Shown one piece after another: positions 1-64,000 of a stretch of 64,000 nucleotides of DNA. The notes under the pieces were generated by a model that saw only the letters and a list, made by a program, of their open reading frames with translations, was not told the origin of the DNA and did not search any database. Each line of letters begins with the position of its first letter. The first letter of the stretch is position 1. A program made the translations under genes and the position numbers. Origin of the DNA: a virus; IMG/VR virus record IMGVR_UViG_3300042894_004766, positions 1 to 64,000 of that record. The stretch is one strand, 5' to 3'.

Positions 1-4
1 TTTG

Positions 5-93
5 TAGTCTGTACGGGATTCGAACCCGCGTTACCTCCTTCGAAGGGAGACGTCCTGACCCACCGAGGTGAGTATCCACTAGACGAACAGACC
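5..93 (-). tRNA. tRNA-like gene 1, tRNA-Glu-like body, anticodon loop reads UCG, hairpin in D-loop
   Basis: The acceptor stem GGTCTGT/ACAGACT, the D-stem GTCT/GGAC and the T-arm GCGGG-TTCGAAT-CCCGT form a good cloverleaf with discriminator A and no encoded CCA. The D-loop keeps the GG pair but then carries an extra 16-nt hairpin at 58-73 (ACTCAC, loop CTCG, GTGGGT). The anticodon loop is CTTCGAA, so the literal anticodon is UCG (Arg), although the body resembles Bacteroidetes tRNA-Glu. A small hairpin (AGTGT/ACACT, 96-117) lies directly upstream of the 5' end. It is probably co-transcribed with the tRNA-fMet and the next tRNA-like gene from the promoter at 422-453. It could be a functional tRNA, a decoy or a structured non-coding RNA. 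Confidence 0.75.
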
Positions 94-182
94 GAAGTGT
101 CGTGTTTTGATTACACTAAAGATGAATTCTTGTATAAGAAGTACCAACTTGTCAACATTACAGAAATGACATTTACACTTAG

Positions 183-255
183 TAGCGGGAGAAGGACTCG
201 AACCTCCGACCTTATGGTTATGAGCCACACGAGCTACCTACTGCTCTATCCCGCG
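183..255 (-). tRNA. initiator tRNA-fMet (CAU)
   Basis: This is a normal-looking cloverleaf with the anticodon loop CTCATAA (anticodon CAU). Two initiator hallmarks are visible: an unpaired C1/U72 at the end of the acceptor stem, and A11-U24 in the D-stem (GAGC/GCTC) where elongators have a pyrimidine-purine pair. The C1/U72 form is the one usual in Bacteroidetes initiators. No CCA is encoded. It sits between two hairpin-bearing tRNA-like genes, 5 nt from the next, which suggests a polycistronic precursor needing RNase P-type processing. Confidence 0.9.
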
Positions 256-260
256 ATATG

Positions 261-376
261 TAGTCTGTACGGGATTCGAACCCGCGTTCCTCTCTCGTGA
301 CTAAGAGAATGTCCTGTTTACCTTACTTTAATGCCGAAGCTTTTTGTTCAGTAAACATCCACTAGACGAACAGACC
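261..376 (-). tRNA. tRNA-like gene 2, 41-nt hairpin insert in D-loop, 8-nt anticodon loop
   Basis: It has the same acceptor and T-arm as gene 1 (GGTCTGT/ACAGACT, GCGGG-TTCGAAT-CCCGT) and an intact D-stem (GTCT/GGAC). A 41-nt insert closed by GTTTAC/GTAAAC follows the D-loop GG; it holds an inner GC-TTCG-GC element. The anticodon stem TTCTC/GAGAG closes an 8-nt loop, TTAGTCAC, so the decoding triplet cannot be assigned with confidence. The total length of 116 nt is far above a class I tRNA. A leader hairpin (AAGAGTG/CACTCTT, 378-410) abuts the 5' end and the promoter at 422-453 lies just upstream of that. Confidence 0.7.
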
Positions 377-377
377 G

Positions 378-410
378 AAGAGTGTCGGAATTAAAACGCG
401 CAGCACTCTT
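378..410 (-). other. leader hairpin abutting tRNA-like gene 2
   Basis: AAGAGTG (on the minus strand) pairs with CACTCTT across about 19 nt, ending one base before the mature 5' end of the tRNA-like gene. Equivalent but non-identical hairpins precede tRNA-like gene 3 (AAGAGT/ACTCTT, 575-630) and gene 1 (AGTGT/ACACT, 96-117). Their repeated position suggests a processing signal or part of the RNA itself. Confidence 0.5.
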
Positions 411-421
411 ATTTTGTTTGA

Positions 422-453
422 CAAAGATACGGTGACTTTTTTAATCTACCAAA
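422..453 (-). promoter_or_regulatory. Bacteroidetes-type promoter (copy A) for tRNA cluster
   Basis: On the minus strand TTTG (450-453), a 20-nt spacer and TATCTTTG (422-429) match the Bacteroidetes housekeeping consensus TTTG-N19-TAnnTTTG. The whole block, including the spacer, recurs nearly unchanged at 644-675 and 908-939 and in altered form at 1107-1137 and 9814-9844. Confidence 0.85.
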
Positions 454-475
454 TCTTTTTTCATTTATTTTTTTG

Positions 476-573
476 TAGTCTGTACGGGATTCGAACCCGC
501 GTGTTCTCCTTAATTGCCGAACCGGCGAGAAGACATCCTATCTACCGAGGTAGCTCCACTAGATGAACAGACC
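476..573 (-). tRNA. tRNA-like gene 3, hairpins in both D-loop and anticodon loop
   Basis: Acceptor and T-arm are the same as in genes 1 and 2. The D-stem has changed from G10-C25 to A10-T25 (ATCT/GGAT), a compensatory pair change that keeps the stem. The D-loop insert is CTAC-CTCG-GTAG. The anticodon stem TTCTC/GAGAA closes an 18-nt loop that itself contains GCCG-GTT-CGGC followed by AATTAAG, so no conventional anticodon is exposed. Length is 98 nt. As drawn it cannot decode unless the insert is removed. It has its own leader hairpin and its own promoter (644-675). Confidence 0.7.
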
Positions 574-643
574 GAAGAGTTGTGCTTTCTTACACCACGA
601 AGCCGAGTATTTCACACGACGCCTACTCTTATTTTTTGTTTGA

Positions 644-675
644 CAAAGATACGGTGACTTTTTTAATCTACCAAA
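644..675 (-). promoter_or_regulatory. Bacteroidetes-type promoter (copy B)
   Basis: The minus-strand sequence TTTG (672-675), 20 nt and TATCTTTG (644-651) is identical in the motif and spacer to copy A. It reads into the leader hairpin and tRNA-like gene 3. Confidence 0.85.
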
Positions 676-697
676 TCTTTTTTCAATTTTTTTTTTG

Positions 698-775
698 TGA
701 CCGAAGTTGGGTTCGAGCCAACAACTAGCGTTACTTCTATTTCAAGAATACTACTTTACATTAAGTTACCCGGCC
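698..775 (-). tRNA. degenerate tRNA-like gene 4, anticodon uncertain
   Basis: The acceptor GGCCGGG pairs with TTCGGTC (G-U pairs allowed), and the T-arm is GTTGG-CTCGAAC-CCAAC. The D-arm is ACTT/AAGT with a 6-nt loop lacking the usual GG. The anticodon arm TTC/GAA or TTCT/AGAA gives a loop of 8 or 6 nt containing TTGAAA, readable as GAA (Phe) or UGA (Ser). A short AAC-GCTA-GTT hairpin may serve as a variable arm. It lies 4 nt downstream of tRNA-like gene 5 and must share its transcript. It could be a decayed tRNA or a variant tRNA. Confidence 0.55.
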
Positions 776-779
776 TTAG

Positions 780-890
780 TAGTCTGTAAGGGATTCGAAC
801 CCATGTTTACAATCTCTCCATATACCAGGGCATAAAAGCGTGAGATTGTCGTCCTATTACCGAAGTAATATACCGCTAGACGAACAGACC
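780..890 (-). tRNA. tRNA-like gene 5, UUCG hairpin in D-loop and hairpin in anticodon loop
   Basis: The acceptor GGTCTGT/ACAGACT and D-stem GTCT/GGAC match genes 1-3, with the T-arm slightly altered (ATGGG-TTCGAAT-CCCTT). The D-loop carries ATTAC-TTCG-GTAAT, a stable C(UUCG)G hairpin. The anticodon stem is extended to 8 bp (ACAATCTC/GAGATTGT) and closes a 25-nt loop in which ATGC-CCTG-GTAT can pair. Length is 111 nt. The promoter at 908-939 would start transcription within about 10 nt of the 5' end, so unlike genes 1-3 there is no leader hairpin. Confidence 0.68.
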
Positions 891-907
891 ATTTTATTTT
901 TGTTTGA

Positions 908-939
908 CAAAGATACGGTGACTTTTTTAATCTACCAAA
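908..939 (-). promoter_or_regulatory. Bacteroidetes-type promoter (copy C)
   Basis: Minus-strand TTTG (936-939), 20-nt spacer and TATCTTTG (908-915) drive tRNA-like genes 5 and 4. It overlaps the 3' end of the small gene ending at 927. Confidence 0.85.
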
Positions 940-1088
940 TCTTTTTCAGATTTTTTTAATTCTTTTTCTTGAAGTCTCAAAAGTTTACAAACTTCTGAAT
1001 AATGGTAGTAAACACCATCTTGACCTTGAACACCTGTTGCATTTTCTAAAATGAAATCTCCAATAGGTCTTTTTATTTCTTCTGTCAT
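927..1088 (-). CDS. small hypothetical protein, 53 aa
   Basis: I do not recognise this protein. The ATG at 1088 (protein starts MTEEIKRP) is preferred over an upstream TTG at 1109, because that TTG lies inside the promoter element at 1107-1137. The product is charged, with a lysine- and glutamate-rich C-terminal helix, and has no membrane segment. The coding sequence runs into promoter copy C, so its 3' end doubles as the control region of tRNA-like genes 5 and 4. Confidence 0.6.
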   Translation of the reverse strand: MTEEIKRPIGDFILENATGVQGQDGVYYHYSEVCKLLRLQEKELKKSEKDLVD

Positions 1089-1106
1089 TATTTCTTTATT
1101 AGAGTA

Positions 1107-1137
1107 CAAAGATACAAAAGTTTTTTAATCTACCAAA
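1107..1137 (-). promoter_or_regulatory. Bacteroidetes-type promoter (copy D)
   Basis: Minus-strand TTTG (1134-1137), 19-nt spacer and TATCTTTG (1107-1114), with the same GTAGATTAAAAAA block after TTTG as copies A-C. It drives the 53-aa gene. Confidence 0.8.
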
Positions 1138-1153
1138 TATTTTTCAGAATTTT

Positions 1154-1360
1154 TTATTTTAAATAATGTTTTTTAAAATTTGTTTGTTCTTTATTTAGAA
1201 TTATAATATATCTTGTGCCTCTAGAGGTCTTATATACCTGATACATTTCAGAGTTTATATAATAGATTTCATTTGTATAAGTAAGTCTTTGAATTCTTTT
1301 TTCTATAGAACAAGAAGTGGTTAATATTAATAATGCGAGGAGTGTGATTAAATGTTTCAT
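1154..1360 (-). CDS. small predicted lipoprotein, 68 aa
   Basis: The N-terminus is a short hydrophobic signal ending in LTTSC, a lipobox with the modified Cys near residue 17, so the mature protein would be lipid-anchored. The remaining roughly 50 residues are basic and rich in Tyr and Ile. No family is recognised. It lies 12 nt downstream of the secreted protein at 1373-1849 and is probably co-transcribed with it. Confidence 0.65.
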   Translation of the reverse strand: MKHLITLLALLILTTSCSIEKRIQRLTYTNEIYYINSEMYQVYKTSRGTRYIIILNKEQTNFKKHYLK

Positions 1361-1372
1361 CTAAATTACCAA

Positions 1373-1849
1373 TTATTTTTTTAAAATGTTTACAAAGTAA
1401 TCTTTATCTTTTTCAGTTAATGTATATAAGTAAGAACTTTGGTCATTTCCATTAATATATCTTATAGACTCTAATGTTTTTGTTTCTAAGAAAGCTACAT
1501 CAATTGCAGTTAATGGGAAAGTTACTTCAATTAAATCACATACTAGTTCATTATTCGCCAAAATTTTCATTTTCTTACCACCAACAAATGTGAATACTAA
1601 AATATCATTATTACTACATTTACCTATATTTAGTTTTAATGTTTTTAGATAACTCTTAACTAAAACCCCATCAAACTTTTTAAATGTTGGTAAAATAGCA
1701 AACCATTTATCTCTATCTTCATTTGAACATATCAACATTGGTGCGGATACTTCTTCTTCTCTTGGATTAGTATCAATTTTTGTGTTTTCAATTTGTGCAT
1801 TACTTATAAATGATAGAAGTAGTATTGCAATTGTTAGTAATTTTTTCAT
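1373..1849 (-). CDS. secreted hypothetical protein, 158 aa
   Basis: The first 19 residues form a signal peptide ending SNAQ, a cleavage context typical of flavobacterial exported proteins. The mature part has two Cys (around residues 41 and 77), which may form a disulphide, and no recognisable domain. It lies downstream of the PiT permease gene on the same strand with a 37-nt gap, so an envelope role during infection is plausible but not shown. Confidence 0.65.
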   Translation of the reverse strand: MKKLLTIAILLLSFISNAQIENTKIDTNPREEEVSAPMLICSNEDRDKWFAILPTFKKFDGVLVKSYLKTLKLNIGKCSNNDILVFTFVGGKKMKILANNELVCDLIEVTFPLTAIDVAFLETKTLESIRYINGNDQSSYLYTLTEKDKDYFVNILKK

Positions 1850-1886
1850 CTTATTTGTTTTTTTATTATTTGTTTATATTATTTGA

Positions 1887-2951
1887 TTATCCTGAAATGT
1901 ATCTAAATAGTAGAAATAGTCCACAAGATAATGCAATTGTAACTGGTAGCGTAAGAATCCACGCAGATAGTATTGTTTTTATTGTTTTTGTTTTTAAATT
2001 ATTTACTCCTTTTGAAGCAACCATTGATCCTGCAATACCAGAACTTAGTATGTGTGTTGTTGATACTGGTAGTTTAAGTGCAGTTGATAACCCAATCGTA
2101 ATTGCAGCAACTAATTCAGAAGAAGCTCCTTGGGCATAGGTTAAATGTTGTTTACCTATTTTTTCTCCAATAGTAACTACAATTCTTTTCCATCCAATCA
2201 TTGTTCCTAATCCTAATGAAGTAGCAATCATCCACATAACCCACATTGGTGGATTCTCAACACTTTCTAATGTAAAGTAAGCTGGTAAGAAAGCTATAAG
2301 AATAATCATAGCTAAACCAACTCCTTTTTGGCCGTCATTTCTTCCGTGAAAGAATGATACTAATGTACAAGTTGATATAAGTGTTGCTCTAATCCAAAAA
2401 GGAGGTGGTGTATCGCCTTTAGGTTCTTCAAATACATCTTTTCTTTTAATAACTTTGTTTAGAAACCACATTAAAAGTATAACCATAGTGAATCCTAATA
2501 AAGGTGAGAAAAATAGAGCTTTTCCTATATCAATAATTTTATCCCAATTTGTGTAATCTACTCCTGTTATAATAGAATAACCAACACTTACTCCTATAAT
2601 TGAACCAATTAAGGTATGAGAAGAAGAAGCTGGAATTCCTTTGTACCAAGTTGCTAAATTCCAAAAAATTGCAGTTATAAGAACTGACATAACCATTCCC
2701 ATCGAGTGATAGATGTTGGTATCTGTAAGTAATTCTTTAGGAATAAGTGTTACAATACTTAAAGCAACACCTACTCCACCCGTGATAAGACCAAGAAAAT
2801 TCATAATTCCTGACCAAACAACTGCTTGTTTAGGCTTTAAAGACTTTGTATAGATTACAGTGGCAACTGCATTTGCAGTATCATGAAATCCATTAACGAA
2901 TTCAAAGATACAAACCGCCAGTAAAGCTAAAATTAGCAAAGTTGTTAACAT
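1887..2951 (-). CDS. pit: PiT-family inorganic phosphate transporter
   Basis: This 354-aa integral membrane protein has about ten hydrophobic segments. It carries both halves of the PiT signature: a first GFHDTANAVAT motif near residues 21-31 and a second G-x-S-x-E-L-V-A-A / PVSTTH motif in the C-terminal half. PiT proteins move phosphate into the cell by cation symport. It is near the short end of bacterial family members and looks intact. In a phage it would be an auxiliary metabolic gene securing phosphate for genome synthesis. It lies just downstream of the RNase P-like RNA and may share that promoter. Confidence 0.93.
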   Translation of the reverse strand: MLTTLLILALLAVCIFEFVNGFHDTANAVATVIYTKSLKPKQAVVWSGIMNFLGLITGGVGVALSIVTLIPKELLTDTNIYHSMGMVMSVLITAIFWNLATWYKGIPASSSHTLIGSIIGVSVGYSIITGVDYTNWDKIIDIGKALFFSPLLGFTMVILLMWFLNKVIKRKDVFEEPKGDTPPPFWIRATLISTCTLVSFFHGRNDGQKGVGLAMIILIAFLPAYFTLESVENPPMWVMWMIATSLGLGTMIGWKRIVVTIGEKIGKQHLTYAQGASSELVAAITIGLSTALKLPVSTTHILSSGIAGSMVASKGVNNLKTKTIKTILSAWILTLPVTIALSCGLFLLFRYISG

Positions 2952-2997
2952 AAAGTTATTTTTTAATGTATAGTTTTTAAAATTAAAAAGTTTAAAA

Positions 2998-3190
2998 AGT
3001 AAGTGAGCTTAGCCGCGATTTTGTTTTATCCTATCATTTATCTTTGCATCAACCCGTTCTCATAGGGAAACCGACACCCTCAAACTGTTTGACTTGCTAC
3101 TTCCTTAGTACAATCGACGTTAGTCTCCTAAGTTAGGTTTTGTAGTCGCGAACTTCCTCTGTTTCCAGCGATAGGTTCTCTGCTTACTAA
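2998..3190 (-). ncRNA. rnpB: compact RNase P RNA
   Basis: Reading the minus strand, the parts of the RNase P catalytic core appear in order. P1 is GUAAG..GAG with CUC.CUUAC (3178-3187 with 2999-3007). P2 is CCUAUC with GAUAGG (3170-3175 with 3030-3035). P3 is CUG-GAAA-CAG (3159-3168). A GAGGAAGUUCGCG stretch matches conserved region I. P4 pairs AG[U]UCGCGA (3146-3154) with UCGCGGCU (3011-3018) and keeps the family's bulged U. Near the 3' end AAGAUAAAUGAU and ACAAAAUCGCGGCU match the last conserved regions. At about 195 nt it is roughly half a bacterial RNase P RNA and seems to lack most of the specificity domain. It would mature the 5' ends of the unusual tRNA transcripts. Confidence 0.82.
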
Positions 3191-3207
3191 GCTATTTTTA
3201 ATTTTTA

Positions 3208-3235
3208 CAAATATACTAATTTTTTATTTAATATA
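3208..3235 (-). promoter_or_regulatory. Bacteroidetes-type promoter for the RNase P-like RNA
   Basis: Minus-strand TATATTTG at 3208-3215 matches TAnnTTTG, and a TTTA about 20 nt upstream stands in for the distal TTTG. The predicted start falls within about 15 nt of the P1 helix. The same transcript could continue into the PiT gene. Confidence 0.6.
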
Positions 3236-3254
3236 TAAAAGAAAAAATATAATT

Positions 3255-3677
3255 ATGAAAAAAATATTTAATACTTTTATAACAAACAAGTGGCATTTAC
3301 ACTCTTTAACATTACCTGCTTGTATATTGTGGGTATGGTTAATGGTTACTTATGACTTTTTAGATTTAAGAGATACTGGAAAATTCTTTCATGTATTTCT
3401 TTGTACATTTTCATCTGCTGCAGTAGCATTTGTAGTTGAATGGATACAAGGTGTATTCTTTGGTGCGAATAAAACACCTGAGCAGGTAAAAGCTAGTAAC
3501 TTAGATATGTTGGTTTCTACAGTTGCAGGTTTTGTTGGTGCTTTATCGGCAGTTATTTTCCCACCTTCTACCACACTTGCTTGGTTATCTTTAGTTATAA
3601 TTACTTTATTGGAGTTATATAGAAGAAAGTTTATTTTAAAGAAGAAAATTTTAAATGTTAAAGACATTAAGTTCTAA
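3255..3677 (+). CDS. hypothetical integral membrane protein, 140 aa
   Basis: About four hydrophobic segments (near residues 17-35, 45-62, 85-103 and 105-122) end in a strongly basic cytoplasmic-type tail. There is no signal peptidase site and no family I can name with confidence. Size and topology would suit a holin or a small envelope-modifying protein, but this is inference only. It is the only plus-strand gene before the terminator at 3676-3708 and is preceded by a TTTAATATATA element. Confidence 0.65.
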   Translation: MKKIFNTFITNKWHLHSLTLPACILWVWLMVTYDFLDLRDTGKFFHVFLCTFSSAAVAFVVEWIQGVFFGANKTPEQVKASNLDMLVSTVAGFVGALSAVIFPPSTTLAWLSLVIITLLELYRRKFILKKKILNVKDIKF

Positions 3678-3708
3678 AAAAAACCCACTCATTTGAGTGG
3701 GTTTTTTA
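3676..3708. terminator. bidirectional rho-independent terminator
   Basis: The perfect stem AACCCACTC/GAGTGGGTT with loop ATTT is flanked by A-runs on the left and T-runs on the right, so it can stop both converging genes. Confidence 0.9.
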
Positions 3709-3918
3709 TTATCCTCCATATGCTTCGATTATATAACCATGTCTAACTCTAAAGTTTATTCTATTAGGATTAGCATCCATATCTAACATTTTTGCTTGAC
3801 CATTTTCTTCTGTTATTCTTACTGTAAATCCACCATCTTGTGCATACTGTGTTGCTTCTTCGATAGTTTTACCCTCATACTCTCCTTGAGTAATTAAGCC
3901 AAAATTTCTTAATGCCAT
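3709..3918 (-). CDS. potato inhibitor I / I78-like small protein
   Basis: The start MALRNFG at 3918 is preferred over an upstream alternative. The 69-aa product ends with a pattern like that of potato-inhibitor-I and I78 peptidase inhibitors: a GGFTVRITEENG strand, then D-x-N-P-N-R-I-N-F-R-V, then a final strand with G-Y-I-I. In that fold the acidic loop before N-R-I is the protease-binding loop. If it is an inhibitor it could guard phage proteins against host proteases or restrain the phage's own Clp or M50 enzymes. The match is by pattern only. Confidence 0.5.
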   Translation of the reverse strand: MALRNFGLITQGEYEGKTIEEATQYAQDGGFTVRITEENGQAKMLDMDANPNRINFRVRHGYIIEAYGG

Positions 3919-3950
3919 AATTTTATTTTTTATTTTATACAAAAAAAGAT

Positions 3951-3970
3951 AAACAAAGTTTATCTTTTAT
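3951..3970 (-). terminator. terminator hairpin
   Basis: AAAAGATAAAC pairs with a matching T-rich arm around AAAG. It lies between the 3' end of the GluRS-like gene and the start of the inhibitor-like gene. Confidence 0.6.
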
Positions 3971-3981
3971 AATTTGTGTTT

Positions 3982-4821
3982 CTATCTTTTAAATTCATCA
4001 AATTTTAAAAGTTTTGACTCAACTACTACTTCTTTCGCAGTTGTACCACCTCTTCTTTCCATTGCTTTCCATTTCTTATCTAAGAAAGCTAACTTAGCTT
4101 TATCGATTTTGCAGTTTCTATCTGAAATGTTTCCTTCGTTGAAAAGTGCAATCATTTCATCAATACTTAATGTAGGGTGTTTTTTATCAAACAATGGATC
4201 TGGATGTGACCAACCAAATTTAAGTAACCAGTTTAACATAGCAGCCTTACTGAAGTCTTTGTAGTCTTCTGTTGTACCGTTACCTTTTCTCTTAGATAAT
4301 TTAGCATTACCTTCAAAAAGTAAACCAGCATGTGTAATAACTGGAAATGGTTTGTCTCCTTCAACTTCACAAATCTTATCCCAGATTAAGTGTTGTTTTA
4401 CCTCATTTGCAATGTGGTCAACACCTCTGATGATGTTAGTTACATCATAATCATAATCATCTAAGATTGAACAAAAGTTATAAGTAGGAAATCCGTTATT
4501 TCTAAGGATAACCATTGAGTACTCTCCCATATCTAACTCGTAACCATTCTCAGTTTTAGTACCGATTTTTTCAGCTACTTCTTTATAACGGTCTAATCTT
4601 TCGGACTGTCTGAATGTGATGTCATGATCTAATCCAAACTCTGCCATTTGATCATAGATATAGTCAATCCATTCTGGTTTATTTCTTTCTTGATCGGTAT
4701 CATCAATTCTTAAAATGAATGTACCGTTATTAGCTCTTGCTTGAAGCCAAGCAAGTAATGCTGTACGTAAGGTTCCTAAATGAAAGAATCCAGTTGGAGA
4801 GGGTGCTACTCTTGTTACCAT
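3982..4821 (-). CDS. glutamyl-tRNA synthetase-like catalytic core without anticodon-binding domain
   Basis: Class I synthetase signatures are intact: APSPTGFFHLG with the HIGH-type HLGT at residues 14-17, and the KLSKR loop near residue 176. Fold order and motifs match GluRS. At 279 aa it stops where the family's C-terminal anticodon-binding domain (a further ~200 residues) should begin, a layout also seen in Glu-Q-RS enzymes. The conserved loop and full KLSKR argue for an active enzyme. It could glutamylate RNAs by acceptor and D-arm identity alone, which fits the tRNA-Glu-like bodies at 1-900. Alternatives are a Glu-Q-RS-like tRNA modifier or a tRNA-binding regulator. Confidence 0.85.
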   Translation of the reverse strand: MVTRVAPSPTGFFHLGTLRTALLAWLQARANNGTFILRIDDTDQERNKPEWIDYIYDQMAEFGLDHDITFRQSERLDRYKEVAEKIGTKTENGYELDMGEYSMVILRNNGFPTYNFCSILDDYDYDVTNIIRGVDHIANEVKQHLIWDKICEVEGDKPFPVITHAGLLFEGNAKLSKRKGNGTTEDYKDFSKAAMLNWLLKFGWSHPDPLFDKKHPTLSIDEMIALFNEGNISDRNCKIDKAKLAFLDKKWKAMERRGGTTAKEVVVESKLLKFDEFKR

Positions 4822-4982
4822 ATTATATTTTTTCTTTTGTTTATATATTTAATTTCTTTTACAAAAATATGTCATTTAATTCATATAACCAAACTTACTA
4901 TCCAAGTTTTTGTTATTTTTAATTCTTATAAATTACGGTTTTGATTATAGAATAATAATATATACTTAAAAATATTTTTTTT

Positions 4983-7043
4983 ATGAAGAAATTAAAACTT
5001 TATGAGTTATTTACTGGAGAAGAAGGTGAACAACAAAAGACTAAAAAGAAAACTCCGTTCTTAGACGCATATGGTGTTGATATGACTAAACTTGCAGAAG
5101 ATGATAAACTTGACCCTGTAATAGGTAGACAAAAAGAAATCGACCAAGTTATATGGATTTTATCTAGAAAGAATAAAAACAATCCAGTTATTATTGGTGA
5201 ACCAGGTGTTGGTAAAACTGCAATTATCGAAGGTATTGCAAGACTTATGGTAACAGAAGATTGTCCAGAAGCATTAGAAGGCAAAAGAATTGTATCTGTT
5301 GACATGGGTACTATTATGGCTGGACAAGGTGGTTTAGAAGCTAAAGTAAAAGCTTTAATGGATGAACTTAATGATAATCCAGAAATTATTCTTTTTATTG
5401 ATGAGATTCACTTAATGGTAAATAAAGGTGTGCCGATTGATATGGCAAACCAAATCAAACCAGCTCTAGCAAGAGGTCAAATGCGTTTAATTGGAGCAAC
5501 TACGAATAATGAATTTAGAAATTCTATTGAAAAAGATGGTGCTTTAGAAAGAAGATTTCAAAAAGTAAATGTTGAAGAGCCATCTATTGAAGATACAATT
5601 GAAATTTTAATGAAAATTAAAAATAAATATGAAGACTTTCATAAAGTTTCATATAATGATGATGCTATTGAAGCTTGTGTTACCCTATCAGGTAGATTTA
5701 TTTCAGACAGATACTTTCCAGATAAAGCAATTGATTTAATGGATGAAGTTGGTGCAAAAATGAGAATCTCTGCTAAGAAAAATACTCCTGCAGAACTTAT
5801 AGAAATAGAAAAAGAATTATCTGAGATAAGATTACAAAAAACAGAATTTTTAAAAGCACAAAAATATCAGGAAGCTGGTGATTTAAGACCAAGAGAAAAT
5901 GAATTAGTTATTAAAGCTATTGAAATTAAGAAAGCCGCAAAAGATATGCCAAGAATTACAATTACTAAAGAAGATGTTGAAAAAATACTTTCTTTAAAAA
6001 CTGGTATTCCTACACAAGTAACTGGTGATGAAGGTAAAAGACTTTTAGGATTAGAAGGTGAATTAAAAATGCAAATTATCGGACAAGATGAAGCTGTTAC
6101 AAAAATTGCAAAATCTATTAGAAGAAACAGAGCAGGTTTAAAAGATCCTAATAGACCAGCCGGTGTATTTCTTTTCTTAGGTTCTACTGGTACTGGTAAA
6201 ACACATACTGTAAAAACATTGGCAAAGAATGTATTTGGTACAGAAGACGCAATGATTAGAGTTGATATGTCAGAATATGCTGAGAAACATAATGTTGCTA
6301 GAATGATTGGTTCTCCTCCGGGATATGTAGGATATGGTGAAGGTGGTCAATTGACTGAAAAAGTAAGAAGAAAACCTTATTGTATTATATTATTTGATGA
6401 GTTAGAGAAAGCACACCCTAGTGTAATGGATATCATGTTGCAGATTTTTGATGATGGTCACTTAACAGATGGTGAAGGAAGAAAAGTAGATTTTAGAAAT
6501 ACTATTATTGTTATGACTTCTAACATTGGTGCAAGTGCGGTTAATCAAATGGTAACACCTGTTGGATTTGGTGCAGATAAGCCAATGGTTAAAGAAGAGA
6601 ATGCTAAAGCTATAATTAAAGCTGAGTTAAGTAAAAGATTAAAACCTGAGTTTATCAATAGAATTGATGAAATTATTATATTCTCTTCTTTATCAAAAGA
6701 AAATATTTATAAAATCATTGATATTGAAATTAAAAAGGTTGAGAGTAAACTAAAAGCGATGAATTTATCATTAGAAATTACAACTGCTTTTAAAGATTTA
6801 TTGATTGATAAAGGATATGATGAAAAGATGGGTGCTCGTCCATTAAAAAGAGCAATTCAGCATTACTTAGAAGATCCACTTTCAGATGAGATATTAGGTG
6901 GTGAATTAGAAGGAAATGTTGTAGTTGATTATGATCCATCATCTAATAAAATTTTACTTAATGGGAAACCATTTGATGTAAATGAAAGTAAAAGTTTCAA
7001 ATATCTTAAACCATTAAATGAGTTTTTAAAAAAGAATAGATAA
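4983..7043 (+). CDS. clpC: ClpC/ClpA-like AAA+ unfoldase without N-domain
   Basis: This 686-aa protein has two AAA+ modules: Walker A GEPGVGKT at residues 72-79 with Walker B DE near 140, and Walker A GSTGTGKT near 400-407. Between them is a short coiled insertion typical of ClpC. A VGF tripeptide near residue 527, in the loop before PEFINRID, corresponds to the ClpP-docking loop of ClpC/ClpA. The usual ~140-residue N-terminal domain is absent; the protein instead starts with the MKKLKLYELF-type peptide shared by many candidate virion proteins here. ClpP (33155-33895) and ClpS (46048-46332) are also encoded. It could degrade host proteins or be packaged in the virion. Confidence 0.93.
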   Translation: MKKLKLYELFTGEEGEQQKTKKKTPFLDAYGVDMTKLAEDDKLDPVIGRQKEIDQVIWILSRKNKNNPVIIGEPGVGKTAIIEGIARLMVTEDCPEALEGKRIVSVDMGTIMAGQGGLEAKVKALMDELNDNPEIILFIDEIHLMVNKGVPIDMANQIKPALARGQMRLIGATTNNEFRNSIEKDGALERRFQKVNVEEPSIEDTIEILMKIKNKYEDFHKVSYNDDAIEACVTLSGRFISDRYFPDKAIDLMDEVGAKMRISAKKNTPAELIEIEKELSEIRLQKTEFLKAQKYQEAGDLRPRENELVIKAIEIKKAAKDMPRITITKEDVEKILSLKTGIPTQVTGDEGKRLLGLEGELKMQIIGQDEAVTKIAKSIRRNRAGLKDPNRPAGVFLFLGSTGTGKTHTVKTLAKNVFGTEDAMIRVDMSEYAEKHNVARMIGSPPGYVGYGEGGQLTEKVRRKPYCIILFDELEKAHPSVMDIMLQIFDDGHLTDGEGRKVDFRNTIIVMTSNIGASAVNQMVTPVGFGADKPMVKEENAKAIIKAELSKRLKPEFINRIDEIIIFSSLSKENIYKIIDIEIKKVESKLKAMNLSLEITTAFKDLLIDKGYDEKMGARPLKRAIQHYLEDPLSDEILGGELEGNVVVDYDPSSNKILLNGKPFDVNESKSFKYLKPLNEFLKKNR

Positions 7044-7044
7044 A

Positions 7045-7078
7045 TAAAAAAACCACTCAAATGAGTGGTTTTCTTTTT
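7045..7078. terminator. bidirectional terminator
   Basis: The stem AACCACTCA/TGAGTGGTT is flanked by A- and T-runs. It is nearly the same hairpin as at 3676 and 43648, a recurring terminator cassette of this genome. Confidence 0.88.
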
Positions 7079-7494
7079 TATGATTTGTAGAAATCTCCTT
7101 TTTCTTCTACGTATTTCAATCTTGCTTCTTCAGCTTGAGATCTTAGTTTAACATATTCTTTTCTAAGTAATTGAATTTGTTTTTCTTTTTGACTTGTTTC
7201 TAATACAACTTTGAAATCGATAACATTTTTAAGTTTTAAGTACCAGAAGAAGTTATTGATTGACTTTTGTCCGGTTTTTTTACCAACAAGAAATAATCGT
7301 CTTGCTAACTTTTTCTTTCCAGTTTGTGTTAAGTGATCAATCTTAAAGTTTATCCACTCTAAGTGTTCGTTTACTTCACCGTCAACTTTTATTACATATT
7401 TTTTATCAATTGCAACTTGTGTTGCTTTTACCATTAGATTTTTCAAGTTTACATCTAATTCATTTACTCCTGTGTTTGTTTGTTTTGTGTCCAT
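7078..7494 (-). CDS. basic coiled-coil hypothetical protein, 138 aa
   Basis: The protein is lysine-rich and predominantly helical, with a C-terminal heptad-like stretch rich in Lys, Glu and Arg. There is no signal, membrane segment or metal motif. I do not recognise a family. The basic charge suggests nucleic-acid binding, which is inference. It stands alone between the terminator at 7045 and a 110-nt gene-free gap with no clear signal. Confidence 0.6.
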   Translation of the reverse strand: MDTKQTNTGVNELDVNLKNLMVKATQVAIDKKYVIKVDGEVNEHLEWINFKIDHLTQTGKKKLARRLFLVGKKTGQKSINNFFWYLKLKNVIDFKVVLETSQKEKQIQLLRKEYVKLRSQAEEARLKYVEEKGDFYKS

Positions 7495-7604
7495 TTTTTT
7501 AATATTTTTTTTAGTTATTTTTTAATAATTTTAATCTTCTAAGTTAAAATATTAAGTTGGACCTCTGATTACAATCTATCTCATGTTGTTTATTTATTTT
7601 TTGT

Positions 7605-8195
7605 TTATATTTCGTTTAATTTTTTCACTTTAAATATTTTTTTGATGTTATCAAGTTTTGCTTTAATATCATCAAGTAATTGTCTTTGAACTCTAGTAAA
7701 AGTTCTACCTTCTTCCATTGCGTCAACTATTGCACAAGTTTCTCTGTAATAGTTTGTTCTGAATCTTTCAGAAGCAGTAAATGCGTCTGCAATGTTATTA
7801 AATCTATCTGATAGTTTAATAGTAAACGCTTTGTCAGACATTTTCAACATTTTATTGATTAGGTAGTTTGTTTTACTACCTCCCCATTTATGTTTAATTT
7901 CATCTGTGTTAGATGTTAACTCTAACATAATATCTGCAACCTCTTTACCAAAAAGTTCTTTCACATCAGCATAAGCATCCCAGATGTTATCATAACAATC
8001 TTCTGCAACATCGTGTACTAAAGCAGCGATTAAGGTTGCTTCATCAGTAGTGTACAATTTTAATGTACCATTTACTTTTTGTACGTGTGCGTCAAAGTAA
8101 GGTTGTCCAGTAAACTTTCTTACTTGATCTTTATGAGCTCTTTGGGCAAATTCCCAAGCTAATTTTTCTTTCGGTGTAATCGGTGCGTTCGCCAT
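7605..8195 (-). CDS. HD-domain hydrolase, RelA/SpoT-MESH1-like alarmone hydrolase
   Basis: The 196-aa protein shows the SpoT/MESH1 hydrolase pattern: an RKFTGQPYFDAHV segment at residues 26-38, the metal-binding HDVAED at 61-66 and KLSDRFNN at 128-134 in place of KLADRxxN. This stand-alone HD fold hydrolyses (p)ppGpp or related 3'-pyrophosphates. There is no synthetase domain. In a phage it could erase the stringent response or the product of an alarmone-type toxin. It has a TATATTTG promoter element about 30 nt upstream (8222-8229, minus strand). The exact substrate cannot be read from sequence. Confidence 0.82.
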   Translation of the reverse strand: MANAPITPKEKLAWEFAQRAHKDQVRKFTGQPYFDAHVQKVNGTLKLYTTDEATLIAALVHDVAEDCYDNIWDAYADVKELFGKEVADIMLELTSNTDEIKHKWGGSKTNYLINKMLKMSDKAFTIKLSDRFNNIADAFTASERFRTNYYRETCAIVDAMEEGRTFTRVQRQLLDDIKAKLDNIKKIFKVKKLNEI

Positions 8196-8236
8196 AAATC
8201 TTTTCTTTTTATATATTATATTGCAAATATACGATT

Positions 8237-8599
8237 TTATTTTATATATTCCTCAAATTCTTTATAGACTCTTTCCATAAATCTTTTTTCTCTATCAGTT
8301 ATATCTGGTCCTAAATCAAATATAAATTTACTTTTTATGATTTCCCAGTTTTCTTCTTTTGTTTTATCATCATCATAATTATCATAGATAATATCAAATG
8401 AATCTGTACAATAAATATCTACTTTATCTCCTTTTATAGTAGATACATAGTTGTCATTTTCATCAATATATGAGTAGTGACCATCGTAATATCCAGGTAT
8501 TCTTGCGGCACCTATTGGTACACCACCATACATTCTTACATGTGATTCTCCTGTTGGGTCCGCATCTTGCAATATTTTTATAAATTCTTTTGTTGTCAT
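8237..8599 (-). CDS. hypothetical acidic protein, 120 aa
   Basis: It is rich in Asp, Glu and Tyr, with a Gly/Pro-rich N-terminal part (VRMYGGVPIG) that resembles small phage proteins of unknown role. No membrane segment or catalytic motif is visible. It lies 2 nt downstream of the PTH2/HD gene and is likely its operon partner. Confidence 0.6.
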   Translation of the reverse strand: MTTKEFIKILQDADPTGESHVRMYGGVPIGAARIPGYYDGHYSYIDENDNYVSTIKGDKVDIYCTDSFDIIYDNYDDDKTKEENWEIIKSKFIFDLGPDITDREKRFMERVYKEFEEYIK

Positions 8600-8601
8600 A
8601 A

Positions 8602-9510
8602 TTATTGTTTATTTTTTAATAAGTTTAAAACTTGTTTACCTCTTTTATCTAATTGTTTGTATTTTATTTTAAATGAAGTACTTTCAATACCACCAAATAT
8701 CGCTGCATTAGAATGTAATTCACAAAGTGATGTTACTAATAGTGTAAAAACGGTTTCGATTGAGTTTTTTGTAACAAAGTCTTCTACTTCATCTGATTTA
8801 ATAGTATGAAATACCATATCTTTTAAGATTAAATCTGCAACTACTTTGTTATCAGAAATCTTAGAGAATGTATCAAATGATACTTGTGCGTGGTTTGGAA
8901 AGTGTCTTTTACCTTCTTCATCAATTATCATACAATATGCCTTCCCACAATCGTGCATTACTTGATATTCCTTAATATCTTCTAATGAATGTAAGTTGTT
9001 AAGTATAAACTCTTTATTATCTGTAAACCAAGTAGGTAACTTCCATTCAAATACTGGATTACTACTAGTTAAATCGTTAAAATACTTATTGACAGATATG
9101 CCGTGATCTAGTACACTTTGTGTATCAGTTTGAGGTGTATCAATCATATCAGAGATAACTTTCTCGTATGTTAGTTTTGATTTTTTACCTAAAAGTGGAA
9201 GATATGAAACTTTCTTTCTGACATCTTTATCTGCGTATAAACAAATAGATGTAAGTTCATCGTTTAAATCTGGTTCGTAAAATTTTGTGACTGAGGTAAG
9301 TTTGGATAACTTTAAGTATAAGTCATTTAATTCTTTTTCATTGTTTACTTGTAAACAGATGATAGAATTAGATGTAGTTTTCCATTCTTTAAATTGTTGT
9401 GGAAACTCGTATGCGAAGTCTGCAATTGAGTGTGTTGATTGTTGGCTCTGATAGCCTGGAGTTAAATCACTTCTAGTGATAACTACTAATTTTGCTTGGT
9501 CTTTGTTAAT
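8602..9510 (-). CDS. peptidyl-tRNA hydrolase 2-like / HD-domain fusion with anomalous start
   Basis: An open frame runs from 9510 to 8602 (about 302 codons). Residues ~4-70 resemble the PTH2 fold: a QAKLVVITRSDLTPGYQ strand-loop, a Q-S/H helix, then an ICLQV strand followed by an EKELNDL helix. The C-terminal half holds MHDCGKAY and HFPNHA, an HD-type metal site. PTH2 releases peptides from peptidyl-tRNA. The start is odd: the only upstream ATGs (9525 and 9519) are followed by an in-frame TAG at 9511-9513, so no ATG opens the PTH2 part. A start at 9147 (MIDTPQT) would give only the HD half. Options are an ATT start, TAG readthrough, a frameshift, or a broken gene. Confidence 0.65.
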   Translation of the reverse strand: MNKDQAKLVVITRSDLTPGYQSQQSTHSIADFAYEFPQQFKEWKTTSNSIICLQVNNEKELNDLYLKLSKLTSVTKFYEPDLNDELTSICLYADKDVRKKVSYLPLLGKKSKLTYEKVISDMIDTPQTDTQSVLDHGISVNKYFNDLTSSNPVFEWKLPTWFTDNKEFILNNLHSLEDIKEYQVMHDCGKAYCMIIDEEGKRHFPNHAQVSFDTFSKISDNKVVADLILKDMVFHTIKSDEVEDFVTKNSIETVFTLLVTSLCELHSNAAIFGGIESTSFKIKYKQLDKRGKQVLNLLKNKQ

Positions 9511-9527
9511 CTAAGTCATTGTCATAA

Positions 9528-9713
9528 TTATTTATTATTTTTTAAAAATTGTTGTTCTTTTTTAGTTAGACTCTTCATACCTTTTTCTGAAATTTTATCC
9601 AGTATTCGATTTAATTCGTCTTCTTTTTCTTTTCTTATTGAGTTAAATTCATAATCATCAATAAGTCGTTTTTCAACGTTTGTTTTAAATAGTTTTTTAA
9701 ACCAACTTAACAT
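9528..9713 (-). CDS. small protein with rhomboid-tail-like motif, 61 aa
   Basis: The C-terminal 35 residues (LNRILDKISEKGMKSLTK, then EQQFL) match the small helical motif at the C-terminus of many Bacteroidetes rhomboid proteases. There is no protease domain. A second phage protein (42688-43311) ends with the same kind of motif. The N-terminus is amphipathic (SWFKKLFK) and could touch the membrane. A TTTAATATATA element at 9718-9728 lies directly upstream. Function unknown. Confidence 0.6.
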   Translation of the reverse strand: MLSWFKKLFKTNVEKRLIDDYEFNSIRKEKEDELNRILDKISEKGMKSLTKKEQQFLKNNK

Positions 9714-9736
9714 TGTTTATATATTAAATTTTTTTG

Positions 9737-9802
9737 TGGCTCTGGAGGGGAATGATCCCTCGTCTTCTGGTTTTAGAGGCCTTAGACTAACCATACAAAG
9801 CC
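9737..9802 (-). tRNA. short tRNA-like gene, non-canonical fold, anticodon unclear
   Basis: The acceptor GGCTTTG pairs with CAGAGCC and is followed by a discriminator A. The T-arm stem GAGGG/CCCTC is good but its loop is ATCATTC instead of TTCGAAT. Between them separate D- and anticodon arms do not form well; instead TGGTT can pair with AACCA. At 66 nt it is shorter than a normal tRNA. A CTCTAAA stretch would read CUA (amber) if it were the anticodon loop, but the flanking stem is poor. A strong promoter (9814-9844) stands directly upstream, so it is expressed. It may be a reduced tRNA or a tRNA mimic. Confidence 0.45.
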
Positions 9803-9813
9803 GTTTTGTTTTA

Positions 9814-9844
9814 CAAAGATACAACTAATTTTTAATACACCAAA
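9814..9844 (-). promoter_or_regulatory. Bacteroidetes-type promoter (copy E)
   Basis: Minus-strand TTTG (9841-9844), 19-nt spacer and TATCTTTG (9814-9821). It reads into the short tRNA-like gene and may also serve the downstream 61-aa and PTH2/HD genes. Confidence 0.82.
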
Positions 9845-9845
9845 T

Positions 9846-10055
9846 TTATTCTTGTTTTTTTAAATCTTCAATTGCTAACTGTTCTAATGTTTGTGGATTA
9901 TGTTTCCAATTTTTCCAAACTTCAAAATCTTTTAATCTTTCTAATGTTTCTTTTGGAATTAGAACAAACCCATCTGGTGCTACTGCACCAAATTTATGGT
10001 AATGTGCATTCTTAATTTTTTCTTTGATTTCTTCTGTAATATTTCTTGGGCTCAT
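9846..10055 (-). CDS. hypothetical protein, 69 aa
   Basis: A small charged helical protein with a central VAPDGFVLIPKETLERL segment. It overlaps the 3' end of the next upstream gene by 44 nt in another frame, so the two are translationally linked. No family recognised. Confidence 0.55.
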   Translation of the reverse strand: MSPRNITEEIKEKIKNAHYHKFGAVAPDGFVLIPKETLERLKDFEVWKNWKHNPQTLEQLAIEDLKKQE

Positions 10056-10350
10056 CTTGTTTTTTAATATCTATTGTCTCAACTTTTTTAAATTTTAATA
10101 ACCACCTATATAATTTAGGTGATATTATAAATATTACTTTCTCTATATTTGTTCTCCATACATTTTCCCAAGTACCAACATTACAAGTATTACACTCTTT
10201 ATTATATTGTTGATGTGCACTACATATTGAAAACCATCTTTCTTTCCAAAAGAATTTACCTTTGTCTCTCATATAGAATTTATCTAAAAAATCATTTATT
10301 CTTTTGTTTACTACTTTATCATTAGTAAAGTGTTTTTTATGTCTATCCAT
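10012..10350 (-). CDS. hypothetical basic protein with CxxC pair, 112 aa
   Basis: It is rich in Lys, Arg, Trp and aromatic residues, with Cys residues at ICSAH and CNTCN that may bind a metal. A hydrophobic stretch (KVIFIISPKLYRWLL) is too short and too basic to be a clear membrane anchor. No family recognised. Confidence 0.55.
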   Translation of the reverse strand: MDRHKKHFTNDKVVNKRINDFLDKFYMRDKGKFFWKERWFSICSAHQQYNKECNTCNVGTWENVWRTNIEKVIFIISPKLYRWLLKFKKVETIDIKKQDEPKKYYRRNQRKN

Positions 10351-10394
10351 CCCATCTTCTCCCTCATTTGTAAGTTATATCTAAAAAATGATAT

Positions 10395-11648
10395 TTAGTT
10401 TAATTTAGCTCTGATTCCGGGCATATAAATCTCAATCAATTGTATCAATTCTTCTTTACACTCTGGAGTCAATGATTTATTTTTATTTTGATTCAACAAA
10501 ATCATAAATGAACTTACAACTTTATTAAATTTAAAGGCATCTGTAAAGTCAAATATAGTTTTCTTAAATGATTCTATATCAATAGTTTCTTCACCTGTTT
10601 TATCCAACCAAGTTTTCATTCTATTTATAAATCTTCTAATTCCAATTATATTTTCATCAGACCAAGAACCACCATCAAAGTAGTGACCAATAAACATCAA
10701 GTAAAATCTGATTTCATCTGGATCATATCCATCCAAACTAACTACATTTCCCTTTGATTTAGACATCTTTTCACCACCATTCAATATCATTCCTTGGTGT
10801 ACCAACTTATTAATTGGTTCTTCAAAGTCAATAAATCCAATATCATACAAAAACATTGTGATAAATCTAATATAAATCAAGTGCATACAAGCATGTTCTG
10901 AACCACCAACATACAAATCAACTGGTTTTGGTTTAATACCTTTCATCAAACAATAGATAATAGTATAAATAGAACTATCTACGAATGTGTCCATTGTATC
11001 TGTCTCACCTTCAATAGGAATAGGGCAACCCCAACTTCTTTGTCTTGATACACACCAGTCGTGTTGATTTTCCAACCAATTTCTTTGTGACTTTATTGTA
11101 GATTCTGGAAAGTCAATCTTATCCAAACCTGCAATCAATCTATCTTTATAATCTGTGATTTTGAAATACCATTGATTCAATGTTTTCTTTTCTACTTCTG
11201 TAGAACATCTTTCACATTTACCATCTTTTACTTGTTCTCTTGCCAATACAGTTTCACAACTGTTACAGAAGTCAACTTCACCATCTTTCTTATAAGCCAA
11301 ACCTTTATCATACAATTGTTTAAACAACCATTGTGTGTACTCAATATAGTTAGGATCCGAGGTAATCAACATTTCCTCGTATTGAGTATTCATGTTATCC
11401 ATCTGTATTCTAAAATTTTCTATATTTTCGTAGGTAACTTCTCTTGGATCTCTACCTACTTTTTTTGCATAGTTTTCTGCTGGCAAACCATGACTATCAT
11501 ATCCAAAGGGTTGAAAAACTTGTTCACCTTTATATCTCAAGTATCTACAGTAACTATCCATAATCGCATAGTTATACCAGTGTCCACAGTGCAAACCACT
11601 CCCAGAAGGATATGGGAAAAATGTTGCAATATATTTATAATCTTTCAT
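10395..11648 (-). CDS. leucyl-tRNA synthetase-like protein lacking the CP1 editing domain
   Basis: The first ATG in register with the family is at 11648 (MKDYKYIATFFPYPSG); a TTG at 11684 is less likely. Visible motifs are HCGH at residues 20-23, the LeuRS zinc knuckle CNSC..CERC, WCVSRQRSWGCPIP, DTFVDSS and KMSKS near residue 295. Between the SQRNW strand and WCVSRQRSWGCPIP, where LeuRS normally has a ~190-residue CP1 editing domain, only about five residues remain. The C-terminal part is also shortened, giving 417 aa against about 850 normally. The active site looks intact, so it may charge leucine without proofreading. Mycoplasma mobile LeuRS is a known natural precedent for a missing editing domain. 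Confidence 0.88.
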   Translation of the reverse strand: MKDYKYIATFFPYPSGSGLHCGHWYNYAIMDSYCRYLRYKGEQVFQPFGYDSHGLPAENYAKKVGRDPREVTYENIENFRIQMDNMNTQYEEMLITSDPNYIEYTQWLFKQLYDKGLAYKKDGEVDFCNSCETVLAREQVKDGKCERCSTEVEKKTLNQWYFKITDYKDRLIAGLDKIDFPESTIKSQRNWLENQHDWCVSRQRSWGCPIPIEGETDTMDTFVDSSIYTIIYCLMKGIKPKPVDLYVGGSEHACMHLIYIRFITMFLYDIGFIDFEEPINKLVHQGMILNGGEKMSKSKGNVVSLDGYDPDEIRFYLMFIGHYFDGGSWSDENIIGIRRFINRMKTWLDKTGEETIDIESFKKTIFDFTDAFKFNKVVSSFMILLNQNKNKSLTPECKEELIQLIEIYMPGIRAKLN

Positions 11649-11804
11649 TTCTTTGTTTTTTTCTTGTAAAGTGACTTGTGTCAATTTTTAATTTTTTAAT
11701 TATTCTATAAATTTTACTTTCAATTAGTTTTGTGTGTTCTTGTTGTATATTTGTACAAATATCTTTACTATCCACTATGTTCCCTACTTATATTTTTAAT
11801 TTAA

Positions 11805-11836
11805 GCTTAGTTGCAAATATAATAATTAAATTTAAT
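11805..11836 (-). promoter_or_regulatory. promoter for the LeuRS-like gene
   Basis: Minus-strand TATATTTG is preceded by TTTA at about 18 nt. The leader to the LeuRS start would be roughly 155 nt, includes the palindrome ATATTTGTACAAATAT, and shows no coding capacity. A plus-strand TATATTTG is also part of that palindrome. Confidence 0.5.
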
Positions 11837-11845
11837 ATATAAACT

Positions 11846-12874
11846 ATGAAATACATTAAATCAAGTGAGGAATATTCAATAAACGAAGAATTAGACTTAA
11901 AAATAGGTTGGAGACAAATTATAATTGGTTTGTGTATTTTCGCTGCGTATAAACACTATTTTCCTGATAGGAAAAAAATCACATTAAGTGAAATGAATAG
12001 AATTGTTGCAGATGTTGATAACAAACCTACTATACAAGAAAGAATTATTATTGATAAAATAAAAAATAGTTTAGTTACGGATATTAATCAAGAAACTGGA
12101 ATTTCAGAAGATAAAAAGAGAAAGTTATTGAATGGTATCAATACTATACCATTTATTATGGTTGATACTGAGACTATTGGTTTCATTACCGGTAATGAAA
12201 ATACACTTGGTTGTTACTTTGGTTATATGGATAAAGTTAGAAATAAGTTAGTAACAGTAATTTTAGTTGATCGAAGTAGAGTAAAGGGTGTAAGTTTTAG
12301 TGAAACTTTATTACACGAGTTAAGACACTTAGTTGACGATTTATTAACGGATGGTAGAAAAGATTATAGTGAACTATCTAATATAGTTGATATGTTAGAT
12401 AAAGATATTGTTTTGAGAAATAAAGAAGGAGAAAAAAAGTTAAGAAATAAGGTCAATGATTATGTTAATATTATGGTTAAAAATAGCGTTGATCCTGAAG
12501 ACCTAGGTAGTCCCAGAGTTAAAGAACTATCAGATAATCTCAAAGATGAATATTTTGATGCTATCTTTTTAGATAAAAGTAAAATGGATTATTTAACATC
12601 ATCTGCTGAAATATATGCTAGATTTCATGGATTAAAAAGATGGATGATAAAAAATGGTTATCTTAAAGATATAAATAGTGAGATAACACAAGATATTATT
12701 ATAAATATGATGCAAGATAAACAATTTTTTGATCCAAAAATAATAAATAGGGATTTCTTTCAATTACTATTTTATATGGATGTTGATTTTACTGGTAAAA
12801 CAAAAAGTGATATGACAAAGGCCAATTCAATAGTAGCAAACTATACAGATTATATAAATAAACCTACCGTTTAA
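11846..12874 (+). CDS. putative zinc metallopeptidase with virion-type N-terminal peptide
   Basis: The 342-aa protein opens with MKYIKSSEEYSINEE, the N-terminal peptide shared by many candidate internal virion proteins here. HELRH at residues 157-161 is an HExxH zinc site, followed by HLVDDLL; a glutamate further along (near SAEIYARFHG) could be the third ligand of a gluzincin-like fold. A possible membrane segment sits at residues 25-38. A TTTAATATATA element ends 4 nt before the ATG. It may be a packaged protease acting on the envelope or on head proteins. The substrate is unknown. Confidence 0.65.
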   Translation: MKYIKSSEEYSINEELDLKIGWRQIIIGLCIFAAYKHYFPDRKKITLSEMNRIVADVDNKPTIQERIIIDKIKNSLVTDINQETGISEDKKRKLLNGINTIPFIMVDTETIGFITGNENTLGCYFGYMDKVRNKLVTVILVDRSRVKGVSFSETLLHELRHLVDDLLTDGRKDYSELSNIVDMLDKDIVLRNKEGEKKLRNKVNDYVNIMVKNSVDPEDLGSPRVKELSDNLKDEYFDAIFLDKSKMDYLTSSAEIYARFHGLKRWMIKNGYLKDINSEITQDIIINMMQDKQFFDPKIINRDFFQLLFYMDVDFTGKTKSDMTKANSIVANYTDYINKPTV

Positions 12875-13076
12875 ATATATCAAACCAGTTACGTTTAAGT
12901 AACTGGTTTAATTTTTTATCTCTTTTTTCAATTACTTTTTTTTGTTTACAATCTTCACACATTCCCAATTCATTAAATGTTGTATCGTGTAATGGTGTAT
13001 TATAATTCTTTGTTGTGTCTATCACTATAGTTGTAAAACGATCACAACCTTCACACCAACCACTATAATCTACCAT
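12864..13076 (-). CDS. zinc-ribbon protein, 70 aa
   Basis: Two CxxC pairs (CEGC near residue 8 and CEDC near residue 40) are spaced as in a zinc ribbon, followed by a basic C-terminal helix. This suggests nucleic-acid or protein binding. It lies 16 nt downstream of metK and is probably co-transcribed with it. Its 3' coding part contains the terminator hairpin used by the converging gene. Confidence 0.65.
   Translation of the reverse strand: MVDYSGWCEGCDRFTTIVIDTTKNYNTPLHDTTFNELGMCEDCKQKKVIEKRDKKLNQLLKRNWFDIFKR
12882..12915 (+). terminator. terminator embedded in the converging gene
   Basis: AAACCAGTTAC and GTAACTGGTTT form an 11-bp stem followed by a T-run on the plus strand. It lies inside the last codons of the minus-strand zinc-ribbon gene. 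Confidence 0.75.
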
Positions 13077-13092
13077 AGAATATATTTTTTAA

Positions 13093-14178
13093 TCATAATT
13101 TAATTATTTGTTCCCAAGGATTATTCTCATTACCAAAGTGACATATTGCAGTTTGTCTGTAAATAGGTCTATTCATATCGAATAGTTTTACTATACCACT
13201 TGGGGTTACTGGGAATTTTTCTTTTACTAATTCAATTATTTTTATATCATCACCAGTTCCATAAGTATCAATGTTTATTGAACTTGGTTCTGCAACACCA
13301 ATCATATAAGATATTTCTACTTTGCATTTTTTGGCTAATTTATTTGCAACAATGTTTTTTGCAATATATCTTGCAAGGTAAGCCCCACTTCTATCTGTCT
13401 TTGAAGAATCTTTACCAGAGAAAGCTCCACCACCAACAGGACAGTAAGGTCCATATTGATCGACAACTATTTTTCTTCCTGTTACTCCACAATCTGATAC
13501 TGGTCCGCCAACATTCCAAGAACCGGCAGGATTTATATATAATTTGGTATTATTATCTATTAAGTCTAAACCTACTACTCCTTTAATAAAGTCTAAGTTT
13601 AGTATATTTCTAAGTTCTTCTAAAGAAATTTCAGTTGAGTGCATAGTAGAAATTAAAATACTTTCAACTCTTCTATTATCACCATCTTCTTCGATAGTAA
13701 CTTGTGATTTTGCATCTGGACCTAAACCAACTGAAACAACTTCATCAACAATTTTTCTAGAGATATAAGATCCAAGTGGCATATAATTTGGTGTCTCATC
13801 AGTTGCATATCCAACCATAAATCCTTGATCACCTGATGTTACTTCTTCATCACTAATCTCAACTGCTGAATTTATTTCAGGACTTTGTTTACCTATTAAA
13901 TTGATTATTGTTAAATTTTTATAGTAAAATCCATGTTCTGCATCTGTATAACCGATCTCTTTTACTAGATTTCTTATTACACTATCATAATCAATGATTG
14001 CTTTTGATTTTACTTCACCACCTAATACTACTGTATTATCTTTAACCATTGTTTCAACTGCAACTTTTGAAGTTTTATCAATACTAAGATAAGCATCTAA
14101 TATGGCATCTGAAATTTGGTCTGCTACTTTATCAGGATGACCCCAAGCAACACACTCTGTTGTTATATATCTTTTCAT
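13093..14178 (-). CDS. metK: S-adenosylmethionine synthetase
   Basis: The 361-aa protein carries MetK signatures: an ATP-binding GHPDKVADQISDA motif at residues 13-25 and the GGGAFSGKDSSKTDRS loop in the central domain. It is slightly shorter than bacterial enzymes (~385-430 aa) but all core segments are present. It makes S-adenosylmethionine from ATP and methionine. A phage-encoded cytosine methyltransferase (23429-24397) is an obvious consumer. A nucleotide or RNA modification pathway elsewhere in the genome could be another. Confidence 0.95.
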   Translation of the reverse strand: MKRYITTECVAWGHPDKVADQISDAILDAYLSIDKTSKVAVETMVKDNTVVLGGEVKSKAIIDYDSVIRNLVKEIGYTDAEHGFYYKNLTIINLIGKQSPEINSAVEISDEEVTSGDQGFMVGYATDETPNYMPLGSYISRKIVDEVVSVGLGPDAKSQVTIEEDGDNRRVESILISTMHSTEISLEELRNILNLDFIKGVVGLDLIDNNTKLYINPAGSWNVGGPVSDCGVTGRKIVVDQYGPYCPVGGGAFSGKDSSKTDRSGAYLARYIAKNIVANKLAKKCKVEISYMIGVAEPSSINIDTYGTGDDIKIIELVKEKFPVTPSGIVKLFDMNRPIYRQTAICHFGNENNPWEQIIKL

Positions 14179-14282
14179 ACTTTAATTTTATTTAAGATTT
14201 ATAGTAAAAATTAAAAAATTGTTTTATATTTATAGTATGAGTATTTAAAAACTATTTATACTTATAATTATATAAATAAGAC

Positions 14283-14459
14283 ATGAAAGATATAGTAGTA
14301 GTTGATCACGTTGATAGATTTGGTCCAATCGGTACTGAATTAGATGATGATACAAAAAAATCATACCAGACTGCGGCTAAACGACTTAGAAAATTAGCAA
14401 AAAGAAATATGAGAGTACTTTTAAGAAAAACGAAAATAAAAAGAATATGCCAGAATTAG
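14283..14459 (+). CDS. small basic hypothetical protein, 58 aa
   Basis: This short open frame begins at ATG 14283 and overlaps the glycosylase start by 13 nt, which suggests translational coupling. The product has an acidic N-terminal half and a very basic C-terminal half (KRLRKLAKRNMRVLLRKTK), as in small nucleic-acid-binding proteins. No family recognised. Confidence 0.55.
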   Translation: MKDIVVVDHVDRFGPIGTELDDDTKKSYQTAAKRLRKLAKRNMRVLLRKTKIKRICQN

Positions 14460-15238
14460 CAGAAGTAAGAATTATGAGTGATTATATAAATCATCACTCA
14501 AACAAAAGAAAGTTTACGAAATTATATCACGTTGAGAAGGGTAATAACCCGATAGACTCTGAATTGATTGAGAATTTTGAAGTAATTGCAGAGTCTTTTG
14601 GTAAAGAACTACAATTAAAAACAATAAATGATACAAAAACGTTAGACTTCTCTGTATTTATGGGTATGTCTGGTAATTGGAAATTTGTTCCTACTGAAAA
14701 TTGGAATGATACTAAGTTTGTAAGAATGAGGATTGACACTGATGATGGTAATTCCTTATTACTTTATGGTTCATATATGGGACCTAAATATAGATTAGGT
14801 GCATTTACTGGTGTAAAAAGAGGACCAGACCCTACGAAAGAATTTGATAAATTTAAAAGTAATGTTTTAGATAATTTAAAACTAAAAGCATTTGATAAAC
14901 CAATTTGTGAAGTTCTTTTAAATCAAAAATACTTTAATGGAATTGGTAATTACTTACGTTCCACTATACTTTATTATATAAATGTAAATCCATTTGAATC
15001 TGCTAGAACTATTATTATGGAGAATCCAGATATATTAGATTTTTGTAGAGATGTTCCAATTAAAGCTTACACATTAAATGGTGGTCAGCTTTCAGATTGG
15101 ACTAATCCATTTGATTCTGATTATGAAGAATTTAAGAAGTGGGTATTTTATCAGAAAGGTTTATCTTGTAGAGATAATACTGGTAGAACCTTTTGGTATG
15201 ATGAGAAATGGGATTCTTATTCCATATATAAAAATTAA
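14447..15238 (+). CDS. Fpg/Nei-family DNA glycosylase/AP lyase, zinc-less finger type
   Basis: It starts MPELAEV: the catalytic Pro1 and Glu2 of formamidopyrimidine/endonuclease VIII glycosylases. The helix-two-turn-helix LLNQKYFNGIGNYLR lies near residues 163-177. The C-terminal finger, normally with four Cys, has only one Cys (GLSCRDNTGRTFWYDE), while the DNA-contacting Gly-Arg-Thr is kept, as in zincless NEIL1-like enzymes. The product would excise oxidised bases. 263 aa is the usual family length. Confidence 0.88.
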   Translation: MPELAEVRIMSDYINHHSNKRKFTKLYHVEKGNNPIDSELIENFEVIAESFGKELQLKTINDTKTLDFSVFMGMSGNWKFVPTENWNDTKFVRMRIDTDDGNSLLLYGSYMGPKYRLGAFTGVKRGPDPTKEFDKFKSNVLDNLKLKAFDKPICEVLLNQKYFNGIGNYLRSTILYYINVNPFESARTIIMENPDILDFCRDVPIKAYTLNGGQLSDWTNPFDSDYEEFKKWVFYQKGLSCRDNTGRTFWYDEKWDSYSIYKN

Positions 15239-15246
15239 AATATGTA

Positions 15247-15432
15247 ATGAAGATTGAGTTTGATAAAAATCATTATGTTGTTTGTGAAGGAATTACTTTG
15301 CCTTTAAGAAGAGAACAGATTATGGATATGCAATCATATGGTTATGATGCACAAAATGTGATAGAGGATTTTTATAGAAATAGTAAAGCTTATGTTAGGG
15401 ATCAAAAGATTGATTTAATACTAAAAAAATAA
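15247..15432 (+). CDS. hypothetical protein, 61 aa
   Basis: A small charged protein of mixed helix and strand character following the glycosylase by 8 nt and ending at a terminator. No family recognised. Confidence 0.55.
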   Translation: MKIEFDKNHYVVCEGITLPLRREQIMDMQSYGYDAQNVIEDFYRNSKAYVRDQKIDLILKK

Positions 15433-15457
15433 AGAGAGACTTTCGTCTCTCTTTTTT
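15432..15457. terminator. terminator
   Basis: AGAGAGAC-TTTC-GTCTCTCT stem followed by a T-run, ending the glycosylase operon; it is usable in both directions. Confidence 0.88.
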
Positions 15458-15458
15458 G

Positions 15459-16301
15459 TTAGTCTTGTAATTCAAGTTGTTCTTGATTTTGTTTTTGAAG
15501 TAACTCCATAGCTCTTGCTAATCTTGTTAAACCAATTCCTGCACCAAATCTTGGAAAGAAATCAAATTTTAGGAAATCTTCCAATTCTTTTTCTACTCTT
15601 TCTTTTCCGAATAATTCAAATAATTTTTCAGAATATCCACCATTTTCTATTGTATAAAACATTTTTCTCATAGAGTCAATATCGCAACTTCTTTCTGCAG
15701 CACCTATTGTTTCTTGTCCATATAATATTATATCAACTTTATTAAATAGATCATCTTTTTGATTTTGCATGTTCCAAAATGGATTAGTTCTTAGTGGAAA
15801 GTTTTGAAGAGAAACACAATGACTTACTTCATTCCACATTTTAGTTTCATGTTCATTTTCTAAAATTGATACGTCTCCATATTCTTTACAAGTTTTATTA
15901 TAGTCCATTTCAACAGGTGATCCAAATCCTAAATACTCAAGAAGTTCTTTTTCTAATAGAATTAAATCTTTATATTTACCTTTTGATTCAAACTCAAACA
16001 TTGGAAAGATTAGTTCATGTCTTCCAGGAATTGGATTTTTTTCTGCTCTGTAACTTGTAGATACACAGAAAACTCCATCCCAAGTAGGATTTTTTAATAA
16101 TTCATACTCAAGCCACATTTGTCCAGTTTGTGGTAGTGGCCATATCTCACCATTGTATTCAAAGGTTGATACGGAGTGTGGGTTTTCACACGCTGCTAAG
16201 ATTGATAATCTTGATTGTGTTGGTACTTCTACGAAGTTTTTTTCCAAAAAAAATTCTCTTAGTTTTTGAACTAGAGAATTGTACATTAAAGTGTTTGTCA
16301 T
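15459..16301 (-). CDS. class II aminoacyl-tRNA synthetase catalytic core (AsnRS/AspRS/LysRS-like)
   Basis: The 280-aa protein contains class II motif 2 (YRAEKN..GRHELIFPMFEFE, residues ~87-106) and motif 3 (GAGIGLTRLARAM, near 258-270). It has no N-terminal OB-fold anticodon-binding domain, so it is a bare catalytic core like AsnA-type asparagine enzymes or the EF-P lysylase EpmA. The amino-acid substrate cannot be decided from the residues I see. It may act on tRNA, on a protein, or make a free amino acid. It is the third reduced synthetase in this window. Confidence 0.8.
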   Translation of the reverse strand: MTNTLMYNSLVQKLREFFLEKNFVEVPTQSRLSILAACENPHSVSTFEYNGEIWPLPQTGQMWLEYELLKNPTWDGVFCVSTSYRAEKNPIPGRHELIFPMFEFESKGKYKDLILLEKELLEYLGFGSPVEMDYNKTCKEYGDVSILENEHETKMWNEVSHCVSLQNFPLRTNPFWNMQNQKDDLFNKVDIILYGQETIGAAERSCDIDSMRKMFYTIENGGYSEKLFELFGKERVEKELEDFLKFDFFPRFGAGIGLTRLARAMELLQKQNQEQLELQD

Positions 16302-16365
16302 ATAAGATTTTTTTTTTAATCAAAGTATAAATACTCTAATTAAAAAATTATTCTTGATATATATA

Positions 16366-16396
16366 AAAAAATCCGCCTTTGTTTAGCGGATTTTTA
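16366..16396 (-). terminator. terminator
   Basis: AAATCCGC and GCGGATTT arms around a TAAACAAAG loop with flanking T-run, downstream of the gene ending at 16405. Confidence 0.8.
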
Positions 16397-16404
16397 AATT
16401 TTTT

Positions 16405-16743
16405 TTATGTTAATAGATCAATTTTTAAATCTCTTCTATTTTCTATAGTATCATATGTAGCTTTTTGTGTAAACCAATCATGTACCACATCAATGTCTGT
16501 TTTTTGGTAGTCTAACCAACAGTTATCCTTTGTACTATACTTCATAAACTTTGTAAGTTCTTCACTAGTATATTTCTTTAGTTTCATTTCTCTGATACGG
16601 TTACCTTCTAATGTGATAATTATACCATTGTCAGTTATGTCTAAAATTCCTAACCAAAATGTTAGCATTTCTTGAAAAATCATACCTTTTTCAAATAGTC
16701 CATTAAAGACTATTTCATTTGTTTTTTCGTTTATCTTACTCAT
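16405..16743 (-). CDS. hypothetical protein, 112 aa
   Basis: A soluble alpha/beta-type small protein with no recognised motif, last of a three-gene minus-strand run (17198-17470, 16778-17164, 16405-16743). A TATATTTG element is present about 15 nt upstream of its start, so it may also have its own promoter. Confidence 0.58.
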   Translation of the reverse strand: MSKINEKTNEIVFNGLFEKGMIFQEMLTFWLGILDITDNGIIITLEGNRIREMKLKKYTSEELTKFMKYSTKDNCWLDYQKTDIDVVHDWFTQKATYDTIENRRDLKIDLLT

Positions 16744-16777
16744 ATTTATTTATTTAAACAAATATACAAAATAAAAG

Positions 16778-17164
16778 TTAAACTCCAATAGAATTTAACT
16801 TTTCATTTCTAAAATAGGAAACAAGTTTTTCTGATAATAATTCAAATGCTTTTATTTCAAAATCTTCAAGTTTAGAAACTTTGTATCTTAGTGAACTACC
16901 AGAGTTTTTCTTTGAAAGAAGCTCTTGGTAAATATGTACCATTTCTTCTTCGGTTGGTTCTATATCTTCTTTGAAGTTAGAAAAATCTAATTGAGAAATA
17001 TGTGCACTTTTGTGATGTAAATCTTGTGTTAGTTCTGCTGATATTTTACCTGATAATCTAATAAATTGATTCCTCGAATGTTCATAAAAAATTGCAGTTA
17101 AATTGTTTTTAATTGATTCTTCTTGATAAGTAATCTTGCAATTGATTAGAGTGGAGTTTGTCAT
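16778..17164 (-). CDS. hypothetical protein, 128 aa
   Basis: A mostly helical acidic protein without signal peptide or membrane segment. It contains no metal or nucleotide motif I can identify. Neighbours are also unknown. Confidence 0.58.
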   Translation of the reverse strand: MTNSTLINCKITYQEESIKNNLTAIFYEHSRNQFIRLSGKISAELTQDLHHKSAHISQLDFSNFKEDIEPTEEEMVHIYQELLSKKNSGSSLRYKVSKLEDFEIKAFELLSEKLVSYFRNEKLNSIGV

Positions 17165-17197
17165 TTTATAAGTTTATTTTTATATATTATTATAGTA

Positions 17198-17470
17198 CTA
17201 GTCTTCTTTTAGGATATTTTTTAATGTTTCTTCTCTTTTAGTTGATAATTCCCAAGCAACGTATTCTTCTTCTGACATTAGTTCAGATTCTTTAAAAAGA
17301 CGAGCATTTGAGGTTCTCCAATGTGATGATGTGCTATCACAAAGATATTCACAATCGTATTGATTCTCTTTATCAGGTTCATCTAGATTAGCTTCTAAAT
17401 AACGTTGTATAGACATTTTACCATAAGATTTATGATAAACGGGTCTATTAAGGTCAAATTTATTTCTCAT
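17198..17470 (-). CDS. hypothetical acidic protein, 90 aa
   Basis: A charged protein with two close Cys (CEYLCD). It is first in its operon; the upstream promoter has TTTG, a 20-nt spacer and TAACTTTG on the minus strand (about 17473-17505). No family recognised. Confidence 0.58.
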   Translation of the reverse strand: MRNKFDLNRPVYHKSYGKMSIQRYLEANLDEPDKENQYDCEYLCDSTSSHWRTSNARLFKESELMSEEEYVAWELSTKREETLKNILKED

Positions 17471-17521
17471 ACTGCAAAGTTACATTTAATTTTTAATATA
17501 TACAAAAAAGTAATTTTTATA

Positions 17522-18217
17522 ATGAAGTTTCTACAAAAGTTTAAAATATTTGAATCAACACAAGAGTTACCAGAAAGAGGCACAAGATGGATCAATGATA
17601 AAGGTGAAAAAATATTTATATTAAGTCCAGATCAGTATGGTTATATTGGTTATTATAGATTATCTGATCCTGATAAAAAGTGGCATATTAACCCAAATAC
17701 TTTTTATTCAGAATATAAACCTTTGGATAAACACATTTATAGAGACGATATTGAGTATGACTTTGATAAAGCGGTTTATTTATCAGATGAAAAAGCAATT
17801 ATTGCTGCTTTCTTTATCACTAAAGAAAATGAGAAGTCGATTGAAATCTTAAACATAAAAGAATTTGCACCAGATACTGCAACTTTTATGGATAATGCTA
17901 GACCTTATTCCGTTACTTTTCATAAAGGTACTTTACCAACTTCACAAATTGCTATTCTTGGACCAGTTCCTGAAAAGGAAGGTTTCTTTTATATTAAAGT
18001 TCCTTATTGGTTATACAAAGAAAACCCTGAATTAAATATTAAGAGAGTCGTTGGTGATTTTCATCATATGAAAAGATTGTCTCTTAGAGATTTTAGTTTA
18101 AGTAATAAAGAACTGATGTCGAATTTCAAAGATCCTAATGTAATCAAATACTTTGCTGGTTCTGATAAAGATAAAAGAACTCAACAATTGGTTGATATAT
18201 ATTCTAAAAGAGGTTAA
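17522..18217 (+). CDS. candidate internal virion protein, 231 aa
   Basis: The ATG at 17522 is chosen because the product then begins MKFLQKFKIFES, matching the N-terminal peptide of many other proteins in this window. A longer in-frame extension would run through promoter sequence. The remainder is a soluble mixed protein with a YIGYYRLSDPDKKWHINP segment; I recognise no enzyme family. It converges with the next gene, overlapping by 4 nt. Confidence 0.65.
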   Translation: MKFLQKFKIFESTQELPERGTRWINDKGEKIFILSPDQYGYIGYYRLSDPDKKWHINPNTFYSEYKPLDKHIYRDDIEYDFDKAVYLSDEKAIIAAFFITKENEKSIEILNIKEFAPDTATFMDNARPYSVTFHKGTLPTSQIAILGPVPEKEGFFYIKVPYWLYKENPELNIKRVVGDFHHMKRLSLRDFSLSNKELMSNFKDPNVIKYFAGSDKDKRTQQLVDIYSKRG

Positions 18218-18474
18218 ACACCTAAATCTTTTAATTTTTGATCTCTAATTTCTGAAACAAATAAACTATCAAATGTTCCAGATTTAGAAAATACTTTATC
18301 TAATTTAGTATGTAGATTATTTTCCGTTTTTATTATAGTATAGAATATTTTAACCCAAGGTTTTCTCGGATGATCACTAAAATCATCAATTGCATTGATT
18401 ATAATTCTGGCTTGATCTTTTTCAAGTTTAATTAGATAATCTTTTACAATTATTTCTTTATTTTCTTCGGTCAT
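18214..18474 (-). CDS. hypothetical protein, 86 aa
   Basis: A small helical charged protein downstream of and overlapping the DHFR gene by 17 nt, hence translationally coupled to it. No family recognised. Confidence 0.58.
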   Translation of the reverse strand: MTEENKEIIVKDYLIKLEKDQARIIINAIDDFSDHPRKPWVKIFYTIIKTENNLHTKLDKVFSKSGTFDSLFVSEIRDQKLKDLGV

Positions 18475-18949
18475 AAGTTAAATATGTAAATTCATACTTA
18501 TGTCTTTCATCTGCTGGATGGTATTCTTCTGAAACTAATTCCCATTCATCACCAATTTCTGGAAAGAAAGTATCTGCTTCAAACTCTGAATGTACTCTCG
18601 TTAGTTCAATTCTATCTGCAATTTCCATAGATTGTTTATAGATCTCTCCACCACCAATTATCCAAATATTGTTATCTGAATGTTCTAATACTTCATCTAA
18701 TGCAGATTGAATACTATCAAATGTGAAACATTTTTCCGGTACTGAATAGTCATTTTGTCTTGTTATAATTAGGTGTGTTCTATTAGGTAGAGGTTTAGGG
18801 AACGTTTCAAACGTCTTTCTACCCATAAGTATATGATTACCTGATGTAAGTTCTTTAAACCTCTTAAAATCGTCTGGTAAGTGCCATACTAAGTCATTGT
18901 CTTTACCTAAAGAATTGTTTTCTCCGGCTGCTGCTATAATTGTTATCAT
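18458..18949 (-). CDS. folA: dihydrofolate reductase
   Basis: At 163 aa it has the full DHFR length and order: IIAAAGENNSLGKDNDLVWHLPDDFKRF at the N-terminus (NADPH and folate site, with the acidic residue in the LPDD turn), MGRKTFETFP near residues 41-50, and IIGGGEIY near 97. It reduces dihydrofolate to tetrahydrofolate for thymidylate and purine synthesis. Phages often pair it with thymidylate synthase, which is not in this window. Confidence 0.95.
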   Translation of the reverse strand: MITIIAAAGENNSLGKDNDLVWHLPDDFKRFKELTSGNHILMGRKTFETFPKPLPNRTHLIITRQNDYSVPEKCFTFDSIQSALDEVLEHSDNNIWIIGGGEIYKQSMEIADRIELTRVHSEFEADTFFPEIGDEWELVSEEYHPADERHKYEFTYLTYDRRK

Positions 18950-18978
18950 ATATATTTTATGATAAAAAAATAAAAAGT

Positions 18979-19539
18979 TTAATCTTCTGATATTGGAGAA
19001 ATATCACGCTCATTACTAAATGTAAACTTAATACACTCAGTAGTTGTAAAAAAGTCTTGTTTATAACCACCACCTGATGGTAGTGAATGTATTGATAAGG
19101 TTACATATTTATAATCAGTTAGTCTTAGTAATTTAATTGCCGATTCAAATCCTATATAACGTAGATACTCTTGTTCTTTAGGAATTTCATAGTTTTTCTT
19201 TCTCCAAACATTACCATATTGAAATCCTGTATAATCTCCATTTCTTTCAATACCTGTTGCTGCTAAAATCCATCTTCCTCTGTCACGTGGATCTACACGT
19301 CTATTCTGGTCTGAACTTAGTTCGTTTTTATTAGTATCACATCTTCTAACAAATGAAATAAAATTGGGGTATCCAACAATCATATTCAAATCTCTTTCTA
19401 TTTTTAAGTTAAAATCTTTGATAATGTTTGAAGGATCTCCATTAAAAGTAAAACCTTCATCCAATATTTCTAATACTGAATAGGTTATATCATCTTCTGT
19501 GATATTTTTAGACTCATTAAATTTTTTTAAGTATATCAT
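18979..19539 (-). CDS. candidate internal virion protein, 186 aa
   Basis: It starts MIYLKKFNESKNITEDD, the shared virion-type N-terminal peptide. The rest is soluble with no recognised fold; it contains VDPRDRGRWILAATG and a Gly-rich loop (LPSGGGYK). It follows the Cys-repeat protein gene by 3 nt and is surely in the same operon. Confidence 0.62.
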   Translation of the reverse strand: MIYLKKFNESKNITEDDITYSVLEILDEGFTFNGDPSNIIKDFNLKIERDLNMIVGYPNFISFVRRCDTNKNELSSDQNRRVDPRDRGRWILAATGIERNGDYTGFQYGNVWRKKNYEIPKEQEYLRYIGFESAIKLLRLTDYKYVTLSIHSLPSGGGYKQDFFTTTECIKFTFSNERDISPISED

Positions 19540-19542
19540 AAT

Positions 19543-20943
19543 TTAGTTACATTCGTAACAGTCAACTCGACCAGAACCACCACATTCATCACATTCTGAT
19601 GTTCCTTCTCCATCACATCTTCCACATTCTTCAAGTCCGCGACCATCACATTCAGTACATTCTACTGTACATTCTCCGTCACATTTATCACAAGTTGATC
19701 TACCATCACCATGACAATCATCACAAGATATTTTCCCTTTTCCTTCACAGTCAGTGCATTCTTCACCTTCTTCATCAGTTCCATCTCCATTACAAGTTTC
19801 GCACTTTACTTCACCATATCCATCACACTCACGACACTCTACTTCTCCATCTCCATCACATTTTGGACAGTTCTCAGTACCACTACCTTCACATTCAGAA
19901 CAATCTTGTTCTCCATCTCCATCACATCTGTAACAGGATCTTTCACCAGAACCACCACACTCCTCACATTCAAAACTACCTCTTCCTCCACAGTTTTCAC
20001 AAGATCCATCACCACCTTCGGTACTAGTTAGTTCTGCGTCATAGTAAGAGTTATAGTTCGTAGTAAGTAAATCTTTATCTCTTACAAGATATTTTAAAGA
20101 GTCCATATAAGGATAGTCATCAAAGTTTGAATATTCTAATGTAACATTGACCCAACTATCTTCTCTTTCAAGTTCTTCACCGTTAAACATAATAGGATCT
20201 CCGGTATGAAATGTTTGATTCTTTTTATAATAGAATCCATTTTCTTTTGCAAAGTCTATAAATAGTTCAACATCCGCACTATTTATAATGTAAACTCTAT
20301 CCATGAATTTTCTTCCCTTATCATCTAACCAAAGAAGTGCTCTTGCTGTAATTTTATCTGGATTATCTGCAGATTTTAGTATAATAAGTGATACTCTGTC
20401 TGGATTTTTTGAATATATTGATAAGTAACCTTGACATTTAGCATATCTCATACAAGAAGAACCTAATGTTCCTAATTCTTTATCGTAATTATCCACAAGA
20501 TACCATTTTTTAATATCATTACCATTAACTATTTCAAATCTTGTAAAGGCTTCTTTCTCTATTAAGATAGTTGCTTTGTATTTACTTACGAAATCCTCAA
20601 GATCTTTTGGTTTTACTTCGATACCAGCTTTTGCTAGAATTGCCCTTACAAATCTACCAACATTCATGTCAGACTTTTTAATTGTTTTAGGATCTTCTAC
20701 TTTTTTTGCTTTATCATCTGGTGTAAAGAATACTTTATCTTCTTTATCTACGTCATATGAAATATAGTTATAGTTAGTGTCTACCTCTTCTCCATCTAAC
20801 TTTAGTAATTCAGATGCAACTGGAGAGTTTATTTTTTTCAATAAGTCATAAAACTTATCATCAAGGACAATTGTTGCTTCTAATAAAAGCATCATATCTT
20901 TTTCTAGTAAAAATTCGTCGTATTTTGATATTTTATTATTCAT
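19543..20943 (-). CDS. virion-type protein with DnaJ-like CxxCxGxG repeat tail (14 CxxC)
   Basis: The 466-aa protein has three parts. The N-terminus (MNNKISKYDEFLLEKD) fits the shared capsid-targeting-like peptide. The central domain contains LGSSCMRYAKCQ, then RALLWLDD and MDRVY, a module shared with the proteins at 30214 and 31716. The C-terminal ~150 residues are an unbroken run of 13-14 CxxCxGxG-type repeats; canonical DnaJ has four. There is no J-domain, so it is not a normal co-chaperone. The tail should bind several zinc ions and may hold unfolded protein or RNA. A paired Cys/Arg/Asp pattern in the central module hints at an enzyme, but I cannot name it. Confidence 0.75.
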   Translation of the reverse strand: MNNKISKYDEFLLEKDMMLLLEATIVLDDKFYDLLKKINSPVASELLKLDGEEVDTNYNYISYDVDKEDKVFFTPDDKAKKVEDPKTIKKSDMNVGRFVRAILAKAGIEVKPKDLEDFVSKYKATILIEKEAFTRFEIVNGNDIKKWYLVDNYDKELGTLGSSCMRYAKCQGYLSIYSKNPDRVSLIILKSADNPDKITARALLWLDDKGRKFMDRVYIINSADVELFIDFAKENGFYYKKNQTFHTGDPIMFNGEELEREDSWVNVTLEYSNFDDYPYMDSLKYLVRDKDLLTTNYNSYYDAELTSTEGGDGSCENCGGRGSFECEECGGSGERSCYRCDGDGEQDCSECEGSGTENCPKCDGDGEVECRECDGYGEVKCETCNGDGTDEEGEECTDCEGKGKISCDDCHGDGRSTCDKCDGECTVECTECDGRGLEECGRCDGEGTSECDECGGSGRVDCYECN

Positions 20944-20985
20944 AATGTATATATTATTTTTTTTATTTGAAAAGTCAATTATTTT

Positions 20986-20996
20986 TTTAATATATA
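20986..20996 (+). promoter_or_regulatory. TTTAATATATA element before virion-type gene
   Basis: TTTAATATATA ends 4 nt before the ATG at 21001. The same element precedes the genes at 11846, 26852 and 31716 (plus strand) and 9713 and 24901 (minus strand) at nearly the same distance. It may be a late promoter or an AU-rich translation signal. Confidence 0.55.
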
Positions 20997-21000
20997 GTTT

Positions 21001-22671
21001 ATGAGAGTTTTAAAGTATCTTAAATTTTTTGAAGAAGCAGAACTTAACTTAGGTGAGTTAGAAAAGAATAGGGGTGGTGAAAAGAGAGGTAATGCTTTAA
21101 TAAAGAAATTACAAGAACCGGAAGTTAAATTAACTATAAAAGGAGAAGGTGAGCGAACTATTGATCATATAAAGGTTGATGGTGAAGATGTGGTTCCTAG
21201 TATTGCGGCAAATGCTATTAAGAAAGCAAATACTAATACTTATGATGATGGTAAAGGAGCTAAGTTATTTGGTAAACCTAGATATAAAGATGTTTTTGTT
21301 TCTGGAGACGAAGTATTTAAACTAAATCAAGTAAAGAAAACTAAAGATTTTGGTGCAGTTGGACCAGGTGTTTTAACTAGAGAGTATGAAGCAATTCAAT
21401 GTTTATTTATTGCATATAAATTGAAGTACCCTAGAAAGTCTATACTACTACAAGACGTTTTAGATTTTTGGGAGAATTATTGTAATAAAGATGCAGATGC
21501 ATTAAAAAGAATTAATATTTATTTAGATAATAAAGTTGTAATCACTGAAAATATATTAGATAGTTTATCTTCTAATAGGGATTGGCTTAATACTTTTATC
21601 AAAGTACCTGAGGTATTATTTAGATTTAAAGGTATGTTTTCGCCTAGATCATCATACTCTGTTTTTCATGAGTCTAATACAGATGAAATATCACCTGCAC
21701 AAAATTTACTGAAAAAGTTTAATAAATTGAAAAAAGTTAAAAATGTAGATTCAAAGGTCAATTTTTCTAAATTCTGTCCTGCAGATGTTTATATTGTAGT
21801 AACTAGATATATCTCTGTATTAAATACTGCAATTTCTGCATGTGAAACTATGGATGAATTGGTAAAAGTTGTAGATGATTACTTTGATGCGAAAATTTTA
21901 ATACCAGTATCACTTAAAAAGGTAAAAAATGGTGATGAAACATTTCAGATAATTGTTAATAAAGAGCAAGATAAAAAACTACCTGATTTTGACATTAAAT
22001 ATTTTAGAATAACTCAAGATCCTACTAAAGGAATTGGATCAAGAATATCTACTGTATCTAAATGGAGTGAAGAACGTACTCCAAATGGAGAAGAAAATAC
22101 AATTAGAAAAGATAGAGATATAACTATTGATTCATCAAATACTGGTAACTCTGTAAATGTTGATGGTGAGGTTGCTGGTTCTTCATCGAGACATGGAAAA
22201 ATATCTTTTACTGGAATAAAGTCTATATTGGATATTCATAAAGATGAATTTAATTTAGATGAGATAGAGAAACATTCTGAACTTAAAAAAAGAACTCTTA
22301 CTGATTTAAGAAACTCTATTACTAGTTTATATACTGAATTACTTAATTTAAGAGAATTTGCAAATGATGTTGATGTTGTTGAAATGCCTTCTACTATTCA
22401 AGTTCCGAGATTAAAAAAAGGTATTCCTACTGGTACTTCTTGGGATAAAGTTATTAAATATACTGATTTATCTAAAACTGAAGAAGAAGATAGTAATATT
22501 AAAAATAAATTAATATCTAAGTTACAGTCTTTACAGATATTAGTTTCTATTGCTAAGATATATAAAGTGAGTCCTATGTTAGGTAATGATGTTATGACTA
22601 AAATTATGAGACATGCTCTTTCTATTCAAACTTCTGATTTTGATACACCTAGATATTTAAGAATAATTTAA
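21001..22671 (+). CDS. candidate internal virion protein, 556 aa
   Basis: It opens with MRVLKYLKFFEEAELN, among the clearest examples of the shared N-terminal peptide. The body includes KTKDFGAVGPGVLTREYE near residues 117-134, a Gly-rich region seen in other large-phage proteins of unknown function, and a helical C-terminal third. No catalytic motif can be named. It converges with the next gene, overlapping by 4 nt. Confidence 0.65.
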   Translation: MRVLKYLKFFEEAELNLGELEKNRGGEKRGNALIKKLQEPEVKLTIKGEGERTIDHIKVDGEDVVPSIAANAIKKANTNTYDDGKGAKLFGKPRYKDVFVSGDEVFKLNQVKKTKDFGAVGPGVLTREYEAIQCLFIAYKLKYPRKSILLQDVLDFWENYCNKDADALKRINIYLDNKVVITENILDSLSSNRDWLNTFIKVPEVLFRFKGMFSPRSSYSVFHESNTDEISPAQNLLKKFNKLKKVKNVDSKVNFSKFCPADVYIVVTRYISVLNTAISACETMDELVKVVDDYFDAKILIPVSLKKVKNGDETFQIIVNKEQDKKLPDFDIKYFRITQDPTKGIGSRISTVSKWSEERTPNGEENTIRKDRDITIDSSNTGNSVNVDGEVAGSSSRHGKISFTGIKSILDIHKDEFNLDEIEKHSELKKRTLTDLRNSITSLYTELLNLREFANDVDVVEMPSTIQVPRLKKGIPTGTSWDKVIKYTDLSKTEEEDSNIKNKLISKLQSLQILVSIAKIYKVSPMLGNDVMTKIMRHALSIQTSDFDTPRYLRII

Positions 22672-22961
22672 AAGTATCTTTTAATATTTCCAGCTTTGTC
22701 TATTAAAACATTTCTACCGTCTTTTTTACGAACTAATATATCTGTTCCTGCGAATCTTGCTTCCAGTACTCCTTGTAATAAAACTCTTATCGGATTACCA
22801 CCAATATCTTTAGTTTCTAATTTACCATCTATACTAGTTATTAAAAAAATCTTTTGTGATTCGTCATATGTACCAAATGCAACATTCTCGGATATTCTTC
22901 TACCAAGATTTCCCATAGTATCACATATGTATAATGATTGATTTAGTATTTTAAACATCAT
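22668..22961 (-). CDS. hypothetical protein, 97 aa
   Basis: A predicted all-beta small protein (alternating hydrophobics and Gly/Asp turns such as SIDGKL and KDGRNVLIDKAGNI). The pattern resembles repeats of a small beta-barrel or propeller blade. No family recognised. Confidence 0.58.
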   Translation of the reverse strand: MMFKILNQSLYICDTMGNLGRRISENVAFGTYDESQKIFLITSIDGKLETKDIGGNPIRVLLQGVLEARFAGTDILVRKKDGRNVLIDKAGNIKRYF

Positions 22962-22995
22962 AACTTTTATATAATTTTATTATATATATAATAAT

Positions 22996-23142
22996 ATGGA
23001 AAAGAAAAATATATTTCTTTTATTAGATGATGAAATTGTAACACGTTATAAAGAACATCTAGATAAAGTAGGATATGATAAAAATAAGCTATTTGAAAGA
23101 ATAATTATTGATTTTTTAAAGAAAAACGCAATAAATTCTTAA
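22996..23142 (+). CDS. small ribbon-helix-helix-like protein, 48 aa
   Basis: The product (MEKKNIFLLLDDEIVTRYK...) has one beta strand followed by two helices of the right length for an Arc/CopG/MetJ-type ribbon-helix-helix DNA-binding protein. It would be a dimeric repressor. It lies in a gap between convergent and divergent genes and just upstream of a small virion-type gene. The family assignment is by pattern only. Confidence 0.55.
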   Translation: MEKKNIFLLLDDEIVTRYKEHLDKVGYDKNKLFERIIIDFLKKNAINS

Positions 23143-23193
23143 AAAGGTACTTTTAGGTATTTTTTATTTATATATAGCATAAGGAAAATAATT

Positions 23194-23403
23194 ATGAGAT
23201 ACTTGAGAGAATTTAACGAAAATAAGGATGTATTCATGGAATACCTACTTGAGTTTACTGAAGACGGTAAGCCAGAAGAGTTATCTAGTAATAGATTAAG
23301 TAAGTTACTTAGATTTATACGAATAGAAGGTATAAAAAGTTATACTATAAAAGGTATAACTAAATCAGGAGAAACTAAAATAGTTTTAAAAATAGGAAAA
23401 TGA
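23194..23403 (+). CDS. small candidate internal virion protein, 69 aa
   Basis: It starts MRYLREFNENKD, matching the shared N-terminal peptide. The remaining ~55 residues are a small soluble domain with no recognised motif. It ends at the terminator at 23406. Confidence 0.58.
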   Translation: MRYLREFNENKDVFMEYLLEFTEDGKPEELSSNRLSKLLRFIRIEGIKSYTIKGITKSGETKIVLKIGK

Positions 23404-23405
23404 AG

Positions 23406-23432
23406 AACCCACTCGAAAGTGGGTTTTTTTAA
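23406..23432. terminator. bidirectional terminator
   Basis: AACCCACT-CGAA-AGTGGGTT stem with T-run, between convergent genes. Confidence 0.88.
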
Positions 23433-24397
23433 TTCATATAATCTGTAAAAAATTGTTCAAAAATTGCTTGCATTACCGGAACACATATTGAATTTCCTGC
23501 TAACGCTACGTGTTGTTTGGTTGATAAACTTGTAGTTAGTAAATTATCAATATCTACATCTTTAACTCCCATAAAACGATAACCTTCTCTTGCAGTTAAA
23601 GTTCTAATCCTTTTATCATCTAACATAATTTGTGGGGAACCTGATGTGGTTAAACAAGGTGAACAACCATCTATTGAATAGATTCTTCTTGCTTGATCAT
23701 ATTTTACATCACTTCTACGAGCAATCATTCTACATACTGAACTTAATTTAGGTGTATTGATTTCATACGGTGGTGTAATAAATAAAATATTATCCGCAGT
23801 TGTATCAATAAATGGTTTCATCGGAACTCTAGTTTTTTTATGATTGTGAACACCCATCATTTTATTAGAAACATCTAAGGAAGATTCTCCTAATACTGAA
23901 AACATAAAAACTCTCTCACGATTTTGAGGACATCCAAAGTCAGCACCATTAAGTACCATCCAAGCTGAACCATAACCTAAAGAGTTAAGTTTTTCAATAT
24001 AATCGTTAAATTTTTTGATGTGATTTTTGGAAACTAGGTTTTTAACATTTTCCATTAAAAGATACTTTGGTTTATTATGTTCTACGATTCTTTCAACTTC
24101 GTATAATAAACCGCTTCGAGTTCCTTTTTCAATACCACGTTGTACCCCAGATATAGATATATCTTGACAAGGGAATGAATAAGTTAAAAAATCACAATGT
24201 GGGAAAGTTTTTTCATCAACTTTTGATACGTCACCTAAATTACCTTGTTCGGTAGTATGTAGTGAATCATAAGCTTCGTTTGCTGATTTAAGAATGTCAC
24301 AGTTTGCGACGTTACGGTATTTAATACCACTATACTTTAGTGCTAGTTCTTGGGTTCCGTACCCAGAGAATAGACTTATAATTTTTAATTCTTCCAT
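23429..24397 (-). CDS. DNA (cytosine-5) methyltransferase
   Basis: All key C5-methyltransferase motifs are visible: motif I LFSGYGTQE (9-17), motif IV PCQD (76-79, catalytic Cys77), motif VI ENV (116-118), motif VIII QNRERVF (158-164) and a C-terminal AGNSICVPV (motif X). At 322 aa the target-recognition domain is short. It would methylate phage DNA to evade restriction or regulate transcription; the recognised sequence is unknown. No cognate endonuclease gene is adjacent. The phage-encoded MetK could supply its S-adenosylmethionine. Confidence 0.94.
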   Translation of the reverse strand: MEELKIISLFSGYGTQELALKYSGIKYRNVANCDILKSANEAYDSLHTTEQGNLGDVSKVDEKTFPHCDFLTYSFPCQDISISGVQRGIEKGTRSGLLYEVERIVEHNKPKYLLMENVKNLVSKNHIKKFNDYIEKLNSLGYGSAWMVLNGADFGCPQNRERVFMFSVLGESSLDVSNKMMGVHNHKKTRVPMKPFIDTTADNILFITPPYEINTPKLSSVCRMIARRSDVKYDQARRIYSIDGCSPCLTTSGSPQIMLDDKRIRTLTAREGYRFMGVKDVDIDNLLTTSLSTKQHVALAGNSICVPVMQAIFEQFFTDYMN

Positions 24398-24427
24398 ATT
24401 AAATTATATGAAAGAATTAAAATTTGT

Positions 24428-24901
24428 TTAGTCTAAGTGTCTAATATCTTTGTGTGAAGATTTTTGGTTACCGTTGTGAGACCACAATCTTGCAAATGGT
24501 GTAGTAAAATAGTCGTTATAACATAATGTATCATCTATATGTAAATCGATTTTATTTTCTTTACAATATTCTGCTTTTGTTGAATCCCATAAAACATCAT
24601 CGAATTTTTTCTGAATAGTTCCATCAGGAAACTCGATTTCTCCTAGTGTTTCTGCGGTTTTTAATAAGTGGTTATAAACTGAGAATTTATGAGTATAGTT
24701 GATACCACTTAGTTGTTTTTCTAATTTATCAGTCCATTCACCTCCGGTGATTATATGAACTTCACCACCATTTTTTATAACAGAGTCTGCTAAAAATACA
24801 AAGAACTCTGGAAGAGCATCGATTACTCCGTGTATATCGATACCAATTTTGAATTTTGCTGTTGAACTTTCGTTCACTATACTACTAAATTTTGTTATCA
24901 T
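24428..24901 (-). CDS. HAD-like hydrolase with possible virion-type N-terminus, 157 aa
   Basis: The motif KIGIDIHGVIDALPEFF gives a HAD motif I with Asp-x-His instead of Asp-x-Asp, followed by IITGG (motif II-like) and LHIDDTL (motif IV). The altered motif I may reduce or change phosphatase activity. The N-terminal MITKFSSIVNESS is a weaker match to the shared peptide. A TTTAATATATA element lies 5 nt upstream. Substrate unknown. Confidence 0.65.
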   Translation of the reverse strand: MITKFSSIVNESSTAKFKIGIDIHGVIDALPEFFVFLADSVIKNGGEVHIITGGEWTDKLEKQLSGINYTHKFSVYNHLLKTAETLGEIEFPDGTIQKKFDDVLWDSTKAEYCKENKIDLHIDDTLCYNDYFTTPFARLWSHNGNQKSSHKDIRHLD

Positions 24902-24911
24902 AATTTATATA

Positions 24912-25307
24912 TTAAATTATTTCTTCAATTTTCTTATCTCTCATTTCTGCAGTAGATAAAATTTCTTTTACAAAGATATGAAAATTACTCGTAAAAGTAA
25001 TCAAATTAAATGAAATATTTGTGCTTATTCCGGCACCACTTGATTGACTATCTAAAGTTGGATTTGTCTTTGTAATACTTCCCCAATACTTAAATCCAAA
25101 TGTTGGCTCATAAATGGCACTATTACTACTTCTTTCATTCCAAAACTCTATTACAAATGTTTTACTTTCTATTTCATTAGTGTCATATTCATATAAAATT
25201 GTAAATTGATTATCATCTTCATAAAATATGTTTAGAATCTTACTATAAGCTGGTACTTGAAAAGTTGCCTGGTTATAACTGGTATATCTTGATTGTGTTG
25301 TTATCAT
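24912..25307 (-). CDS. hypothetical beta-rich protein, 131 aa
   Basis: It is rich in Ser, Thr, Phe and Tyr with no Cys and no membrane segment, suggesting a beta-sandwich. It overlaps the upstream gene by 4 nt. No family recognised. Confidence 0.58.
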   Translation of the reverse strand: MITTQSRYTSYNQATFQVPAYSKILNIFYEDDNQFTILYEYDTNEIESKTFVIEFWNERSSNSAIYEPTFGFKYWGSITKTNPTLDSQSSGAGISTNISFNLITFTSNFHIFVKEILSTAEMRDKKIEEII

Positions 25308-25669
25308 ATTCCTAGTTTATTTAATATTTTTTCTCTATAGAAACTTATATCATCAACAATAAAAAGGTTTGAGTCGGTAATAATTAGATTATCAATAATC
25401 TCAATAATTTTTGATGTTGTTCTTAATGACATAGTTCCTACATTTTTATTACTTGTAACTATTTGATTAATTTCTAAAGAATCAACCTCTGCATTTTCTG
25501 TATTAACGATACCTTTACATTTTTGTATAGAATATTTATCTAAAAATTCTTTATTAATTAGTATTTTTTTATAGTATTTATTTTCCATATTTACCATAAC
25601 ATAAGAAACCTCGGTAGATTTCCCACCGAGGTGATTATGAATTAAATCTCCTACTTTAACTAATTTCAT
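25304..25669 (-). CDS. hypothetical protein, 121 aa
   Basis: A soluble beta-rich protein whose start overlaps the stop of the HAD/tRBD gene by one base (translational coupling). The first codons contain a GC-rich inverted repeat (25609-25632) that could form an mRNA hairpin. No family recognised. Confidence 0.58.
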   Translation of the reverse strand: MKLVKVGDLIHNHLGGKSTEVSYVMVNMENKYYKKILINKEFLDKYSIQKCKGIVNTENAEVDSLEINQIVTSNKNVGTMSLRTTSKIIEIIDNLIITDSNLFIVDDISFYREKILNKLGI

Positions 25670-26505
25670 TATAGTATTTTAGTACCTGGATTGGCATTTA
25701 CGACAAATGTTGGTGTACCATTTTCCAATTCACCTGGCATAATCATCGCATGTGACTCAATCCCCATCATTTTAACAGGTTTTAAATTTGTTATAAATAG
25801 GAAAGAATATCCTTCTAATTTATCAACGTAATTCTCACCTAATGAAGGTTTAATATTTGTTACAACAACTCTCGGTGTATCTTCACCAAAATCTACTTCT
25901 AACTTAATAAGTTTATCTGATTTAGGTACATCTGTTACTGATATAATCTTACCTGTTTTAATTTCTAATTTAGTTGCCTGAGTAAAAAAAACTTCCGAAA
26001 ATTCTATTTTATCTTTCATGTTTAATATATTTATTGCTTTAATTTTACATTCTTCTTTTAGTCCTGGAATTCCTAATTTCCAAGGTTTTACTGGCTCTCC
26101 TGTTGAACAATTCACAAAGTGATCTTGTTGTTCATCCAAGAAATCTTGTATATCATCAAAGATAACATACTGTGTTACTTCTGGGTGTCTATCTAACCAA
26201 AGTTTAATTTCATGACCTCTTTTTACTTGGTCGTAATAAACTATGTTAGTTGATTCACATACATCTACACAATCTGGTGTTACATCAATGATTTCACCTG
26301 GTAGATTACGTTCTTTCCAAAGTGCTAACATTCTTTCAATACCTTTATCTTTCCAAGTAGAAGAGATAACGATTTTTGCACCTGTTTTTTCAATAATTTC
26401 CTTTAAGTTCTGGACGTATTCATCCCTGAAGATATGACCAAATTGGTCTCTATCTGCATAATCTACGTTTAAAACCCCGTCAATGTCCAGAAATATTGTT
26501 TTCAT
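25669..26505 (-). CDS. HAD phosphatase (Swiss-Army-Knife type) fused to tRNA-binding domain
   Basis: The ATG at 26505 (MKTIFLDIDGVLNVD) is chosen: it follows a TATATTTG promoter element and the longer frame would overlap the neighbour. Residues 1-~165 are a HAD domain with D7-x-D9, SSTWK and FDDIQDFL, as in the HAD domains of Swiss-Army-Knife RNA-repair proteins. Residues ~170-278 are an EMAPII/CsaA/MetRS-type tRNA-binding domain (VDFGED, NLKPVKMMGIESHAM). The combination suggests a phosphatase guided to tRNA, for example healing 2',3'-phosphate ends after anticodon cleavage. I know no standard enzyme with this exact pairing; function is inference. Confidence 0.8.
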   Translation of the reverse strand: MKTIFLDIDGVLNVDYADRDQFGHIFRDEYVQNLKEIIEKTGAKIVISSTWKDKGIERMLALWKERNLPGEIIDVTPDCVDVCESTNIVYYDQVKRGHEIKLWLDRHPEVTQYVIFDDIQDFLDEQQDHFVNCSTGEPVKPWKLGIPGLKEECKIKAINILNMKDKIEFSEVFFTQATKLEIKTGKIISVTDVPKSDKLIKLEVDFGEDTPRVVVTNIKPSLGENYVDKLEGYSFLFITNLKPVKMMGIESHAMIMPGELENGTPTFVVNANPGTKIL

Positions 26506-26522
26506 AATGGCAAATATACAAC

Positions 26523-26765
26523 TTAATTTTGATTTATTAAAAGAATTTTTTGATTTCTTGTTAGTTGTTTGATTCTCCACTCTTCTTTAGCAGCCAAAGA
26601 TTTCGTTTCAAATTCACACTGATACATCAGTTTTACTGGTGTTCTTGTCTTGGTGTACTTAGCACCTTTCTTGTTATTATGTGTGTCAATTCTCTTTTCT
26701 ACGTTATTGGTTATACCTGTATATAAGGTCAAATCACTACACTCTAAAATATAAACATACCACAT
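26523..26765 (-). CDS. GIY-YIG nuclease domain protein, 80 aa
   Basis: The sequence WYVYILEC..LYTGIT followed by a KRIDTHNN helix is the compact stand-alone GIY-YIG domain of the UvrC/YhbQ type. It could be a structure-specific endonuclease in repair or recombination, or a homing-type remnant. It lies immediately upstream of the HAD/tRBD gene on the same strand. Confidence 0.85.
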   Translation of the reverse strand: MWYVYILECSDLTLYTGITNNVEKRIDTHNNKKGAKYTKTRTPVKLMYQCEFETKSLAAKEEWRIKQLTRNQKILLINQN

Positions 26766-26851
26766 TATCTATATATTGACTTTCATGCAACATCATGATA
26801 TATAACTAAATATAATATAATTTTTGTGTTTAAAATTTAATATATACTCTT

Positions 26852-27367
26852 ATGAAATACATAAAATTATTTGAGGATATAGTTCCCGCACATCAAAGTG
26901 GGTCCGAATATAGAAATAGAAACACTGATGAAACTGTTGATGTTACTACATTAGATACAATGGTATTAAGATCACCAGTTTATAATAAAGGTGAGATAAT
27001 TATCTGGTCAGATAATGTAAAGAATAGAGATGTTGATTATGACTTTGCTGAAAAATTATTAAGAAGAGTAGGTCTTAAATTGATAGGAGAGCCTTATGAT
27101 GGTGGATTTTTAGTAAAATGTGAACCAGGAAAAGAAGAAGAGTCTGCAGAAAAAGTATTAGTTAGATTTCCTGAATTTTTTGATAGTTATGAAAGAGAAG
27201 ATATAAGAATGCCTTTTATATCAAATAAAGTAGAAGAAATAAAGGATAAAGTTGAAGATATAGAAAGATTCTTTGAAAGTACTTTACAAAGAAATGTAAA
27301 TGCTACTAAATATAATAAGTATATTGATGATATAATCAATGAACTTAATAATCTAAAAATAAAATAA
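26852..27367 (+). CDS. candidate internal virion protein, 171 aa
   Basis: It begins MKYIKLFEDIVPAHQ, a clear shared N-terminal peptide, with TTTAATATATA at 26836-26846. The C-terminal half is a charged coiled-coil (VEEIKDKVEDIERFF). No enzyme motif visible. Confidence 0.62.
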   Translation: MKYIKLFEDIVPAHQSGSEYRNRNTDETVDVTTLDTMVLRSPVYNKGEIIIWSDNVKNRDVDYDFAEKLLRRVGLKLIGEPYDGGFLVKCEPGKEEESAEKVLVRFPEFFDSYEREDIRMPFISNKVEEIKDKVEDIERFFESTLQRNVNATKYNKYIDDIINELNNLKIK

Positions 27368-27392
27368 AAAGTCCTCATATGAGGACTTTTTA
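27366..27392. terminator. bidirectional terminator
   Basis: A 24-nt perfect palindrome (AAAAGTCCTCAT and its complement) flanked by A- and T-runs. Confidence 0.85.
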
Positions 27393-27414
27393 TTAAACAA
27401 TTAGTAAAGTTGTG

Positions 27415-27753
27415 TTACTCACTAACCACAACCTCACGAATTTTTGTGAATTCACCACTACTTACAGCTTTGCTAATCCACCTGTTTAAATCTGAACCTT
27501 TCATTTCTGACTCGAATGTTGTTGTGCCTAAATCTTCTGATAGTTGAAGAGATTTAATAGTGATTTCTTTTAAAGTTTCTTCAGTTTCACCAATTGTTAG
27601 TATAGTTTTATTATCCTCAACCGTAGCAATAGGGAATTGGTAAACACCGTCAGCTAACTCTACTGTATAGTAAAGGTTACCACTAACATAGTGACTTAAT
27701 TTTGCCATTGCTTTAGATTTATATAAATCTTTTTTAATTTCGTTTAATTCCAT
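27415..27753 (-). CDS. hypothetical protein, 112 aa
   Basis: A soluble alpha/beta protein with a beta-rich centre (YYTVELADGVYQFPIATVEDN). It lies just downstream of a tRNA-Met gene and may share its transcript. No family recognised. Confidence 0.6.
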   Translation of the reverse strand: MELNEIKKDLYKSKAMAKLSHYVSGNLYYTVELADGVYQFPIATVEDNKTILTIGETEETLKEITIKSLQLSEDLGTTTFESEMKGSDLNRWISKAVSSGEFTKIREVVVSE

Positions 27754-27774
27754 TGTTATTTTGTATTTTTAATG

Positions 27775-27848
27775 TGGTCCCACTTGGGCTCGAACCAAGG
27801 ACCTACTGATTATGAGTCAGCCGCTCTAACCGACTGAGCTATGGGACC
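27775..27848 (-). tRNA. elongator tRNA-Met (CAU)
   Basis: A fully canonical cloverleaf: acceptor GGTCCCA/TGGGACC with discriminator A, D-stem GCTC/GAGC (C11-G24, elongator type), anticodon loop CTCATAA, T-arm CTTGG-TTCGAGC-CCAAG. It closely resembles Bacteroidetes elongator Met tRNA. No CCA is encoded. A minus-strand TAATTTTG element upstream (about 27888-27895) is a likely promoter. CAU could in principle be tRNA-Ile2, but the body fits Met. Confidence 0.92.
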
Positions 27849-27951
27849 ATTATGATATATATACTGTTATTTCGTATTTGTTTTACAAAATTACAAAAAA
27901 TAATTGAAAGAAAAAACTAAAATAAATAAAAAAATATACTACCTTTGTGAA

Positions 27952-28317
27952 ATGGAAATTATACAGCGACATGGCATTGCCTTTAAAGTAATAGAAAGAA
28001 AGATGAACTTTCCTTTCATAACTGATCGTGATGATATGTTATGTGAGGATGTCAGTTCATTCTATTCAGATCCAAACACACAATCTATTGTTTTAATTAG
28101 AGATAACTATTCTAAACCTATTATGACTTATCAAGATGTTCTTGATGAGATAGAGTATCTATATGATGATAGTATTCGCTGGAGAAGTGAAGAAACAAGA
28201 GATAGTTTAAGAATCTATTATAATAAGGTTTCTAATATAATGAAAACTTATAAAAGACAAGAACAAATAAATAAAGTATTAAATAGTAACGAATGTACAT
28301 TTCACCTAGCATGTTAA
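27952..28317 (+). CDS. hypothetical protein, 121 aa
   Basis: The ATG at 27952 is preferred; it lies 4 nt after a TACCTTTG promoter element, giving an extremely short leader. The product is an acidic/aromatic helical protein with no known motif. It begins a four-gene plus-strand operon of overlapping genes. Confidence 0.6.
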   Translation: MEIIQRHGIAFKVIERKMNFPFITDRDDMLCEDVSSFYSDPNTQSIVLIRDNYSKPIMTYQDVLDEIEYLYDDSIRWRSEETRDSLRIYYNKVSNIMKTYKRQEQINKVLNSNECTFHLAC

Positions 28318-28826
28318 AAAACAAATTATATTTATTCGATAAGTGGTTATCTAAAGATAGAAACACATTACTTGTTTTATTATTGGTTGTTAGTTCTACA
28401 CTTATGATTAATTATGAACCTACTCTTTTTTATGGTATTGGGTTACTATCAATTATATGTAGCTGGGTAGTTTTTGTAAAAGCAAAAATTTTAGGACAAG
28501 ATTGGAAACTTGATAAATCAGTTTATGATGTTCCACAAGAAGGTGAAGTTATAGTTACAACTAAAGACTTTTATTGGGATGGTTCATTAAAAAGTTATCA
28601 TGTTCAAAGTCATACAAGTAAACCTAATACTATTTTTATTAAAAAGGGTACCGAATTTAAAATTATTATCATTTCAGAAGGAAGTGAAGACTGGACTTTA
28701 TCCTTACATAGTCTAGACGGAATAAATATTGTACTTAGTTACTTAGAGTCAAGAAAGTATTACAAAACAAAGTCTCAAATTAGAGAAGAAAAATTAAAGA
28801 AATTATTAAGTAAAAAAATATGGTAA
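28311..28826 (+). CDS. membrane protein with two transmembrane segments, 171 aa
   Basis: The start at 28311 overlaps the previous stop (ATGTTAA). Two adjacent hydrophobic segments near residues 20-38 and 42-60 form a hairpin, and the remaining C-terminal ~110 residues are cytoplasmic-type and charged. No family recognised. It overlaps the nucleotidyltransferase gene by 7 nt. Confidence 0.6.
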   Translation: MLKNKLYLFDKWLSKDRNTLLVLLLVVSSTLMINYEPTLFYGIGLLSIICSWVVFVKAKILGQDWKLDKSVYDVPQEGEVIVTTKDFYWDGSLKSYHVQSHTSKPNTIFIKKGTEFKIIIISEGSEDWTLSLHSLDGINIVLSYLESRKYYKTKSQIREEKLKKLLSKKIW

Positions 28827-29530
28827 AATTACTACCCGCAACATTCAAATGGGTTCCTAAATTAGATGATGTCATTAAGATAGCAGGAATACACCCAAGT
28901 CGTGTCTTCAATGTTTATATCTTTGGCTCTCGTGTGTATGGAAATTATGATGCTGCATCTGATTGGGATATTATAATGGTTGCTAATAACTCAGTTGAAG
29001 CAGTTGAATTAAATAAAACAGTACAAGACGAGTATTCATATAATATGAATAGTCGACTTATTCGTTATAACATTCATGTTTATACACCAGATAGATTTCA
29101 AAAGGATTTAGATTGGCATCGTATGAATAATCTTGAATGTATCTTTGCACCAGATTGGGCTAAGTTAAAAGAAGATAAGAAATATGAGTTTAAATTAGAC
29201 TTAAAAAAATTAAGACACGCTTCATCACATATTAGCTCTAATTCTTGGGTAAAATGTAAGAAAAAAATATTGATTGATGATCAGTATCGTACTGCTATAA
29301 AATCATTCTTTCATTCGATTAGAATACCTATGTTTGCTACACAAATTGCTAGATATGGTAAAATTACTGACTTTACAACTGCAAATTTTATTTGGAGAAG
29401 ACTTATGTTTGATGAAGTTCCTAATTATCAAAAAAAAGATAGTAGATGGGATTGGGAATCATTGAATATGGAATTCAAAATTACATATAATCTTATGTTA
29501 AGTTTATTTAGAAAAGTAACTGATAAATAA
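28820..29530 (+). CDS. predicted nucleotidyltransferase, 236 aa
   Basis: The polymerase-beta-type active site is clear: GS at residues 36-37 (FGSRVYGNYD) and D48-x-D50 (ASDWDIIMV). Stand-alone proteins of this kind include MNT-type nucleotidylating toxins or antitoxins and RNA-end modifying enzymes. The C-terminal half is helical with no second domain recognised. Its neighbours (membrane protein upstream, short protein downstream) do not identify the substrate. Confidence 0.8.
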   Translation: MVKLLPATFKWVPKLDDVIKIAGIHPSRVFNVYIFGSRVYGNYDAASDWDIIMVANNSVEAVELNKTVQDEYSYNMNSRLIRYNIHVYTPDRFQKDLDWHRMNNLECIFAPDWAKLKEDKKYEFKLDLKKLRHASSHISSNSWVKCKKKILIDDQYRTAIKSFFHSIRIPMFATQIARYGKITDFTTANFIWRRLMFDEVPNYQKKDSRWDWESLNMEFKITYNLMLSLFRKVTDK

Positions 29531-29766
29531 TGGAAGAAGAATTAGAAAAATTATATCAAGATTTACTTACAAATAGACAAATCTATAGAGGACAAGGTTT
29601 ATTACAAGCTAGTCCACCACAACCATATCAAAATTTGATTGATAATCCAACTGCTATAAATTATGATTTTACTTCTTTGTATCCAAGTGTTCAGAAAAAG
29701 TATTATTATAAAATAAGTATGAAAGTTCCTATTAGAAAAAGAAAGATTAGAAATATATTTCAATAA
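29530..29766 (+). CDS. hypothetical protein, 78 aa
   Basis: A small protein overlapping the preceding stop (TAATG). The N-terminal half is acidic and helical, the middle Pro/Tyr-rich and the C-terminus strongly basic. No family recognised. Confidence 0.55.
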   Translation: MEEELEKLYQDLLTNRQIYRGQGLLQASPPQPYQNLIDNPTAINYDFTSLYPSVQKKYYYKISMKVPIRKRKIRNIFQ

Positions 29767-29794
29767 AAAAACCCATCATTAAGATGGGTTTTTT
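29766..29794. terminator. bidirectional terminator
   Basis: AAAACCCATC-ATTAA-GATGGGTTTT stem between convergent genes. Confidence 0.85.
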
Positions 29795-30135
29795 AGTATT
29801 CGTTCTAATTTATATTCTCTTCTTAGTATCTGTTTATTTAGTAAGTCTAATTTTAGAGGATTATATCCACTCTTTAATATCATTGGTGAATATCCATATG
29901 TAATCTTTGGTTCTATAAGTACTGTATAAAAACCACCCACATTTAATATGTACTCTTTTATTTCATATTCTATATGAGAGAGATATGTTGGTGCAAAGAA
30001 TTTACACCTCCATCCGATTGGATACCACTTTTCTAGTATTTGTAATTGTATTTCTACTGGTGTTTTACTAAAACGATTTGTTTCATTGGATTCATAATTC
30101 CAAAAAGCTAATGCTTTCTTACCAAATGTACTCAT
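29779..30135 (-). CDS. hypothetical protein, 118 aa
   Basis: An aromatic-rich small protein (many Tyr, Trp and Phe) with a basic C-terminus; its stop lies inside the terminator. No family recognised. Confidence 0.58.
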   Translation of the reverse strand: MSTFGKKALAFWNYESNETNRFSKTPVEIQLQILEKWYPIGWRCKFFAPTYLSHIEYEIKEYILNVGGFYTVLIEPKITYGYSPMILKSGYNPLKLDLLNKQILRREYKLERILKNPS

Positions 30136-30213
30136 TATATATAATTTTCACAAATATAAGTATAATTTATGAGAATGAAATAATAATATATAATAAAAAA
30201 TTATATTATAATA

Positions 30214-31653
30214 ATGTTAAAAAAATATATTGATTTTATAACTGAATCTCACGATTTAATAACAGAATCACAATTGATTGAACTTTTATTAGAATCTGAT
30301 GTAATGTTTTCGGATAATTTTAAGAAGGTATTAGGTAAAATTGATAGTCCTGTTGCTAAAAAGATTCTAGGATTGGAAAAGAAAGACTTACCAGTAGTTG
30401 CTAACTACTTTGATATAGATCCAAAAAGAAATGATTATCTATATTTTACTCCAGATAGAAAAGCTCAAGAGATTTTAAATGATCCAAAAGAATTATATCG
30501 TTTTGTAGGAAATAATGGTGGATGGCTAACTCATGGTGAAGCTAATAATGCAATTTTTGGTAGATTAGGATATGTTCCACAAGGTGATGTTTATAGACCT
30601 ACATCAGCTGAAGTTGGTGAAGTTGTTGAGCAGATAGTTTCAGAGAAATCTGGTAAAACTTGGGTTTGGTTAAAATTCCAAAATGGTCAAGGTGTTTTCA
30701 ATTTAGAGAAATTAAGAACTGTTGATGATAGACATAAGTTAGTTTGGTCAAAAAATCGTCAAGATGTTAGAGTAGGTAGATCAATGAATGCTCTTTTAAC
30801 TTTAGCTGCTAAAGAAGATGATGCGGCTAAATTTACTGCAAGAGAAGTTGAGATCTTTGTAAATTTATATAAAGCACAGATGGATAAATTCAATGATAAA
30901 TTCTCATTTTTTGATGTTGTTCAAGGAGATGAAATTTATGATAGATACCAATATGGTAATTACTATGATGCAAGTGGTACATTAGCAAACTCTTGTATGG
31001 CAGAGGCAGACTCTAGTTGGTTATCACCATATACTGAAAATAAAACTGTATCATTGGTTATTTATAAATCACAAGATGATGATAGTAAAATTATTGGTCG
31101 TGCTATTCTTTGGGAATGTTTAGATGGTAAGAAATTAATGGATAGAGTTTACACTAATTCTGATTCTGATGTTGAGTTATTTAGACAATTTGCACAAGAT
31201 AGTGGTTGGTGGTATAAATCAAATAATAATAGTTCTTACACTATAAATGCAGTAGGACCAGAAGGTCAAAACATTGATCGTTTAGTAGTTCAAGTTCAAT
31301 TACAAAAAAGACATGAGAATTTTCCTTATATGGATACTTTAAAATTCTATAGTCCAGAAACAGGAATTATATCAAATGAAAATCCAGAAAGTGGAGTAGT
31401 TTATTATTGTGAATCAACTGAAGGTTATTATGATAAGCTTTGTTCAACTTGTGAACAAGATGGTACTATTACTTGTAGAACTTGTGATGGTGATGGTGAA
31501 GAAGTTTGTACTGAATGTAATGGAGACGGTGAAGTAGAAACTGATGGAGAATCAACAGAATGTTCAACTTGTGGTGGTGAAGGTAGACAAACTTGTTCAC
31601 AATGTGATGGTGATGAACAGGTTACTTGTCCAGACTGTGAAAATGATTACTAA
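30214..31653 (+). CDS. virion-type protein with CxxCxGxG tail, paralogue 2
   Basis: The 479-aa protein starts MLKKYIDFITESHDLITE (shared N-terminal peptide). It has the central module seen at 19543 and 31716: LANSCMAEADSSW, RAILWECLDG, MDRVY, then an aromatic WWYKS patch. The last ~75 residues carry six CxxC units of DnaJ type. Relative to its paralogues it has an extra ~70-residue insertion near residues 95-165. Function unknown; it is likely packaged in the capsid. Confidence 0.72.
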   Translation: MLKKYIDFITESHDLITESQLIELLLESDVMFSDNFKKVLGKIDSPVAKKILGLEKKDLPVVANYFDIDPKRNDYLYFTPDRKAQEILNDPKELYRFVGNNGGWLTHGEANNAIFGRLGYVPQGDVYRPTSAEVGEVVEQIVSEKSGKTWVWLKFQNGQGVFNLEKLRTVDDRHKLVWSKNRQDVRVGRSMNALLTLAAKEDDAAKFTAREVEIFVNLYKAQMDKFNDKFSFFDVVQGDEIYDRYQYGNYYDASGTLANSCMAEADSSWLSPYTENKTVSLVIYKSQDDDSKIIGRAILWECLDGKKLMDRVYTNSDSDVELFRQFAQDSGWWYKSNNNSSYTINAVGPEGQNIDRLVVQVQLQKRHENFPYMDTLKFYSPETGIISNENPESGVVYYCESTEGYYDKLCSTCEQDGTITCRTCDGDGEEVCTECNGDGEVETDGESTECSTCGGEGRQTCSQCDGDEQVTCPDCENDY

Positions 31654-31662
31654 AAAGAAATT

Positions 31663-31689
31663 AAAAATCCCTTTTTAAAGGGATTTTTT
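31663..31689 (+). terminator. terminator
   Basis: AAAATCCC-TTTTTAA-AGGGATTTT stem with T-run between the two tandem paralogues. Confidence 0.8.
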
Positions 31690-31715
31690 CATGATACTAA
31701 TTTAATATATAAATT

Positions 31716-33122
31716 ATGATTTCAAAATATTTAGATTTTATTACAGAAAGTAAACTAGAACTTCTTTTAGAAGCAAAAATAGTATTTACTACTAATTTTA
31801 TGGAAGTTTTAGATAAAATAGATTCTCCTATTTCTAGAAAACTTATAGCCCTTCGAGGAGATGATAAAGATATTGATAGAAATTATATTGATATAAATAA
31901 AGATAAGATTGATAGTGTTTTCTTTAAACCACAAGATAAGATTGATAAAGTAGATTATAAATTAGTAAGTAGTGGTTCTGTTTATGATAATCTATCTATT
32001 ATGGCACAAAAACAAGGTTTATTAAATAAATTTGTAGATCCTAGAAATGGTGAGAAAGGTAAAATTATTAAAGAATTAACTATAGATGAACTAAATAAAA
32101 TATCACCTAGTAATGTTTGGAACTATATTTATAATAATGGTGATGGAATTGTTATTTTTGAATTTGGAACACAAACCAATTACTTTCAAGCACTTACTAC
32201 AAAAAGTAATTTAGTACCAGACTATGCTTCGATAAGAAGTACTGATGTGAATGTAGGTAGATTTGTTAGAGCATTTTTAACAAAACTAGGTGAGAAGTTT
32301 ACTGATATAGAAATTGAAAGTTTTGTTGATCAGTATAAGAAGGTAATGCAAATGAAAACTGATATATTTTCAAGATTTAAAGAAGTTAAAGGAGAAGATA
32401 TAAAACACTATTATTTAGTAGATAATTATGAATCAGAATCCGGTGCTTTAGGTGGTTCTTGTATGCGTCATAGTAGATGCCAAGATTATTTTGATATTTA
32501 TGTTAATAATCCTGATAAGGTATCGTTGGTTATTTTATTAAGTGAACAAGATTCTTCAAAAGTTGCAGCAAGAGCCATTCTTTGGCTAGATGATAATGAT
32601 AGACGAATTATGGATAGAATCTACACTATTAGAACTGCTGATATACTTTTATTTACCGAGTATTGTAATTCAAAAGGTTATCTTCATAAAGAAAGTCAAA
32701 CTTATAGTTCAACTACACCACTTGTTGATAATGGTATTGAATTGGATGAACATGATTCAAAAGTAGTTATTACTTTAAATAAAGGTGAATATAGCCCTTA
32801 TCCTTATATGGATACTATGAAATATTATAGTCCAGAGACTGGTGTGATTTCTAATCGTTATATTAGAACTGCAAATGGTTGTATTGAATTAACTGATACA
32901 GATGGTGGTCCTCATGAAGATGAAGGATGTGATATTTGTTATGGTGAGAGTTATGTTGATTGTCCAGAGTGTCAGGGTAGTGAAGAAATAGATTGTTCTA
33001 ATTGTGGTGGATCAGGTGGAGATGCTACTGGTGAGGCTTGTAGTGTGTGTCATGGTGGTGGAATGGTTCGTTGTGATATATGTAATGGTAACGGTCGAGT
33101 TGATTGTCCAGAATGTAGTTAA
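31716..33122 (+). CDS. virion-type protein with CxxCxGxG tail, paralogue 3
   Basis: The 468-aa protein starts MISKYLDFITESKLELL, contains the shared module (LGGSCMRHSRCQ, RAILWLDD, MDRIY) and ends with six CxxC units. Its order and spacing match the proteins at 19543 and 30214. The three must derive from duplication, and the zinc-repeat tail has expanded or shrunk independently. A TTTAATATATA element at 31701-31711 lies 4 nt upstream. Confidence 0.72.
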   Translation: MISKYLDFITESKLELLLEAKIVFTTNFMEVLDKIDSPISRKLIALRGDDKDIDRNYIDINKDKIDSVFFKPQDKIDKVDYKLVSSGSVYDNLSIMAQKQGLLNKFVDPRNGEKGKIIKELTIDELNKISPSNVWNYIYNNGDGIVIFEFGTQTNYFQALTTKSNLVPDYASIRSTDVNVGRFVRAFLTKLGEKFTDIEIESFVDQYKKVMQMKTDIFSRFKEVKGEDIKHYYLVDNYESESGALGGSCMRHSRCQDYFDIYVNNPDKVSLVILLSEQDSSKVAARAILWLDDNDRRIMDRIYTIRTADILLFTEYCNSKGYLHKESQTYSSTTPLVDNGIELDEHDSKVVITLNKGEYSPYPYMDTMKYYSPETGVISNRYIRTANGCIELTDTDGGPHEDEGCDICYGESYVDCPECQGSEEIDCSNCGGSGGDATGEACSVCHGGGMVRCDICNGNGRVDCPECS

Positions 33123-33126
33123 AAAT

Positions 33127-33153
33127 AAAAAACCCACTTTTCAGTGGGTTTTA
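33127..33153. terminator. bidirectional terminator
   Basis: AAAACCCACT-TTTC-AGTGGGTTTT between convergent genes. Confidence 0.85.
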
Positions 33154-33154
33154 A

Positions 33155-33895
33155 TTATTTCTTTAAGATTTCTTTTGTGTAGTAATCTTCAAAACCATCT
33201 AGGTAAGTAGTAATTGGTGTTGATTTATCAGTTATAATGATTTCATCAATAAAACCAAAGTCTAAGGCTTCTTGTGAGTTTAACCAATTATCTCTTCTTG
33301 CACTTTCAAGTACATAATCAAAATCTCTACCACTATTCTCTGCAAGCATCTTGAATAAGATATAGTTATATTTTTCTGATTCCATTTGAGATATACGATT
33401 ATCTTCAACGTGTCCTGATGCCCCAGAAGAAACTTGATGTATCATTACTTTAGAGAAGTTTAATGATGCTCTTTTACCTTTAGTCCCAGATGATAATAAT
33501 ATAGAACCCATAGATGCTGCCATACCTGTATTGATAGTTTCAACATCAGAGTTGATATATCTCATAACATCAACCATGCCTAATCCGGCTAAAACTGAAC
33601 CACCTGGTGAGTCAATGTGCATTTTAATGTCTTTTTTCTCAACAGAGTCTAAATACATCAATTGAGCTTGAACAACAGTTGACATTTGTGTATTTACAAC
33701 ACCTGCAACCCATAATATACGATCTCTCATGAGTCTACTAAAGATATCCATCTGAGTAACTCTCATTTCTCTTTCTTCAAGAATGTAAGGGGTCATACTA
33801 TTCTCTACTAATCCTTTCTCGAAGTAATGTAAGTTCATAGAAGAAATACCTTCACTTAAAGCGTATTTTTTAAAATCTTTTCCAAAATCTGTCAT
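33155..33895 (-). CDS. clpP: ClpP-type serine protease
   Basis: The 246-aa protein keeps the ClpP triad: Ser128 in GMAASMGS, His153 in VMIHQ and Asp202 in RRDNWLNSQEA. The HIDSPGGS oxyanion region is at 93-100. An extra ~45-residue N-terminal segment precedes the usual start and may be a propeptide. Together with the VGF-loop ClpC-like protein and ClpS it could form a phage-encoded degradation machine. Alternatives are a capsid-maturation protease role or mixing with host ClpP. It is probably a monocistronic minus-strand gene. Confidence 0.93.
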   Translation of the reverse strand: MTDFGKDFKKYALSEGISSMNLHYFEKGLVENSMTPYILEEREMRVTQMDIFSRLMRDRILWVAGVVNTQMSTVVQAQLMYLDSVEKKDIKMHIDSPGGSVLAGLGMVDVMRYINSDVETINTGMAASMGSILLSSGTKGKRASLNFSKVMIHQVSSGASGHVEDNRISQMESEKYNYILFKMLAENSGRDFDYVLESARRDNWLNSQEALDFGFIDEIIITDKSTPITTYLDGFEDYYTKEILKK

Positions 33896-33964
33896 ATTTT
33901 TAAATTTAAAGTTTATTAAGTTAATATATTGAAATATGATAAAAGTTTATCAAAAATATTTTTT

Positions 33965-33992
33965 TATTATCATTTACTTTTCCATATCTTTG
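33965..33992 (+). promoter_or_regulatory. Bacteroidetes-type promoter before the M50 protease gene
   Basis: TATCTTTG at about 33985-33992 with a T-rich TTTT element 20 nt upstream, about 25 nt before the ATG at 34016. Confidence 0.6.
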
Positions 33993-34015
33993 TTTTTTAA
34001 ACTAAAAAAATATAT

Positions 34016-34615
34016 ATGAAAAACTCGTTCAAGTTATTTGATTTTATGGGAACCCCTGTTTACTTAAAGTATTGGTTCTTTGCTTTATTTGCAATACTTT
34101 TTATGCAATATGATTTTAATACTTCTTTAGATTGGTTCTTATCAATCTTTGTTGCGGTCTTAATACATGAATTAGCACATACCGCAGTTGCTAAGCAATT
34201 AAATCATTCCGTGGAACATGTTTACTTAGATGTATTTAATGGTGCTGCCGCGATTGATACTACTTATTCTCCTTATAATCAAACAATCTTAATTGTTGCT
34301 GCAGGTCCTTTGTCGAACTTAATATTGTATTTTATTGGTTCTTATTTAGGATTAGATATATTTGCACAAGTGAATATGTTTTTATTTATCTTTAATATTT
34401 TACCTATTTACCCAATGGATGGTGGTCGAATTTGTAAAGCAATTTGTCAATGGGTAACTAAACCTTCGATTGGAAGAAAAATCAATGGATATATCTCAAT
34501 TATTTGTAGTTCACTACTATTTATTGTATCCATTATGACTATTAATGTTATTATGGCCATATTTGCTGTCTTTTTTATCTTTCTTTCATATAAAGAAATA
34601 GAACAAAAATATTAA
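34016..34615 (+). CDS. M50 (site-2-protease family) intramembrane metalloprotease
   Basis: The 199-aa polytopic membrane protein carries HELAH at residues 51-55 within a hydrophobic helix and PMDGGR at 133-138, the two halves of the S2P zinc site, plus a GPLSN motif near 97-101. It has no PDZ domain and is a minimal core. Such enzymes cut transmembrane helices, often to release anti-sigma factors or membrane regulators. In a phage it could reprogram host membrane signalling. It heads a small plus-strand operon. Confidence 0.9.
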   Translation: MKNSFKLFDFMGTPVYLKYWFFALFAILFMQYDFNTSLDWFLSIFVAVLIHELAHTAVAKQLNHSVEHVYLDVFNGAAAIDTTYSPYNQTILIVAAGPLSNLILYFIGSYLGLDIFAQVNMFLFIFNILPIYPMDGGRICKAICQWVTKPSIGRKINGYISIICSSLLFIVSIMTINVIMAIFAVFFIFLSYKEIEQKY

Positions 34616-34617
34616 AA

Positions 34618-35127
34618 ATGTTAGACATTGGTAAAACAAATCTTTTCTTAAATGATAAAGCTAATTATGTTGTTAGTCAACTAATAGATGATTATGATCT
34701 TATGGGTCACAATTGTTTGTTTTTAACTCATAAGAATGATTCTATTCATCTTAAATGTGCGTCTTGTACTTATACTACTTATGATTCAATACCAGATATT
34801 TTATCTGAGAATTTATTTAGAGTGAATATTATTATTGTTGAGTCAAATAGAAAATTTAATTTTTTACTTGATTCTATAAGAGAAGTAACAGATTTACCAG
34901 TTATTATAGTTACTGATGATTTATCATATGATTACCCAGATTATAAATTTGATTATATTTATAAACTAGAAAGAGATAGAACTTTCTCATTAAGTATGGA
35001 TAAATTTGAAGAAGACTTTTTAAATAACTCACATATTAGTGATATTAAAAATAATTGGAATATGTCATTAGCAGGTTTAAGAACACAATACATTAGAGAT
35101 AAAAAAATTAACGATTTATTAAAATAA
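34618..35127 (+). CDS. hypothetical protein, 169 aa
   Basis: A soluble alpha/beta protein, with the segments VNIIIVESNRK and VIIVTDD resembling a receiver or Rossmann-like fold but without a complete phosphoacceptor set. It follows the M50 gene by 2 nt. No firm family. Confidence 0.58.
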   Translation: MLDIGKTNLFLNDKANYVVSQLIDDYDLMGHNCLFLTHKNDSIHLKCASCTYTTYDSIPDILSENLFRVNIIIVESNRKFNFLLDSIREVTDLPVIIVTDDLSYDYPDYKFDYIYKLERDRTFSLSMDKFEEDFLNNSHISDIKNNWNMSLAGLRTQYIRDKKINDLLK

Positions 35128-35129
35128 AA

Positions 35130-35555
35130 ATGAAAGCACACGTAATTGTAAAAAAAGGATATGAATATGATGATAGTATCTATTCAGAGTCAGAGGGTGG
35201 AAATCCAGAACTTATTTGCTTCTCAAAAGAAGATGCAGATAAAAAAGTAAATGAGTTAAATAAACAAGAATTTAAAACAAGTTCACTTAGTCATTATTCA
35301 TATGATTTAGAGGATATATTAGATGTTGATATTGAAGAGTATCAGAATTTTAACAAATCTTTGATTGAAAAGTATGGTGAGATAAAAAAAAGAAATTCTT
35401 GGGATGATTCTCAGAATATCTTACATCCAATGGCAAACGATGATGAAACTGAACAATATATGAAAATGACATGTTTGAGTTTTTACGAAGTTAAGGCTAC
35501 AGACATTGATGTTCAAAGTTTCAGAGATTATAAAATCAATGAAGTTTTAAAATAA
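35130..35555 (+). CDS. hypothetical acidic protein, 141 aa
   Basis: A highly acidic soluble protein, third gene in the M50 operon with a 2-nt gap. No family recognised. Confidence 0.58.
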   Translation: MKAHVIVKKGYEYDDSIYSESEGGNPELICFSKEDADKKVNELNKQEFKTSSLSHYSYDLEDILDVDIEEYQNFNKSLIEKYGEIKKRNSWDDSQNILHPMANDDETEQYMKMTCLSFYEVKATDIDVQSFRDYKINEVLK

Positions 35556-35581
35556 GAAAATGAAGAAAGAATATATATGTT

Positions 35582-36463
35582 ATGAAATATATATTCTTTC
35601 TTTTTTTATTTATATTATTTTCTTGTAAAAGTAAGATGTCTACTGAAAGTTCAACTCCACCTGATCGGTTAGAAAGATTTTTTGATTATGATAAAGATGG
35701 TGTTGCTGACAAAGATGATAAATGTCCTGATATAAAAGGTAGTAGAGAAAATATGGGTTGTCCTGATGTTGAAAGTGAAAAGTATTCCGGAACAAAAGAT
35801 AGTATTGTTAAATCACCAAAAGAACCAGAAATAGTTGATAATAAAGATATAAAGAGTAAAAATGTTACAAAAACTAAGGTAAAAAATGATACACCGATAA
35901 TTAAACCAAGTGAAATTAGACCTAGAGGTTTAATTGCTTACTCTGTCCCTACTGAAATGGAAGTTGGTGATGATTACTTAGTAAAAGTAAGAATAAGTAA
36001 GAAGGATGATAGAACAGTTTTATTAGTTGGTGATAGAGAAATTCCTATATCAGATAATTTAGAAGATGTTAGAGTTGAATCCATAACAGTTTCTCCAATA
36101 ATGTCTGCAAGTTTATTATCAAGTAAAAGAGATTTTGAAATAACTTCATTATCAACAGAAATTCAAAATATAGATGATGAGGGATATACTGAATGGAGTT
36201 GGAGTGTAATTCCTTTACAAGGTGGTGAAAATAATTTAAAACTTAATGTAAAAATTAGAATACAAGAAGAAGGTAAAGACTATTATAAGGATATTACCGT
36301 CTTTGAGAGAAAGATAAAAGTCAAGTCTAATCTGGGTTCCAGTATAAAAGACTTTATATTCAAAAACTGGGAGTGGTTTATGGGTGTAATTTTTATTCCA
36401 CTTTTTCAATGGTTTTGGCTATTGTGGAAGAGAAGAAAAGAAAAAAAAGAAGAAGATGTTTAA
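35582..36463 (+). CDS. lipoprotein with C-terminal membrane helix, candidate u-spanin
   Basis: The N-terminal signal ends FILFSCKS, a lipobox with Cys near residue 15, so the mature N-terminus is lipidated. A thrombospondin-type-3-like calcium repeat (DYDKDGVADKDDKCPD) follows near residues 34-49. The middle is a charged linker and a beta-rich domain. A hydrophobic helix near residues 263-284 is followed by a Lys/Arg/Glu tail. Lipid anchor at one end and inner-membrane helix at the other is the layout of a unimolecular spanin, which links both membranes and fuses them at lysis. At 293 aa it is longer than known u-spanins. It could instead be an envelope sensor. Confidence 0.6.
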   Translation: MKYIFFLFLFILFSCKSKMSTESSTPPDRLERFFDYDKDGVADKDDKCPDIKGSRENMGCPDVESEKYSGTKDSIVKSPKEPEIVDNKDIKSKNVTKTKVKNDTPIIKPSEIRPRGLIAYSVPTEMEVGDDYLVKVRISKKDDRTVLLVGDREIPISDNLEDVRVESITVSPIMSASLLSSKRDFEITSLSTEIQNIDDEGYTEWSWSVIPLQGGENNLKLNVKIRIQEEGKDYYKDITVFERKIKVKSNLGSSIKDFIFKNWEWFMGVIFIPLFQWFWLLWKRRKEKKEEDV

Positions 36464-36528
36464 TTACATCTTTTTTTATTATAAACATAATTGTATAATT
36501 TGAATACAAATAAAAATAAATAAATATT

Positions 36529-37761
36529 ATGGATAATATAAATCTAGTAGAGTCTTTTTCAGAGTTAAAAGACATAAAAAACATTGATAAGGAATCAATG
36601 ATTAAAGTAATGCAAGAAGTTTTCAGAACTATTATTGTTAAAAAATATGGTTCTTCTGATAATTTCGACGTTATTGTAAATCCTAATAAAGGTGATTTAG
36701 AAATCTGGAGAAACCGAACTATTGTTGAAGATGATTATGAAGATTTTGATGAAAATCTACATATTACATTAAGTGATGCTCTTAATGTAGAACCTGACTT
36801 TGAAGTTGGAGAGGATTTAACAGATGAAGTTAAAATTACTGACTTTGGAAGACGTTCAATTTCATCAATTCGTCAAATACTTAAATCTAAAATTATTGAT
36901 TTGGGTAAAGAAACTTTGTATAAAAAATATAAAGATAGAGAAGGAGAGATATTCACTTGTGAAGTTCATCAAATTTTAAGAAAAGAAACTATTGTTATTG
37001 ATGATGAGGGTAATGAATTTGTTTTACCTAAAACTGAACAAGTACCTGGTGACTTTTATAGAAAAGCTGACTCAATTAGAGCGATTTTACAAAGTGTAAC
37101 TATTGAAAATGGTAAACTTTTTATGACATTATCAAGAACTTCTAATAAATTCTTAGAAAAATTATTTGAACTTGAAATACCTGAAGTATTTGATGGTTTA
37201 ATCACAGTTAAAGCAGTTGTTAGAGAACCTGGTTTTAAAGCAAAAGTTGCAGTTGAGTCTTATGATGATAGAATTGATCCAGTTGGAACTTGTGTTGGAG
37301 TTAAAGGTAGTAGAATACATAGTATTGTAAGAGAACTTAATAATGAAAACATTGATGTTATCAATTACACTACAAATAAATCATTATTTGTTATGAGAGC
37401 ACTTGGTCAAAGTAAATCAACTGTTGAGTTAAATGAAGAGAAGAAAACTGCTAATGTGATTATACCTTCTGAAAATATTTCGTTAGCAATCGGTAAAGGT
37501 GGTATGAATATTAAACTTGCAAGTAAAATAAGTGGATATAAAATAAATGTATTTTCTGATGTTGAACACAATGAAGACGTTTTATTAGAAGATTTCTCTG
37601 ATGAAATTGATGGTTGGATTATTGATGAGTTTAGAAAAGTTGGATTTGACACTGCTAAAAGTGTATTAAAAGCAGACTTTAATTACATTGTAAAACAAAC
37701 AGATCTTGAAGAAGAAACAATAAGAGAAGTTATTAGAATTTTAGAAATAGAATTTAATTAA
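36529..37761 (+). CDS. nusA: transcription factor NusA
   Basis: The 410-aa protein has the full Bacteroidetes NusA plan: N-terminal RNA-polymerase-binding domain, S1 domain (GEIFTCEVHQIL, near 140-210), KH1 with GVKGSRIHSIV, KH2 with AIGKGGMNIKLASK, and a C-terminal helical segment. NusA controls pausing, termination and antitermination. All domains look intact, so it could redirect host polymerase on phage templates or support antitermination of long late operons. It looks host-derived. Confidence 0.93.
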   Translation: MDNINLVESFSELKDIKNIDKESMIKVMQEVFRTIIVKKYGSSDNFDVIVNPNKGDLEIWRNRTIVEDDYEDFDENLHITLSDALNVEPDFEVGEDLTDEVKITDFGRRSISSIRQILKSKIIDLGKETLYKKYKDREGEIFTCEVHQILRKETIVIDDEGNEFVLPKTEQVPGDFYRKADSIRAILQSVTIENGKLFMTLSRTSNKFLEKLFELEIPEVFDGLITVKAVVREPGFKAKVAVESYDDRIDPVGTCVGVKGSRIHSIVRELNNENIDVINYTTNKSLFVMRALGQSKSTVELNEEKKTANVIIPSENISLAIGKGGMNIKLASKISGYKINVFSDVEHNEDVLLEDFSDEIDGWIIDEFRKVGFDTAKSVLKADFNYIVKQTDLEEETIREVIRILEIEFN

Positions 37762-37790
37762 AAAAAGAGACTCAAATGAGTCTCTTTTTT
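37761..37790. terminator. bidirectional terminator
   Basis: AGAGACTCA/TGAGTCTCT stem with A- and T-runs after nusA. Confidence 0.85.
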
Positions 37791-38370
37791 ATTTTATTAA
37801 GTAAAGTTTAAAGTCACTAGACTTTGGTCTCTCATTTACAAAGTAATACTTTTCTGTTATACCATTATATTTTATAGTTTTAAGAAAAGCATCTGGTACT
37901 GTTGCTCCAGTTGGTAACTTAATTGATTTATTAGAAAAGATAAGTTTTATTTCAACATCCACTGTATATTTTTTAGCTAGTTCTCTCTCATATACTTCAA
38001 GAAATCTCCAAGTTCCTCTATTTAAGTATTGATCTTGTAATGTACAGTTTAAATAAGTGAAAGTTTTAAATAACATTACTTTATCACAATTAAAGTCTGC
38101 TGCTGGTGCACAATGACCTTTGTCATAAATATTATTCTCATAATCCTTTGCATCGGATGTTTTATAACTCTTTTCAGTATAGAAGTCCATACCCTGTCTT
38201 GATGCTTTACCATCTTGACAAAGTACACGGTACTTAATTCTTAATGGTTGTTCAAACTTTTCTGAATACGACACTTCAAAAATATCTGTTTTAACTAACA
38301 CACTATCTCTAATAACTTGAGAGTAACTAATAGTTGTTACAAATAATAAAATTGATAATAATTTCTTCAT
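37789..38370 (-). CDS. secreted DNA/RNA non-specific endonuclease (NUC1 family)
   Basis: A signal peptide (MKKLLSILLFVTTISYS, then Q) precedes a 175-residue mature protein. YDKGHCAPAADF corresponds to the DRGH active site of NUC1/Serratia-type nucleases (His as general base), and TFTYLNCTLQDQYLNRGTW supplies the metal-binding Asn. It should act outside the cytoplasm, for example degrading released DNA at lysis or nucleic acid from competing phages. The DRGH Arg is replaced by Lys. Confidence 0.85.
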   Translation of the reverse strand: MKKLLSILLFVTTISYSQVIRDSVLVKTDIFEVSYSEKFEQPLRIKYRVLCQDGKASRQGMDFYTEKSYKTSDAKDYENNIYDKGHCAPAADFNCDKVMLFKTFTYLNCTLQDQYLNRGTWRFLEVYERELAKKYTVDVEIKLIFSNKSIKLPTGATVPDAFLKTIKYNGITEKYYFVNERPKSSDFKLYLIK

Positions 38371-38422
38371 TTCTTCATTTTTTTTAGCTTATTTTTATAT
38401 ATTAAACTTAATATATAAAAAT

Positions 38423-38578
38423 ATGAAAAATATATTTGGTGTTTTTTTATTGATTATCTCTCTTGTAATAGGGGCCTTGGTAGATATGAACTTCTTTATA
38501 CAAGTTAGACTTCCTATATTTAGTTCTTTTGTTATATTCTTATTAGGAATATATTTACTTATTGAAAAGAAAGATTAG
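38423..38578 (+). CDS. small membrane protein, 51 aa
   Basis: This open frame starts at ATG 38423 after a TTAATATATA element. The product has two hydrophobic segments (residues ~4-20 and 32-46) and a short basic/acidic tail. Size and topology fit a holin or small membrane regulator. Its stop overlaps the next gene's stop on the other strand. Confidence 0.55.
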   Translation: MKNIFGVFLLIISLVIGALVDMNFFIQVRLPIFSSFVIFLLGIYLLIEKKD

Positions 38579-38745
38579 TTTACAACTACATAAACCATTA
38601 TCTTACTATGTTCTTTGATAAATTTAATCTCACCATAAAATCCTAGTTCTTTGGCTTTTTGTTCATATTTATCATAAATCTCATCAAAGTTATTATCAAC
38701 AACTTTGACTTTCTCAATTCCTAGTTTTTTTAATAATAATTCCAT
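38575..38745 (-). CDS. small hypothetical protein, 56 aa
   Basis: A charged protein that begins MELLLKKLGIEKVKVV and ends in a short hydrophobic strand. Convergent with the small membrane protein gene. No family recognised. Confidence 0.5.
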   Translation of the reverse strand: MELLLKKLGIEKVKVVDNNFDEIYDKYEQKAKELGFYGEIKFIKEHSKIMVYVVVN

Positions 38746-38796
38746 ATTGTATATATTTTATATTTCAACTCCTAAGAATAATTTCATATAATTATT

Positions 38797-39306
38797 ATGA
38801 AATTAAAAGTTTACATTTCCGGATACGGTGCTGAAGTTACTCAAGGAACCTTAACAAATGAAAAAGTTGAGAAAATATACGAGTCACATGATTCATTAGA
38901 AGAATACTTTAGTCAATATGTTGATGATGATTTTAGTTGGTATGAGATTGATGATAACTTTCATTGCTCTGCTGCTTATTTAGAAGAATCTTCTATTCAA
39001 ATTATTGACGAACAAGGTGCAACTATATATGAAAGACCTTGTGATGAATTGATTTATGATGAAGTAATAACAGAACCTATTTATTCTACTGATGAGGAAT
39101 GTGCTATTACCTGTGTATCTACTGAAAAAGGTACTTTTTTTGAAGGAGATTTTGAAATTGAAGAATTTAATCCAGAGTTACTTACTTTGAAAATTAAAAG
39201 ATTGGAAAGTTTTAAAATGGTTTCTGAAGTATTCTATAATGGTGTAGAAATACCTGGTGATTTTGTTTTCTCTAATGGGAAAGACTTTAATGTTTATATT
39301 GACTAA
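38797..39306 (+). CDS. hypothetical acidic protein, 169 aa
   Basis: Strongly acidic and beta-rich, with four Cys. The acidity could mimic nucleic acid, but no such family is recognised. It converges with the next gene (4-nt overlap). Confidence 0.58.
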   Translation: MKLKVYISGYGAEVTQGTLTNEKVEKIYESHDSLEEYFSQYVDDDFSWYEIDDNFHCSAAYLEESSIQIIDEQGATIYERPCDELIYDEVITEPIYSTDEECAITCVSTEKGTFFEGDFEIEEFNPELLTLKIKRLESFKMVSEVFYNGVEIPGDFVFSNGKDFNVYID

Positions 39307-39977
39307 CTCTTCTTTAAAGGTATTGCAGGATTTACATCAAAATTATCATTAAGATAAGTTTTTAACTCATTTTCTATATAATGATCTGGTACTAATTTAC
39401 CATCATCTTCCTTTTCCATTTTATCACTAATAAATGATGTGAAACTATTTACTACTTCAGGTTTAAGTGCTTCAATCAATCTATCCGATACTACAAATGC
39501 TCTTGAAAATCTATCTTTTAGTGGAACTTCACCTTCTGGTAACATCATATAAGTATCAATAGTTTTCTTTAAGAAATCGGTATATTTAGATTGTGGTTCT
39601 AAATATTCAAATAATGTATCAAATACTCTGTGTACTAAACGAGAGGAACCAAATATTGTACCTACTACTGCAAGTACTGGAAAGAAAGGTGCTAATGATA
39701 AAGGAATTGCAATTGGTAAGATATTAAATATATTTTTCTTTAGTGTAGTTTTCTTTTTTGCGTCAACCGCGTCTTTAAATATTGCTCTAAGAATACCAAA
39801 TGTAAAATTCTCACCTTTAGAATGTAAGTAAGTAGCTAAGTGTCCTTGTTTAGATAAAGAGATTTGTTTTTTCAATTCTTCTTTATCAGTCACACCCATT
39901 TTAATAAGTTGTTCTTTTATATTTTTATCATATCTTTCTACGATTAGAAAATCACTATATTTCTTTACTTTTTTCAT
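39303..39977 (-). CDS. candidate internal virion protein with hydrophobic segment, 224 aa
   Basis: It starts MKKVKKYSDFLIVERYD (shared N-terminal peptide). Residues ~85-115 are hydrophobic (IPLSLAPFFPVLAVVG), enough for one membrane helix, so after delivery it could insert in the host membrane. No enzyme motif visible. Confidence 0.62.
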   Translation of the reverse strand: MKKVKKYSDFLIVERYDKNIKEQLIKMGVTDKEELKKQISLSKQGHLATYLHSKGENFTFGILRAIFKDAVDAKKKTTLKKNIFNILPIAIPLSLAPFFPVLAVVGTIFGSSRLVHRVFDTLFEYLEPQSKYTDFLKKTIDTYMMLPEGEVPLKDRFSRAFVVSDRLIEALKPEVVNSFTSFISDKMEKEDDGKLVPDHYIENELKTYLNDNFDVNPAIPLKKS

Positions 39978-40041
39978 ATTAAATTATTATTGTTTTCAAT
40001 CTATATAAAAACAAAGATTATTTTTTACTATATATAAAATT

Positions 40042-41385
40042 ATGATAACAGAAAAAACAATTTCAGACTTTCTTTCACTTGAGTATAAAGAGTTCGCGAT
40101 GTATTCTATTGAAGGTAGGGCAATACCATCAGTTGTTGATGGTTTTAAACCAACACAGAGAAAGATCATTCACATCTCCAATCAAATATGGAGAACAGGT
40201 AATGAGAAGAATCTAAAGGTATTTCAATTGGCTGGTAAAGTAGCATCAGATGCTTTCTATCATCATGGTAATACCTCATTAGAAAATGCTATTGTTACAA
40301 TGGCACAAAAATTTAAAAATAATGCTGCTTTATTAGAAGAAGATGGACAATTTGGTTCATTACGTTCTCCACAACCGGGTGCTGCTAGATATATTGGAAC
40401 AAAATTAAGTGATAACTTTAGATTGATTTATAAAGATTTTGATTTACTTGAATATAAAGAAGAAGAAGGTGAAACAATTGAACCTAGATACTTTCTACCA
40501 ATCATTCCAACTGTATTGCTGAATGGTTCAAGTGGAATTGCAGTTGGATTTGCTTCTAATGTGTTAAATAGAGACATTAAAAGCATTATTGATACTTGTG
40601 TGAGAGTTATTGAGGGTAAAAAAATAACGAGTATTAAACCGTCTTTAAATGAGTTTACAGGTGAATTCATACAAGATAAGGAAAATCCTAAGAGATGGAT
40701 AATAAGAGGTTTATTTCAAAGAGTAAATACATCAACTGTTAGAATAACAGAATTACCACCTTCTATGACTTATGAAAAGTATGAAGAGATACTAGATAAA
40801 CTAGTTGATAATAAAGATATTGTATCATATGATGATAATTGTAAAGATAATATAGATTATACAATTAAATTCCAAAGAGCTGTTCTAGAGGGTATTGATG
40901 ATACTGCGATGATAAAGTTGTTAAAATTAGAAGAATCATCAACTGAGATATTTACAACACTTGATGAGTTTGGTAAATTAAAAATATTTGAAACATCTGA
41001 AGAGATTATAGAATACTTTACTAAATTTAGACTAACTTATTATGATATAAGAAAACAACACACTTTGGATAAACTTAATAGAGAATTAAAGATATTAAGT
41101 AATAGAGGTAGATTTATTAAAGCTATTTTAGATGAGAAACTAAAAATAAATAATGTTTCTAAGGCAGAAATTATATTAAGTATAGAATCACTAGGTTTAG
41201 AACAAATAGATGACTCTTATGATTACTTATTAAGAATGTCACTTTACTCTTTAACAAAAGAGTTATTTGAAAAAATGAAGCAGGACTTCACTGCGAAAAA
41301 AGAAGAAATTAAAATATTAGAATCTACTGATCCAAAAGATATGTATCTACTAGATTTAAGTGAATTAAAAAAGAAGTTTAAATAG
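40042..41385 (+). CDS. type II DNA topoisomerase, breakage-reunion (A) subunit, T4 gp52-like
   Basis: The 447-aa protein matches the GyrA/ParC breakage domain: VVDGFKPTQRKIIH near residues 31-45, a GHHGNTS-like YHHGNTSLE, and AARYIGTKL holding the DNA-linking Tyr near residue 117. It lacks the C-terminal beta-pinwheel, giving the length of T4 gp52 (441 aa). It needs an ATPase subunit (gp39/60 or GyrB-like) not present in this window. Role: relieving supercoils during replication. It ends with TAG. Confidence 0.92.
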   Translation: MITEKTISDFLSLEYKEFAMYSIEGRAIPSVVDGFKPTQRKIIHISNQIWRTGNEKNLKVFQLAGKVASDAFYHHGNTSLENAIVTMAQKFKNNAALLEEDGQFGSLRSPQPGAARYIGTKLSDNFRLIYKDFDLLEYKEEEGETIEPRYFLPIIPTVLLNGSSGIAVGFASNVLNRDIKSIIDTCVRVIEGKKITSIKPSLNEFTGEFIQDKENPKRWIIRGLFQRVNTSTVRITELPPSMTYEKYEEILDKLVDNKDIVSYDDNCKDNIDYTIKFQRAVLEGIDDTAMIKLLKLEESSTEIFTTLDEFGKLKIFETSEEIIEYFTKFRLTYYDIRKQHTLDKLNRELKILSNRGRFIKAILDEKLKINNVSKAEIILSIESLGLEQIDDSYDYLLRMSLYSLTKELFEKMKQDFTAKKEEIKILESTDPKDMYLLDLSELKKKFK

Positions 41386-41432
41386 TTGAACATTTGATTT
41401 TTTTCACTATATTTGTAAAAATTATAATAAAG

Positions 41433-42701
41433 ATGAAAGAACAATTAAACCAACTTATAAATGAAAGATCTCCTGGATCTAAACCAATCTTCTTGGTTAT
41501 TAGGGGATCACACGCATACGGAACTAATATAGAGACTTCTGATACCGATTATGCGGGTGTATTTATCCAATCATTGGATGATATTCTTGGTAGTAAATAC
41601 AAACAGCAAGTAAATGATGATACTAATGATACTGTAATCTATGAGTTACGTAGATTTTTAGAATTATTGGCTAGTAATAACCCAACAGTTTTAGAATTAC
41701 TTAATACTCCAGAAGATTGTATTATCTATAAAGATCCTATTTTTGATTTAATATTAGAAAATAGAGAACAATTTATTACTAAAATCTGTGCTAACTCTTT
41801 TGGTGGTTATGCAAGAGCTCAAATTGGTAAAGCAAAGGGTCAAAATAAAAAACAAAACTGGGAAAAAGATAAGGTAACTCGTAAAGATTTACTTGACTTT
41901 TGTTACGTTATTCAAGGAACAAAAGCTATTCCATGGAAAAAATGGAATGATGGTAGATTTGATGAAAGATTTATTGGTGCAGTAAATGTTCCATATGCAA
42001 AAGATGTTTATACCTTATTCTATGATACTGAATCTGATATGATGTTCTCTGGTAAAGAGAAAAAAGAGTTAAGTGATATGATGATTCAACAACGTAAAGA
42101 CTCTGGTCGAGCATTGGGTCTTGGTTATAAAGGATTGGTTAAAGTTGGTTCGACTACTATTGATAGAAGTAAACTTACTAATATGACTGATGAACAAATT
42201 GATAGACTTGAGTTAGTTTTTCAAAAAGAAGCAGAAAAGAACTTAGGTGTCTCAAATCAATTGAGGCTATCTTCAATTCCAAAAGGACAAGAACCATTTT
42301 GTACTATTACTTATAACAAAGATGGATATTCAGAACATTGTAAAGACTTTAGAGAGTATGAAGAATGGTTATCAAAAAGAAATCTTCAAAGATGGGTAGA
42401 TGTTAAGTCTCACGGTCAACAAATTGATGGTAAGAATATGATGCACTGTCGTAGATTGATGGATATGGCTCGTGAGATTGCAGAAGGTAAGGGTATCCTT
42501 GTTAAAAGAGATAATGCACAAGAACTTCTTTCAATTAGAAGAGGTGAAATAGATTTACAAACTTTGATTGATCATGTTGAAAGTGAGATTAAAGAAGTAG
42601 ATACTTTGTTTAAAGAATCAGATTTACCAGAAAAGGTAGATGAAAATTTTATAAATAGTTTATTAGTAAAAATTAGAAAATCAGTTTATGGTATACAGTA
42701 A
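41433..42701 (+). CDS. RlaP-like nucleotidyltransferase (RNA-repair associated)
   Basis: The ATG at 41433 is preferred; a TATATTTG promoter element (about 41406-41413) lies 20 nt upstream. RGSHAYG (GS at 25-26) and D37-x-D39 (TSDTDYAG) form a polymerase-beta-type active site, and the 422-aa length and C-terminal helical region fit the YcgL/RlaP family often linked to RNA repair. It might add nucleotides or a phosphate-bearing cap to damaged RNA ends. The exact activity is not established for the family. Confidence 0.8.
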   Translation: MKEQLNQLINERSPGSKPIFLVIRGSHAYGTNIETSDTDYAGVFIQSLDDILGSKYKQQVNDDTNDTVIYELRRFLELLASNNPTVLELLNTPEDCIIYKDPIFDLILENREQFITKICANSFGGYARAQIGKAKGQNKKQNWEKDKVTRKDLLDFCYVIQGTKAIPWKKWNDGRFDERFIGAVNVPYAKDVYTLFYDTESDMMFSGKEKKELSDMMIQQRKDSGRALGLGYKGLVKVGSTTIDRSKLTNMTDEQIDRLELVFQKEAEKNLGVSNQLRLSSIPKGQEPFCTITYNKDGYSEHCKDFREYEEWLSKRNLQRWVDVKSHGQQIDGKNMMHCRRLMDMAREIAEGKGILVKRDNAQELLSIRRGEIDLQTLIDHVESEIKEVDTLFKESDLPEKVDENFINSLLVKIRKSVYGIQ

Positions 42702-43311
42702 CATTGCAATTATTATAGGGTTCTTTTGTTTAGGATATCTATTTAATAATCTTTTAAGAAAGATTGTTGAGGGATATAACGATAGTAAGTATCGAAAGGA
42801 AATTACGTCTATTTTTCAAAATGTATTAGATAATCTTTATACAAATAAGACAAGTTTTGTTAGTCGAATCAATAACACTGTTACTATTATGACAGAGTTG
42901 AATGAGGGTATAGTAAATGTTGTTTATCTTATGGATAGACGTGATATTGCTATATTTAAGGGAGATAAGTGTATCTATACATCAGATTCAATAGATAAAT
43001 CATTGGTTGATGAAATCATTGTGGGTTTAGATGTTTTCTATAAACGTGAGATAAATGATGTTGTAAATGTAATGGGAATGGTCTTCTCTCGTGATGAATT
43101 TGAGAACAAATTCAAAATAAAAGTAGAAGATATGAAGAAGGGTATGTTTGGTGGTTTTCCAAAAGAAGAAATGTCAGATATTGAAAAGATAAAAAGACAG
43201 AATGAGGTAAAGTTTAATATAGATGATATATTAGATAGAATTACATCTGTTGGTATTGAAAATCTTACACCAGAGGAAAAAAGATTTTTAGATAGTTATA
43301 ACAATGAATAA
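42688..43311 (+). CDS. membrane-anchored protein with rhomboid-tail-like motif, 207 aa
   Basis: An N-terminal transmembrane helix (residues ~4-22) is followed by a soluble domain and a C-terminal ILDRITSVGIENLTPEEKRF motif of the kind found at the end of Bacteroidetes rhomboid proteases and in the 61-aa protein at 9528. It overlaps the RlaP-like gene by 14 nt. Function unknown. Confidence 0.6.
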   Translation: MVYSNIAIIIGFFCLGYLFNNLLRKIVEGYNDSKYRKEITSIFQNVLDNLYTNKTSFVSRINNTVTIMTELNEGIVNVVYLMDRRDIAIFKGDKCIYTSDSIDKSLVDEIIVGLDVFYKREINDVVNVMGMVFSRDEFENKFKIKVEDMKKGMFGGFPKEEMSDIEKIKRQNEVKFNIDDILDRITSVGIENLTPEEKRFLDSYNNE

Positions 43312-43645
43312 TCTAGAATTAAATGGATTTAACTCTAATTTTGGTGACTTTAAAATAGTATCAATTTTAAGTGATTATGAGAATCACTGGATATTAGGTT
43401 TAACTTCTATTATTCTTGAAAGAGATAGTTTGTATTTTTATATTCAAGATGATAAAGAAAAGATTTCCGATGTTTCTAAGATGCCAATTTATATAAAAGA
43501 GGATTGGATAAATTATAATAAAAAAGATTTAAGTTTAGATATTATAAACAAACATATTAAGTATTATAAAAATGATGATGAAGATATGTTTAATTTACTA
43601 ATGACAATACGAAGAGATTTTATACTTACAAAGTATGTTAAATAA
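43304..43645 (+). CDS. hypothetical protein, 113 aa
   Basis: A soluble small protein overlapping the previous gene by 8 nt. No family recognised. Confidence 0.57.
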   Translation: MNNLELNGFNSNFGDFKIVSILSDYENHWILGLTSIILERDSLYFYIQDDKEKISDVSKMPIYIKEDWINYNKKDLSLDIINKHIKYYKNDDEDMFNLLMTIRRDFILTKYVK

Positions 43646-43674
43646 AAAAACCACTCATTGAGTGGTTTTTTTTT
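43646..43674. terminator. bidirectional terminator
   Basis: AAACCACTCA-TTG-AGTGGTTT, the same cassette as at 3676 and 7045. Confidence 0.88.
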
Positions 43675-43680
43675 ATTAGA

Positions 43681-44256
43681 TTAAAGTGGTAATTCTTCCT
43701 CTTCGTCTTCTTCTTTAGGTTCTTCTTCTTCTTGAGCTTGTCCTTGTGCAGGTGCTTGAGCTTGTCCTTGTGCAGGTGCTTGAGCTTGTCCTTGTGCAGG
43801 TGCTTGAGCTTGTCCTTGTGCAGGTTCTTCAAATTCTCCTTCTGCCGGTGCTTGAGCTTGTGGTTGTGCTTCAGTTTGTACTTGAGCTTGTGGTTGAGTT
43901 TGAGCTTGTGGTTGAGCTTGTGGTTCAGTTTGTACTTGAACTTGTCCTTGACCTTGTGTCTGTGCTTGAGTTTGACCACCCATTATAGCACCACCAGGAA
44001 TCTTATCTATATCTAAGAAAGTAGTTGTTACATATTTAATAATTTCTTCTGCAATATCTACATCACCAAAAAATTGACGTAAGTTTTTACCTGTTGTATC
44101 TTTTACTTTTTTAACATAAGCGTTGATTAAAGATTGAGGTAAGTCAATCATAGTTTTTACTTTATAAAGATCGTTAACTTGGAAAACAGATTCTTTTATA
44201 ATCTCTTCTCTATTTTTTTGAATACGAAATTTTTCAAATGCTTTAACGTGTTTCAT
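43681..44256 (-). CDS. candidate internal virion protein with Gln/Ala-rich repeat tail, 191 aa
   Basis: It starts [15 protein letters not shown] (shared N-terminal peptide). Residues ~30-90 are helical; from ~92 on the chain is low-complexity Gln/Ala/Pro (units of QAPAQGQA) ending in a Glu-rich tail. The DNA of the tail is a tandem repeat (43733-43828). The tail is probably disordered; it could bind DNA-packing partners or mediate condensation. Confidence 0.65.
43733..43828. repeat. 24-bp tandem repeat, four units, within coding sequence
   Basis: The unit GAGCTTGTCCTTGTGCAGG plus 5 nt repeats at 43733, 43757 and 43781 almost perfectly and at 43805 with divergence. Each unit codes eight residues of the Gln/Ala/Pro tail on the minus strand. 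Near-identity suggests recent slippage. Confidence 0.85.
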
Positions 44257-44324
44257 GTTTTTGTTTATTTTTTATATGATTTATATATTAAGAATAAAAA
44301 GCCATTTTTTGTATTTTTTATAAA

Positions 44325-44843
44325 TTATTGAATAATACCAAATGCTGCCAGTACTAATCCTATTATTACTACAGATCCACCTATTCCACCTACTACCATC
44401 TTTGTTTTTAGTCTTGATAATTGTTTATTCTTTTCATCAATTACATTTTGTCTATTAACTACTTCTGTTTGTAAAACTTGATTTTTTTGCATCCAGCCAA
44501 TTATTTCTTGTTGTAGTGCATTTATTTTCTCATCTTTCTTAACTAATTGACTATCTTGTTTGGTGATAACAACGTCTAGTTTAGCAATTACTTCATCTTT
44601 ATCATTGATTACCTTTACACATATATTTTCATAATCTTGCATTTCTGCTTGTAACTGTTCAAACTTTTCTAATATATTTGAATTATTATTAAGTTTCATT
44701 GCTTGTGGTATAGTCATAACTATAACTTTTTGTCCAAGTGAATCTACTTCAAACCTTGGATATTTAATTTTTTGTGTAACTTGTGAAAACATTGTTGTAA
44801 AAACTAATGTCATTAATAGTGTGAATAACTTTCTCATTTTCAT
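44325..44843 (-). CDS. exported coiled-coil protein with C-terminal membrane helix, 172 aa
   Basis: A signal peptide ending at FSQ, a long coiled-coil (residues ~60-145) and a C-terminal hydrophobic helix (VVGGIGGSVVIIGLVLAAFG). The chain would sit in the periplasm, tethered by its C-terminus. With the LysM coiled-coil protein just upstream it may span the envelope and act in lysis, but this is inference. Confidence 0.62.
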   Translation of the reverse strand: MKMRKLFTLLMTLVFTTMFSQVTQKIKYPRFEVDSLGQKVIVMTIPQAMKLNNNSNILEKFEQLQAEMQDYENICVKVINDKDEVIAKLDVVITKQDSQLVKKDEKINALQQEIIGWMQKNQVLQTEVVNRQNVIDEKNKQLSRLKTKMVVGGIGGSVVIIGLVLAAFGIIQ

Positions 44844-44854
44844 TTATTTATTTT

Positions 44855-45466
44855 TTAGTTTTTAATTGTTAAGGTTTGTCCTACTTGTAGACCTTTATTT
44901 TTTAGAAACTTATTTTGTTCCATTATTTCAGAAACACTTACATTATAAAGTTTAGATAAAGAATATAATGTTTCTTTTCCTTCAACTTTGTGTAGTATTT
45001 TATCTTTTACTTTATTTTCATTTGTTTCGGGTAATTTATCTACCTTTTTCTTTTCTATAGAAGATGTATTTTTTATTAAGTCTTCTAATAGTTCATCATC
45101 GGTAAGAACTTTAGGATTATTTCTTAACTCTTCAATTTCCTTTCTAGTCTTTGCCATACCACCCTGAAGTCTTGATAGATCTTTTTTAGCATTCTCTGCA
45201 TCTTCTTTGGCTCTTTGAGCATTTGCTTTTGCAGTACCTACTTCAATGGCTAGTTTTTTATCCTCTGCATCTTTTTTATTATAAATATCTTGCCATATTG
45301 CAATTTTTGCTTCTGCTGCTTCTTTCTCTTTTTCTAATTTTTTATATTCTTCTTCAAGTTGTTTAACTCTTTGTTTTGATGCATCAAATCCACCAAAATA
45401 CCAAGTAAGACCAAATCCAATAGTTGATACTAGTAAAAATATAATAACAATTTTTTTAAAATCCAT
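44855..45466 (-). CDS. membrane-anchored coiled-coil protein with LysM domain, 203 aa
   Basis: An N-terminal transmembrane helix (residues ~5-25) is followed by a ~110-residue coiled-coil and a C-terminal LysM module (HKVEGKETLYSLSKLYNVS... GLQVGQTLTIKN, ~155-203) that binds peptidoglycan. The likely topology is inner-membrane anchor, periplasmic rod, cell-wall contact. It is immediately upstream of the exported coiled-coil gene (11 nt) and probably works with it in envelope disruption. Confidence 0.75.
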   Translation of the reverse strand: MDFKKIVIIFLLVSTIGFGLTWYFGGFDASKQRVKQLEEEYKKLEKEKEAAEAKIAIWQDIYNKKDAEDKKLAIEVGTAKANAQRAKEDAENAKKDLSRLQGGMAKTRKEIEELRNNPKVLTDDELLEDLIKNTSSIEKKKVDKLPETNENKVKDKILHKVEGKETLYSLSKLYNVSVSEIMEQNKFLKNKGLQVGQTLTIKN

Positions 45467-45504
45467 ATTTCTATTATTTTTTATTATATATTAAAAAATT
45501 ATAT

Positions 45505-45518
45505 ATATCTTTGTATAA
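45505..45518 (+). promoter_or_regulatory. Bacteroidetes-type promoter element
   Basis: TATCTTTG about 20 nt before the ATG at 45534; the distal element is a T-run at a slightly long spacing, so assignment is moderate. Confidence 0.45.
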
Positions 45519-45533
45519 AATTTTATAGAAAAT

Positions 45534-46046
45534 ATGGGAATAAAAAAATTGATATGTTTTGACTTTGATGATACTCTTTGTCATACCTTGAAACCAGAGG
45601 AAGGTAAACCTATCTGGAAAGAAAAATTTGGTACAGATTGGCCACATAGAGGATGGTGGTCGAAGCCAGAAACTTTGGATCTAGATGTCTTTGATACAAA
45701 AATAAACCCTTATGTCTACCAAGAATATTTAAAAGCAGTTTCTGATCCGGATAACTATGTTTTTTGTGCAACTGGTCGTATTGAAAAATTAAGAACTGAA
45801 GTAGAAGCAGTTTTACATAAATTAAACCTATCATTTGATGCTTTATATTTAAACACTGGTGGAGATACCTTCACTTTTAAATGTAGATTATTTGCTAAAC
45901 TTATTAGAGAATTACAACCAGAGGAATTCATTATGTATGATGATAGATTTGAACATTTAGTTGAATTTGAAAAATGGGCGGAAACTATTGATTGTAAAAT
46001 CACTATAATAGATGTAGTAAACAAAACAACAAAAACATTCAATTAA
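45534..46046 (+). CDS. Swiss-Army-Knife-type HAD phosphatase, 170 aa
   Basis: FDFDDTLCHT (D10-x-D12), then GWWSKPETL and a C-terminal FIMYDDRFEHL reproduce the HAD_SAK pattern found in RNA-repair fusion proteins. It would remove phosphates from RNA or nucleotide ends. It is the second HAD of this kind in the window, after the HAD/tRNA-binding fusion at 25669. It lies directly upstream of clpS. Confidence 0.78.
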   Translation: MGIKKLICFDFDDTLCHTLKPEEGKPIWKEKFGTDWPHRGWWSKPETLDLDVFDTKINPYVYQEYLKAVSDPDNYVFCATGRIEKLRTEVEAVLHKLNLSFDALYLNTGGDTFTFKCRLFAKLIRELQPEEFIMYDDRFEHLVEFEKWAETIDCKITIIDVVNKTTKTFN

Positions 46047-46047
46047 G

Positions 46048-46332
46048 ATGCCAACTATTACTAAGAAAAAAACACAATCTAAAGTACAGGAGATTTTATC
46101 TAAACCTTACAAACTGATACTTCATAACGATGATTATAACTCATTTGATTGGGTTATTGAATGTCTTATGAAAGTATGTAAGCATGAATACGAACAAGCA
46201 ACACAATGTGCTCATATTGTTCACAATAATGGTAAGTGTGATGTTAAGTATGGTGATTTAGAAACCATTTCAGAAATGAAGAATTTACTAAAATCGGCGG
46301 GACTCTCAGTCACTATGGAAGTGAATGAATAA
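46048..46332 (+). CDS. clpS: ClpS N-end-rule adaptor
   Basis: The 94-aa protein contains YKLILHNDDYNSFDWVI and HIVHNNGKCDV, the ligand-binding Asn-Asp-Asp and His region of ClpS, and closely follows the Bacteroidetes version (ending AGLSVTME). ClpS hands proteins with destabilising N-termini to a Clp unfoldase by binding the unfoldase N-domain. The phage unfoldase at 4983 lacks that domain, so this ClpS may instead steer the host ClpA/C enzyme, or bind by another route. Confidence 0.92.
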   Translation: MPTITKKKTQSKVQEILSKPYKLILHNDDYNSFDWVIECLMKVCKHEYEQATQCAHIVHNNGKCDVKYGDLETISEMKNLLKSAGLSVTMEVNE

Positions 46333-46360
46333 AAAAAGACATCTTTAAGATGTCTTTTTT
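46333..46360. terminator. bidirectional terminator
   Basis: AAAGACATC-TTTAA-GATGTCTTT stem after clpS. Confidence 0.85.
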
Positions 46361-46381
46361 ATTTTAGAATGATTAAATTTT

Positions 46382-47479
46382 TTATTTTAAACCATGTATT
46401 TTAGGAATTGAAAGTGAAGGTTCTAAATCAATTTCTAAATCAAATTTTAAATAATCTTCTCCTTTTCTAATAGTTATATAACATTTCTCATCACCATGAT
46501 ATACACCACCATCTACTTCAAATCCTGGAAATAAATCTTCAAGCTCATCTTTGATGTCTCTAAGTATTTTTTCTGGGTAAATTTCACCCCACTTCACCGC
46601 ATTTTCAAAATTTTCTTCACTATCATAACCAAACATTTGATAATGACTACCATCTATACAATCATGTGGGAACAAATCATTTAATTGTTTTTTCTTTTCT
46701 TCTAAATCGGGTAACTCATAATCCGCATCTATATTAAGTGCTTCATTTGTAAATGATTCAAACTTTTTTAAATATTTCATAGTTTTAAAGCTCTCTACTA
46801 CTTGTCCTACTGATTTTTCGATAACTTCCTTACTTGTTGTTGTAAAGTAGTAACCAAGTTTTTGAAAATCATTTCTGTTTGCAACAGAAGCACCATTTTG
46901 TCCTGGAAACGCTGTAATTACAGAAAGAACTGTTTTATCACCTACTTTGCCAAGCTTGGCACCAATAAAACTAAGAAAAGTAGTTTTCTCACCTTCACCT
47001 TCTTTTACTTTTATACTAAACTCATTTCCTCTAGAATCCTTATATTTATATAAATTCATAGATTTAAACTCATCACTATTTGGATCTGATTTATGTAAAT
47101 TTTCTATACCTACTGGTATTTTAGAGTCTAATCCAAGCCATTTAAACTTTTCTGCTTCATCCGGGTTTGTTACTTTTGTCTCATTTGGTCCAAATCCTTT
47201 AGTCATATCAGTTGGTTTATTATTAGATACTAAGGAAACTATTGCTTTTTTCAAGTCAACTCCTTTTTCAAATTTAGATCCAGGTATTGTTTCGTCAACA
47301 TGTGACTCAGTTATATGTGTAAGATCATCTAGAAGTAGAATAAAATCTCCGGCCTCAAAAACACTTTCTTTAGTGGCAGTTACCTTACCTTTAAGAAATT
47401 GATTTGCATCAACCATTTGTTGTATTTCTGAATAGATATTATCTTCAAGTGATTCATTAAATTTTTGTAAATGTTTCAT
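46382..47479 (-). CDS. fused pair of candidate internal virion proteins, 365 aa
   Basis: The N-terminus MKHLQKFNESLEDN is the shared virion-type peptide. At residue 234 (ATG 46780) a second, complete copy of such a peptide appears (MKYLKKFESFTNEA) followed by an unrelated domain, so two once separate genes are now one open frame, or a second product starts at 46780. The first half has a KTVLSVITAFPG strand reminiscent of barnase/EndoU-type toxin folds, by pattern only. The second half is acidic. Confidence 0.65.
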   Translation of the reverse strand: MKHLQKFNESLEDNIYSEIQQMVDANQFLKGKVTATKESVFEAGDFILLLDDLTHITESHVDETIPGSKFEKGVDLKKAIVSLVSNNKPTDMTKGFGPNETKVTNPDEAEKFKWLGLDSKIPVGIENLHKSDPNSDEFKSMNLYKYKDSRGNEFSIKVKEGEGEKTTFLSFIGAKLGKVGDKTVLSVITAFPGQNGASVANRNDFQKLGYYFTTTSKEVIEKSVGQVVESFKTMKYLKKFESFTNEALNIDADYELPDLEEKKKQLNDLFPHDCIDGSHYQMFGYDSEENFENAVKWGEIYPEKILRDIKDELEDLFPGFEVDGGVYHGDEKCYITIRKGEDYLKFDLEIDLEPSLSIPKIHGLK

Positions 47480-47526
47480 AGATTTCTTTTTTTTTATTAT
47501 TCTATATATTTAGCTAGAAAAATCAT

Positions 47527-49674
47527 TTATTTACCATTACTATTAAACCAATTTATACCAGTTGTATTAGAATCGGTAACTGTTTTATTTCTATTTAAAA
47601 TCTTTCTTCTAACATTCAGTAATTGTGTATAATCAACAGTTTCTGTAAATTCAAGATTTCTTAGGCAATCTTCAACATAAATCTTAAATATGGGATCCTT
47701 TTGTAAAGTATCTTCAACCATCTCTTTAAAATCATTTTTTACAAAAGCAGATGTTGCATTTACAATAGTCATCACACAGTCATCATGTCCAACATCTGCT
47801 GCATATCTTGTATTACCTGCAGTTGTTGTATGTTTAACAAATGTTGTAATCTCTCTAACAGTTTCCTCATTATTTATAGAAAATCCTTTAGAAATCATTA
47901 AATCTTGATAATCTTTAACCATCATATTCTTATTCTCACCTACTTTTAATCCAACTTTTTCTTCGGTTGCATCTGCTCTATGTTTGTATCTAAGGAAAAT
48001 AGATGATCCATAATGATTATTACCATCAAATACGTGAGGTAACTCAGCAAGTAAAGTATTTCCGTAGTTATTTAACTCTAAAACTATCTTAACATTATCT
48101 GGGTTTAAATATTCAAATGCTAAAATATAAAGTAATTCTGCCAATTGTTTAACTGAAACTAAATTACTTCTATATAAACCAATCTGTTCTAATCTAAAGA
48201 AATCGGTAACCGATTTATAAGCTAATCTTTGTGATTCAATCGTATCCATATCTTTTTTAGATATTTTAAATATGTTTATGATTGAGTAATCCTGTCCTAA
48301 ACCTTCTGCAATATCGACTGATAATATAATTTTCTCATTTTTTCTATTTATAGGCATGAATATTTCATCATCATCAATCCATTTCAAATCTCGATAACTA
48401 AATCGTAACTTATTTTCAAATTCAAATATCTCTTCAAATTTATAATTTTTCTTATTATTTAAAAGACTATCAATTATTGCCTCATTTAATAATGACTTAC
48501 TTGAGTTGATAAATCTTAGACCATATTCTTGATTGAAAGCATCCTCACCACCAATATCTTTTACTGCTTCTTCTTTCCAAGTTGTCATCTCACCAATTGC
48601 TCTTAAAGGAACTTCAAATCCTTTTGAATCAATAAATGTTAAGTTTTTAACATCCTCATCTGTACATCTCTCATTATTAAATACAGAGATGATGTCTTTT
48701 TGAAAATCTGAGTTGAATCCCATATGAGTTTTTGTTATATCCTCAGGATATGTTTCTCTAATACCACTAAATATTTGTTCTTTTGTTACACCATGTTCAT
48801 ATAATCTATGATCATTTAATCTCAAATAAGTAACAAATCTTCCTGGTACTTGATGCCAGTAAACACGCATCGGTTTGTAGTTATTTTTAAGTGGATCACC
48901 TTCAGGTCTTTCTGCATCTGTTAACAACTTATGGAATAAGTTCATACCATTTGGTGTCGATGTAATAATAATCTTTGAATTTTGTACTGCTGATACGGTT
49001 GGATAAGCAGCGGTATAGTATGGTTCGATAATATTTGAAGGAATATGTGCGAACTCATCAAGATAAAGTACGTCAATGGTAAAACCGATTGCCGGTGTTT
49101 TAGATCTCGCAGATGTTTTTATTCTACATCCGTTTTCAAATGTTAGTGACTTTTGATTCCAAGTTTTAATACCCGGTTTTAAAAAGAATGGTAATAACGA
49201 GTAGATAGATTTAATCTTATCTACAATCTCAACTGCGGTATCTCCTTTATTGGCAACAATCATTATATTTTTATCATTACTAAATAGAATTGTATGCAAC
49301 ATGAAAATTGATGCTGAGATTGTTTTACCAACCTGACGAGAAGCCATTAAAATATTGAATCTACTATTTACAAAATTATCTAATATTTCTTTTTGATACT
49401 CTCTTAATTTAATTTGACCTACTGATCCATCTTCTGTCTTTACTCTACAATATTGTTCTGTAAAGTAATGCACATCTAACGCACATTTGATGTATTCTTC
49501 TTGTTCTTCAGGTGACATTCTAAAAGATACACCTGCTCTTCTTAATCCTACTTCAGATTTTAACCAAGGATTTTGGTATCTTTTGATGACGATACCGTCA
49601 TTTATTTTATCTGTTGATTCATCTACCAGCTTCGTGGTAAAGATCATTTGTTTCTCTATTATTTCTTTTGCCAT
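47527..49674 (-). CDS. terL: large terminase subunit (T4 gp17-like)
   Basis: The 715-aa protein has an N-terminal ATPase with Walker A ASRQVGKT (111-118) and Walker B VLYLDEFAHI (DE at 205-206), a TSTPNG coupling motif near 240, and a C-terminal RNase-H-like nuclease starting SVDIAEGLGQDYS. It cuts concatemeric DNA and drives packaging into the prohead. Length exceeds T4 gp17 (610 aa). It is on the opposite strand to the adjacent head gene, unlike compact phages. Confidence 0.95.
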   Translation of the reverse strand: MAKEIIEKQMIFTTKLVDESTDKINDGIVIKRYQNPWLKSEVGLRRAGVSFRMSPEEQEEYIKCALDVHYFTEQYCRVKTEDGSVGQIKLREYQKEILDNFVNSRFNILMASRQVGKTISASIFMLHTILFSNDKNIMIVANKGDTAVEIVDKIKSIYSLLPFFLKPGIKTWNQKSLTFENGCRIKTSARSKTPAIGFTIDVLYLDEFAHIPSNIIEPYYTAAYPTVSAVQNSKIIITSTPNGMNLFHKLLTDAERPEGDPLKNNYKPMRVYWHQVPGRFVTYLRLNDHRLYEHGVTKEQIFSGIRETYPEDITKTHMGFNSDFQKDIISVFNNERCTDEDVKNLTFIDSKGFEVPLRAIGEMTTWKEEAVKDIGGEDAFNQEYGLRFINSSKSLLNEAIIDSLLNNKKNYKFEEIFEFENKLRFSYRDLKWIDDDEIFMPINRKNEKIILSVDIAEGLGQDYSIINIFKISKKDMDTIESQRLAYKSVTDFFRLEQIGLYRSNLVSVKQLAELLYILAFEYLNPDNVKIVLELNNYGNTLLAELPHVFDGNNHYGSSIFLRYKHRADATEEKVGLKVGENKNMMVKDYQDLMISKGFSINNEETVREITTFVKHTTTAGNTRYAADVGHDDCVMTIVNATSAFVKNDFKEMVEDTLQKDPIFKIYVEDCLRNLEFTETVDYTQLLNVRRKILNRNKTVTDSNTTGINWFNSNGK

Positions 49675-49722
49675 AATTGGACTTTAACTTTTTTTATATA
49701 TATTGTAAAAAACCGTTTACTT

Positions 49723-50346
49723 ATGTCAAAAAGTGAAGAACAAAGAATTAGACTACAAGATGAATTCGATCAAATCCAGTCAGAAAACTCGGAATTCGAC
49801 ATTTCTCTACACTTAGCAAAGCCAGAAGATTTACCTGATTTAGGTGAAATTGAGATATATGATTATGATGCTGATTTAACTGTAGCTACACAACAATCGA
49901 TGGATGTATTAGAATCTTTGGTTGATTTATATTTAAGTGATATACCAAAATTAAAAGAGCATTCTTATATAAGAAATAAGATGAGAGAAGATGCTATGGT
50001 TTACGCTGAAGCAATTTTCTTATCAAAAATGACTAGAAAAAACTTCTTATCTCAACTGAGACAAGTTGATAATGGTGATAACGCTGCAAGAATGCATGAA
50101 GTTGTCAATCAAACAATTGGTCAGATTAGAGAGAATGGTAAGTTTTTATCAAATCAAAGAACTGAATTAGAGAAGTTCTATAAAACATTAAGAAAAGACT
50201 TAGGTTATAATGAAATAGAAAATCCTGAAGTTAAACAAGCTGAGGCAGAAAGTCAAGCAGATACATCTTCAGAGGGATTGATTACTAATAATCGAGATCT
50301 AAATGATTTGATTAAAAATGCGATGACTAAAAGAGATGAGAAATAA
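49723..50346 (+). CDS. acidic helical protein divergent from terL, candidate small terminase or head protein
   Basis: The ATG at 49723 (MSKSEEQRIRLQDEF) is chosen because upstream codons are AT-rich leader. The 207-aa product is helical and acidic at the N-terminus with a coiled centre. Divergent pairing with terL suggests a packaging role such as the small terminase, but no DNA-binding motif is clear. Confidence 0.55.
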   Translation: MSKSEEQRIRLQDEFDQIQSENSEFDISLHLAKPEDLPDLGEIEIYDYDADLTVATQQSMDVLESLVDLYLSDIPKLKEHSYIRNKMREDAMVYAEAIFLSKMTRKNFLSQLRQVDNGDNAARMHEVVNQTIGQIRENGKFLSNQRTELEKFYKTLRKDLGYNEIENPEVKQAEAESQADTSSEGLITNNRDLNDLIKNAMTKRDEK

Positions 50347-50374
50347 AAAAAGACTAACATAGGTTAGTCTTTTT
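50346..50374. terminator. bidirectional terminator
   Basis: AAAGACTAAC-ATAG-GTTAGTCTTT stem between convergent genes. Confidence 0.85.
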
Positions 50375-50380
50375 CGTTTA

Positions 50381-51166
50381 TTAAAGCTTAGTAAGCCATA
50401 TCACTGGGTCTATACCACTTAATACATAAAAACTCATTCTTCTATTACCACCAACAATATACCATTTTCCTTCAATTTCAATTGCCGATGTTATTGGCAT
50501 TTTACCACCTTTCCTTATTTGTTCTTCAAAGAATAAATAAGATTTACCATAGTAGTCAAAGTAATGAACCGCGTCATTGTAGTCTTTTTTATTGATGTCA
50601 GGGTACTTACTAAATAAGCCAGTAGTATTAAATTTATCTTCTGCACCTTTTTCTTTCAAGAAAGTCATAGTGTTATCATAAGCTTTTGATAATCTTTGAT
50701 ACTCACTGGCATCTTTTATGAAATTTGAAAATTCACCTCTACCTATTGATTGTGAATCATCCGCTAACTTTTGAATTGTTGTTTTATCTAATTGAACTTT
50801 CTGACCTTTCCAAAATACCTTCTTACAAAATTTAATAAAATCGTAATAAGGTTTTGCATCTACCTTTTTGTCACTAACTGTCAACTCTTTCATTGATAGA
50901 ATTTCGTCTGCAGTTGGTCCAATCTTTGAAGTATCTGTGTGTTTGCCATTTATATCATCTACTTGTGTTTCAAACTCTTTAGGTTCATCAAGATTGAAGA
51001 TAGATTTATCTATAGTAAATTTCTCACCATCGACAATCAATTCACTTGGTAGTTGTTTTAACTCTTTAAAGATTCTAAACATTTCTTTGATCTCAAGTTC
51101 GGCTTCTCCCCAATTTACTTTAGTTTCTTTACTAACAAACTCTTCGTATAATTTTAAATACTTCAT
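50381..51166 (-). CDS. candidate internal virion protein with ParB-like C-terminus, 261 aa
   Basis: With the start at 51166 it begins MKYLKLYEEFVSKETK (shared N-terminal peptide). The C-terminal segment ITSAIEIEGKWYIVGGNRR followed by a final helix resembles the end of a ParB/sulfiredoxin-type nuclease domain (GNRR motif). The rest is unassigned. Confidence 0.6.
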   Translation of the reverse strand: MKYLKLYEEFVSKETKVNWGEAELEIKEMFRIFKELKQLPSELIVDGEKFTIDKSIFNLDEPKEFETQVDDINGKHTDTSKIGPTADEILSMKELTVSDKKVDAKPYYDFIKFCKKVFWKGQKVQLDKTTIQKLADDSQSIGRGEFSNFIKDASEYQRLSKAYDNTMTFLKEKGAEDKFNTTGLFSKYPDINKKDYNDAVHYFDYYGKSYLFFEEQIRKGGKMPITSAIEIEGKWYIVGGNRRMSFYVLSGIDPVIWLTKL

Positions 51167-51168
51167 AA

Positions 51169-52017
51169 TCATTTTTTATAATTAAAATTTTCAAAGGTTC
51201 TTACAATCTTATAAAGATTTAATTCTACTTTTGTTGTAATAAATGTATTTACTTTATTAAATGTAACTTGATTTATAATCAATTCACATTCTTCCATTTT
51301 AAGTACCTCTTTTACTTTCTCTTTTACTTCATCATCACTATTCTTTACTAGAAATTGAAGTACATCATTGATTCCTTTTGCTAACTTAATAGTATTGGTG
51401 TCATCATCATATAAAGAAACTTGATCATATTTAGTTATTTCTTCTTCTGTAAACTTCGTATCCGCGGTCTTTAATCCAATTATATGTTGGAGTACCAATC
51501 TTACTTTTTTGTGTACTATATCGTCTCTATCTCTGTTATAGAATGTTTCTGATATGAAGTAGAAGTTCTTTATTTTTAAACCAAAATCTAATAGTTTTTC
51601 TTCTAATTTTTCAATTAGTGATTCATAACTTCTTTTAGAATTTTTAGAACAAATAACATAAATATCATCTTGACTATTTTTAAGATGTCTAATATTTTCT
51701 AAATGGATTGTAAAGTCACCATTTTCAATAATATCTTTATTCATAAACTCTTGCATTGAGAAAGAAAGTTCTGATATATTTACATTATTATTTTTAGATT
51801 TAATTTTAATCTTATTAAAAAGTTCTTCACTTAGCCAATAAGTTTGTCCATCTATATTAAAGTTTATATTATCCTTTTTATAAACACCTTTTCTTAAAAG
51901 ATTAAATTCAGACTTTGATATTCTTATCAAAGGTTTATTAGGAGTTCGGGTATTTACTATCCAAACTTTACTATTCATTGTTATTAGACTATTAAGGTCA
52001 AAGAAGTGTGCGTTCAT
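51169..52017 (-). CDS. hypothetical protein, 282 aa
   Basis: A soluble lysine- and asparagine-rich protein with no recognised domain, ending just before the virion-type gene at 51166. A TATATATA element lies 5 nt upstream of its start. Possibly a late protein. Confidence 0.58.
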   Translation of the reverse strand: MNAHFFDLNSLITMNSKVWIVNTRTPNKPLIRISKSEFNLLRKGVYKKDNINFNIDGQTYWLSEELFNKIKIKSKNNNVNISELSFSMQEFMNKDIIENGDFTIHLENIRHLKNSQDDIYVICSKNSKRSYESLIEKLEEKLLDFGLKIKNFYFISETFYNRDRDDIVHKKVRLVLQHIIGLKTADTKFTEEEITKYDQVSLYDDDTNTIKLAKGINDVLQFLVKNSDDEVKEKVKEVLKMEECELIINQVTFNKVNTFITTKVELNLYKIVRTFENFNYKK

Positions 52018-52035
52018 AGTACTATATATAAATAA

Positions 52036-52063
52036 AAAAACCTATCTTTTATGATAGGTTTTT
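52036..52063. terminator. terminator
   Basis: AAAACCTATC-TTTTAT-GATAGGTTTT stem. Confidence 0.8.
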
Positions 52064-52068
52064 ATTTT

Positions 52069-52524
52069 TTATCTTAATAATTTTCTACTTAGTGCAAAGT
52101 CATATAGAACAGGTAAGTTTAAATATTCTATAAAGTGTTTTCTCATATCTTCTAATGTTTTAGATCTTTTTATAATACTTATAACTAATAATCCAAATTC
52201 TTCTTGAAAATCTAAGTAACAATCACACCAAGGTCTATTATAATTCTCTAGTGTTTTCCACTCTCTCTCACCACCTGTTAGCCAATATAAACTTTTTTCT
52301 GGTGATATATTATCAATATTCATTTCTTTAATATCAGTTTTCCAAACTTCATCACTTGCATCGCAATTTCTTAGTAATAATGAAACTGCTTCCCCTAAAT
52401 CTGTTGTCAACTCTTTACCTATTTCGAAGAACCATTCATTTCCTTCCCTGCTAATTATTATTGTATTGTTATCATAAATGATTTTAGTTCCAATTTCTTT
52501 CAGTAAAGTCTTTTTCTTTCTCAT
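52069..52524 (-). CDS. hypothetical protein, 151 aa
   Basis: A soluble protein with a Trp-rich central part (WLTGGEREWKTLENYNRPW). No family recognised. Confidence 0.57.
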   Translation of the reverse strand: MRKKKTLLKEIGTKIIYDNNTIIISREGNEWFFEIGKELTTDLGEAVSLLLRNCDASDEVWKTDIKEMNIDNISPEKSLYWLTGGEREWKTLENYNRPWCDCYLDFQEEFGLLVISIIKRSKTLEDMRKHFIEYLNLPVLYDFALSRKLLR

Positions 52525-52543
52525 AGTTAGTAATTATTTTTAT

Positions 52544-52834
52544 CTAGATAGGTTTATTCAACCCACTCTTCCAAGTTCCTTTAAAAAATCCATCTTCCCA
52601 AATGCCGTTTTCCCATGTTCCATGAAAAGCACCATTCTTGAATATCCCGTATTTCCAATCTCCATATTTAAAAATTCCTTCATGCCAAATTAAGGTTTCT
52701 TTCTTAATTTCTATAATAGCATTCTCTACTTCAGAATCAATTAGCCAATTGAATCCAAGTTCTTTTAATTTCTTTAAAATTTCTGATTTTGTTGTGATAG
52801 ATTTATCACTATATTTAAGTTCTATAATTCCCAT
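52544..52834 (-). CDS. small protein with WxxGxF/W repeat tail, 96 aa
   Basis: The start at 52834 (MGIIELKYSDK) is preferred. The last ~45 residues are six or seven repeats of roughly W-x-x-G-x-F/W (FKYGDWKYGIFKNG, WENGIWEDGFFKG), resembling MORN-like or phage beta-solenoid repeats. Such tails often mediate oligomerisation or surface binding. The N-terminal half is a small mixed domain. Confidence 0.6.
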   Translation of the reverse strand: MGIIELKYSDKSITTKSEILKKLKELGFNWLIDSEVENAIIEIKKETLIWHEGIFKYGDWKYGIFKNGAFHGTWENGIWEDGFFKGTWKSGLNKPI

Positions 52835-52950
52835 TCTAAAAATAATCTTTTTACAAGTATATATATTTTTTGACACCTGACATTCTTTTTCACTTTATCT
52901 AATTTTTCCTCAAAAATGAAGATTTGGATTTGAAAAAAATAAAAAATAAA

Positions 52951-52979
52951 AAAAAACCAAGATTACTCTCGGTTTTTTA
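52951..52979. terminator. imperfect terminator hairpin
   Basis: AAAACCAAGA and TCTCGGTTTT pair with one mismatch, flanked by A- and T-runs. Confidence 0.6.
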
Positions 52980-53474
52980 TAATATTTTTATAAGAAAAGT
53001 TACTTCTTCAACTTCATCATTATCTGATAATTCTTCAAACTCTTCTATTGATAATTTTTCTTCTTTTATTCTAACTAACATTTTAACTTTATCATAAGTT
53101 TTCTCAACTAATTGTGATGTTAAAAGAATATATTCTTTAACTTCTGATATTTTAAAACTTTCTTTTTCTGTTCTACTAATATTTACTCTAAATATAGTCT
53201 TATACTTACCTGTTACCAATTCACCTTCTTTATTTACATACGTATCATTTTCACTAAATCCTACTTTGATATTAAATCTATCATCATCCGATGAATAAAT
53301 TACTTCATTCTTAATTAGTTTTGACAAGTCTGCTTTTGGAAATTCATCTGGTAAACTAGGTTTTAGCTCAAATAAAATATTGATTAGTTCGATAACTTCG
53401 TGTGTATCTAAGTCTTCGGGTTTAGTATATTTTATTTTACCTGAGAAATTCTCATATGTTTTTAAGTTTTTCAT
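52977..53474 (-). CDS. candidate internal virion protein, 165 aa
   Basis: It starts MKNLKTYENFSGKIKYT (shared N-terminal peptide). The rest is a soluble acidic/basic protein with no recognised motif. A TATATA element lies close upstream and a terminator (53489) separates it from the next gene. Confidence 0.6.
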   Translation of the reverse strand: MKNLKTYENFSGKIKYTKPEDLDTHEVIELINILFELKPSLPDEFPKADLSKLIKNEVIYSSDDDRFNIKVGFSENDTYVNKEGELVTGKYKTIFRVNISRTEKESFKISEVKEYILLTSQLVEKTYDKVKMLVRIKEEKLSIEEFEELSDNDEVEEVTFLIKIL

Positions 53475-53488
53475 ATGAGTATATATAA

Positions 53489-53516
53489 AAAAAACCAGGT
53501 TATTTACCTGGTTTTA
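53489..53516 (-). terminator. terminator
   Basis: AAAACCAGGT-TATTT-ACCTGGTTTT stem. Confidence 0.82.
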
Positions 53517-53519
53517 ATA

Positions 53520-54074
53520 TTATTTTTTTGACTTCATCAATCTATCAACTTCTGCGTAATCTTTTCTATCTAACGCATCATCAATCAATGATTGAAAGTC
53601 TTTTTTTCTTAATTTTGATAAGTCTTCTGTAATAAGAACATCGTTATTTTCACTTTGTTTATTTCTTAAAGACTCAATATATCTATCGAAACTAGGCATT
53701 CTGATGTCATAACCTTTTTCTAGAAAATATAAGTAAGCATTTATTGATCTTTCATTTTTTGGTACTTTTGGTACTTTTACTGGCTTCATATTTTTTAATC
53801 TATCATAGATTTTTTTAGTAACTGGTGAGAACTTACTAAAAACCATGAATTGTGGGTCATGTAATTTATTGGTATATTTACACATTAGTTGTTCTTCCAT
53901 GCCAATAACTTCGCCTGTATCAGTTGCGATATACAATTTATTAGAACCTGTATTTTTATCACTTACTAATACTTCAAATCCCCAAGAATAGGTTTCTGCA
54001 ATACTAAAAATTTGTCTTAAATCCATTGTCTTTAGATTTATACAAATTACCTTATCAATATTAAAATCTGCCAT
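53520..54074 (-). CDS. hypothetical protein, 184 aa
   Basis: The start at 54074 (MADFNIDKVICINL) is preferred, since the longer frame runs into the promoter. A soluble protein with a Lys/Pro-rich linker (KPVKVPKVPKNER) and a basic C-terminal helix. No family recognised. Its promoter matches the host consensus (TTTG, 20 nt, TATCTTTG, about 54094-54125). Confidence 0.6.
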   Translation of the reverse strand: MADFNIDKVICINLKTMDLRQIFSIAETYSWGFEVLVSDKNTGSNKLYIATDTGEVIGMEEQLMCKYTNKLHDPQFMVFSKFSPVTKKIYDRLKNMKPVKVPKVPKNERSINAYLYFLEKGYDIRMPSFDRYIESLRNKQSENNDVLITEDLSKLRKKDFQSLIDDALDRKDYAEVDRLMKSKK

Positions 54075-54093
54075 AGTTATTTTTATTTTAACA

Positions 54094-54125
54094 AAGATAA
54101 AGATAATATTTAAAATATCCAAAAA
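54094..54125 (-). promoter_or_regulatory. Bacteroidetes-type promoter
   Basis: Minus-strand TTTG, 20-nt spacer, TATCTTTG, about 20 nt upstream of the ATG at 54074. Confidence 0.75.
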
Positions 54126-54170
54126 TGATACTTATTATTTTATATATATACTAAAAATTTTTTATCAATA

Positions 54171-56897
54171 ATGAGATATTTAAACAAAAGAGAAGATTTC
54201 TTAAAGAAGAAACAACATATACAAGGAGTTCCATATGAAACATTATTAGAGGTGGCCTCAAATGCTGGTCCATTTGCAAATGATGTAGGTTGGAATGACT
54301 CTTTATTAGGTCGTTTAATAAATCATGTTATTAGAAAAGCAAGAATTGCTGCAAAGGTTCCAAGAATAAAAAGTTTAATTAGTCAATTAAAAGATGAGTT
54401 TGAACAAATTGTAGGACAAGCTAAAATTTATAGTTTATCCTCAGAGGATCAACAATTAGTAATTCAAATAGAACTAGATGTATTCTTTAAAGAATTAATA
54501 TATGCGGTTGAAAATAATTTCAAAGTTGGTATTCTAAAAGGATTGACTGATGGTTGTATTAAAAGAGTTACTGATATGGCAGAGTTTGATAAAAAAGCAG
54601 TTCTTTTAGAAGAATTGAAGAAATTTAGAGAGTTTTTAGATCAATTTAAAGATGATCAGGGTTCAAATGATGACGAAGAGGATAAAGAGGATGATAAAGA
54701 TTCTACTGATAAATCTACTGATAAATCTACTGATACTGGTGCCGCTGGTACTGGATATGTTACGATGGTTAAAAATTTAAAAGCACTTGCTTTAATTTTG
54801 GCTAACTATACAAAGGTCAATACTAAAGTATCAACCTCTACAAAAACTGGTAAACCAATAAGTACATATATTACTGTTGCGGGAGATACTTTGGTTAAGA
54901 TCCAAAATAACCCTAAAATAAACCCTAATAAATTAGATACGGTTACAATTAGAAGTAAAAATCCTGGCAAATTAGATAAGTATAAACAGGATAATATTAC
55001 TATGGCTGCAGGTATTACACTTGTTATGGAGGCAACTGTAGATACAATTGGAACAGGTGGGTCTGCAAACAGAGGAACTGTAGTTGCAGGTGAAGATCAT
55101 TTAACTCAAGCATTCAATAAATTGAAAAAAGATATTGAAGTTTTAATTTCTACAAAAGAAAAGGGAATTGGTGTTGATTATAAATTTATCAATGATATTG
55201 CTACAAATTCAAATAATACTAGTAATAAAGAACTTATAAAAAATCTTTATAATGAGATAAATAGATATTTGGTTGGTGATAAAAAAGCAACAATACAAGA
55301 AAAGGATAAACTTTATACTGAGGGTATTGAAGTATTAAATGATAAGAATAAAATTGTAGTTGTTGCTGAGAAAATTGCAAGATTTTCTAAAAGAGCTCTT
55401 CAATTTGAGAAAGAGAATTTATATGGTGGTTTAGGTGATCTAAAAGTTCCATTACAAACGTTTGTAACAACATTGAGAGAAATAAATAAATTACCTATAG
55501 TTACTGCTAAAAAAGAGTCTTTATTTGATTACTATTCATTCTTAGAAGCTAAAAATATTTTAGATAATCAAGGTGGTGGACAAGCAGCACCAAGTGGTGA
55601 TGATAATAAACCTACAACTACTGGAACTGCATCACAGACACAAGGAAAGGATGATAATAAAGATAACGTTGATGACGTTTCTGCAAAAATATTAGAGTTT
55701 TTTAATAAGACTTGTATTGAAGTAAGAGCTTATACTGTTTCTGATGAAGAAAGAAAGTCTATACAAACTAAAATAGATCAAGTAAAAACAGAAGATGGTA
55801 AAAAAATAGAGATGACAATAGATCCAATTATTGCAATTATGAATTTATTCATTAAAGCGTATAAGATTTATACTGTTAAAACTATTACTAAGAGAACAGA
55901 GGCCGTTGATACAAATACATTATCTGAATATACATCATTTGGTCAATCAGGTGAAGATGGTGGTAAAACAGGTCCTTATAGAAATAACAAATTATTTGAT
56001 ATGTGGGAAGAAGCGGTAAATAATATAAGAAAAGACCGTAAGTACCAAGCAATCTTTACTGATAATGCAAATTTAAGATTACCGAAAGTAACAGATCCAG
56101 ATCCTGCTAACCCAGAAGATTGGACTATTAAGCCTAAAGCAGGTGCGTCATTTAGAAAATTTATCAATGATGTTTTAGATGGTGATACATTATATAAAAA
56201 CGCTTCTACAACAGGTGCGGTTGCTACATTTATTGAGAAATATTTTGGTGATGGTACTGTTAGTGAAGGTAAAGCTGGAACTGATATTGATTCTGCGGCG
56301 TTAGTAGAATGTGGTGAAAATGCTACAGCTATTGCAGCAAATTCAGTTAAATTAGAATTAAAAAAACAAAGTACCATTACACCGGATAAAAATATATTCT
56401 TTACGATAGAGGGTATGAGACCTAAAGATGCTTCAAAACCTGATGTTTTTGATGAATCAGTACAAAGAACATTCTTTATAGATCAAATTACTGCTAGCGA
56501 AGTTTGGCTTATTGGTACAACATATTTGAAAAGATTTAATCCTTATTTAGATTCTTTGGAACCAAAACATGAAATTAGTCAAGGTGATTTTTCAAAAAAC
56601 TTAACTAATGATACAAGAGGTGAACTTTATTACACTAAAATAACTGTTGAAGATTTTAAGAAATTAAAATCTAATCAGAAGTTAAGTATGACTACACAAG
56701 ATACAAAGGGCGCTTTATCTGAAGTGAATAATATACAGATAACAAATGTTTATACACTTAATAAAGTAGATGATGGTGAACTATATAAACTATCTGATGA
56801 ACAAAGAACTAAGTTTAATGGAATTCTTAATAAAGCAGGAATAAAAAGTGATATAAAGGCAGCCATTGTAACGGGTGCTAAAATAAACACAATATAA
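54171..56897 (+). CDS. large candidate internal virion protein, 908 aa
   Basis: It begins MRYLNKREDFLKKKQHI, a variant of the shared N-terminal peptide. Residues ~165-195 form a very acidic Asp/Lys/Ser linker (repeats of DKST), and a second low-complexity linker lies near 465-500. The domains between them are unrecognised. At ~100 kDa it would be a major internal or core protein. Its stop overlaps the next start (TAATG). Confidence 0.65.
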   Translation: MRYLNKREDFLKKKQHIQGVPYETLLEVASNAGPFANDVGWNDSLLGRLINHVIRKARIAAKVPRIKSLISQLKDEFEQIVGQAKIYSLSSEDQQLVIQIELDVFFKELIYAVENNFKVGILKGLTDGCIKRVTDMAEFDKKAVLLEELKKFREFLDQFKDDQGSNDDEEDKEDDKDSTDKSTDKSTDTGAAGTGYVTMVKNLKALALILANYTKVNTKVSTSTKTGKPISTYITVAGDTLVKIQNNPKINPNKLDTVTIRSKNPGKLDKYKQDNITMAAGITLVMEATVDTIGTGGSANRGTVVAGEDHLTQAFNKLKKDIEVLISTKEKGIGVDYKFINDIATNSNNTSNKELIKNLYNEINRYLVGDKKATIQEKDKLYTEGIEVLNDKNKIVVVAEKIARFSKRALQFEKENLYGGLGDLKVPLQTFVTTLREINKLPIVTAKKESLFDYYSFLEAKNILDNQGGGQAAPSGDDNKPTTTGTASQTQGKDDNKDNVDDVSAKILEFFNKTCIEVRAYTVSDEERKSIQTKIDQVKTEDGKKIEMTIDPIIAIMNLFIKAYKIYTVKTITKRTEAVDTNTLSEYTSFGQSGEDGGKTGPYRNNKLFDMWEEAVNNIRKDRKYQAIFTDNANLRLPKVTDPDPANPEDWTIKPKAGASFRKFINDVLDGDTLYKNASTTGAVATFIEKYFGDGTVSEGKAGTDIDSAALVECGENATAIAANSVKLELKKQSTITPDKNIFFTIEGMRPKDASKPDVFDESVQRTFFIDQITASEVWLIGTTYLKRFNPYLDSLEPKHEISQGDFSKNLTNDTRGELYYTKITVEDFKKLKSNQKLSMTTQDTKGALSEVNNIQITNVYTLNKVDDGELYKLSDEQRTKFNGILNKAGIKSDIKAAIVTGAKINTI

Positions 56898-57478
56898 TGA
56901 AACATTTAAAAAAATATGTTATGTTTTTAGAAGAAGCCGAATTTGATGTTCAGGCTACAGATACTCCTGATGTTAAGATAGCAAAGGATGGTATGAATAC
57001 TATGAAACTTAATTTAGATGAGTATAAGACAAAGAAATCTTTAATTGATAAGTTATACTTAGAAGTAAAAGATCCTACTCAAATTGAGACTAAATTAAAG
57101 GAAATACTAGGTGGTACTGATATACAGAATGGTAAAGATAGAAATCCTTTTTTGGTAGAATATGCACATTTGGCAAAGTTAAAAGCAGATGTAGAATCAA
57201 TGAAACAACAAAATGTATATGATAAAGCATTCATTGATGATTTTAATCAAGAGTTAAAAGATTTAGATGCTAATAAGAGTAATGATCCCGCACAAAAATT
57301 AGTCATTGCTAAAAAAATCGCGGATGTAAATAAAAGAATTACGGATAGAACTCCGAAATTGACACAGGTTCAAAATGATTTTAATAAAAGTTTTGCAGAA
57401 CATACTACTAAAATCAACAAGATGGGTTCAGATATGACCGAATATATCAAAAAAATATCTAATGTTAATCAAAAATAG
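56897..57478 (+). CDS. coiled-coil candidate internal virion protein, 193 aa
   Basis: It starts MKHLKKYVMFLEEAEFDV (shared N-terminal peptide). Most of the remainder is a helical, Lys/Asp/Gln-rich coiled-coil, as in scaffold or core proteins. Translationally coupled to the 908-aa gene and directly upstream of the sheath gene. Confidence 0.65.
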   Translation: MKHLKKYVMFLEEAEFDVQATDTPDVKIAKDGMNTMKLNLDEYKTKKSLIDKLYLEVKDPTQIETKLKEILGGTDIQNGKDRNPFLVEYAHLAKLKADVESMKQQNVYDKAFIDDFNQELKDLDANKSNDPAQKLVIAKKIADVNKRITDRTPKLTQVQNDFNKSFAEHTTKINKMGSDMTEYIKKISNVNQK

Positions 57479-57538
57479 AGAAAATATGATTTTTTTCTTT
57501 TAATATATACATTAAACTAAAAAATTAAAATAAAAAAT

Positions 57539-60500
57539 ATGGCAATTCAAATTGGAAAATACAAAAGACCTGGTATCTTCATCGAAGAAATTGACAAGTC
57601 TGTATTCAGTACAGCTACTGTAGAAGGAATAACTAACCTTGTAATGGGAGTTTCTAAAAAAGGACCTGTTAACACACCGATTAGACTAACAACTGTAAAT
57701 GACTTAGAAACAGTTTTTGGTCAGTTGGATAGAAACTTGGAAAGAAAAGGTTCATTTTTTCACAGAACTGTTTCTAAAATGTTAGAAACAAGTCCTGTTT
57801 TCGCAATGAACTTATTGATAACTGATGATACATTAGATATTATTGAATATAAATCTTTGTCTTCTTCTGCGTTAAAAACTAATGATATTAAGAGAGAAGG
57901 ACCTTATAGAAGATTCTTTGATACAACTGGTTTCTGGAAGAAAGATACTGAATCATTTATCAATCTAACAAAAAATAATAGTGGATACTCTGATAGAGCA
58001 TTTAGCTTTACTAACTTATCTGATAGATATATTACAGTTTTTGTAGTAAAAACTGCTGTATCTGGATTTGATAGAACTTTATTAGAGTGGTATGGTTCTA
58101 TTGAAAAAATGCCTGCTTATGTAAGCACAGTAGATTACGCATCTGACTATATGGTTGATGTTGTAGTTGTAGGTGGTGATTGGTCTAACTACAGAGAGTT
58201 AGCAGTTGATAACAGATGGGGTCAATATTTTAATGCAGATGGTTTAATTAAAGGTCAATTAAGAAATTTTGCTAATGATAGAAATATGACTTTATTAGCT
58301 TATTATGAAGGTTTGTCATTGATTCCATATTTTAGAGATTTAGATGGTAAAAATATATTTATCGAAACAACAATAAATAGAGATACTGATTCAACAGGTT
58401 TATACTGTGCATTTAATGCAGATTTAGTAGAACAAGACTTCTATACTGGTTTAGTTGACCTTATAGGTGGTACTTTAGTTGGTTCTGAGAAAAAAACTAT
58501 TGATTTCTTATCTTACAAAGAAACTATTGTAGAGTCAGTAGAATTTTCACAAGTTCCATTGGATTTACCTGGGAATGTTGTTGCTTTATTTGGTACTTAT
58601 TCATATAGTGAAGGTCAATTGGGTCACGCTTATGGTGATCCTGCTCTATCTGGTGTAGTTACTTCAGGTAGATATAGAAGTGCTTGGTTTACAGAAGGTG
58701 CTGTATTACACGTTAGCGTTTTAGAAGGTGGTCAACCTGGTTCTGGATATACTTATGCTGGCTCTGGTACATCATCAACAATAAATGTTAAATATTTTGC
58801 GGATAATTCACAATATGAACCATTTTGTGTTATAGGTGGACAATATGTTCCAGTTGTAGGTGGTACTGTATCAACTACATTGAGATCATCAAACTATCCT
58901 TATAGTAATGCAACTGCAAGTTATACAACTGCATTTACTCTTAACTCAAGTGGAGTTATTTCAAGTGTTAGTAGTTATTCTGCTGGTAATCCTCCATCAG
59001 TTGGAGCAAGTGATATAGTTCTAGGTTTCTTAACAGTTGATGTTTATCAACAAGAATTTATTGAATCATCAATAAATTTTGAAGCGGTTACATTAAGTAC
59101 ATCGGGTGGTATATTTGATTATGTTACTCCTGGTTATGTTGAGGGTATTTATGTTACTGACGGTGTTTATAATGACTTTGGATATGGTACAAGTTCACAA
59201 CATGACTATTATGTTTATGATTTAAGTAATACTCCTGGTTATGCACAAGGTGATGTTCAAGTGGTTTTCTGGGGAACAAATGCTGCGGCAACCTCTAAAA
59301 ACTATAACCAATATAGAAAAATAAAAATGTTTAATACAATTTTATCTTTCATCAATAGTTCTTATAAAGATAGAGCTACTATGATTATTAGTGAAGATGT
59401 AGAAGGTAATAGAACTAAGAAAAGTTTAGCGGGTATGACTGTAACAAATATCGTTACATCAACATCTCAAAACAAATCTTTTGTACTTAAAACTGGATTA
59501 TCTGATGTATCTTACCTAGTTGCAGGTAGATTGATTTTCTATAAAGAAGACAATGAGTTTATACTTGGTACTGATGGTTTACGTACTCATGATATTGCTG
59601 CTACACCAGCACAAGGTATTGTTGCTAAATATTCTACATTCTATGAGAGATATTTTAATGGTTTAATCAATACTCGTGACTACTTCTATGATAATAGACT
59701 ACTTTGTGGTTCTGATGGAATTGTTAATGATCTTATTGATAATGATGGTAATGTTTTAAAAGTAAATGTTACTTTTGTAAATGGTGAAGCTTCTCCAAGT
59801 CCAACAAATATTGCCCCAACATCCGGAGTTACTGGAGATTATGCTGGATATAATTATATTGTTTTCGAAGTAGATGGAATTACCGGTGCTCAAGCAGAAG
59901 ATACTTTAGAATTAGGTTTATTGGAAGAAATTTCATTCCCTCAGTCTGAGAGTAATACTGGTGTATTTACAATAACTCAAAACACTGTTAATCCACAATA
60001 TAGTGCAGTTCAATTAGCAACTGCATTAGGATTTACTGCAAGTAATAATTTCATTGCTTATCCTGTATCTGAGAATGTTACATTTGAACAAGTATTGGAT
60101 GTTACTATGGTTTATAATAATTTAGATAAACATTATTTAAAAATGCTTCTTAATTTAGATGGTACTTTAGAAGTAGACTTTACAGAAAAATCTTTAGAAT
60201 CAATAGAAAATATTGATATACGAACTAACTTTACGTTTAATGTACAGTCAGAATTAAGTAACTTAAAACAAACTATTGAAATTGAAACTCCATCTGGATA
60301 TGTTGAAGTTCCTAATAAAATTTTAGTAAATGGTTCAAGATATACTGAATTAAAAGTTGGTGATTTCTTATTGGCAGATAATGATAATGTTGAATTAGCA
60401 GTTGGTCAATCACCAAGAAATCTTACAAGAGTTTTAAGTAAAAGACAATATGCTGGTAATACTAGTTTATCTGAAATTACTTGTGATGCAAAAATATTAA

Positions 60501-61627
60501 GAACACCATATACTAATGATGTTGGTGGTCAAGATTATCAAACAACAAGATATTCAAGTGTTGATCAATATACAACAACTTATAAAGGTATTTCAATGAA
60601 AGGATTTAGAATGAGACAAGCTTCTTTACCAGATGGTACAGAAAACAGACAAAATCAAGTTTTAAACTTAGTCGCTAAAGGAACTCCATTATTCAAAGCT
60701 TTAATCAATAAAGAAGCATTTGACTTTAGATATTTAATAGATTCATTTGGATTAGGTTTAACTGAAAGATCAAAACAACAATTAGTAGATATTTGTGGTG
60801 AAAGATTAAATGTATTTGGTTTCATAAATATGCCATCATTAAAATCATTCAAAAACTCTTCATCTCCTAGTTTCGTAAACAATGAAGGTACTTTACAAGT
60901 TGAGTATATTGCTAAAGGTGGTGACCCAGAAAGTAATCCTGCATTCCTTTACTCATTCGGTGATGGAAATGGTGTTTCTACAGTTGGTTATTTCACACCT
61001 TACGTAACGGTAAATGATAATGGTAGACCATTAGATTTCCCGCCTGCGTCTTATGTGGCAACTACTTTTATGAGAAAACACATTTCTAACGTAAGTTCAG
61101 TTACTCCTTGGACAATTGCAGCTGGTGTTACAAATGGTAGAATTACTAATATTGCTGGTGTTGAACACGAATTTGATCCGACAGATATTGAATTCTTAAA
61201 TCAAGCACAAATGAATCCAATTGTATTCAAAAGAAATAGAGGATTTGTTATTGAGACAGAAAACACTGCTTTAACACTTTATAAATCAGCATTATCTTTA
61301 ATCCACGTGAGAGAAGTTCTAGTTGAGTTAGAAAGAGAGCTTTCTGCAATGTTACTTGATTACCAATGGAAATTCAACACTCCTGATGTTAGAGCTGAAA
61401 TTAAATTAAGAGCTGATGTTATTTGTGAAACTTATGTAAACAGAAATGGTTTATTTAACTACTTCAACAAAATGGATGATGAGAATAATACATCTGATAT
61501 TATTGATAGTCAAATTGGAGTTCTTGATACTTATGTAGAGCCAATTAAAGGTATGGGTATCATTGTAAATAATGTTACAATTTTAAGAACTGGTGCTATT
61601 GCTGCTGGAGGATTCCAAAACGCATAA
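57539..61627 (+). CDS. giant contractile tail sheath protein, 1362 aa
   Basis: The N-terminus (YKRPGIFIEEIDKS, then MGVSKKGPVNTPIRLT) and the C-terminal ~300 residues (IIVNNVTILRTG, and EVLVELERELSAMLLDYQW) match the contractile-tail sheath family; T4 gp18 has 659 residues. The excess is accounted for by a long middle region (~residues 350-900) of Gly/Ser/Thr/Tyr-rich, beta-type sequence inserted between the conserved ends. This likely forms outward-facing decoration domains on each sheath ring. It ends at a strong terminator. Confidence 0.93.
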   Translation: MAIQIGKYKRPGIFIEEIDKSVFSTATVEGITNLVMGVSKKGPVNTPIRLTTVNDLETVFGQLDRNLERKGSFFHRTVSKMLETSPVFAMNLLITDDTLDIIEYKSLSSSALKTNDIKREGPYRRFFDTTGFWKKDTESFINLTKNNSGYSDRAFSFTNLSDRYITVFVVKTAVSGFDRTLLEWYGSIEKMPAYVSTVDYASDYMVDVVVVGGDWSNYRELAVDNRWGQYFNADGLIKGQLRNFANDRNMTLLAYYEGLSLIPYFRDLDGKNIFIETTINRDTDSTGLYCAFNADLVEQDFYTGLVDLIGGTLVGSEKKTIDFLSYKETIVESVEFSQVPLDLPGNVVALFGTYSYSEGQLGHAYGDPALSGVVTSGRYRSAWFTEGAVLHVSVLEGGQPGSGYTYAGSGTSSTINVKYFADNSQYEPFCVIGGQYVPVVGGTVSTTLRSSNYPYSNATASYTTAFTLNSSGVISSVSSYSAGNPPSVGASDIVLGFLTVDVYQQEFIESSINFEAVTLSTSGGIFDYVTPGYVEGIYVTDGVYNDFGYGTSSQHDYYVYDLSNTPGYAQGDVQVVFWGTNAAATSKNYNQYRKIKMFNTILSFINSSYKDRATMIISEDVEGNRTKKSLAGMTVTNIVTSTSQNKSFVLKTGLSDVSYLVAGRLIFYKEDNEFILGTDGLRTHDIAATPAQGIVAKYSTFYERYFNGLINTRDYFYDNRLLCGSDGIVNDLIDNDGNVLKVNVTFVNGEASPSPTNIAPTSGVTGDYAGYNYIVFEVDGITGAQAEDTLELGLLEEISFPQSESNTGVFTITQNTVNPQYSAVQLATALGFTASNNFIAYPVSENVTFEQVLDVTMVYNNLDKHYLKMLLNLDGTLEVDFTEKSLESIENIDIRTNFTFNVQSELSNLKQTIEIETPSGYVEVPNKILVNGSRYTELKVGDFLLADNDNVELAVGQSPRNLTRVLSKRQYAGNTSLSEITCDAKILRTPYTNDVGGQDYQTTRYSSVDQYTTTYKGISMKGFRMRQASLPDGTENRQNQVLNLVAKGTPLFKALINKEAFDFRYLIDSFGLGLTERSKQQLVDICGERLNVFGFINMPSLKSFKNSSSPSFVNNEGTLQVEYIAKGGDPESNPAFLYSFGDGNGVSTVGYFTPYVTVNDNGRPLDFPPASYVATTFMRKHISNVSSVTPWTIAAGVTNGRITNIAGVEHEFDPTDIEFLNQAQMNPIVFKRNRGFVIETENTALTLYKSALSLIHVREVLVELERELSAMLLDYQWKFNTPDVRAEIKLRADVICETYVNRNGLFNYFNKMDDENNTSDIIDSQIGVLDTYVEPIKGMGIIVNNVTILRTGAIAAGGFQNA

Positions 61628-61644
61628 TCACTTAAATAAATATT

Positions 61645-61674
61645 AAAACCCTTAGAGAAATCTAAGGGTTTTTT
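61645..61674 (+). terminator. terminator after the sheath gene
   Basis: A 12-bp stem AAAACCCTTAGA-GAAA-TCTAAGGGTTTT followed by a T-run. Confidence 0.9.
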
Positions 61675-61755
61675 ATTTTAAACCAATTAGTTATTATTTA
61701 ATATAATAGAGACATTGATTGTATCAATATATAAATAAAAAATAATAATTAAATT

Positions 61756-62700
61756 ATGTCAGATAATAAAAAGGATATGAGTGAAGAAGATTACTTAAAA
61801 AGACATTTAGGTGATATAGACACTACTAAAAAAAATACACCAAGTTCATTTGATGATACTATCACTGAACCAGTACTTGAAAGTACAAGAACTAGTGATC
61901 TACAATATTTTAGCTTTGATGTTAGAGACTTTCCTTGTGGAAAATTCTATCCAATCGGAACTATGTTTATGGTTAGACCGGCACAAGTTAGAGAAATTCA
62001 AGCTTACTCAATGGTAGATGATAATAACTTCTATGATGTGGTTGAAAAAATGAATGATATGTTACAATCGTGTGTTCGTATTAAATATACCGATGGTAGA
62101 GTAGGTTCTTTTTTAGAAGTGAAAGACCAAGATAGAATTTATTTAATTTTCTTAATTAGAGAACTAACATTTCAACAAGGTAATTCATTGACCGTAAATG
62201 CAAAATGTACTTGTGGTGAAGAAATAGCAATAGAATTAAAAAGAGATAACTTTAGATTTCATAAAATTGATGAAAAGTTAGATAAATTTTATTCACCTGC
62301 ATCAAGTTCATTCTCATTTAAAACAATAAATGGTGGTCAGTTTGAAATAACTCCTCCAAATATTGGATTACAAAAAGCTTTCACTGATTATATCATTAAA
62401 GAAAATAATGAGAAAAATACTCCTAATTTATCTTTCTTGAAAATTATTCCATTTATGTTAAATGGTAGATCAAGTATTACTTATGATGGAATTAAAGCAA
62501 AATTAAAAGAATTTCAAGAAATGGATGATATTTCATTTCAATTTTTAAATGCTGCTATAGGTAAAATGACCTTTGGTATAGAAAAATTAGGTAAGGTTTG
62601 TAGTTGTGGTGAGGAGGTTACCACAGAAATGCAGTTTCCCAACGGAACGTCAGGTATTTTCGTTATTCATGATGCCTTTGAAGCATATATTAAAGAATAA
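61756..62700 (+). CDS. baseplate hub protein, T4 gp26-like
   Basis: The 314-aa protein has the gp26/PF12322 layout: MVRPAQVREIQAY near residue 73, a Cys-containing helix MNDMLQSCVRIK, D-x-I-Y-L-I-F-L-I-R, and two zinc-type CxCG sites (CTCGEE near 156 and CSCGEE near 284). Gp26 is a baseplate hub component. The protein ends AYIKE just before a short open frame in the +1 register (62741-62923), see findings. Confidence 0.72.
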   Translation: MSDNKKDMSEEDYLKRHLGDIDTTKKNTPSSFDDTITEPVLESTRTSDLQYFSFDVRDFPCGKFYPIGTMFMVRPAQVREIQAYSMVDDNNFYDVVEKMNDMLQSCVRIKYTDGRVGSFLEVKDQDRIYLIFLIRELTFQQGNSLTVNAKCTCGEEIAIELKRDNFRFHKIDEKLDKFYSPASSSFSFKTINGGQFEITPPNIGLQKAFTDYIIKENNEKNTPNLSFLKIIPFMLNGRSSITYDGIKAKLKEFQEMDDISFQFLNAAIGKMTFGIEKLGKVCSCGEEVTTEMQFPNGTSGIFVIHDAFEAYIKE

Positions 62701-62740
62701 ATTATTACTTCAAAAACATTTCCATACTCAGGAAGCTGCA

Positions 62741-62923
62741 ATGGATGAATGGCCTTTTTGGATGCTTGAAGAAAACATTAAGTTAGTTAATGAAATTCTT
62801 GAAGAAGAAGACAAGAATCAGAAAAAAGAGGAAGAGGGTCAAAGATCTTCAATGCCAGACACTGGATCGATGATGAAAAGTGCTCAAAGTATGACAGGAA
62901 ATATGCAAATGCCTAAATTCTAA
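62741..62923 (+). CDS. small tail-assembly protein, possible frameshift extension of the hub gene
   Basis: From ATG 62741 the product is 60 aa, MDEWPFWMLEENIKLVN followed by an acidic coiled tail and a Met/Ser-rich end. In the same frame, codons upstream of the ATG continue as LLLQKHFHTQEAA back to the stop of the hub gene, with no stop between. This fits a +1 frameshift product analogous to tail-assembly chaperones, or a separate protein with short spacing. Confidence 0.55.
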   Translation: MDEWPFWMLEENIKLVNEILEEEDKNQKKEEEGQRSSMPDTGSMMKSAQSMTGNMQMPKF

Positions 62924-62936
62924 AATAGATAAAAAT

Positions 62937-62966
62937 AAAAAATCCATCAATTTGATGGATTTTTTT
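62937..62966. terminator. bidirectional terminator
   Basis: AAAATCCATCA/TGATGGATTTT stem between convergent genes. Confidence 0.85.
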
Positions 62967-62985
62967 TATTTAATATAAGATGATC

Positions 62986-63609
62986 TTAGTAACCAGAAAC
63001 CAATGGTGGACTGATTGTAAAGTTGTTATCAATATACTCATCAATGAAGTAATCATATGTGAAAGTACCACTAACGTTATCTATGATATTATTTGAAGAC
63101 CAGTCAAGTGAATATCCACTTAGTTTATATAATTGACAGTTTTGAAATGTAACTCTTCTTAAAACAACTCCTTTTTTATCGTGTTGATTTACAATGATAG
63201 TACCAATTAAATCACTTTTATAGTGAAGTGCACCATTTTGAGAGTTGAATGCTAAGTCATACCAAGCTTTCATAGTATTCCAATTCTCCATAGAACCCTG
63301 TTGATTTACATTAACCTGAAAAGGTATAGTAAGCTCACCAGAAGTTTTTGTAGGAGTTGAAAGAAACTCTCTTGTAGAGTATTTGAATCTCTGTTGTTTA
63401 GAGGTTATATCAAATTCAGTTAGGGTAGTAAGGTCTATCTTAGTTGCATTTTGCAATAACAAGATTGGATCTCTACCTTGTGCTTGTAAGATAACAGGTA
63501 ATATAAATGTTATCTCAAATAGGTTTAAATATACTACTTCGTCTGGAAGTGTACCAGGTCCCCCAGGTGAACCAACGCCTTGTAACTGGGTAAAGTGAGG
63601 TAAGGGCAT
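62986..63609 (-). CDS. tail tube protein (gp19-like)
   Basis: The 207-aa protein has the size and beta-rich character of tail tube proteins, with RFKYSTREFLS, a KSDLIGTI strand-turn and FQNCQLYKLSGYSLDW near the C-terminus, as in the gp19 family. The N-terminus is Gly/Pro-rich. Its position in the tail region supports the call. It is on the opposite strand to the sheath, unlike T4. Confidence 0.75.
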   Translation of the reverse strand: MPLPHFTQLQGVGSPGGPGTLPDEVVYLNLFEITFILPVILQAQGRDPILLLQNATKIDLTTLTEFDITSKQQRFKYSTREFLSTPTKTSGELTIPFQVNVNQQGSMENWNTMKAWYDLAFNSQNGALHYKSDLIGTIIVNQHDKKGVVLRRVTFQNCQLYKLSGYSLDWSSNNIIDNVSGTFTYDYFIDEYIDNNFTISPPLVSGY

Positions 63610-63727
63610 ATGTTTTTTAATTATTTTTTATAAATTATATATTATTATTTTTTTATACATATCTGTCTTTTTATTAAATATGTTAAGAAATTTGACATTT
63701 CCACTTTTAGTATATAATATATATTAT

Positions 63728-64000
63728 ATGGAATGTAGTTATAGATATTGTAGTAAAGAGATTAATTATGGTAGACCAGATAGAAAATTCTGTAATAAGA
63801 ATTGTCGATTAAAGGAGAATGCTATAGTTAGAGAGATTAAATCGTTAAATATAAAGTCTAAAAGAGGTAAAGATTTCATAGTAAGGTCTGAAGTAAAACA
63901 TAATTCTAGATATAAATACGATTTAGTGATTTATAAAAATGCCAGGACAAAGGTTCGGATAATATGTCCTGTTCATGGTATATTTGAGCAGACACCAGAT
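63728..64000 (+). CDS. zinc-finger/homing-endonuclease-like protein, truncated by window end
   Basis: The open frame starts at ATG 63728 and runs past the window end. Four Cys (CSYRYC ... CNKNC) form a zinc finger near residues 3-26, followed by a basic linker and the pattern F-I-V-R-S-E-V-K-H-N-S-R-Y-K-Y-D with RIICPVHGIFEQTP, a module common in phage homing-endonuclease-like and DNA-binding proteins. The catalytic part, if any, lies beyond the window. Confidence 0.65.
   Translation, partial: MECSYRYCSKEINYGRPDRKFCNKNCRLKENAIVREIKSLNIKSKRGKDFIVRSEVKHNSRYKYDLVIYKNARTKVRIICPVHGIFEQTPD

What the first reader, a model, noticed from the sequence alone, without database searches (positions are those of the whole stretch)
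1..900. Family of tRNA-Glu-like genes with extra hairpins grafted into the D-loop and anticodon loop
Four genes (5-93, 261-376, 476-573, 780-890) share acceptor GGTCTGT/ACAGACT, the D-stem and (with slight change in the last) the T-arm, but each carries a different hairpin after the D-loop GG: ACTCAC/GTGGGT, GTTTAC/GTAAAC, CTAC/GTAG, ATTAC/GTAAT. Loops are often CTCG or TTCG. Two also have a hairpin inside the anticodon loop. The sequences differ but both arms always stay complementary, and one copy swaps a D-stem G-C for A-T. This is covariation among paralogues, arguing for selected structure rather than decay. They may be tRNAs shielded from host anticodon nucleases, decoys that trap such nucleases, or non-decoding RNAs. 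No standard tRNA intron class I know fits.
Basis: partly seen in the sequence, partly recalled or inferred. Interest (0 to 1): 0.92.

Follow-up and report, generated by a model that had tools for sequence, protein, structure and literature searches.

The report
Non-decoding tRNA-Glu-like RNAs beside GOLLD
A huge bacterial virus carries several RNAs built on the frame of the glutamate transfer RNA but with an extra hairpin and mostly no usable anticodon, and in its relatives they sit directly beside GOLLD, a giant cage-forming RNA of unknown purpose, so they look like a conserved non-translating RNA part and not decayed tRNA genes.

Summary
Four minus-strand genes (5-93, 261-376, 476-573, 780-890) have an intact acceptor stem, glutamate-type D-stem and T-arm, and each has a different, fully complementary hairpin after the D-loop GG. 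Three of the four have no canonical anticodon loop; g1 keeps a 7-nt loop reading UCG. The window is the end of a 99.8-kb huge-phage contig. In its two closest relatives the cluster, with a fifth gene whose anticodon arm ends in a UUCG tetraloop, lies beside a GOLLD RNA (RF02032, 323-324 bits). In eight further phage contigs a non-canonical tRNA-Glu-like gene starts 7-144 nt after the GOLLD 3' end, often with an initiator tRNA and a tRNA-Tyr-like gene upstream. D-loop inserts fold better than shuffles (combined p about 2e-18), and 130/130 arm positions pair within genes against 45% between genes. I found no such genes in about 85,000 cellular genomes. Best reading: non-decoding, tRNA-processed structural RNAs of the GOLLD locus; acting with GOLLD is inferred. 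Nuclease shielding or decoy is the main rival. The window also encodes a GluRS catalytic core lacking its tRNA-binding domains and a probable reduced RNase P RNA.

The parts
5..93 (-). g1, tRNA-Glu-like gene with D-loop hairpin; 7-nt anticodon loop CUUCGAA (formally UCG)
   Evidence: 100% identical in G001, 87/89 in G002
58..73 (-). g1 D-loop hairpin ACUCAC-CUCG-GUGGGU
   Evidence: the U-G pair becomes U-A in G002
183..255 (-). initiator-type tRNA-Met between g1 and g2
   Evidence: 61.2 bits; conserved beside GOLLD in relatives
261..376 (-). g2, tRNA-Glu-like gene with 41-nt D-loop hairpin; 10-nt anticodon loop without UUC
   Evidence: orthologue in G043 with anticodon arm CUUCUC-UUUU-GAGAAG
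316..356 (-). g2 D-loop hairpin GUUUAC...GUAAAC
   Evidence: GUUUUAC/GUAAAAC in G043
377..413 (-). 5' leader hairpin AAGAGUG...CACUCUU of g2, ends at the tRNA-like 5' end
422..453 (-). Bacteroidota-type promoter (TTTG-N20-TATCTTTG) of g2
476..573 (-). g3, tRNA-Glu-like gene; D-stem ATCT/GGAT; hairpin inside the anticodon loop
516..526 (-). g3 hairpin GCCG-GUU-CGGC inside the anticodon loop
542..553 (-). g3 D-loop hairpin CUAC-CUCG-GUAG
574..633 (-). 5' leader hairpin of g3 (AAGAGU...ACUCUU)
644..675 (-). Bacteroidota-type promoter of g3
   Evidence: same sequence as at 422-453
698..775 (-). degenerate tRNA-Phe-like gene
   Evidence: 32.4 bits
780..890 (-). g4, tRNA-Glu-like gene with D-loop hairpin and 8-bp anticodon stem enclosing a 25-nt insert
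   Evidence: compensatory change in G001
855..870 (-). g4 D-loop hairpin UAUUAC-UUCG-GUAAUA
908..939 (-). Bacteroidota-type promoter of g4
2995..3187 (-). probable reduced RNase P RNA (about 193 nt); possible maturation factor
   Evidence: RF00010, 16.7 bits, E=0.002, far below gathering; related stretches in LR745206 and LR756501
3982..4821 (-). 279-aa GluRS catalytic core without connective-peptide or anticodon-binding domains; possible partner

Best explanation
These genes make small stable RNAs derived from tRNA-Glu that have been turned into non-decoding structural RNAs, and they are a conserved part of the GOLLD locus of a group of huge phages. Shown from sequence: the acceptor stem, T-arm, D-stem and D-loop GG are kept, which is what RNase P, the CCA-adding enzyme and the L-shaped fold need; the anticodon loop is closed, replaced or extended in most copies; an extra hairpin grows out of the variable part of the D-loop; the genes flank GOLLD. 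Inferred: the transcripts are trimmed like tRNAs. Where GOLLD and the tRNA-like units share one transcript (W02; GOLLD onward in G010), cutting at the tRNA-like 5' end 7-13 nt downstream also sets the GOLLD 3' end. In the window's clade, where they have their own promoters, they act in trans as partner or cargo RNAs of the GOLLD assembly during infection.
For: GOLLD directly beside the cluster in G001, G002 and G043. A non-canonical tRNA-Glu-like gene starts 7-144 nt after the GOLLD 3' end in G010, L368, L369, W02, W03, G031, G033 and G034. In G010, W02 and W03 the GOLLD flanks hold the non-canonical Glu-like genes, while many canonical tRNAs, including tRNA-Glu(UUC), lie elsewhere. W02 shows one promoter motif before the Glu-like/Met/GOLLD/Glu-like/Glu-like series and one terminator-like hairpin after it. 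Paired structure. Conservation: g1 100% and g2 99% between window and G001 against 90% for one spacer. Near-identical promoters before g2, g3 and g4. Glu D-stem determinants U11-A24 and U13-G22 are kept while anticodon determinants are lost (identity set: PMC9976931).
Against: No transcript, processing or binding data. Four GOLLD loci of the same subgroup, of which at least three look near-identical (L371, L372, L373, L375), have no Glu-like gene in the stretch held, and most other GOLLD loci do not. W01 and G032 have many 6-nt-loop tRNA-Glu-like genes; no GOLLD was found in W01 (G032 not searched). G047 has anticodon-less ones and no GOLLD hit in the 20.8 kb held. D-loop hairpins also occur in tRNA-Cys, -Gly and -His with normal anticodons, so the hairpin is not specific to this locus. 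Adjacency is not proof of interaction. In the window contig itself GOLLD is not present; it is inferred from close relatives.
Confidence: 0.42

Rival explanations
1. Nuclease-proof or decoy tRNAs. Host defences cut anticodon loops; the phage supplies tRNA-Glu (and Tyr) variants whose loop is closed or resized so that they are not cut, or that bind and occupy the nuclease.
For: Phage tRNAs with anticodon-loop changes that escape VapC-type nucleases are described (PMC10264068). In W01, W03, G010, G032 and W02 the UUC triplet is kept but the loop is 6 nt, closed by an added C-G. The window contig has an RlaP-type RNA-repair gene. The changes concentrate on Glu and Tyr.
Against: g0, g2, g3, g4 and the G043 and G047 genes have no UUC anticodon left, so they cannot replace cut tRNA-Glu. 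Anticodon arms differ between paralogues, so no common nuclease site is mimicked. Does not explain the position beside GOLLD.
Confidence: 0.25
2. Dedicated charging pair. The 279-aa GluRS core, without an anticodon-binding domain, charges the anticodon-less tRNA-Glu-like RNAs with glutamate for a use outside translation.
For: Catalytic motifs are invariant in 9 homologues at 77% mean identity. Co-occurs with Glu-like genes in the window clade, G043, G047 (690 bp apart) and W02.
Against: The protein also lacks the acceptor-binding connective peptide. It is present in G015, G040 and G046, where no non-canonical Glu-like gene was found in the parts scanned. G010, W01, W03 and G032 have Glu-like genes without it. 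In W02 the two lie far apart.
Confidence: 0.1
3. mascRNA-like mimic of tRNA-Glu: a cloverleaf without anticodon that binds GluRS, EF-Tu or another tRNA-Glu partner and changes its activity.
For: mascRNA is processed by tRNA enzymes, lacks a conserved anticodon loop, carries tRNA-Glu determinants, binds GlnRS and is not charged (PMC9976931). Glu D-stem determinants are kept here. Full-length GluRS genes lie beside tRNA islands in G010, G011, W02 and W03.
Against: The main GluRS determinants (anticodon loop) are lost. Does not explain the GOLLD position. A bulged U in the T-stem of W02 and L259 copies argues against EF-Tu binding.
Confidence: 0.1
4. Degenerate tRNA genes or recombination debris in a tRNA island.
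For: Low tRNA scores; neighbouring odd tRNA-Phe-like and Ser-like genes; phage tRNA islands are prone to decay.
Against: Every acceptor, D-stem and D-hairpin stays paired; compensatory changes; own promoters; g1 identical between two phages; same locus layout in diverged phages.
Confidence: 0.06
5. Working tRNAs with an ornamental D-loop hairpin, decoding with unusual loops.
For: D-loop hairpins also sit in tRNA-Cys, -Gly and -His genes with normal 7-nt anticodon loops; g1 keeps a 7-nt loop with U33 and A37.
Against: UUUU, UUUA and UUCG tetraloops or inserted hairpins replace the anticodon loop in most Glu-like copies.
Confidence: 0.07

Closest known systems
Phage tRNAs with anticodon-loop mutations that evade nucleases (van den Berg et al. 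2023, PMC10264068)
   Same: phage-encoded tRNA-derived RNAs with altered anticodon loops
   Different: there, tRNAs with loop mutations proposed to stay decoding-competent; here loops closed or lost and a D-loop hairpin added
GOLLD RNA and its tRNA-island context (RF02032; PMC12286853)
   Same: same RNA family and habitat; initiator tRNA-Met just upstream also in several other GOLLD loci
   Different: no mention of non-canonical tRNA-Glu-like or Tyr-like genes at GOLLD found in the passages read or the papers searched; tRNA genes called beside other GOLLD loci are canonical
mascRNA / MALAT1 tRNA-like RNA (described in PMC9976931)
   Same: cloverleaf made by tRNA-processing enzymes at the end of a long non-coding RNA, with tRNA-Glu determinants and no conserved anticodon loop
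   Different: eukaryotic, unrelated by descent; no D-loop hairpin
Pseudo-tRNA inside mycobacterial GOLLD (PMC6582537)
   Same: non-functional-looking tRNA linked to GOLLD
   Different: lies within GOLLD; no expression of the pseudo-tRNA was detected there
Bacterial tRNA-Glu (RF00005)
   Same: acceptor, D-stem, D-loop GG, T-arm
   Different: 12-43 extra nt in the D-loop of most members, non-canonical anticodon arm

Membership tests
Functional tRNA-Glu | acceptor stem, T-arm and D-stem pair as in a cloverleaf | tested here: met
   g4 and g3' have one mismatch in the T-stem
Functional tRNA-Glu | 5-bp anticodon stem with 7-nt loop, U33 and UUC anticodon | tested here: not met
   g2 10-nt loop, g3 inserted hairpin, g4 25-nt insert, g0 UUCG tetraloop; g1 7-nt loop but UCG
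Functional tRNA-Glu | D-loop of ordinary length | tested here: not met
   14-43-nt inserts after GG in the window clade
Functional tRNA-Glu | GluRS determinants U11-A24 and U13-G22 | tested here: met
   D-stem GTCT/GGAC in g1, g2, g4 and ATCT/GGAT in g3; determinants from PMC9976931
Functional tRNA-Glu | GluRS determinants U34 U35 C36 A37 | tested here: not met
Functional tRNA-Glu | aminoacylated and used on ribosomes | not testable with these tools
   needs RNA from infected cells
Nuclease-evading phage tRNA | still decodes while resisting cleavage | tested here: inconclusive
   anticodon absent in g0, g2, g3, g4; UUC in a 6-nt loop in W01, W03, G010, G032, W02
GOLLD-locus RNA | gene next to an RF02032 match above gathering score | tested here: met
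   for relatives; the window contig ends before GOLLD would appear
tRNA intron (group I or archaeal type) | intron that leaves a canonical tRNA when removed | tested here: inconclusive
   D-loop insert could be excised on paper, but the anticodon arm stays non-canonical; no intron family matched

The most novel reading that the evidence does not exclude
The GOLLD RNA cage of huge phages works with a dedicated set of non-decoding tRNA-like RNAs (Glu-like with D-loop hairpin, Tyr-like with tetraloop anticodon) as its cargo or assembly partners, made from the same locus by tRNA-type processing, possibly by the phage's own reduced RNase P RNA. This would be an RNA-based compartment with RNA cargo.
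Probability: 0.25. Interest if true: 0.93.

Novelty: new variant of a known kind. Interest (0 to 1): 0.76.

Why it matters
GOLLD forms large RNA cages and lies near tRNA genes, but what it does or holds is unknown. Finding that in one phage group its neighbours are conserved tRNA look-alikes that mostly cannot decode makes the tRNA-GOLLD link testable by RNA sequencing and pull-down. It also shows that phages can turn tRNAs into structural RNAs, and that tRNA counts from standard programs miss them: ARAGORN called none of the four window genes.

Tried and rejected
Looked for such tRNA-Glu genes in about 85,000 bacterial and archaeal genomes with one exact gapped pattern: 4 hits, none with this architecture; one Neomarinimicrobiota MAG, L088, has a palindrome replacing the D-stem 3' side. 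Searched plasmids: only stretches covering about 10% of the query matched, around the tRNA-Met. Considered glutamyl-Q synthetase for the small GluRS: bacterial GluRS scores higher (205 against 122 bits, both below cut-off). Tested whether the small GluRS always comes with the Glu-like genes: no. Tested whether most GOLLD loci have odd tRNAs: no, ordinary tRNAs where any are near. The MAFFT route to column-wise covariation was not used because insert lengths differ; arms were compared directly. The shuffle test used mononucleotide shuffles on inserts parsed by pattern. Two inserts were mis-parsed or cut short (G043_g2, L242) and one did not fold (L255), all p=1; I left these three out of the combined p value by hand, together with L249 and L250 (p about 0.22 each) and near-duplicates of inserts already counted.

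Full report
What the window is. The window is bases 1-64000 of a 99,791-bp linear IMG/VR contig. Terminase, head protease and tail-sheath genes identify a tailed phage with a contractile tail. Its terminase has relatives on contigs up to 476 kb, so it belongs to a group of huge phages. Promoters of the TTTG-N20-TANNTTTG type point to Bacteroidota hosts; that host assignment is inference.

Checking the observation. ARAGORN calls none of them and Rfam's tRNA model scores them near or below its threshold. g1 has a normal-length anticodon loop (CUUCGAA); g2 has a 10-nt loop; g3 has an inserted hairpin; g4 has an 8-bp stem with a 25-nt insert. An initiator-type tRNA-Met sits between g1 and g2. g2, g3 and g4 each follow a near-identical promoter on the minus strand (window 422-453, 644-675, 908-939), and g2 and g3 have a leader hairpin ending at the tRNA-like 5' end.

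Close relatives. A gapped pattern found the same cluster in two contigs, G001 (179.6 kb) and G002 (73 kb). They add a gene g0 whose anticodon arm is a long hairpin ending in C(UUCG)G. Orthologues differ in ways that keep pairing: in g4, AUUAC/GUAAU becomes AUCAC/GUGAU; in g1 and g0, U-G becomes U-A. g1 is identical between the window and G001 and g2 is 115/116, against 80/89 in the spacer between g1 and tRNA-Met. A fourth contig, G043, has a g2 orthologue with GUUUUAC/GUAAAAC in the D-hairpin and a UUUU tetraloop in the anticodon arm, next to a second tRNA-Glu-like gene and the same tRNA-Met.

The GOLLD neighbour. Beside the cluster in G001 and G002 lies a GOLLD RNA (RF02032, 323-324 bits, gathering 150). 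The window contig stops at g1, so GOLLD is not seen in it. GOLLD is also found in G043, G010, W02 (LR745206), W03 (LR756502), G031, G033, G034, L368 and L369. In G010, L368, L369, W02 and W03 a non-canonical tRNA-Glu-like gene begins 7-13 nt after the GOLLD 3' end; in G031, G033 and G034 it begins about 130-145 nt after. Upstream lie an initiator-type tRNA-Met in most, and in G010, W02, G031, G033 and G034 a tRNA-Tyr-like gene whose anticodon stem is 8 bp closed by AGUA or UGUA. Four GOLLD loci of this subgroup, at least three looking near-identical, have no Glu-like gene in the stretch held. Of 79 GOLLD loci found by another motif, 13 have a called tRNA within 1.5 kb, and all those tRNAs are ordinary except G010's own. 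So the odd genes are a feature of this phage group's GOLLD loci, not of GOLLD in general.

Anticodon arms. In W01, W03, G010, G032, W02 and L259 the UUC triplet remains in a 6-nt loop closed by an added C-G (UUUUCA, UAUUCA, UUUUCG). In the window clade, G043 and G047 it is gone in all but g1, whose loop holds UUC out of register (tetraloops UUUU, UUUA, UUCG, or inserts). These phages also carry ordinary tRNA-Glu(UUC) genes where their contigs are large.

D-loop hairpins. Inserts follow the conserved GG, where normal tRNAs also vary in length. Across 25 arms, 130 of 130 facing positions pair, against 44.6% when arms are exchanged between genes. The arms were read off the folds, so the 130/130 is partly by construction; the exchange control and the shuffles carry the weight. 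Folding energies beat mononucleotide shuffles with a combined p of about 2e-18 over 18 families chosen by hand as independent. G010 and L259 share a two-hairpin insert with compensatory changes in both (CUC/GAG to CCC/GGG; AAUCAGA/UCUGAUU to AAACAGA/UCUGUUU). D-loop hairpins also occur in tRNA-Cys, tRNA-Gly and tRNA-His genes with normal anticodons in the same phages, so the hairpin alone does not mark a non-decoding RNA. One exact pattern scan of about 85,000 cellular genomes found no matching tRNA-Glu.

How it may work. Shown: the features that tRNA-processing enzymes need are kept, the decoding feature is mostly lost, the genes sit at GOLLD, and they have promoters. In W02 one promoter motif precedes the whole series (Glu-like, Met, GOLLD, Glu-like, Glu-like) and a terminator-like hairpin follows it, so the GOLLD 3' end there probably comes from cutting at the tRNA-like 5' end. 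In the window clade GOLLD has its own promoter and so do the tRNA-like genes, so they must act as separate RNAs. That they act with GOLLD is inference from position.

Rivals. Nuclease shielding explains 6-nt loops that keep UUC but not genes without an anticodon. A charging pair with the small GluRS at 3982-4821 is attractive: it keeps its catalytic motifs but lacks the connective peptide and the anticodon-binding domain, and in G047 it lies 690 bp from an anticodon-less gene. However, it also occurs in phages where no such gene was found, and several phages with the genes lack it. A mascRNA-like role is a third option. Decay is disfavoured.

Novelty. None of the searches of the paper library turned up a description of D-loop-hairpin, anticodon-less tRNA-Glu-like RNAs or of their link to GOLLD. 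The library holds open-licence papers only, so this is not proof of absence.

Noticed in passing
window 3982-4821 (-): 279-aa GluRS catalytic core missing about 75 residues (connective peptide) and all anticodon-binding domains; 9 aligned phage homologues, 77% mean identity, catalytic motifs invariant.
   Followed up: partly
window 2995-3187 (-): Probable phage-encoded RNase P RNA of only about 193 nt (RF00010, 16.7 bits, E=0.002, below gathering); related stretches in LR745206 and LR756501.
   Followed up: partly
window 15459-16301 (-): 280-aa class II aminoacyl-tRNA synthetase core (PF00152) without an anticodon-binding domain.
   Followed up: partly
window 41394-42701 (+): RlaP-type nucleotidyltransferase (PF10127) of RNA-repair pathways.
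   Followed up: no
window 698-775 (-): Degenerate tRNA-Phe-like gene (32.4 bits); further odd tRNA-like genes lie in the G001 and G002 clusters.
   Followed up: partly
L111:3612-3696, L118:5837-5924, L238:4535-4620, L258:1515-1600: tRNA-Tyr-like genes with anticodon loop reduced to AGUA or UGUA on an 8-bp stem, upstream of GOLLD.
   Followed up: partly
L113:8752-8834, L113:3052-3134, L112:817-907: tRNA-Cys, tRNA-Gly and tRNA-His genes with normal anticodons and GNRA-type hairpins in the D-loop.
   Followed up: partly
L112:1609-1738, L115:3076-3203, L272:1403-1531, L275:12782-12909: About 128-130-nt tRNA-like genes (possibly Phe) with a long insert between the D-arm and anticodon arm, conserved in four phages.
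   Followed up: no
L303:9691-9861: Permuted tmRNA (RF04321, 56 bits) in a phage contig, beside an anticodon-less tRNA-like gene.
   Followed up: no
L101:4073-4246 (-): tRNA-Met-like gene with a long insert at the anticodon loop that contains a second T-arm-like piece (G029).
   Followed up: no
L118:7292-7386, L259:7801-7901 (-): Glu-like genes whose T-stem seems to carry a bulged U (AGAG(U)G).
   Followed up: no
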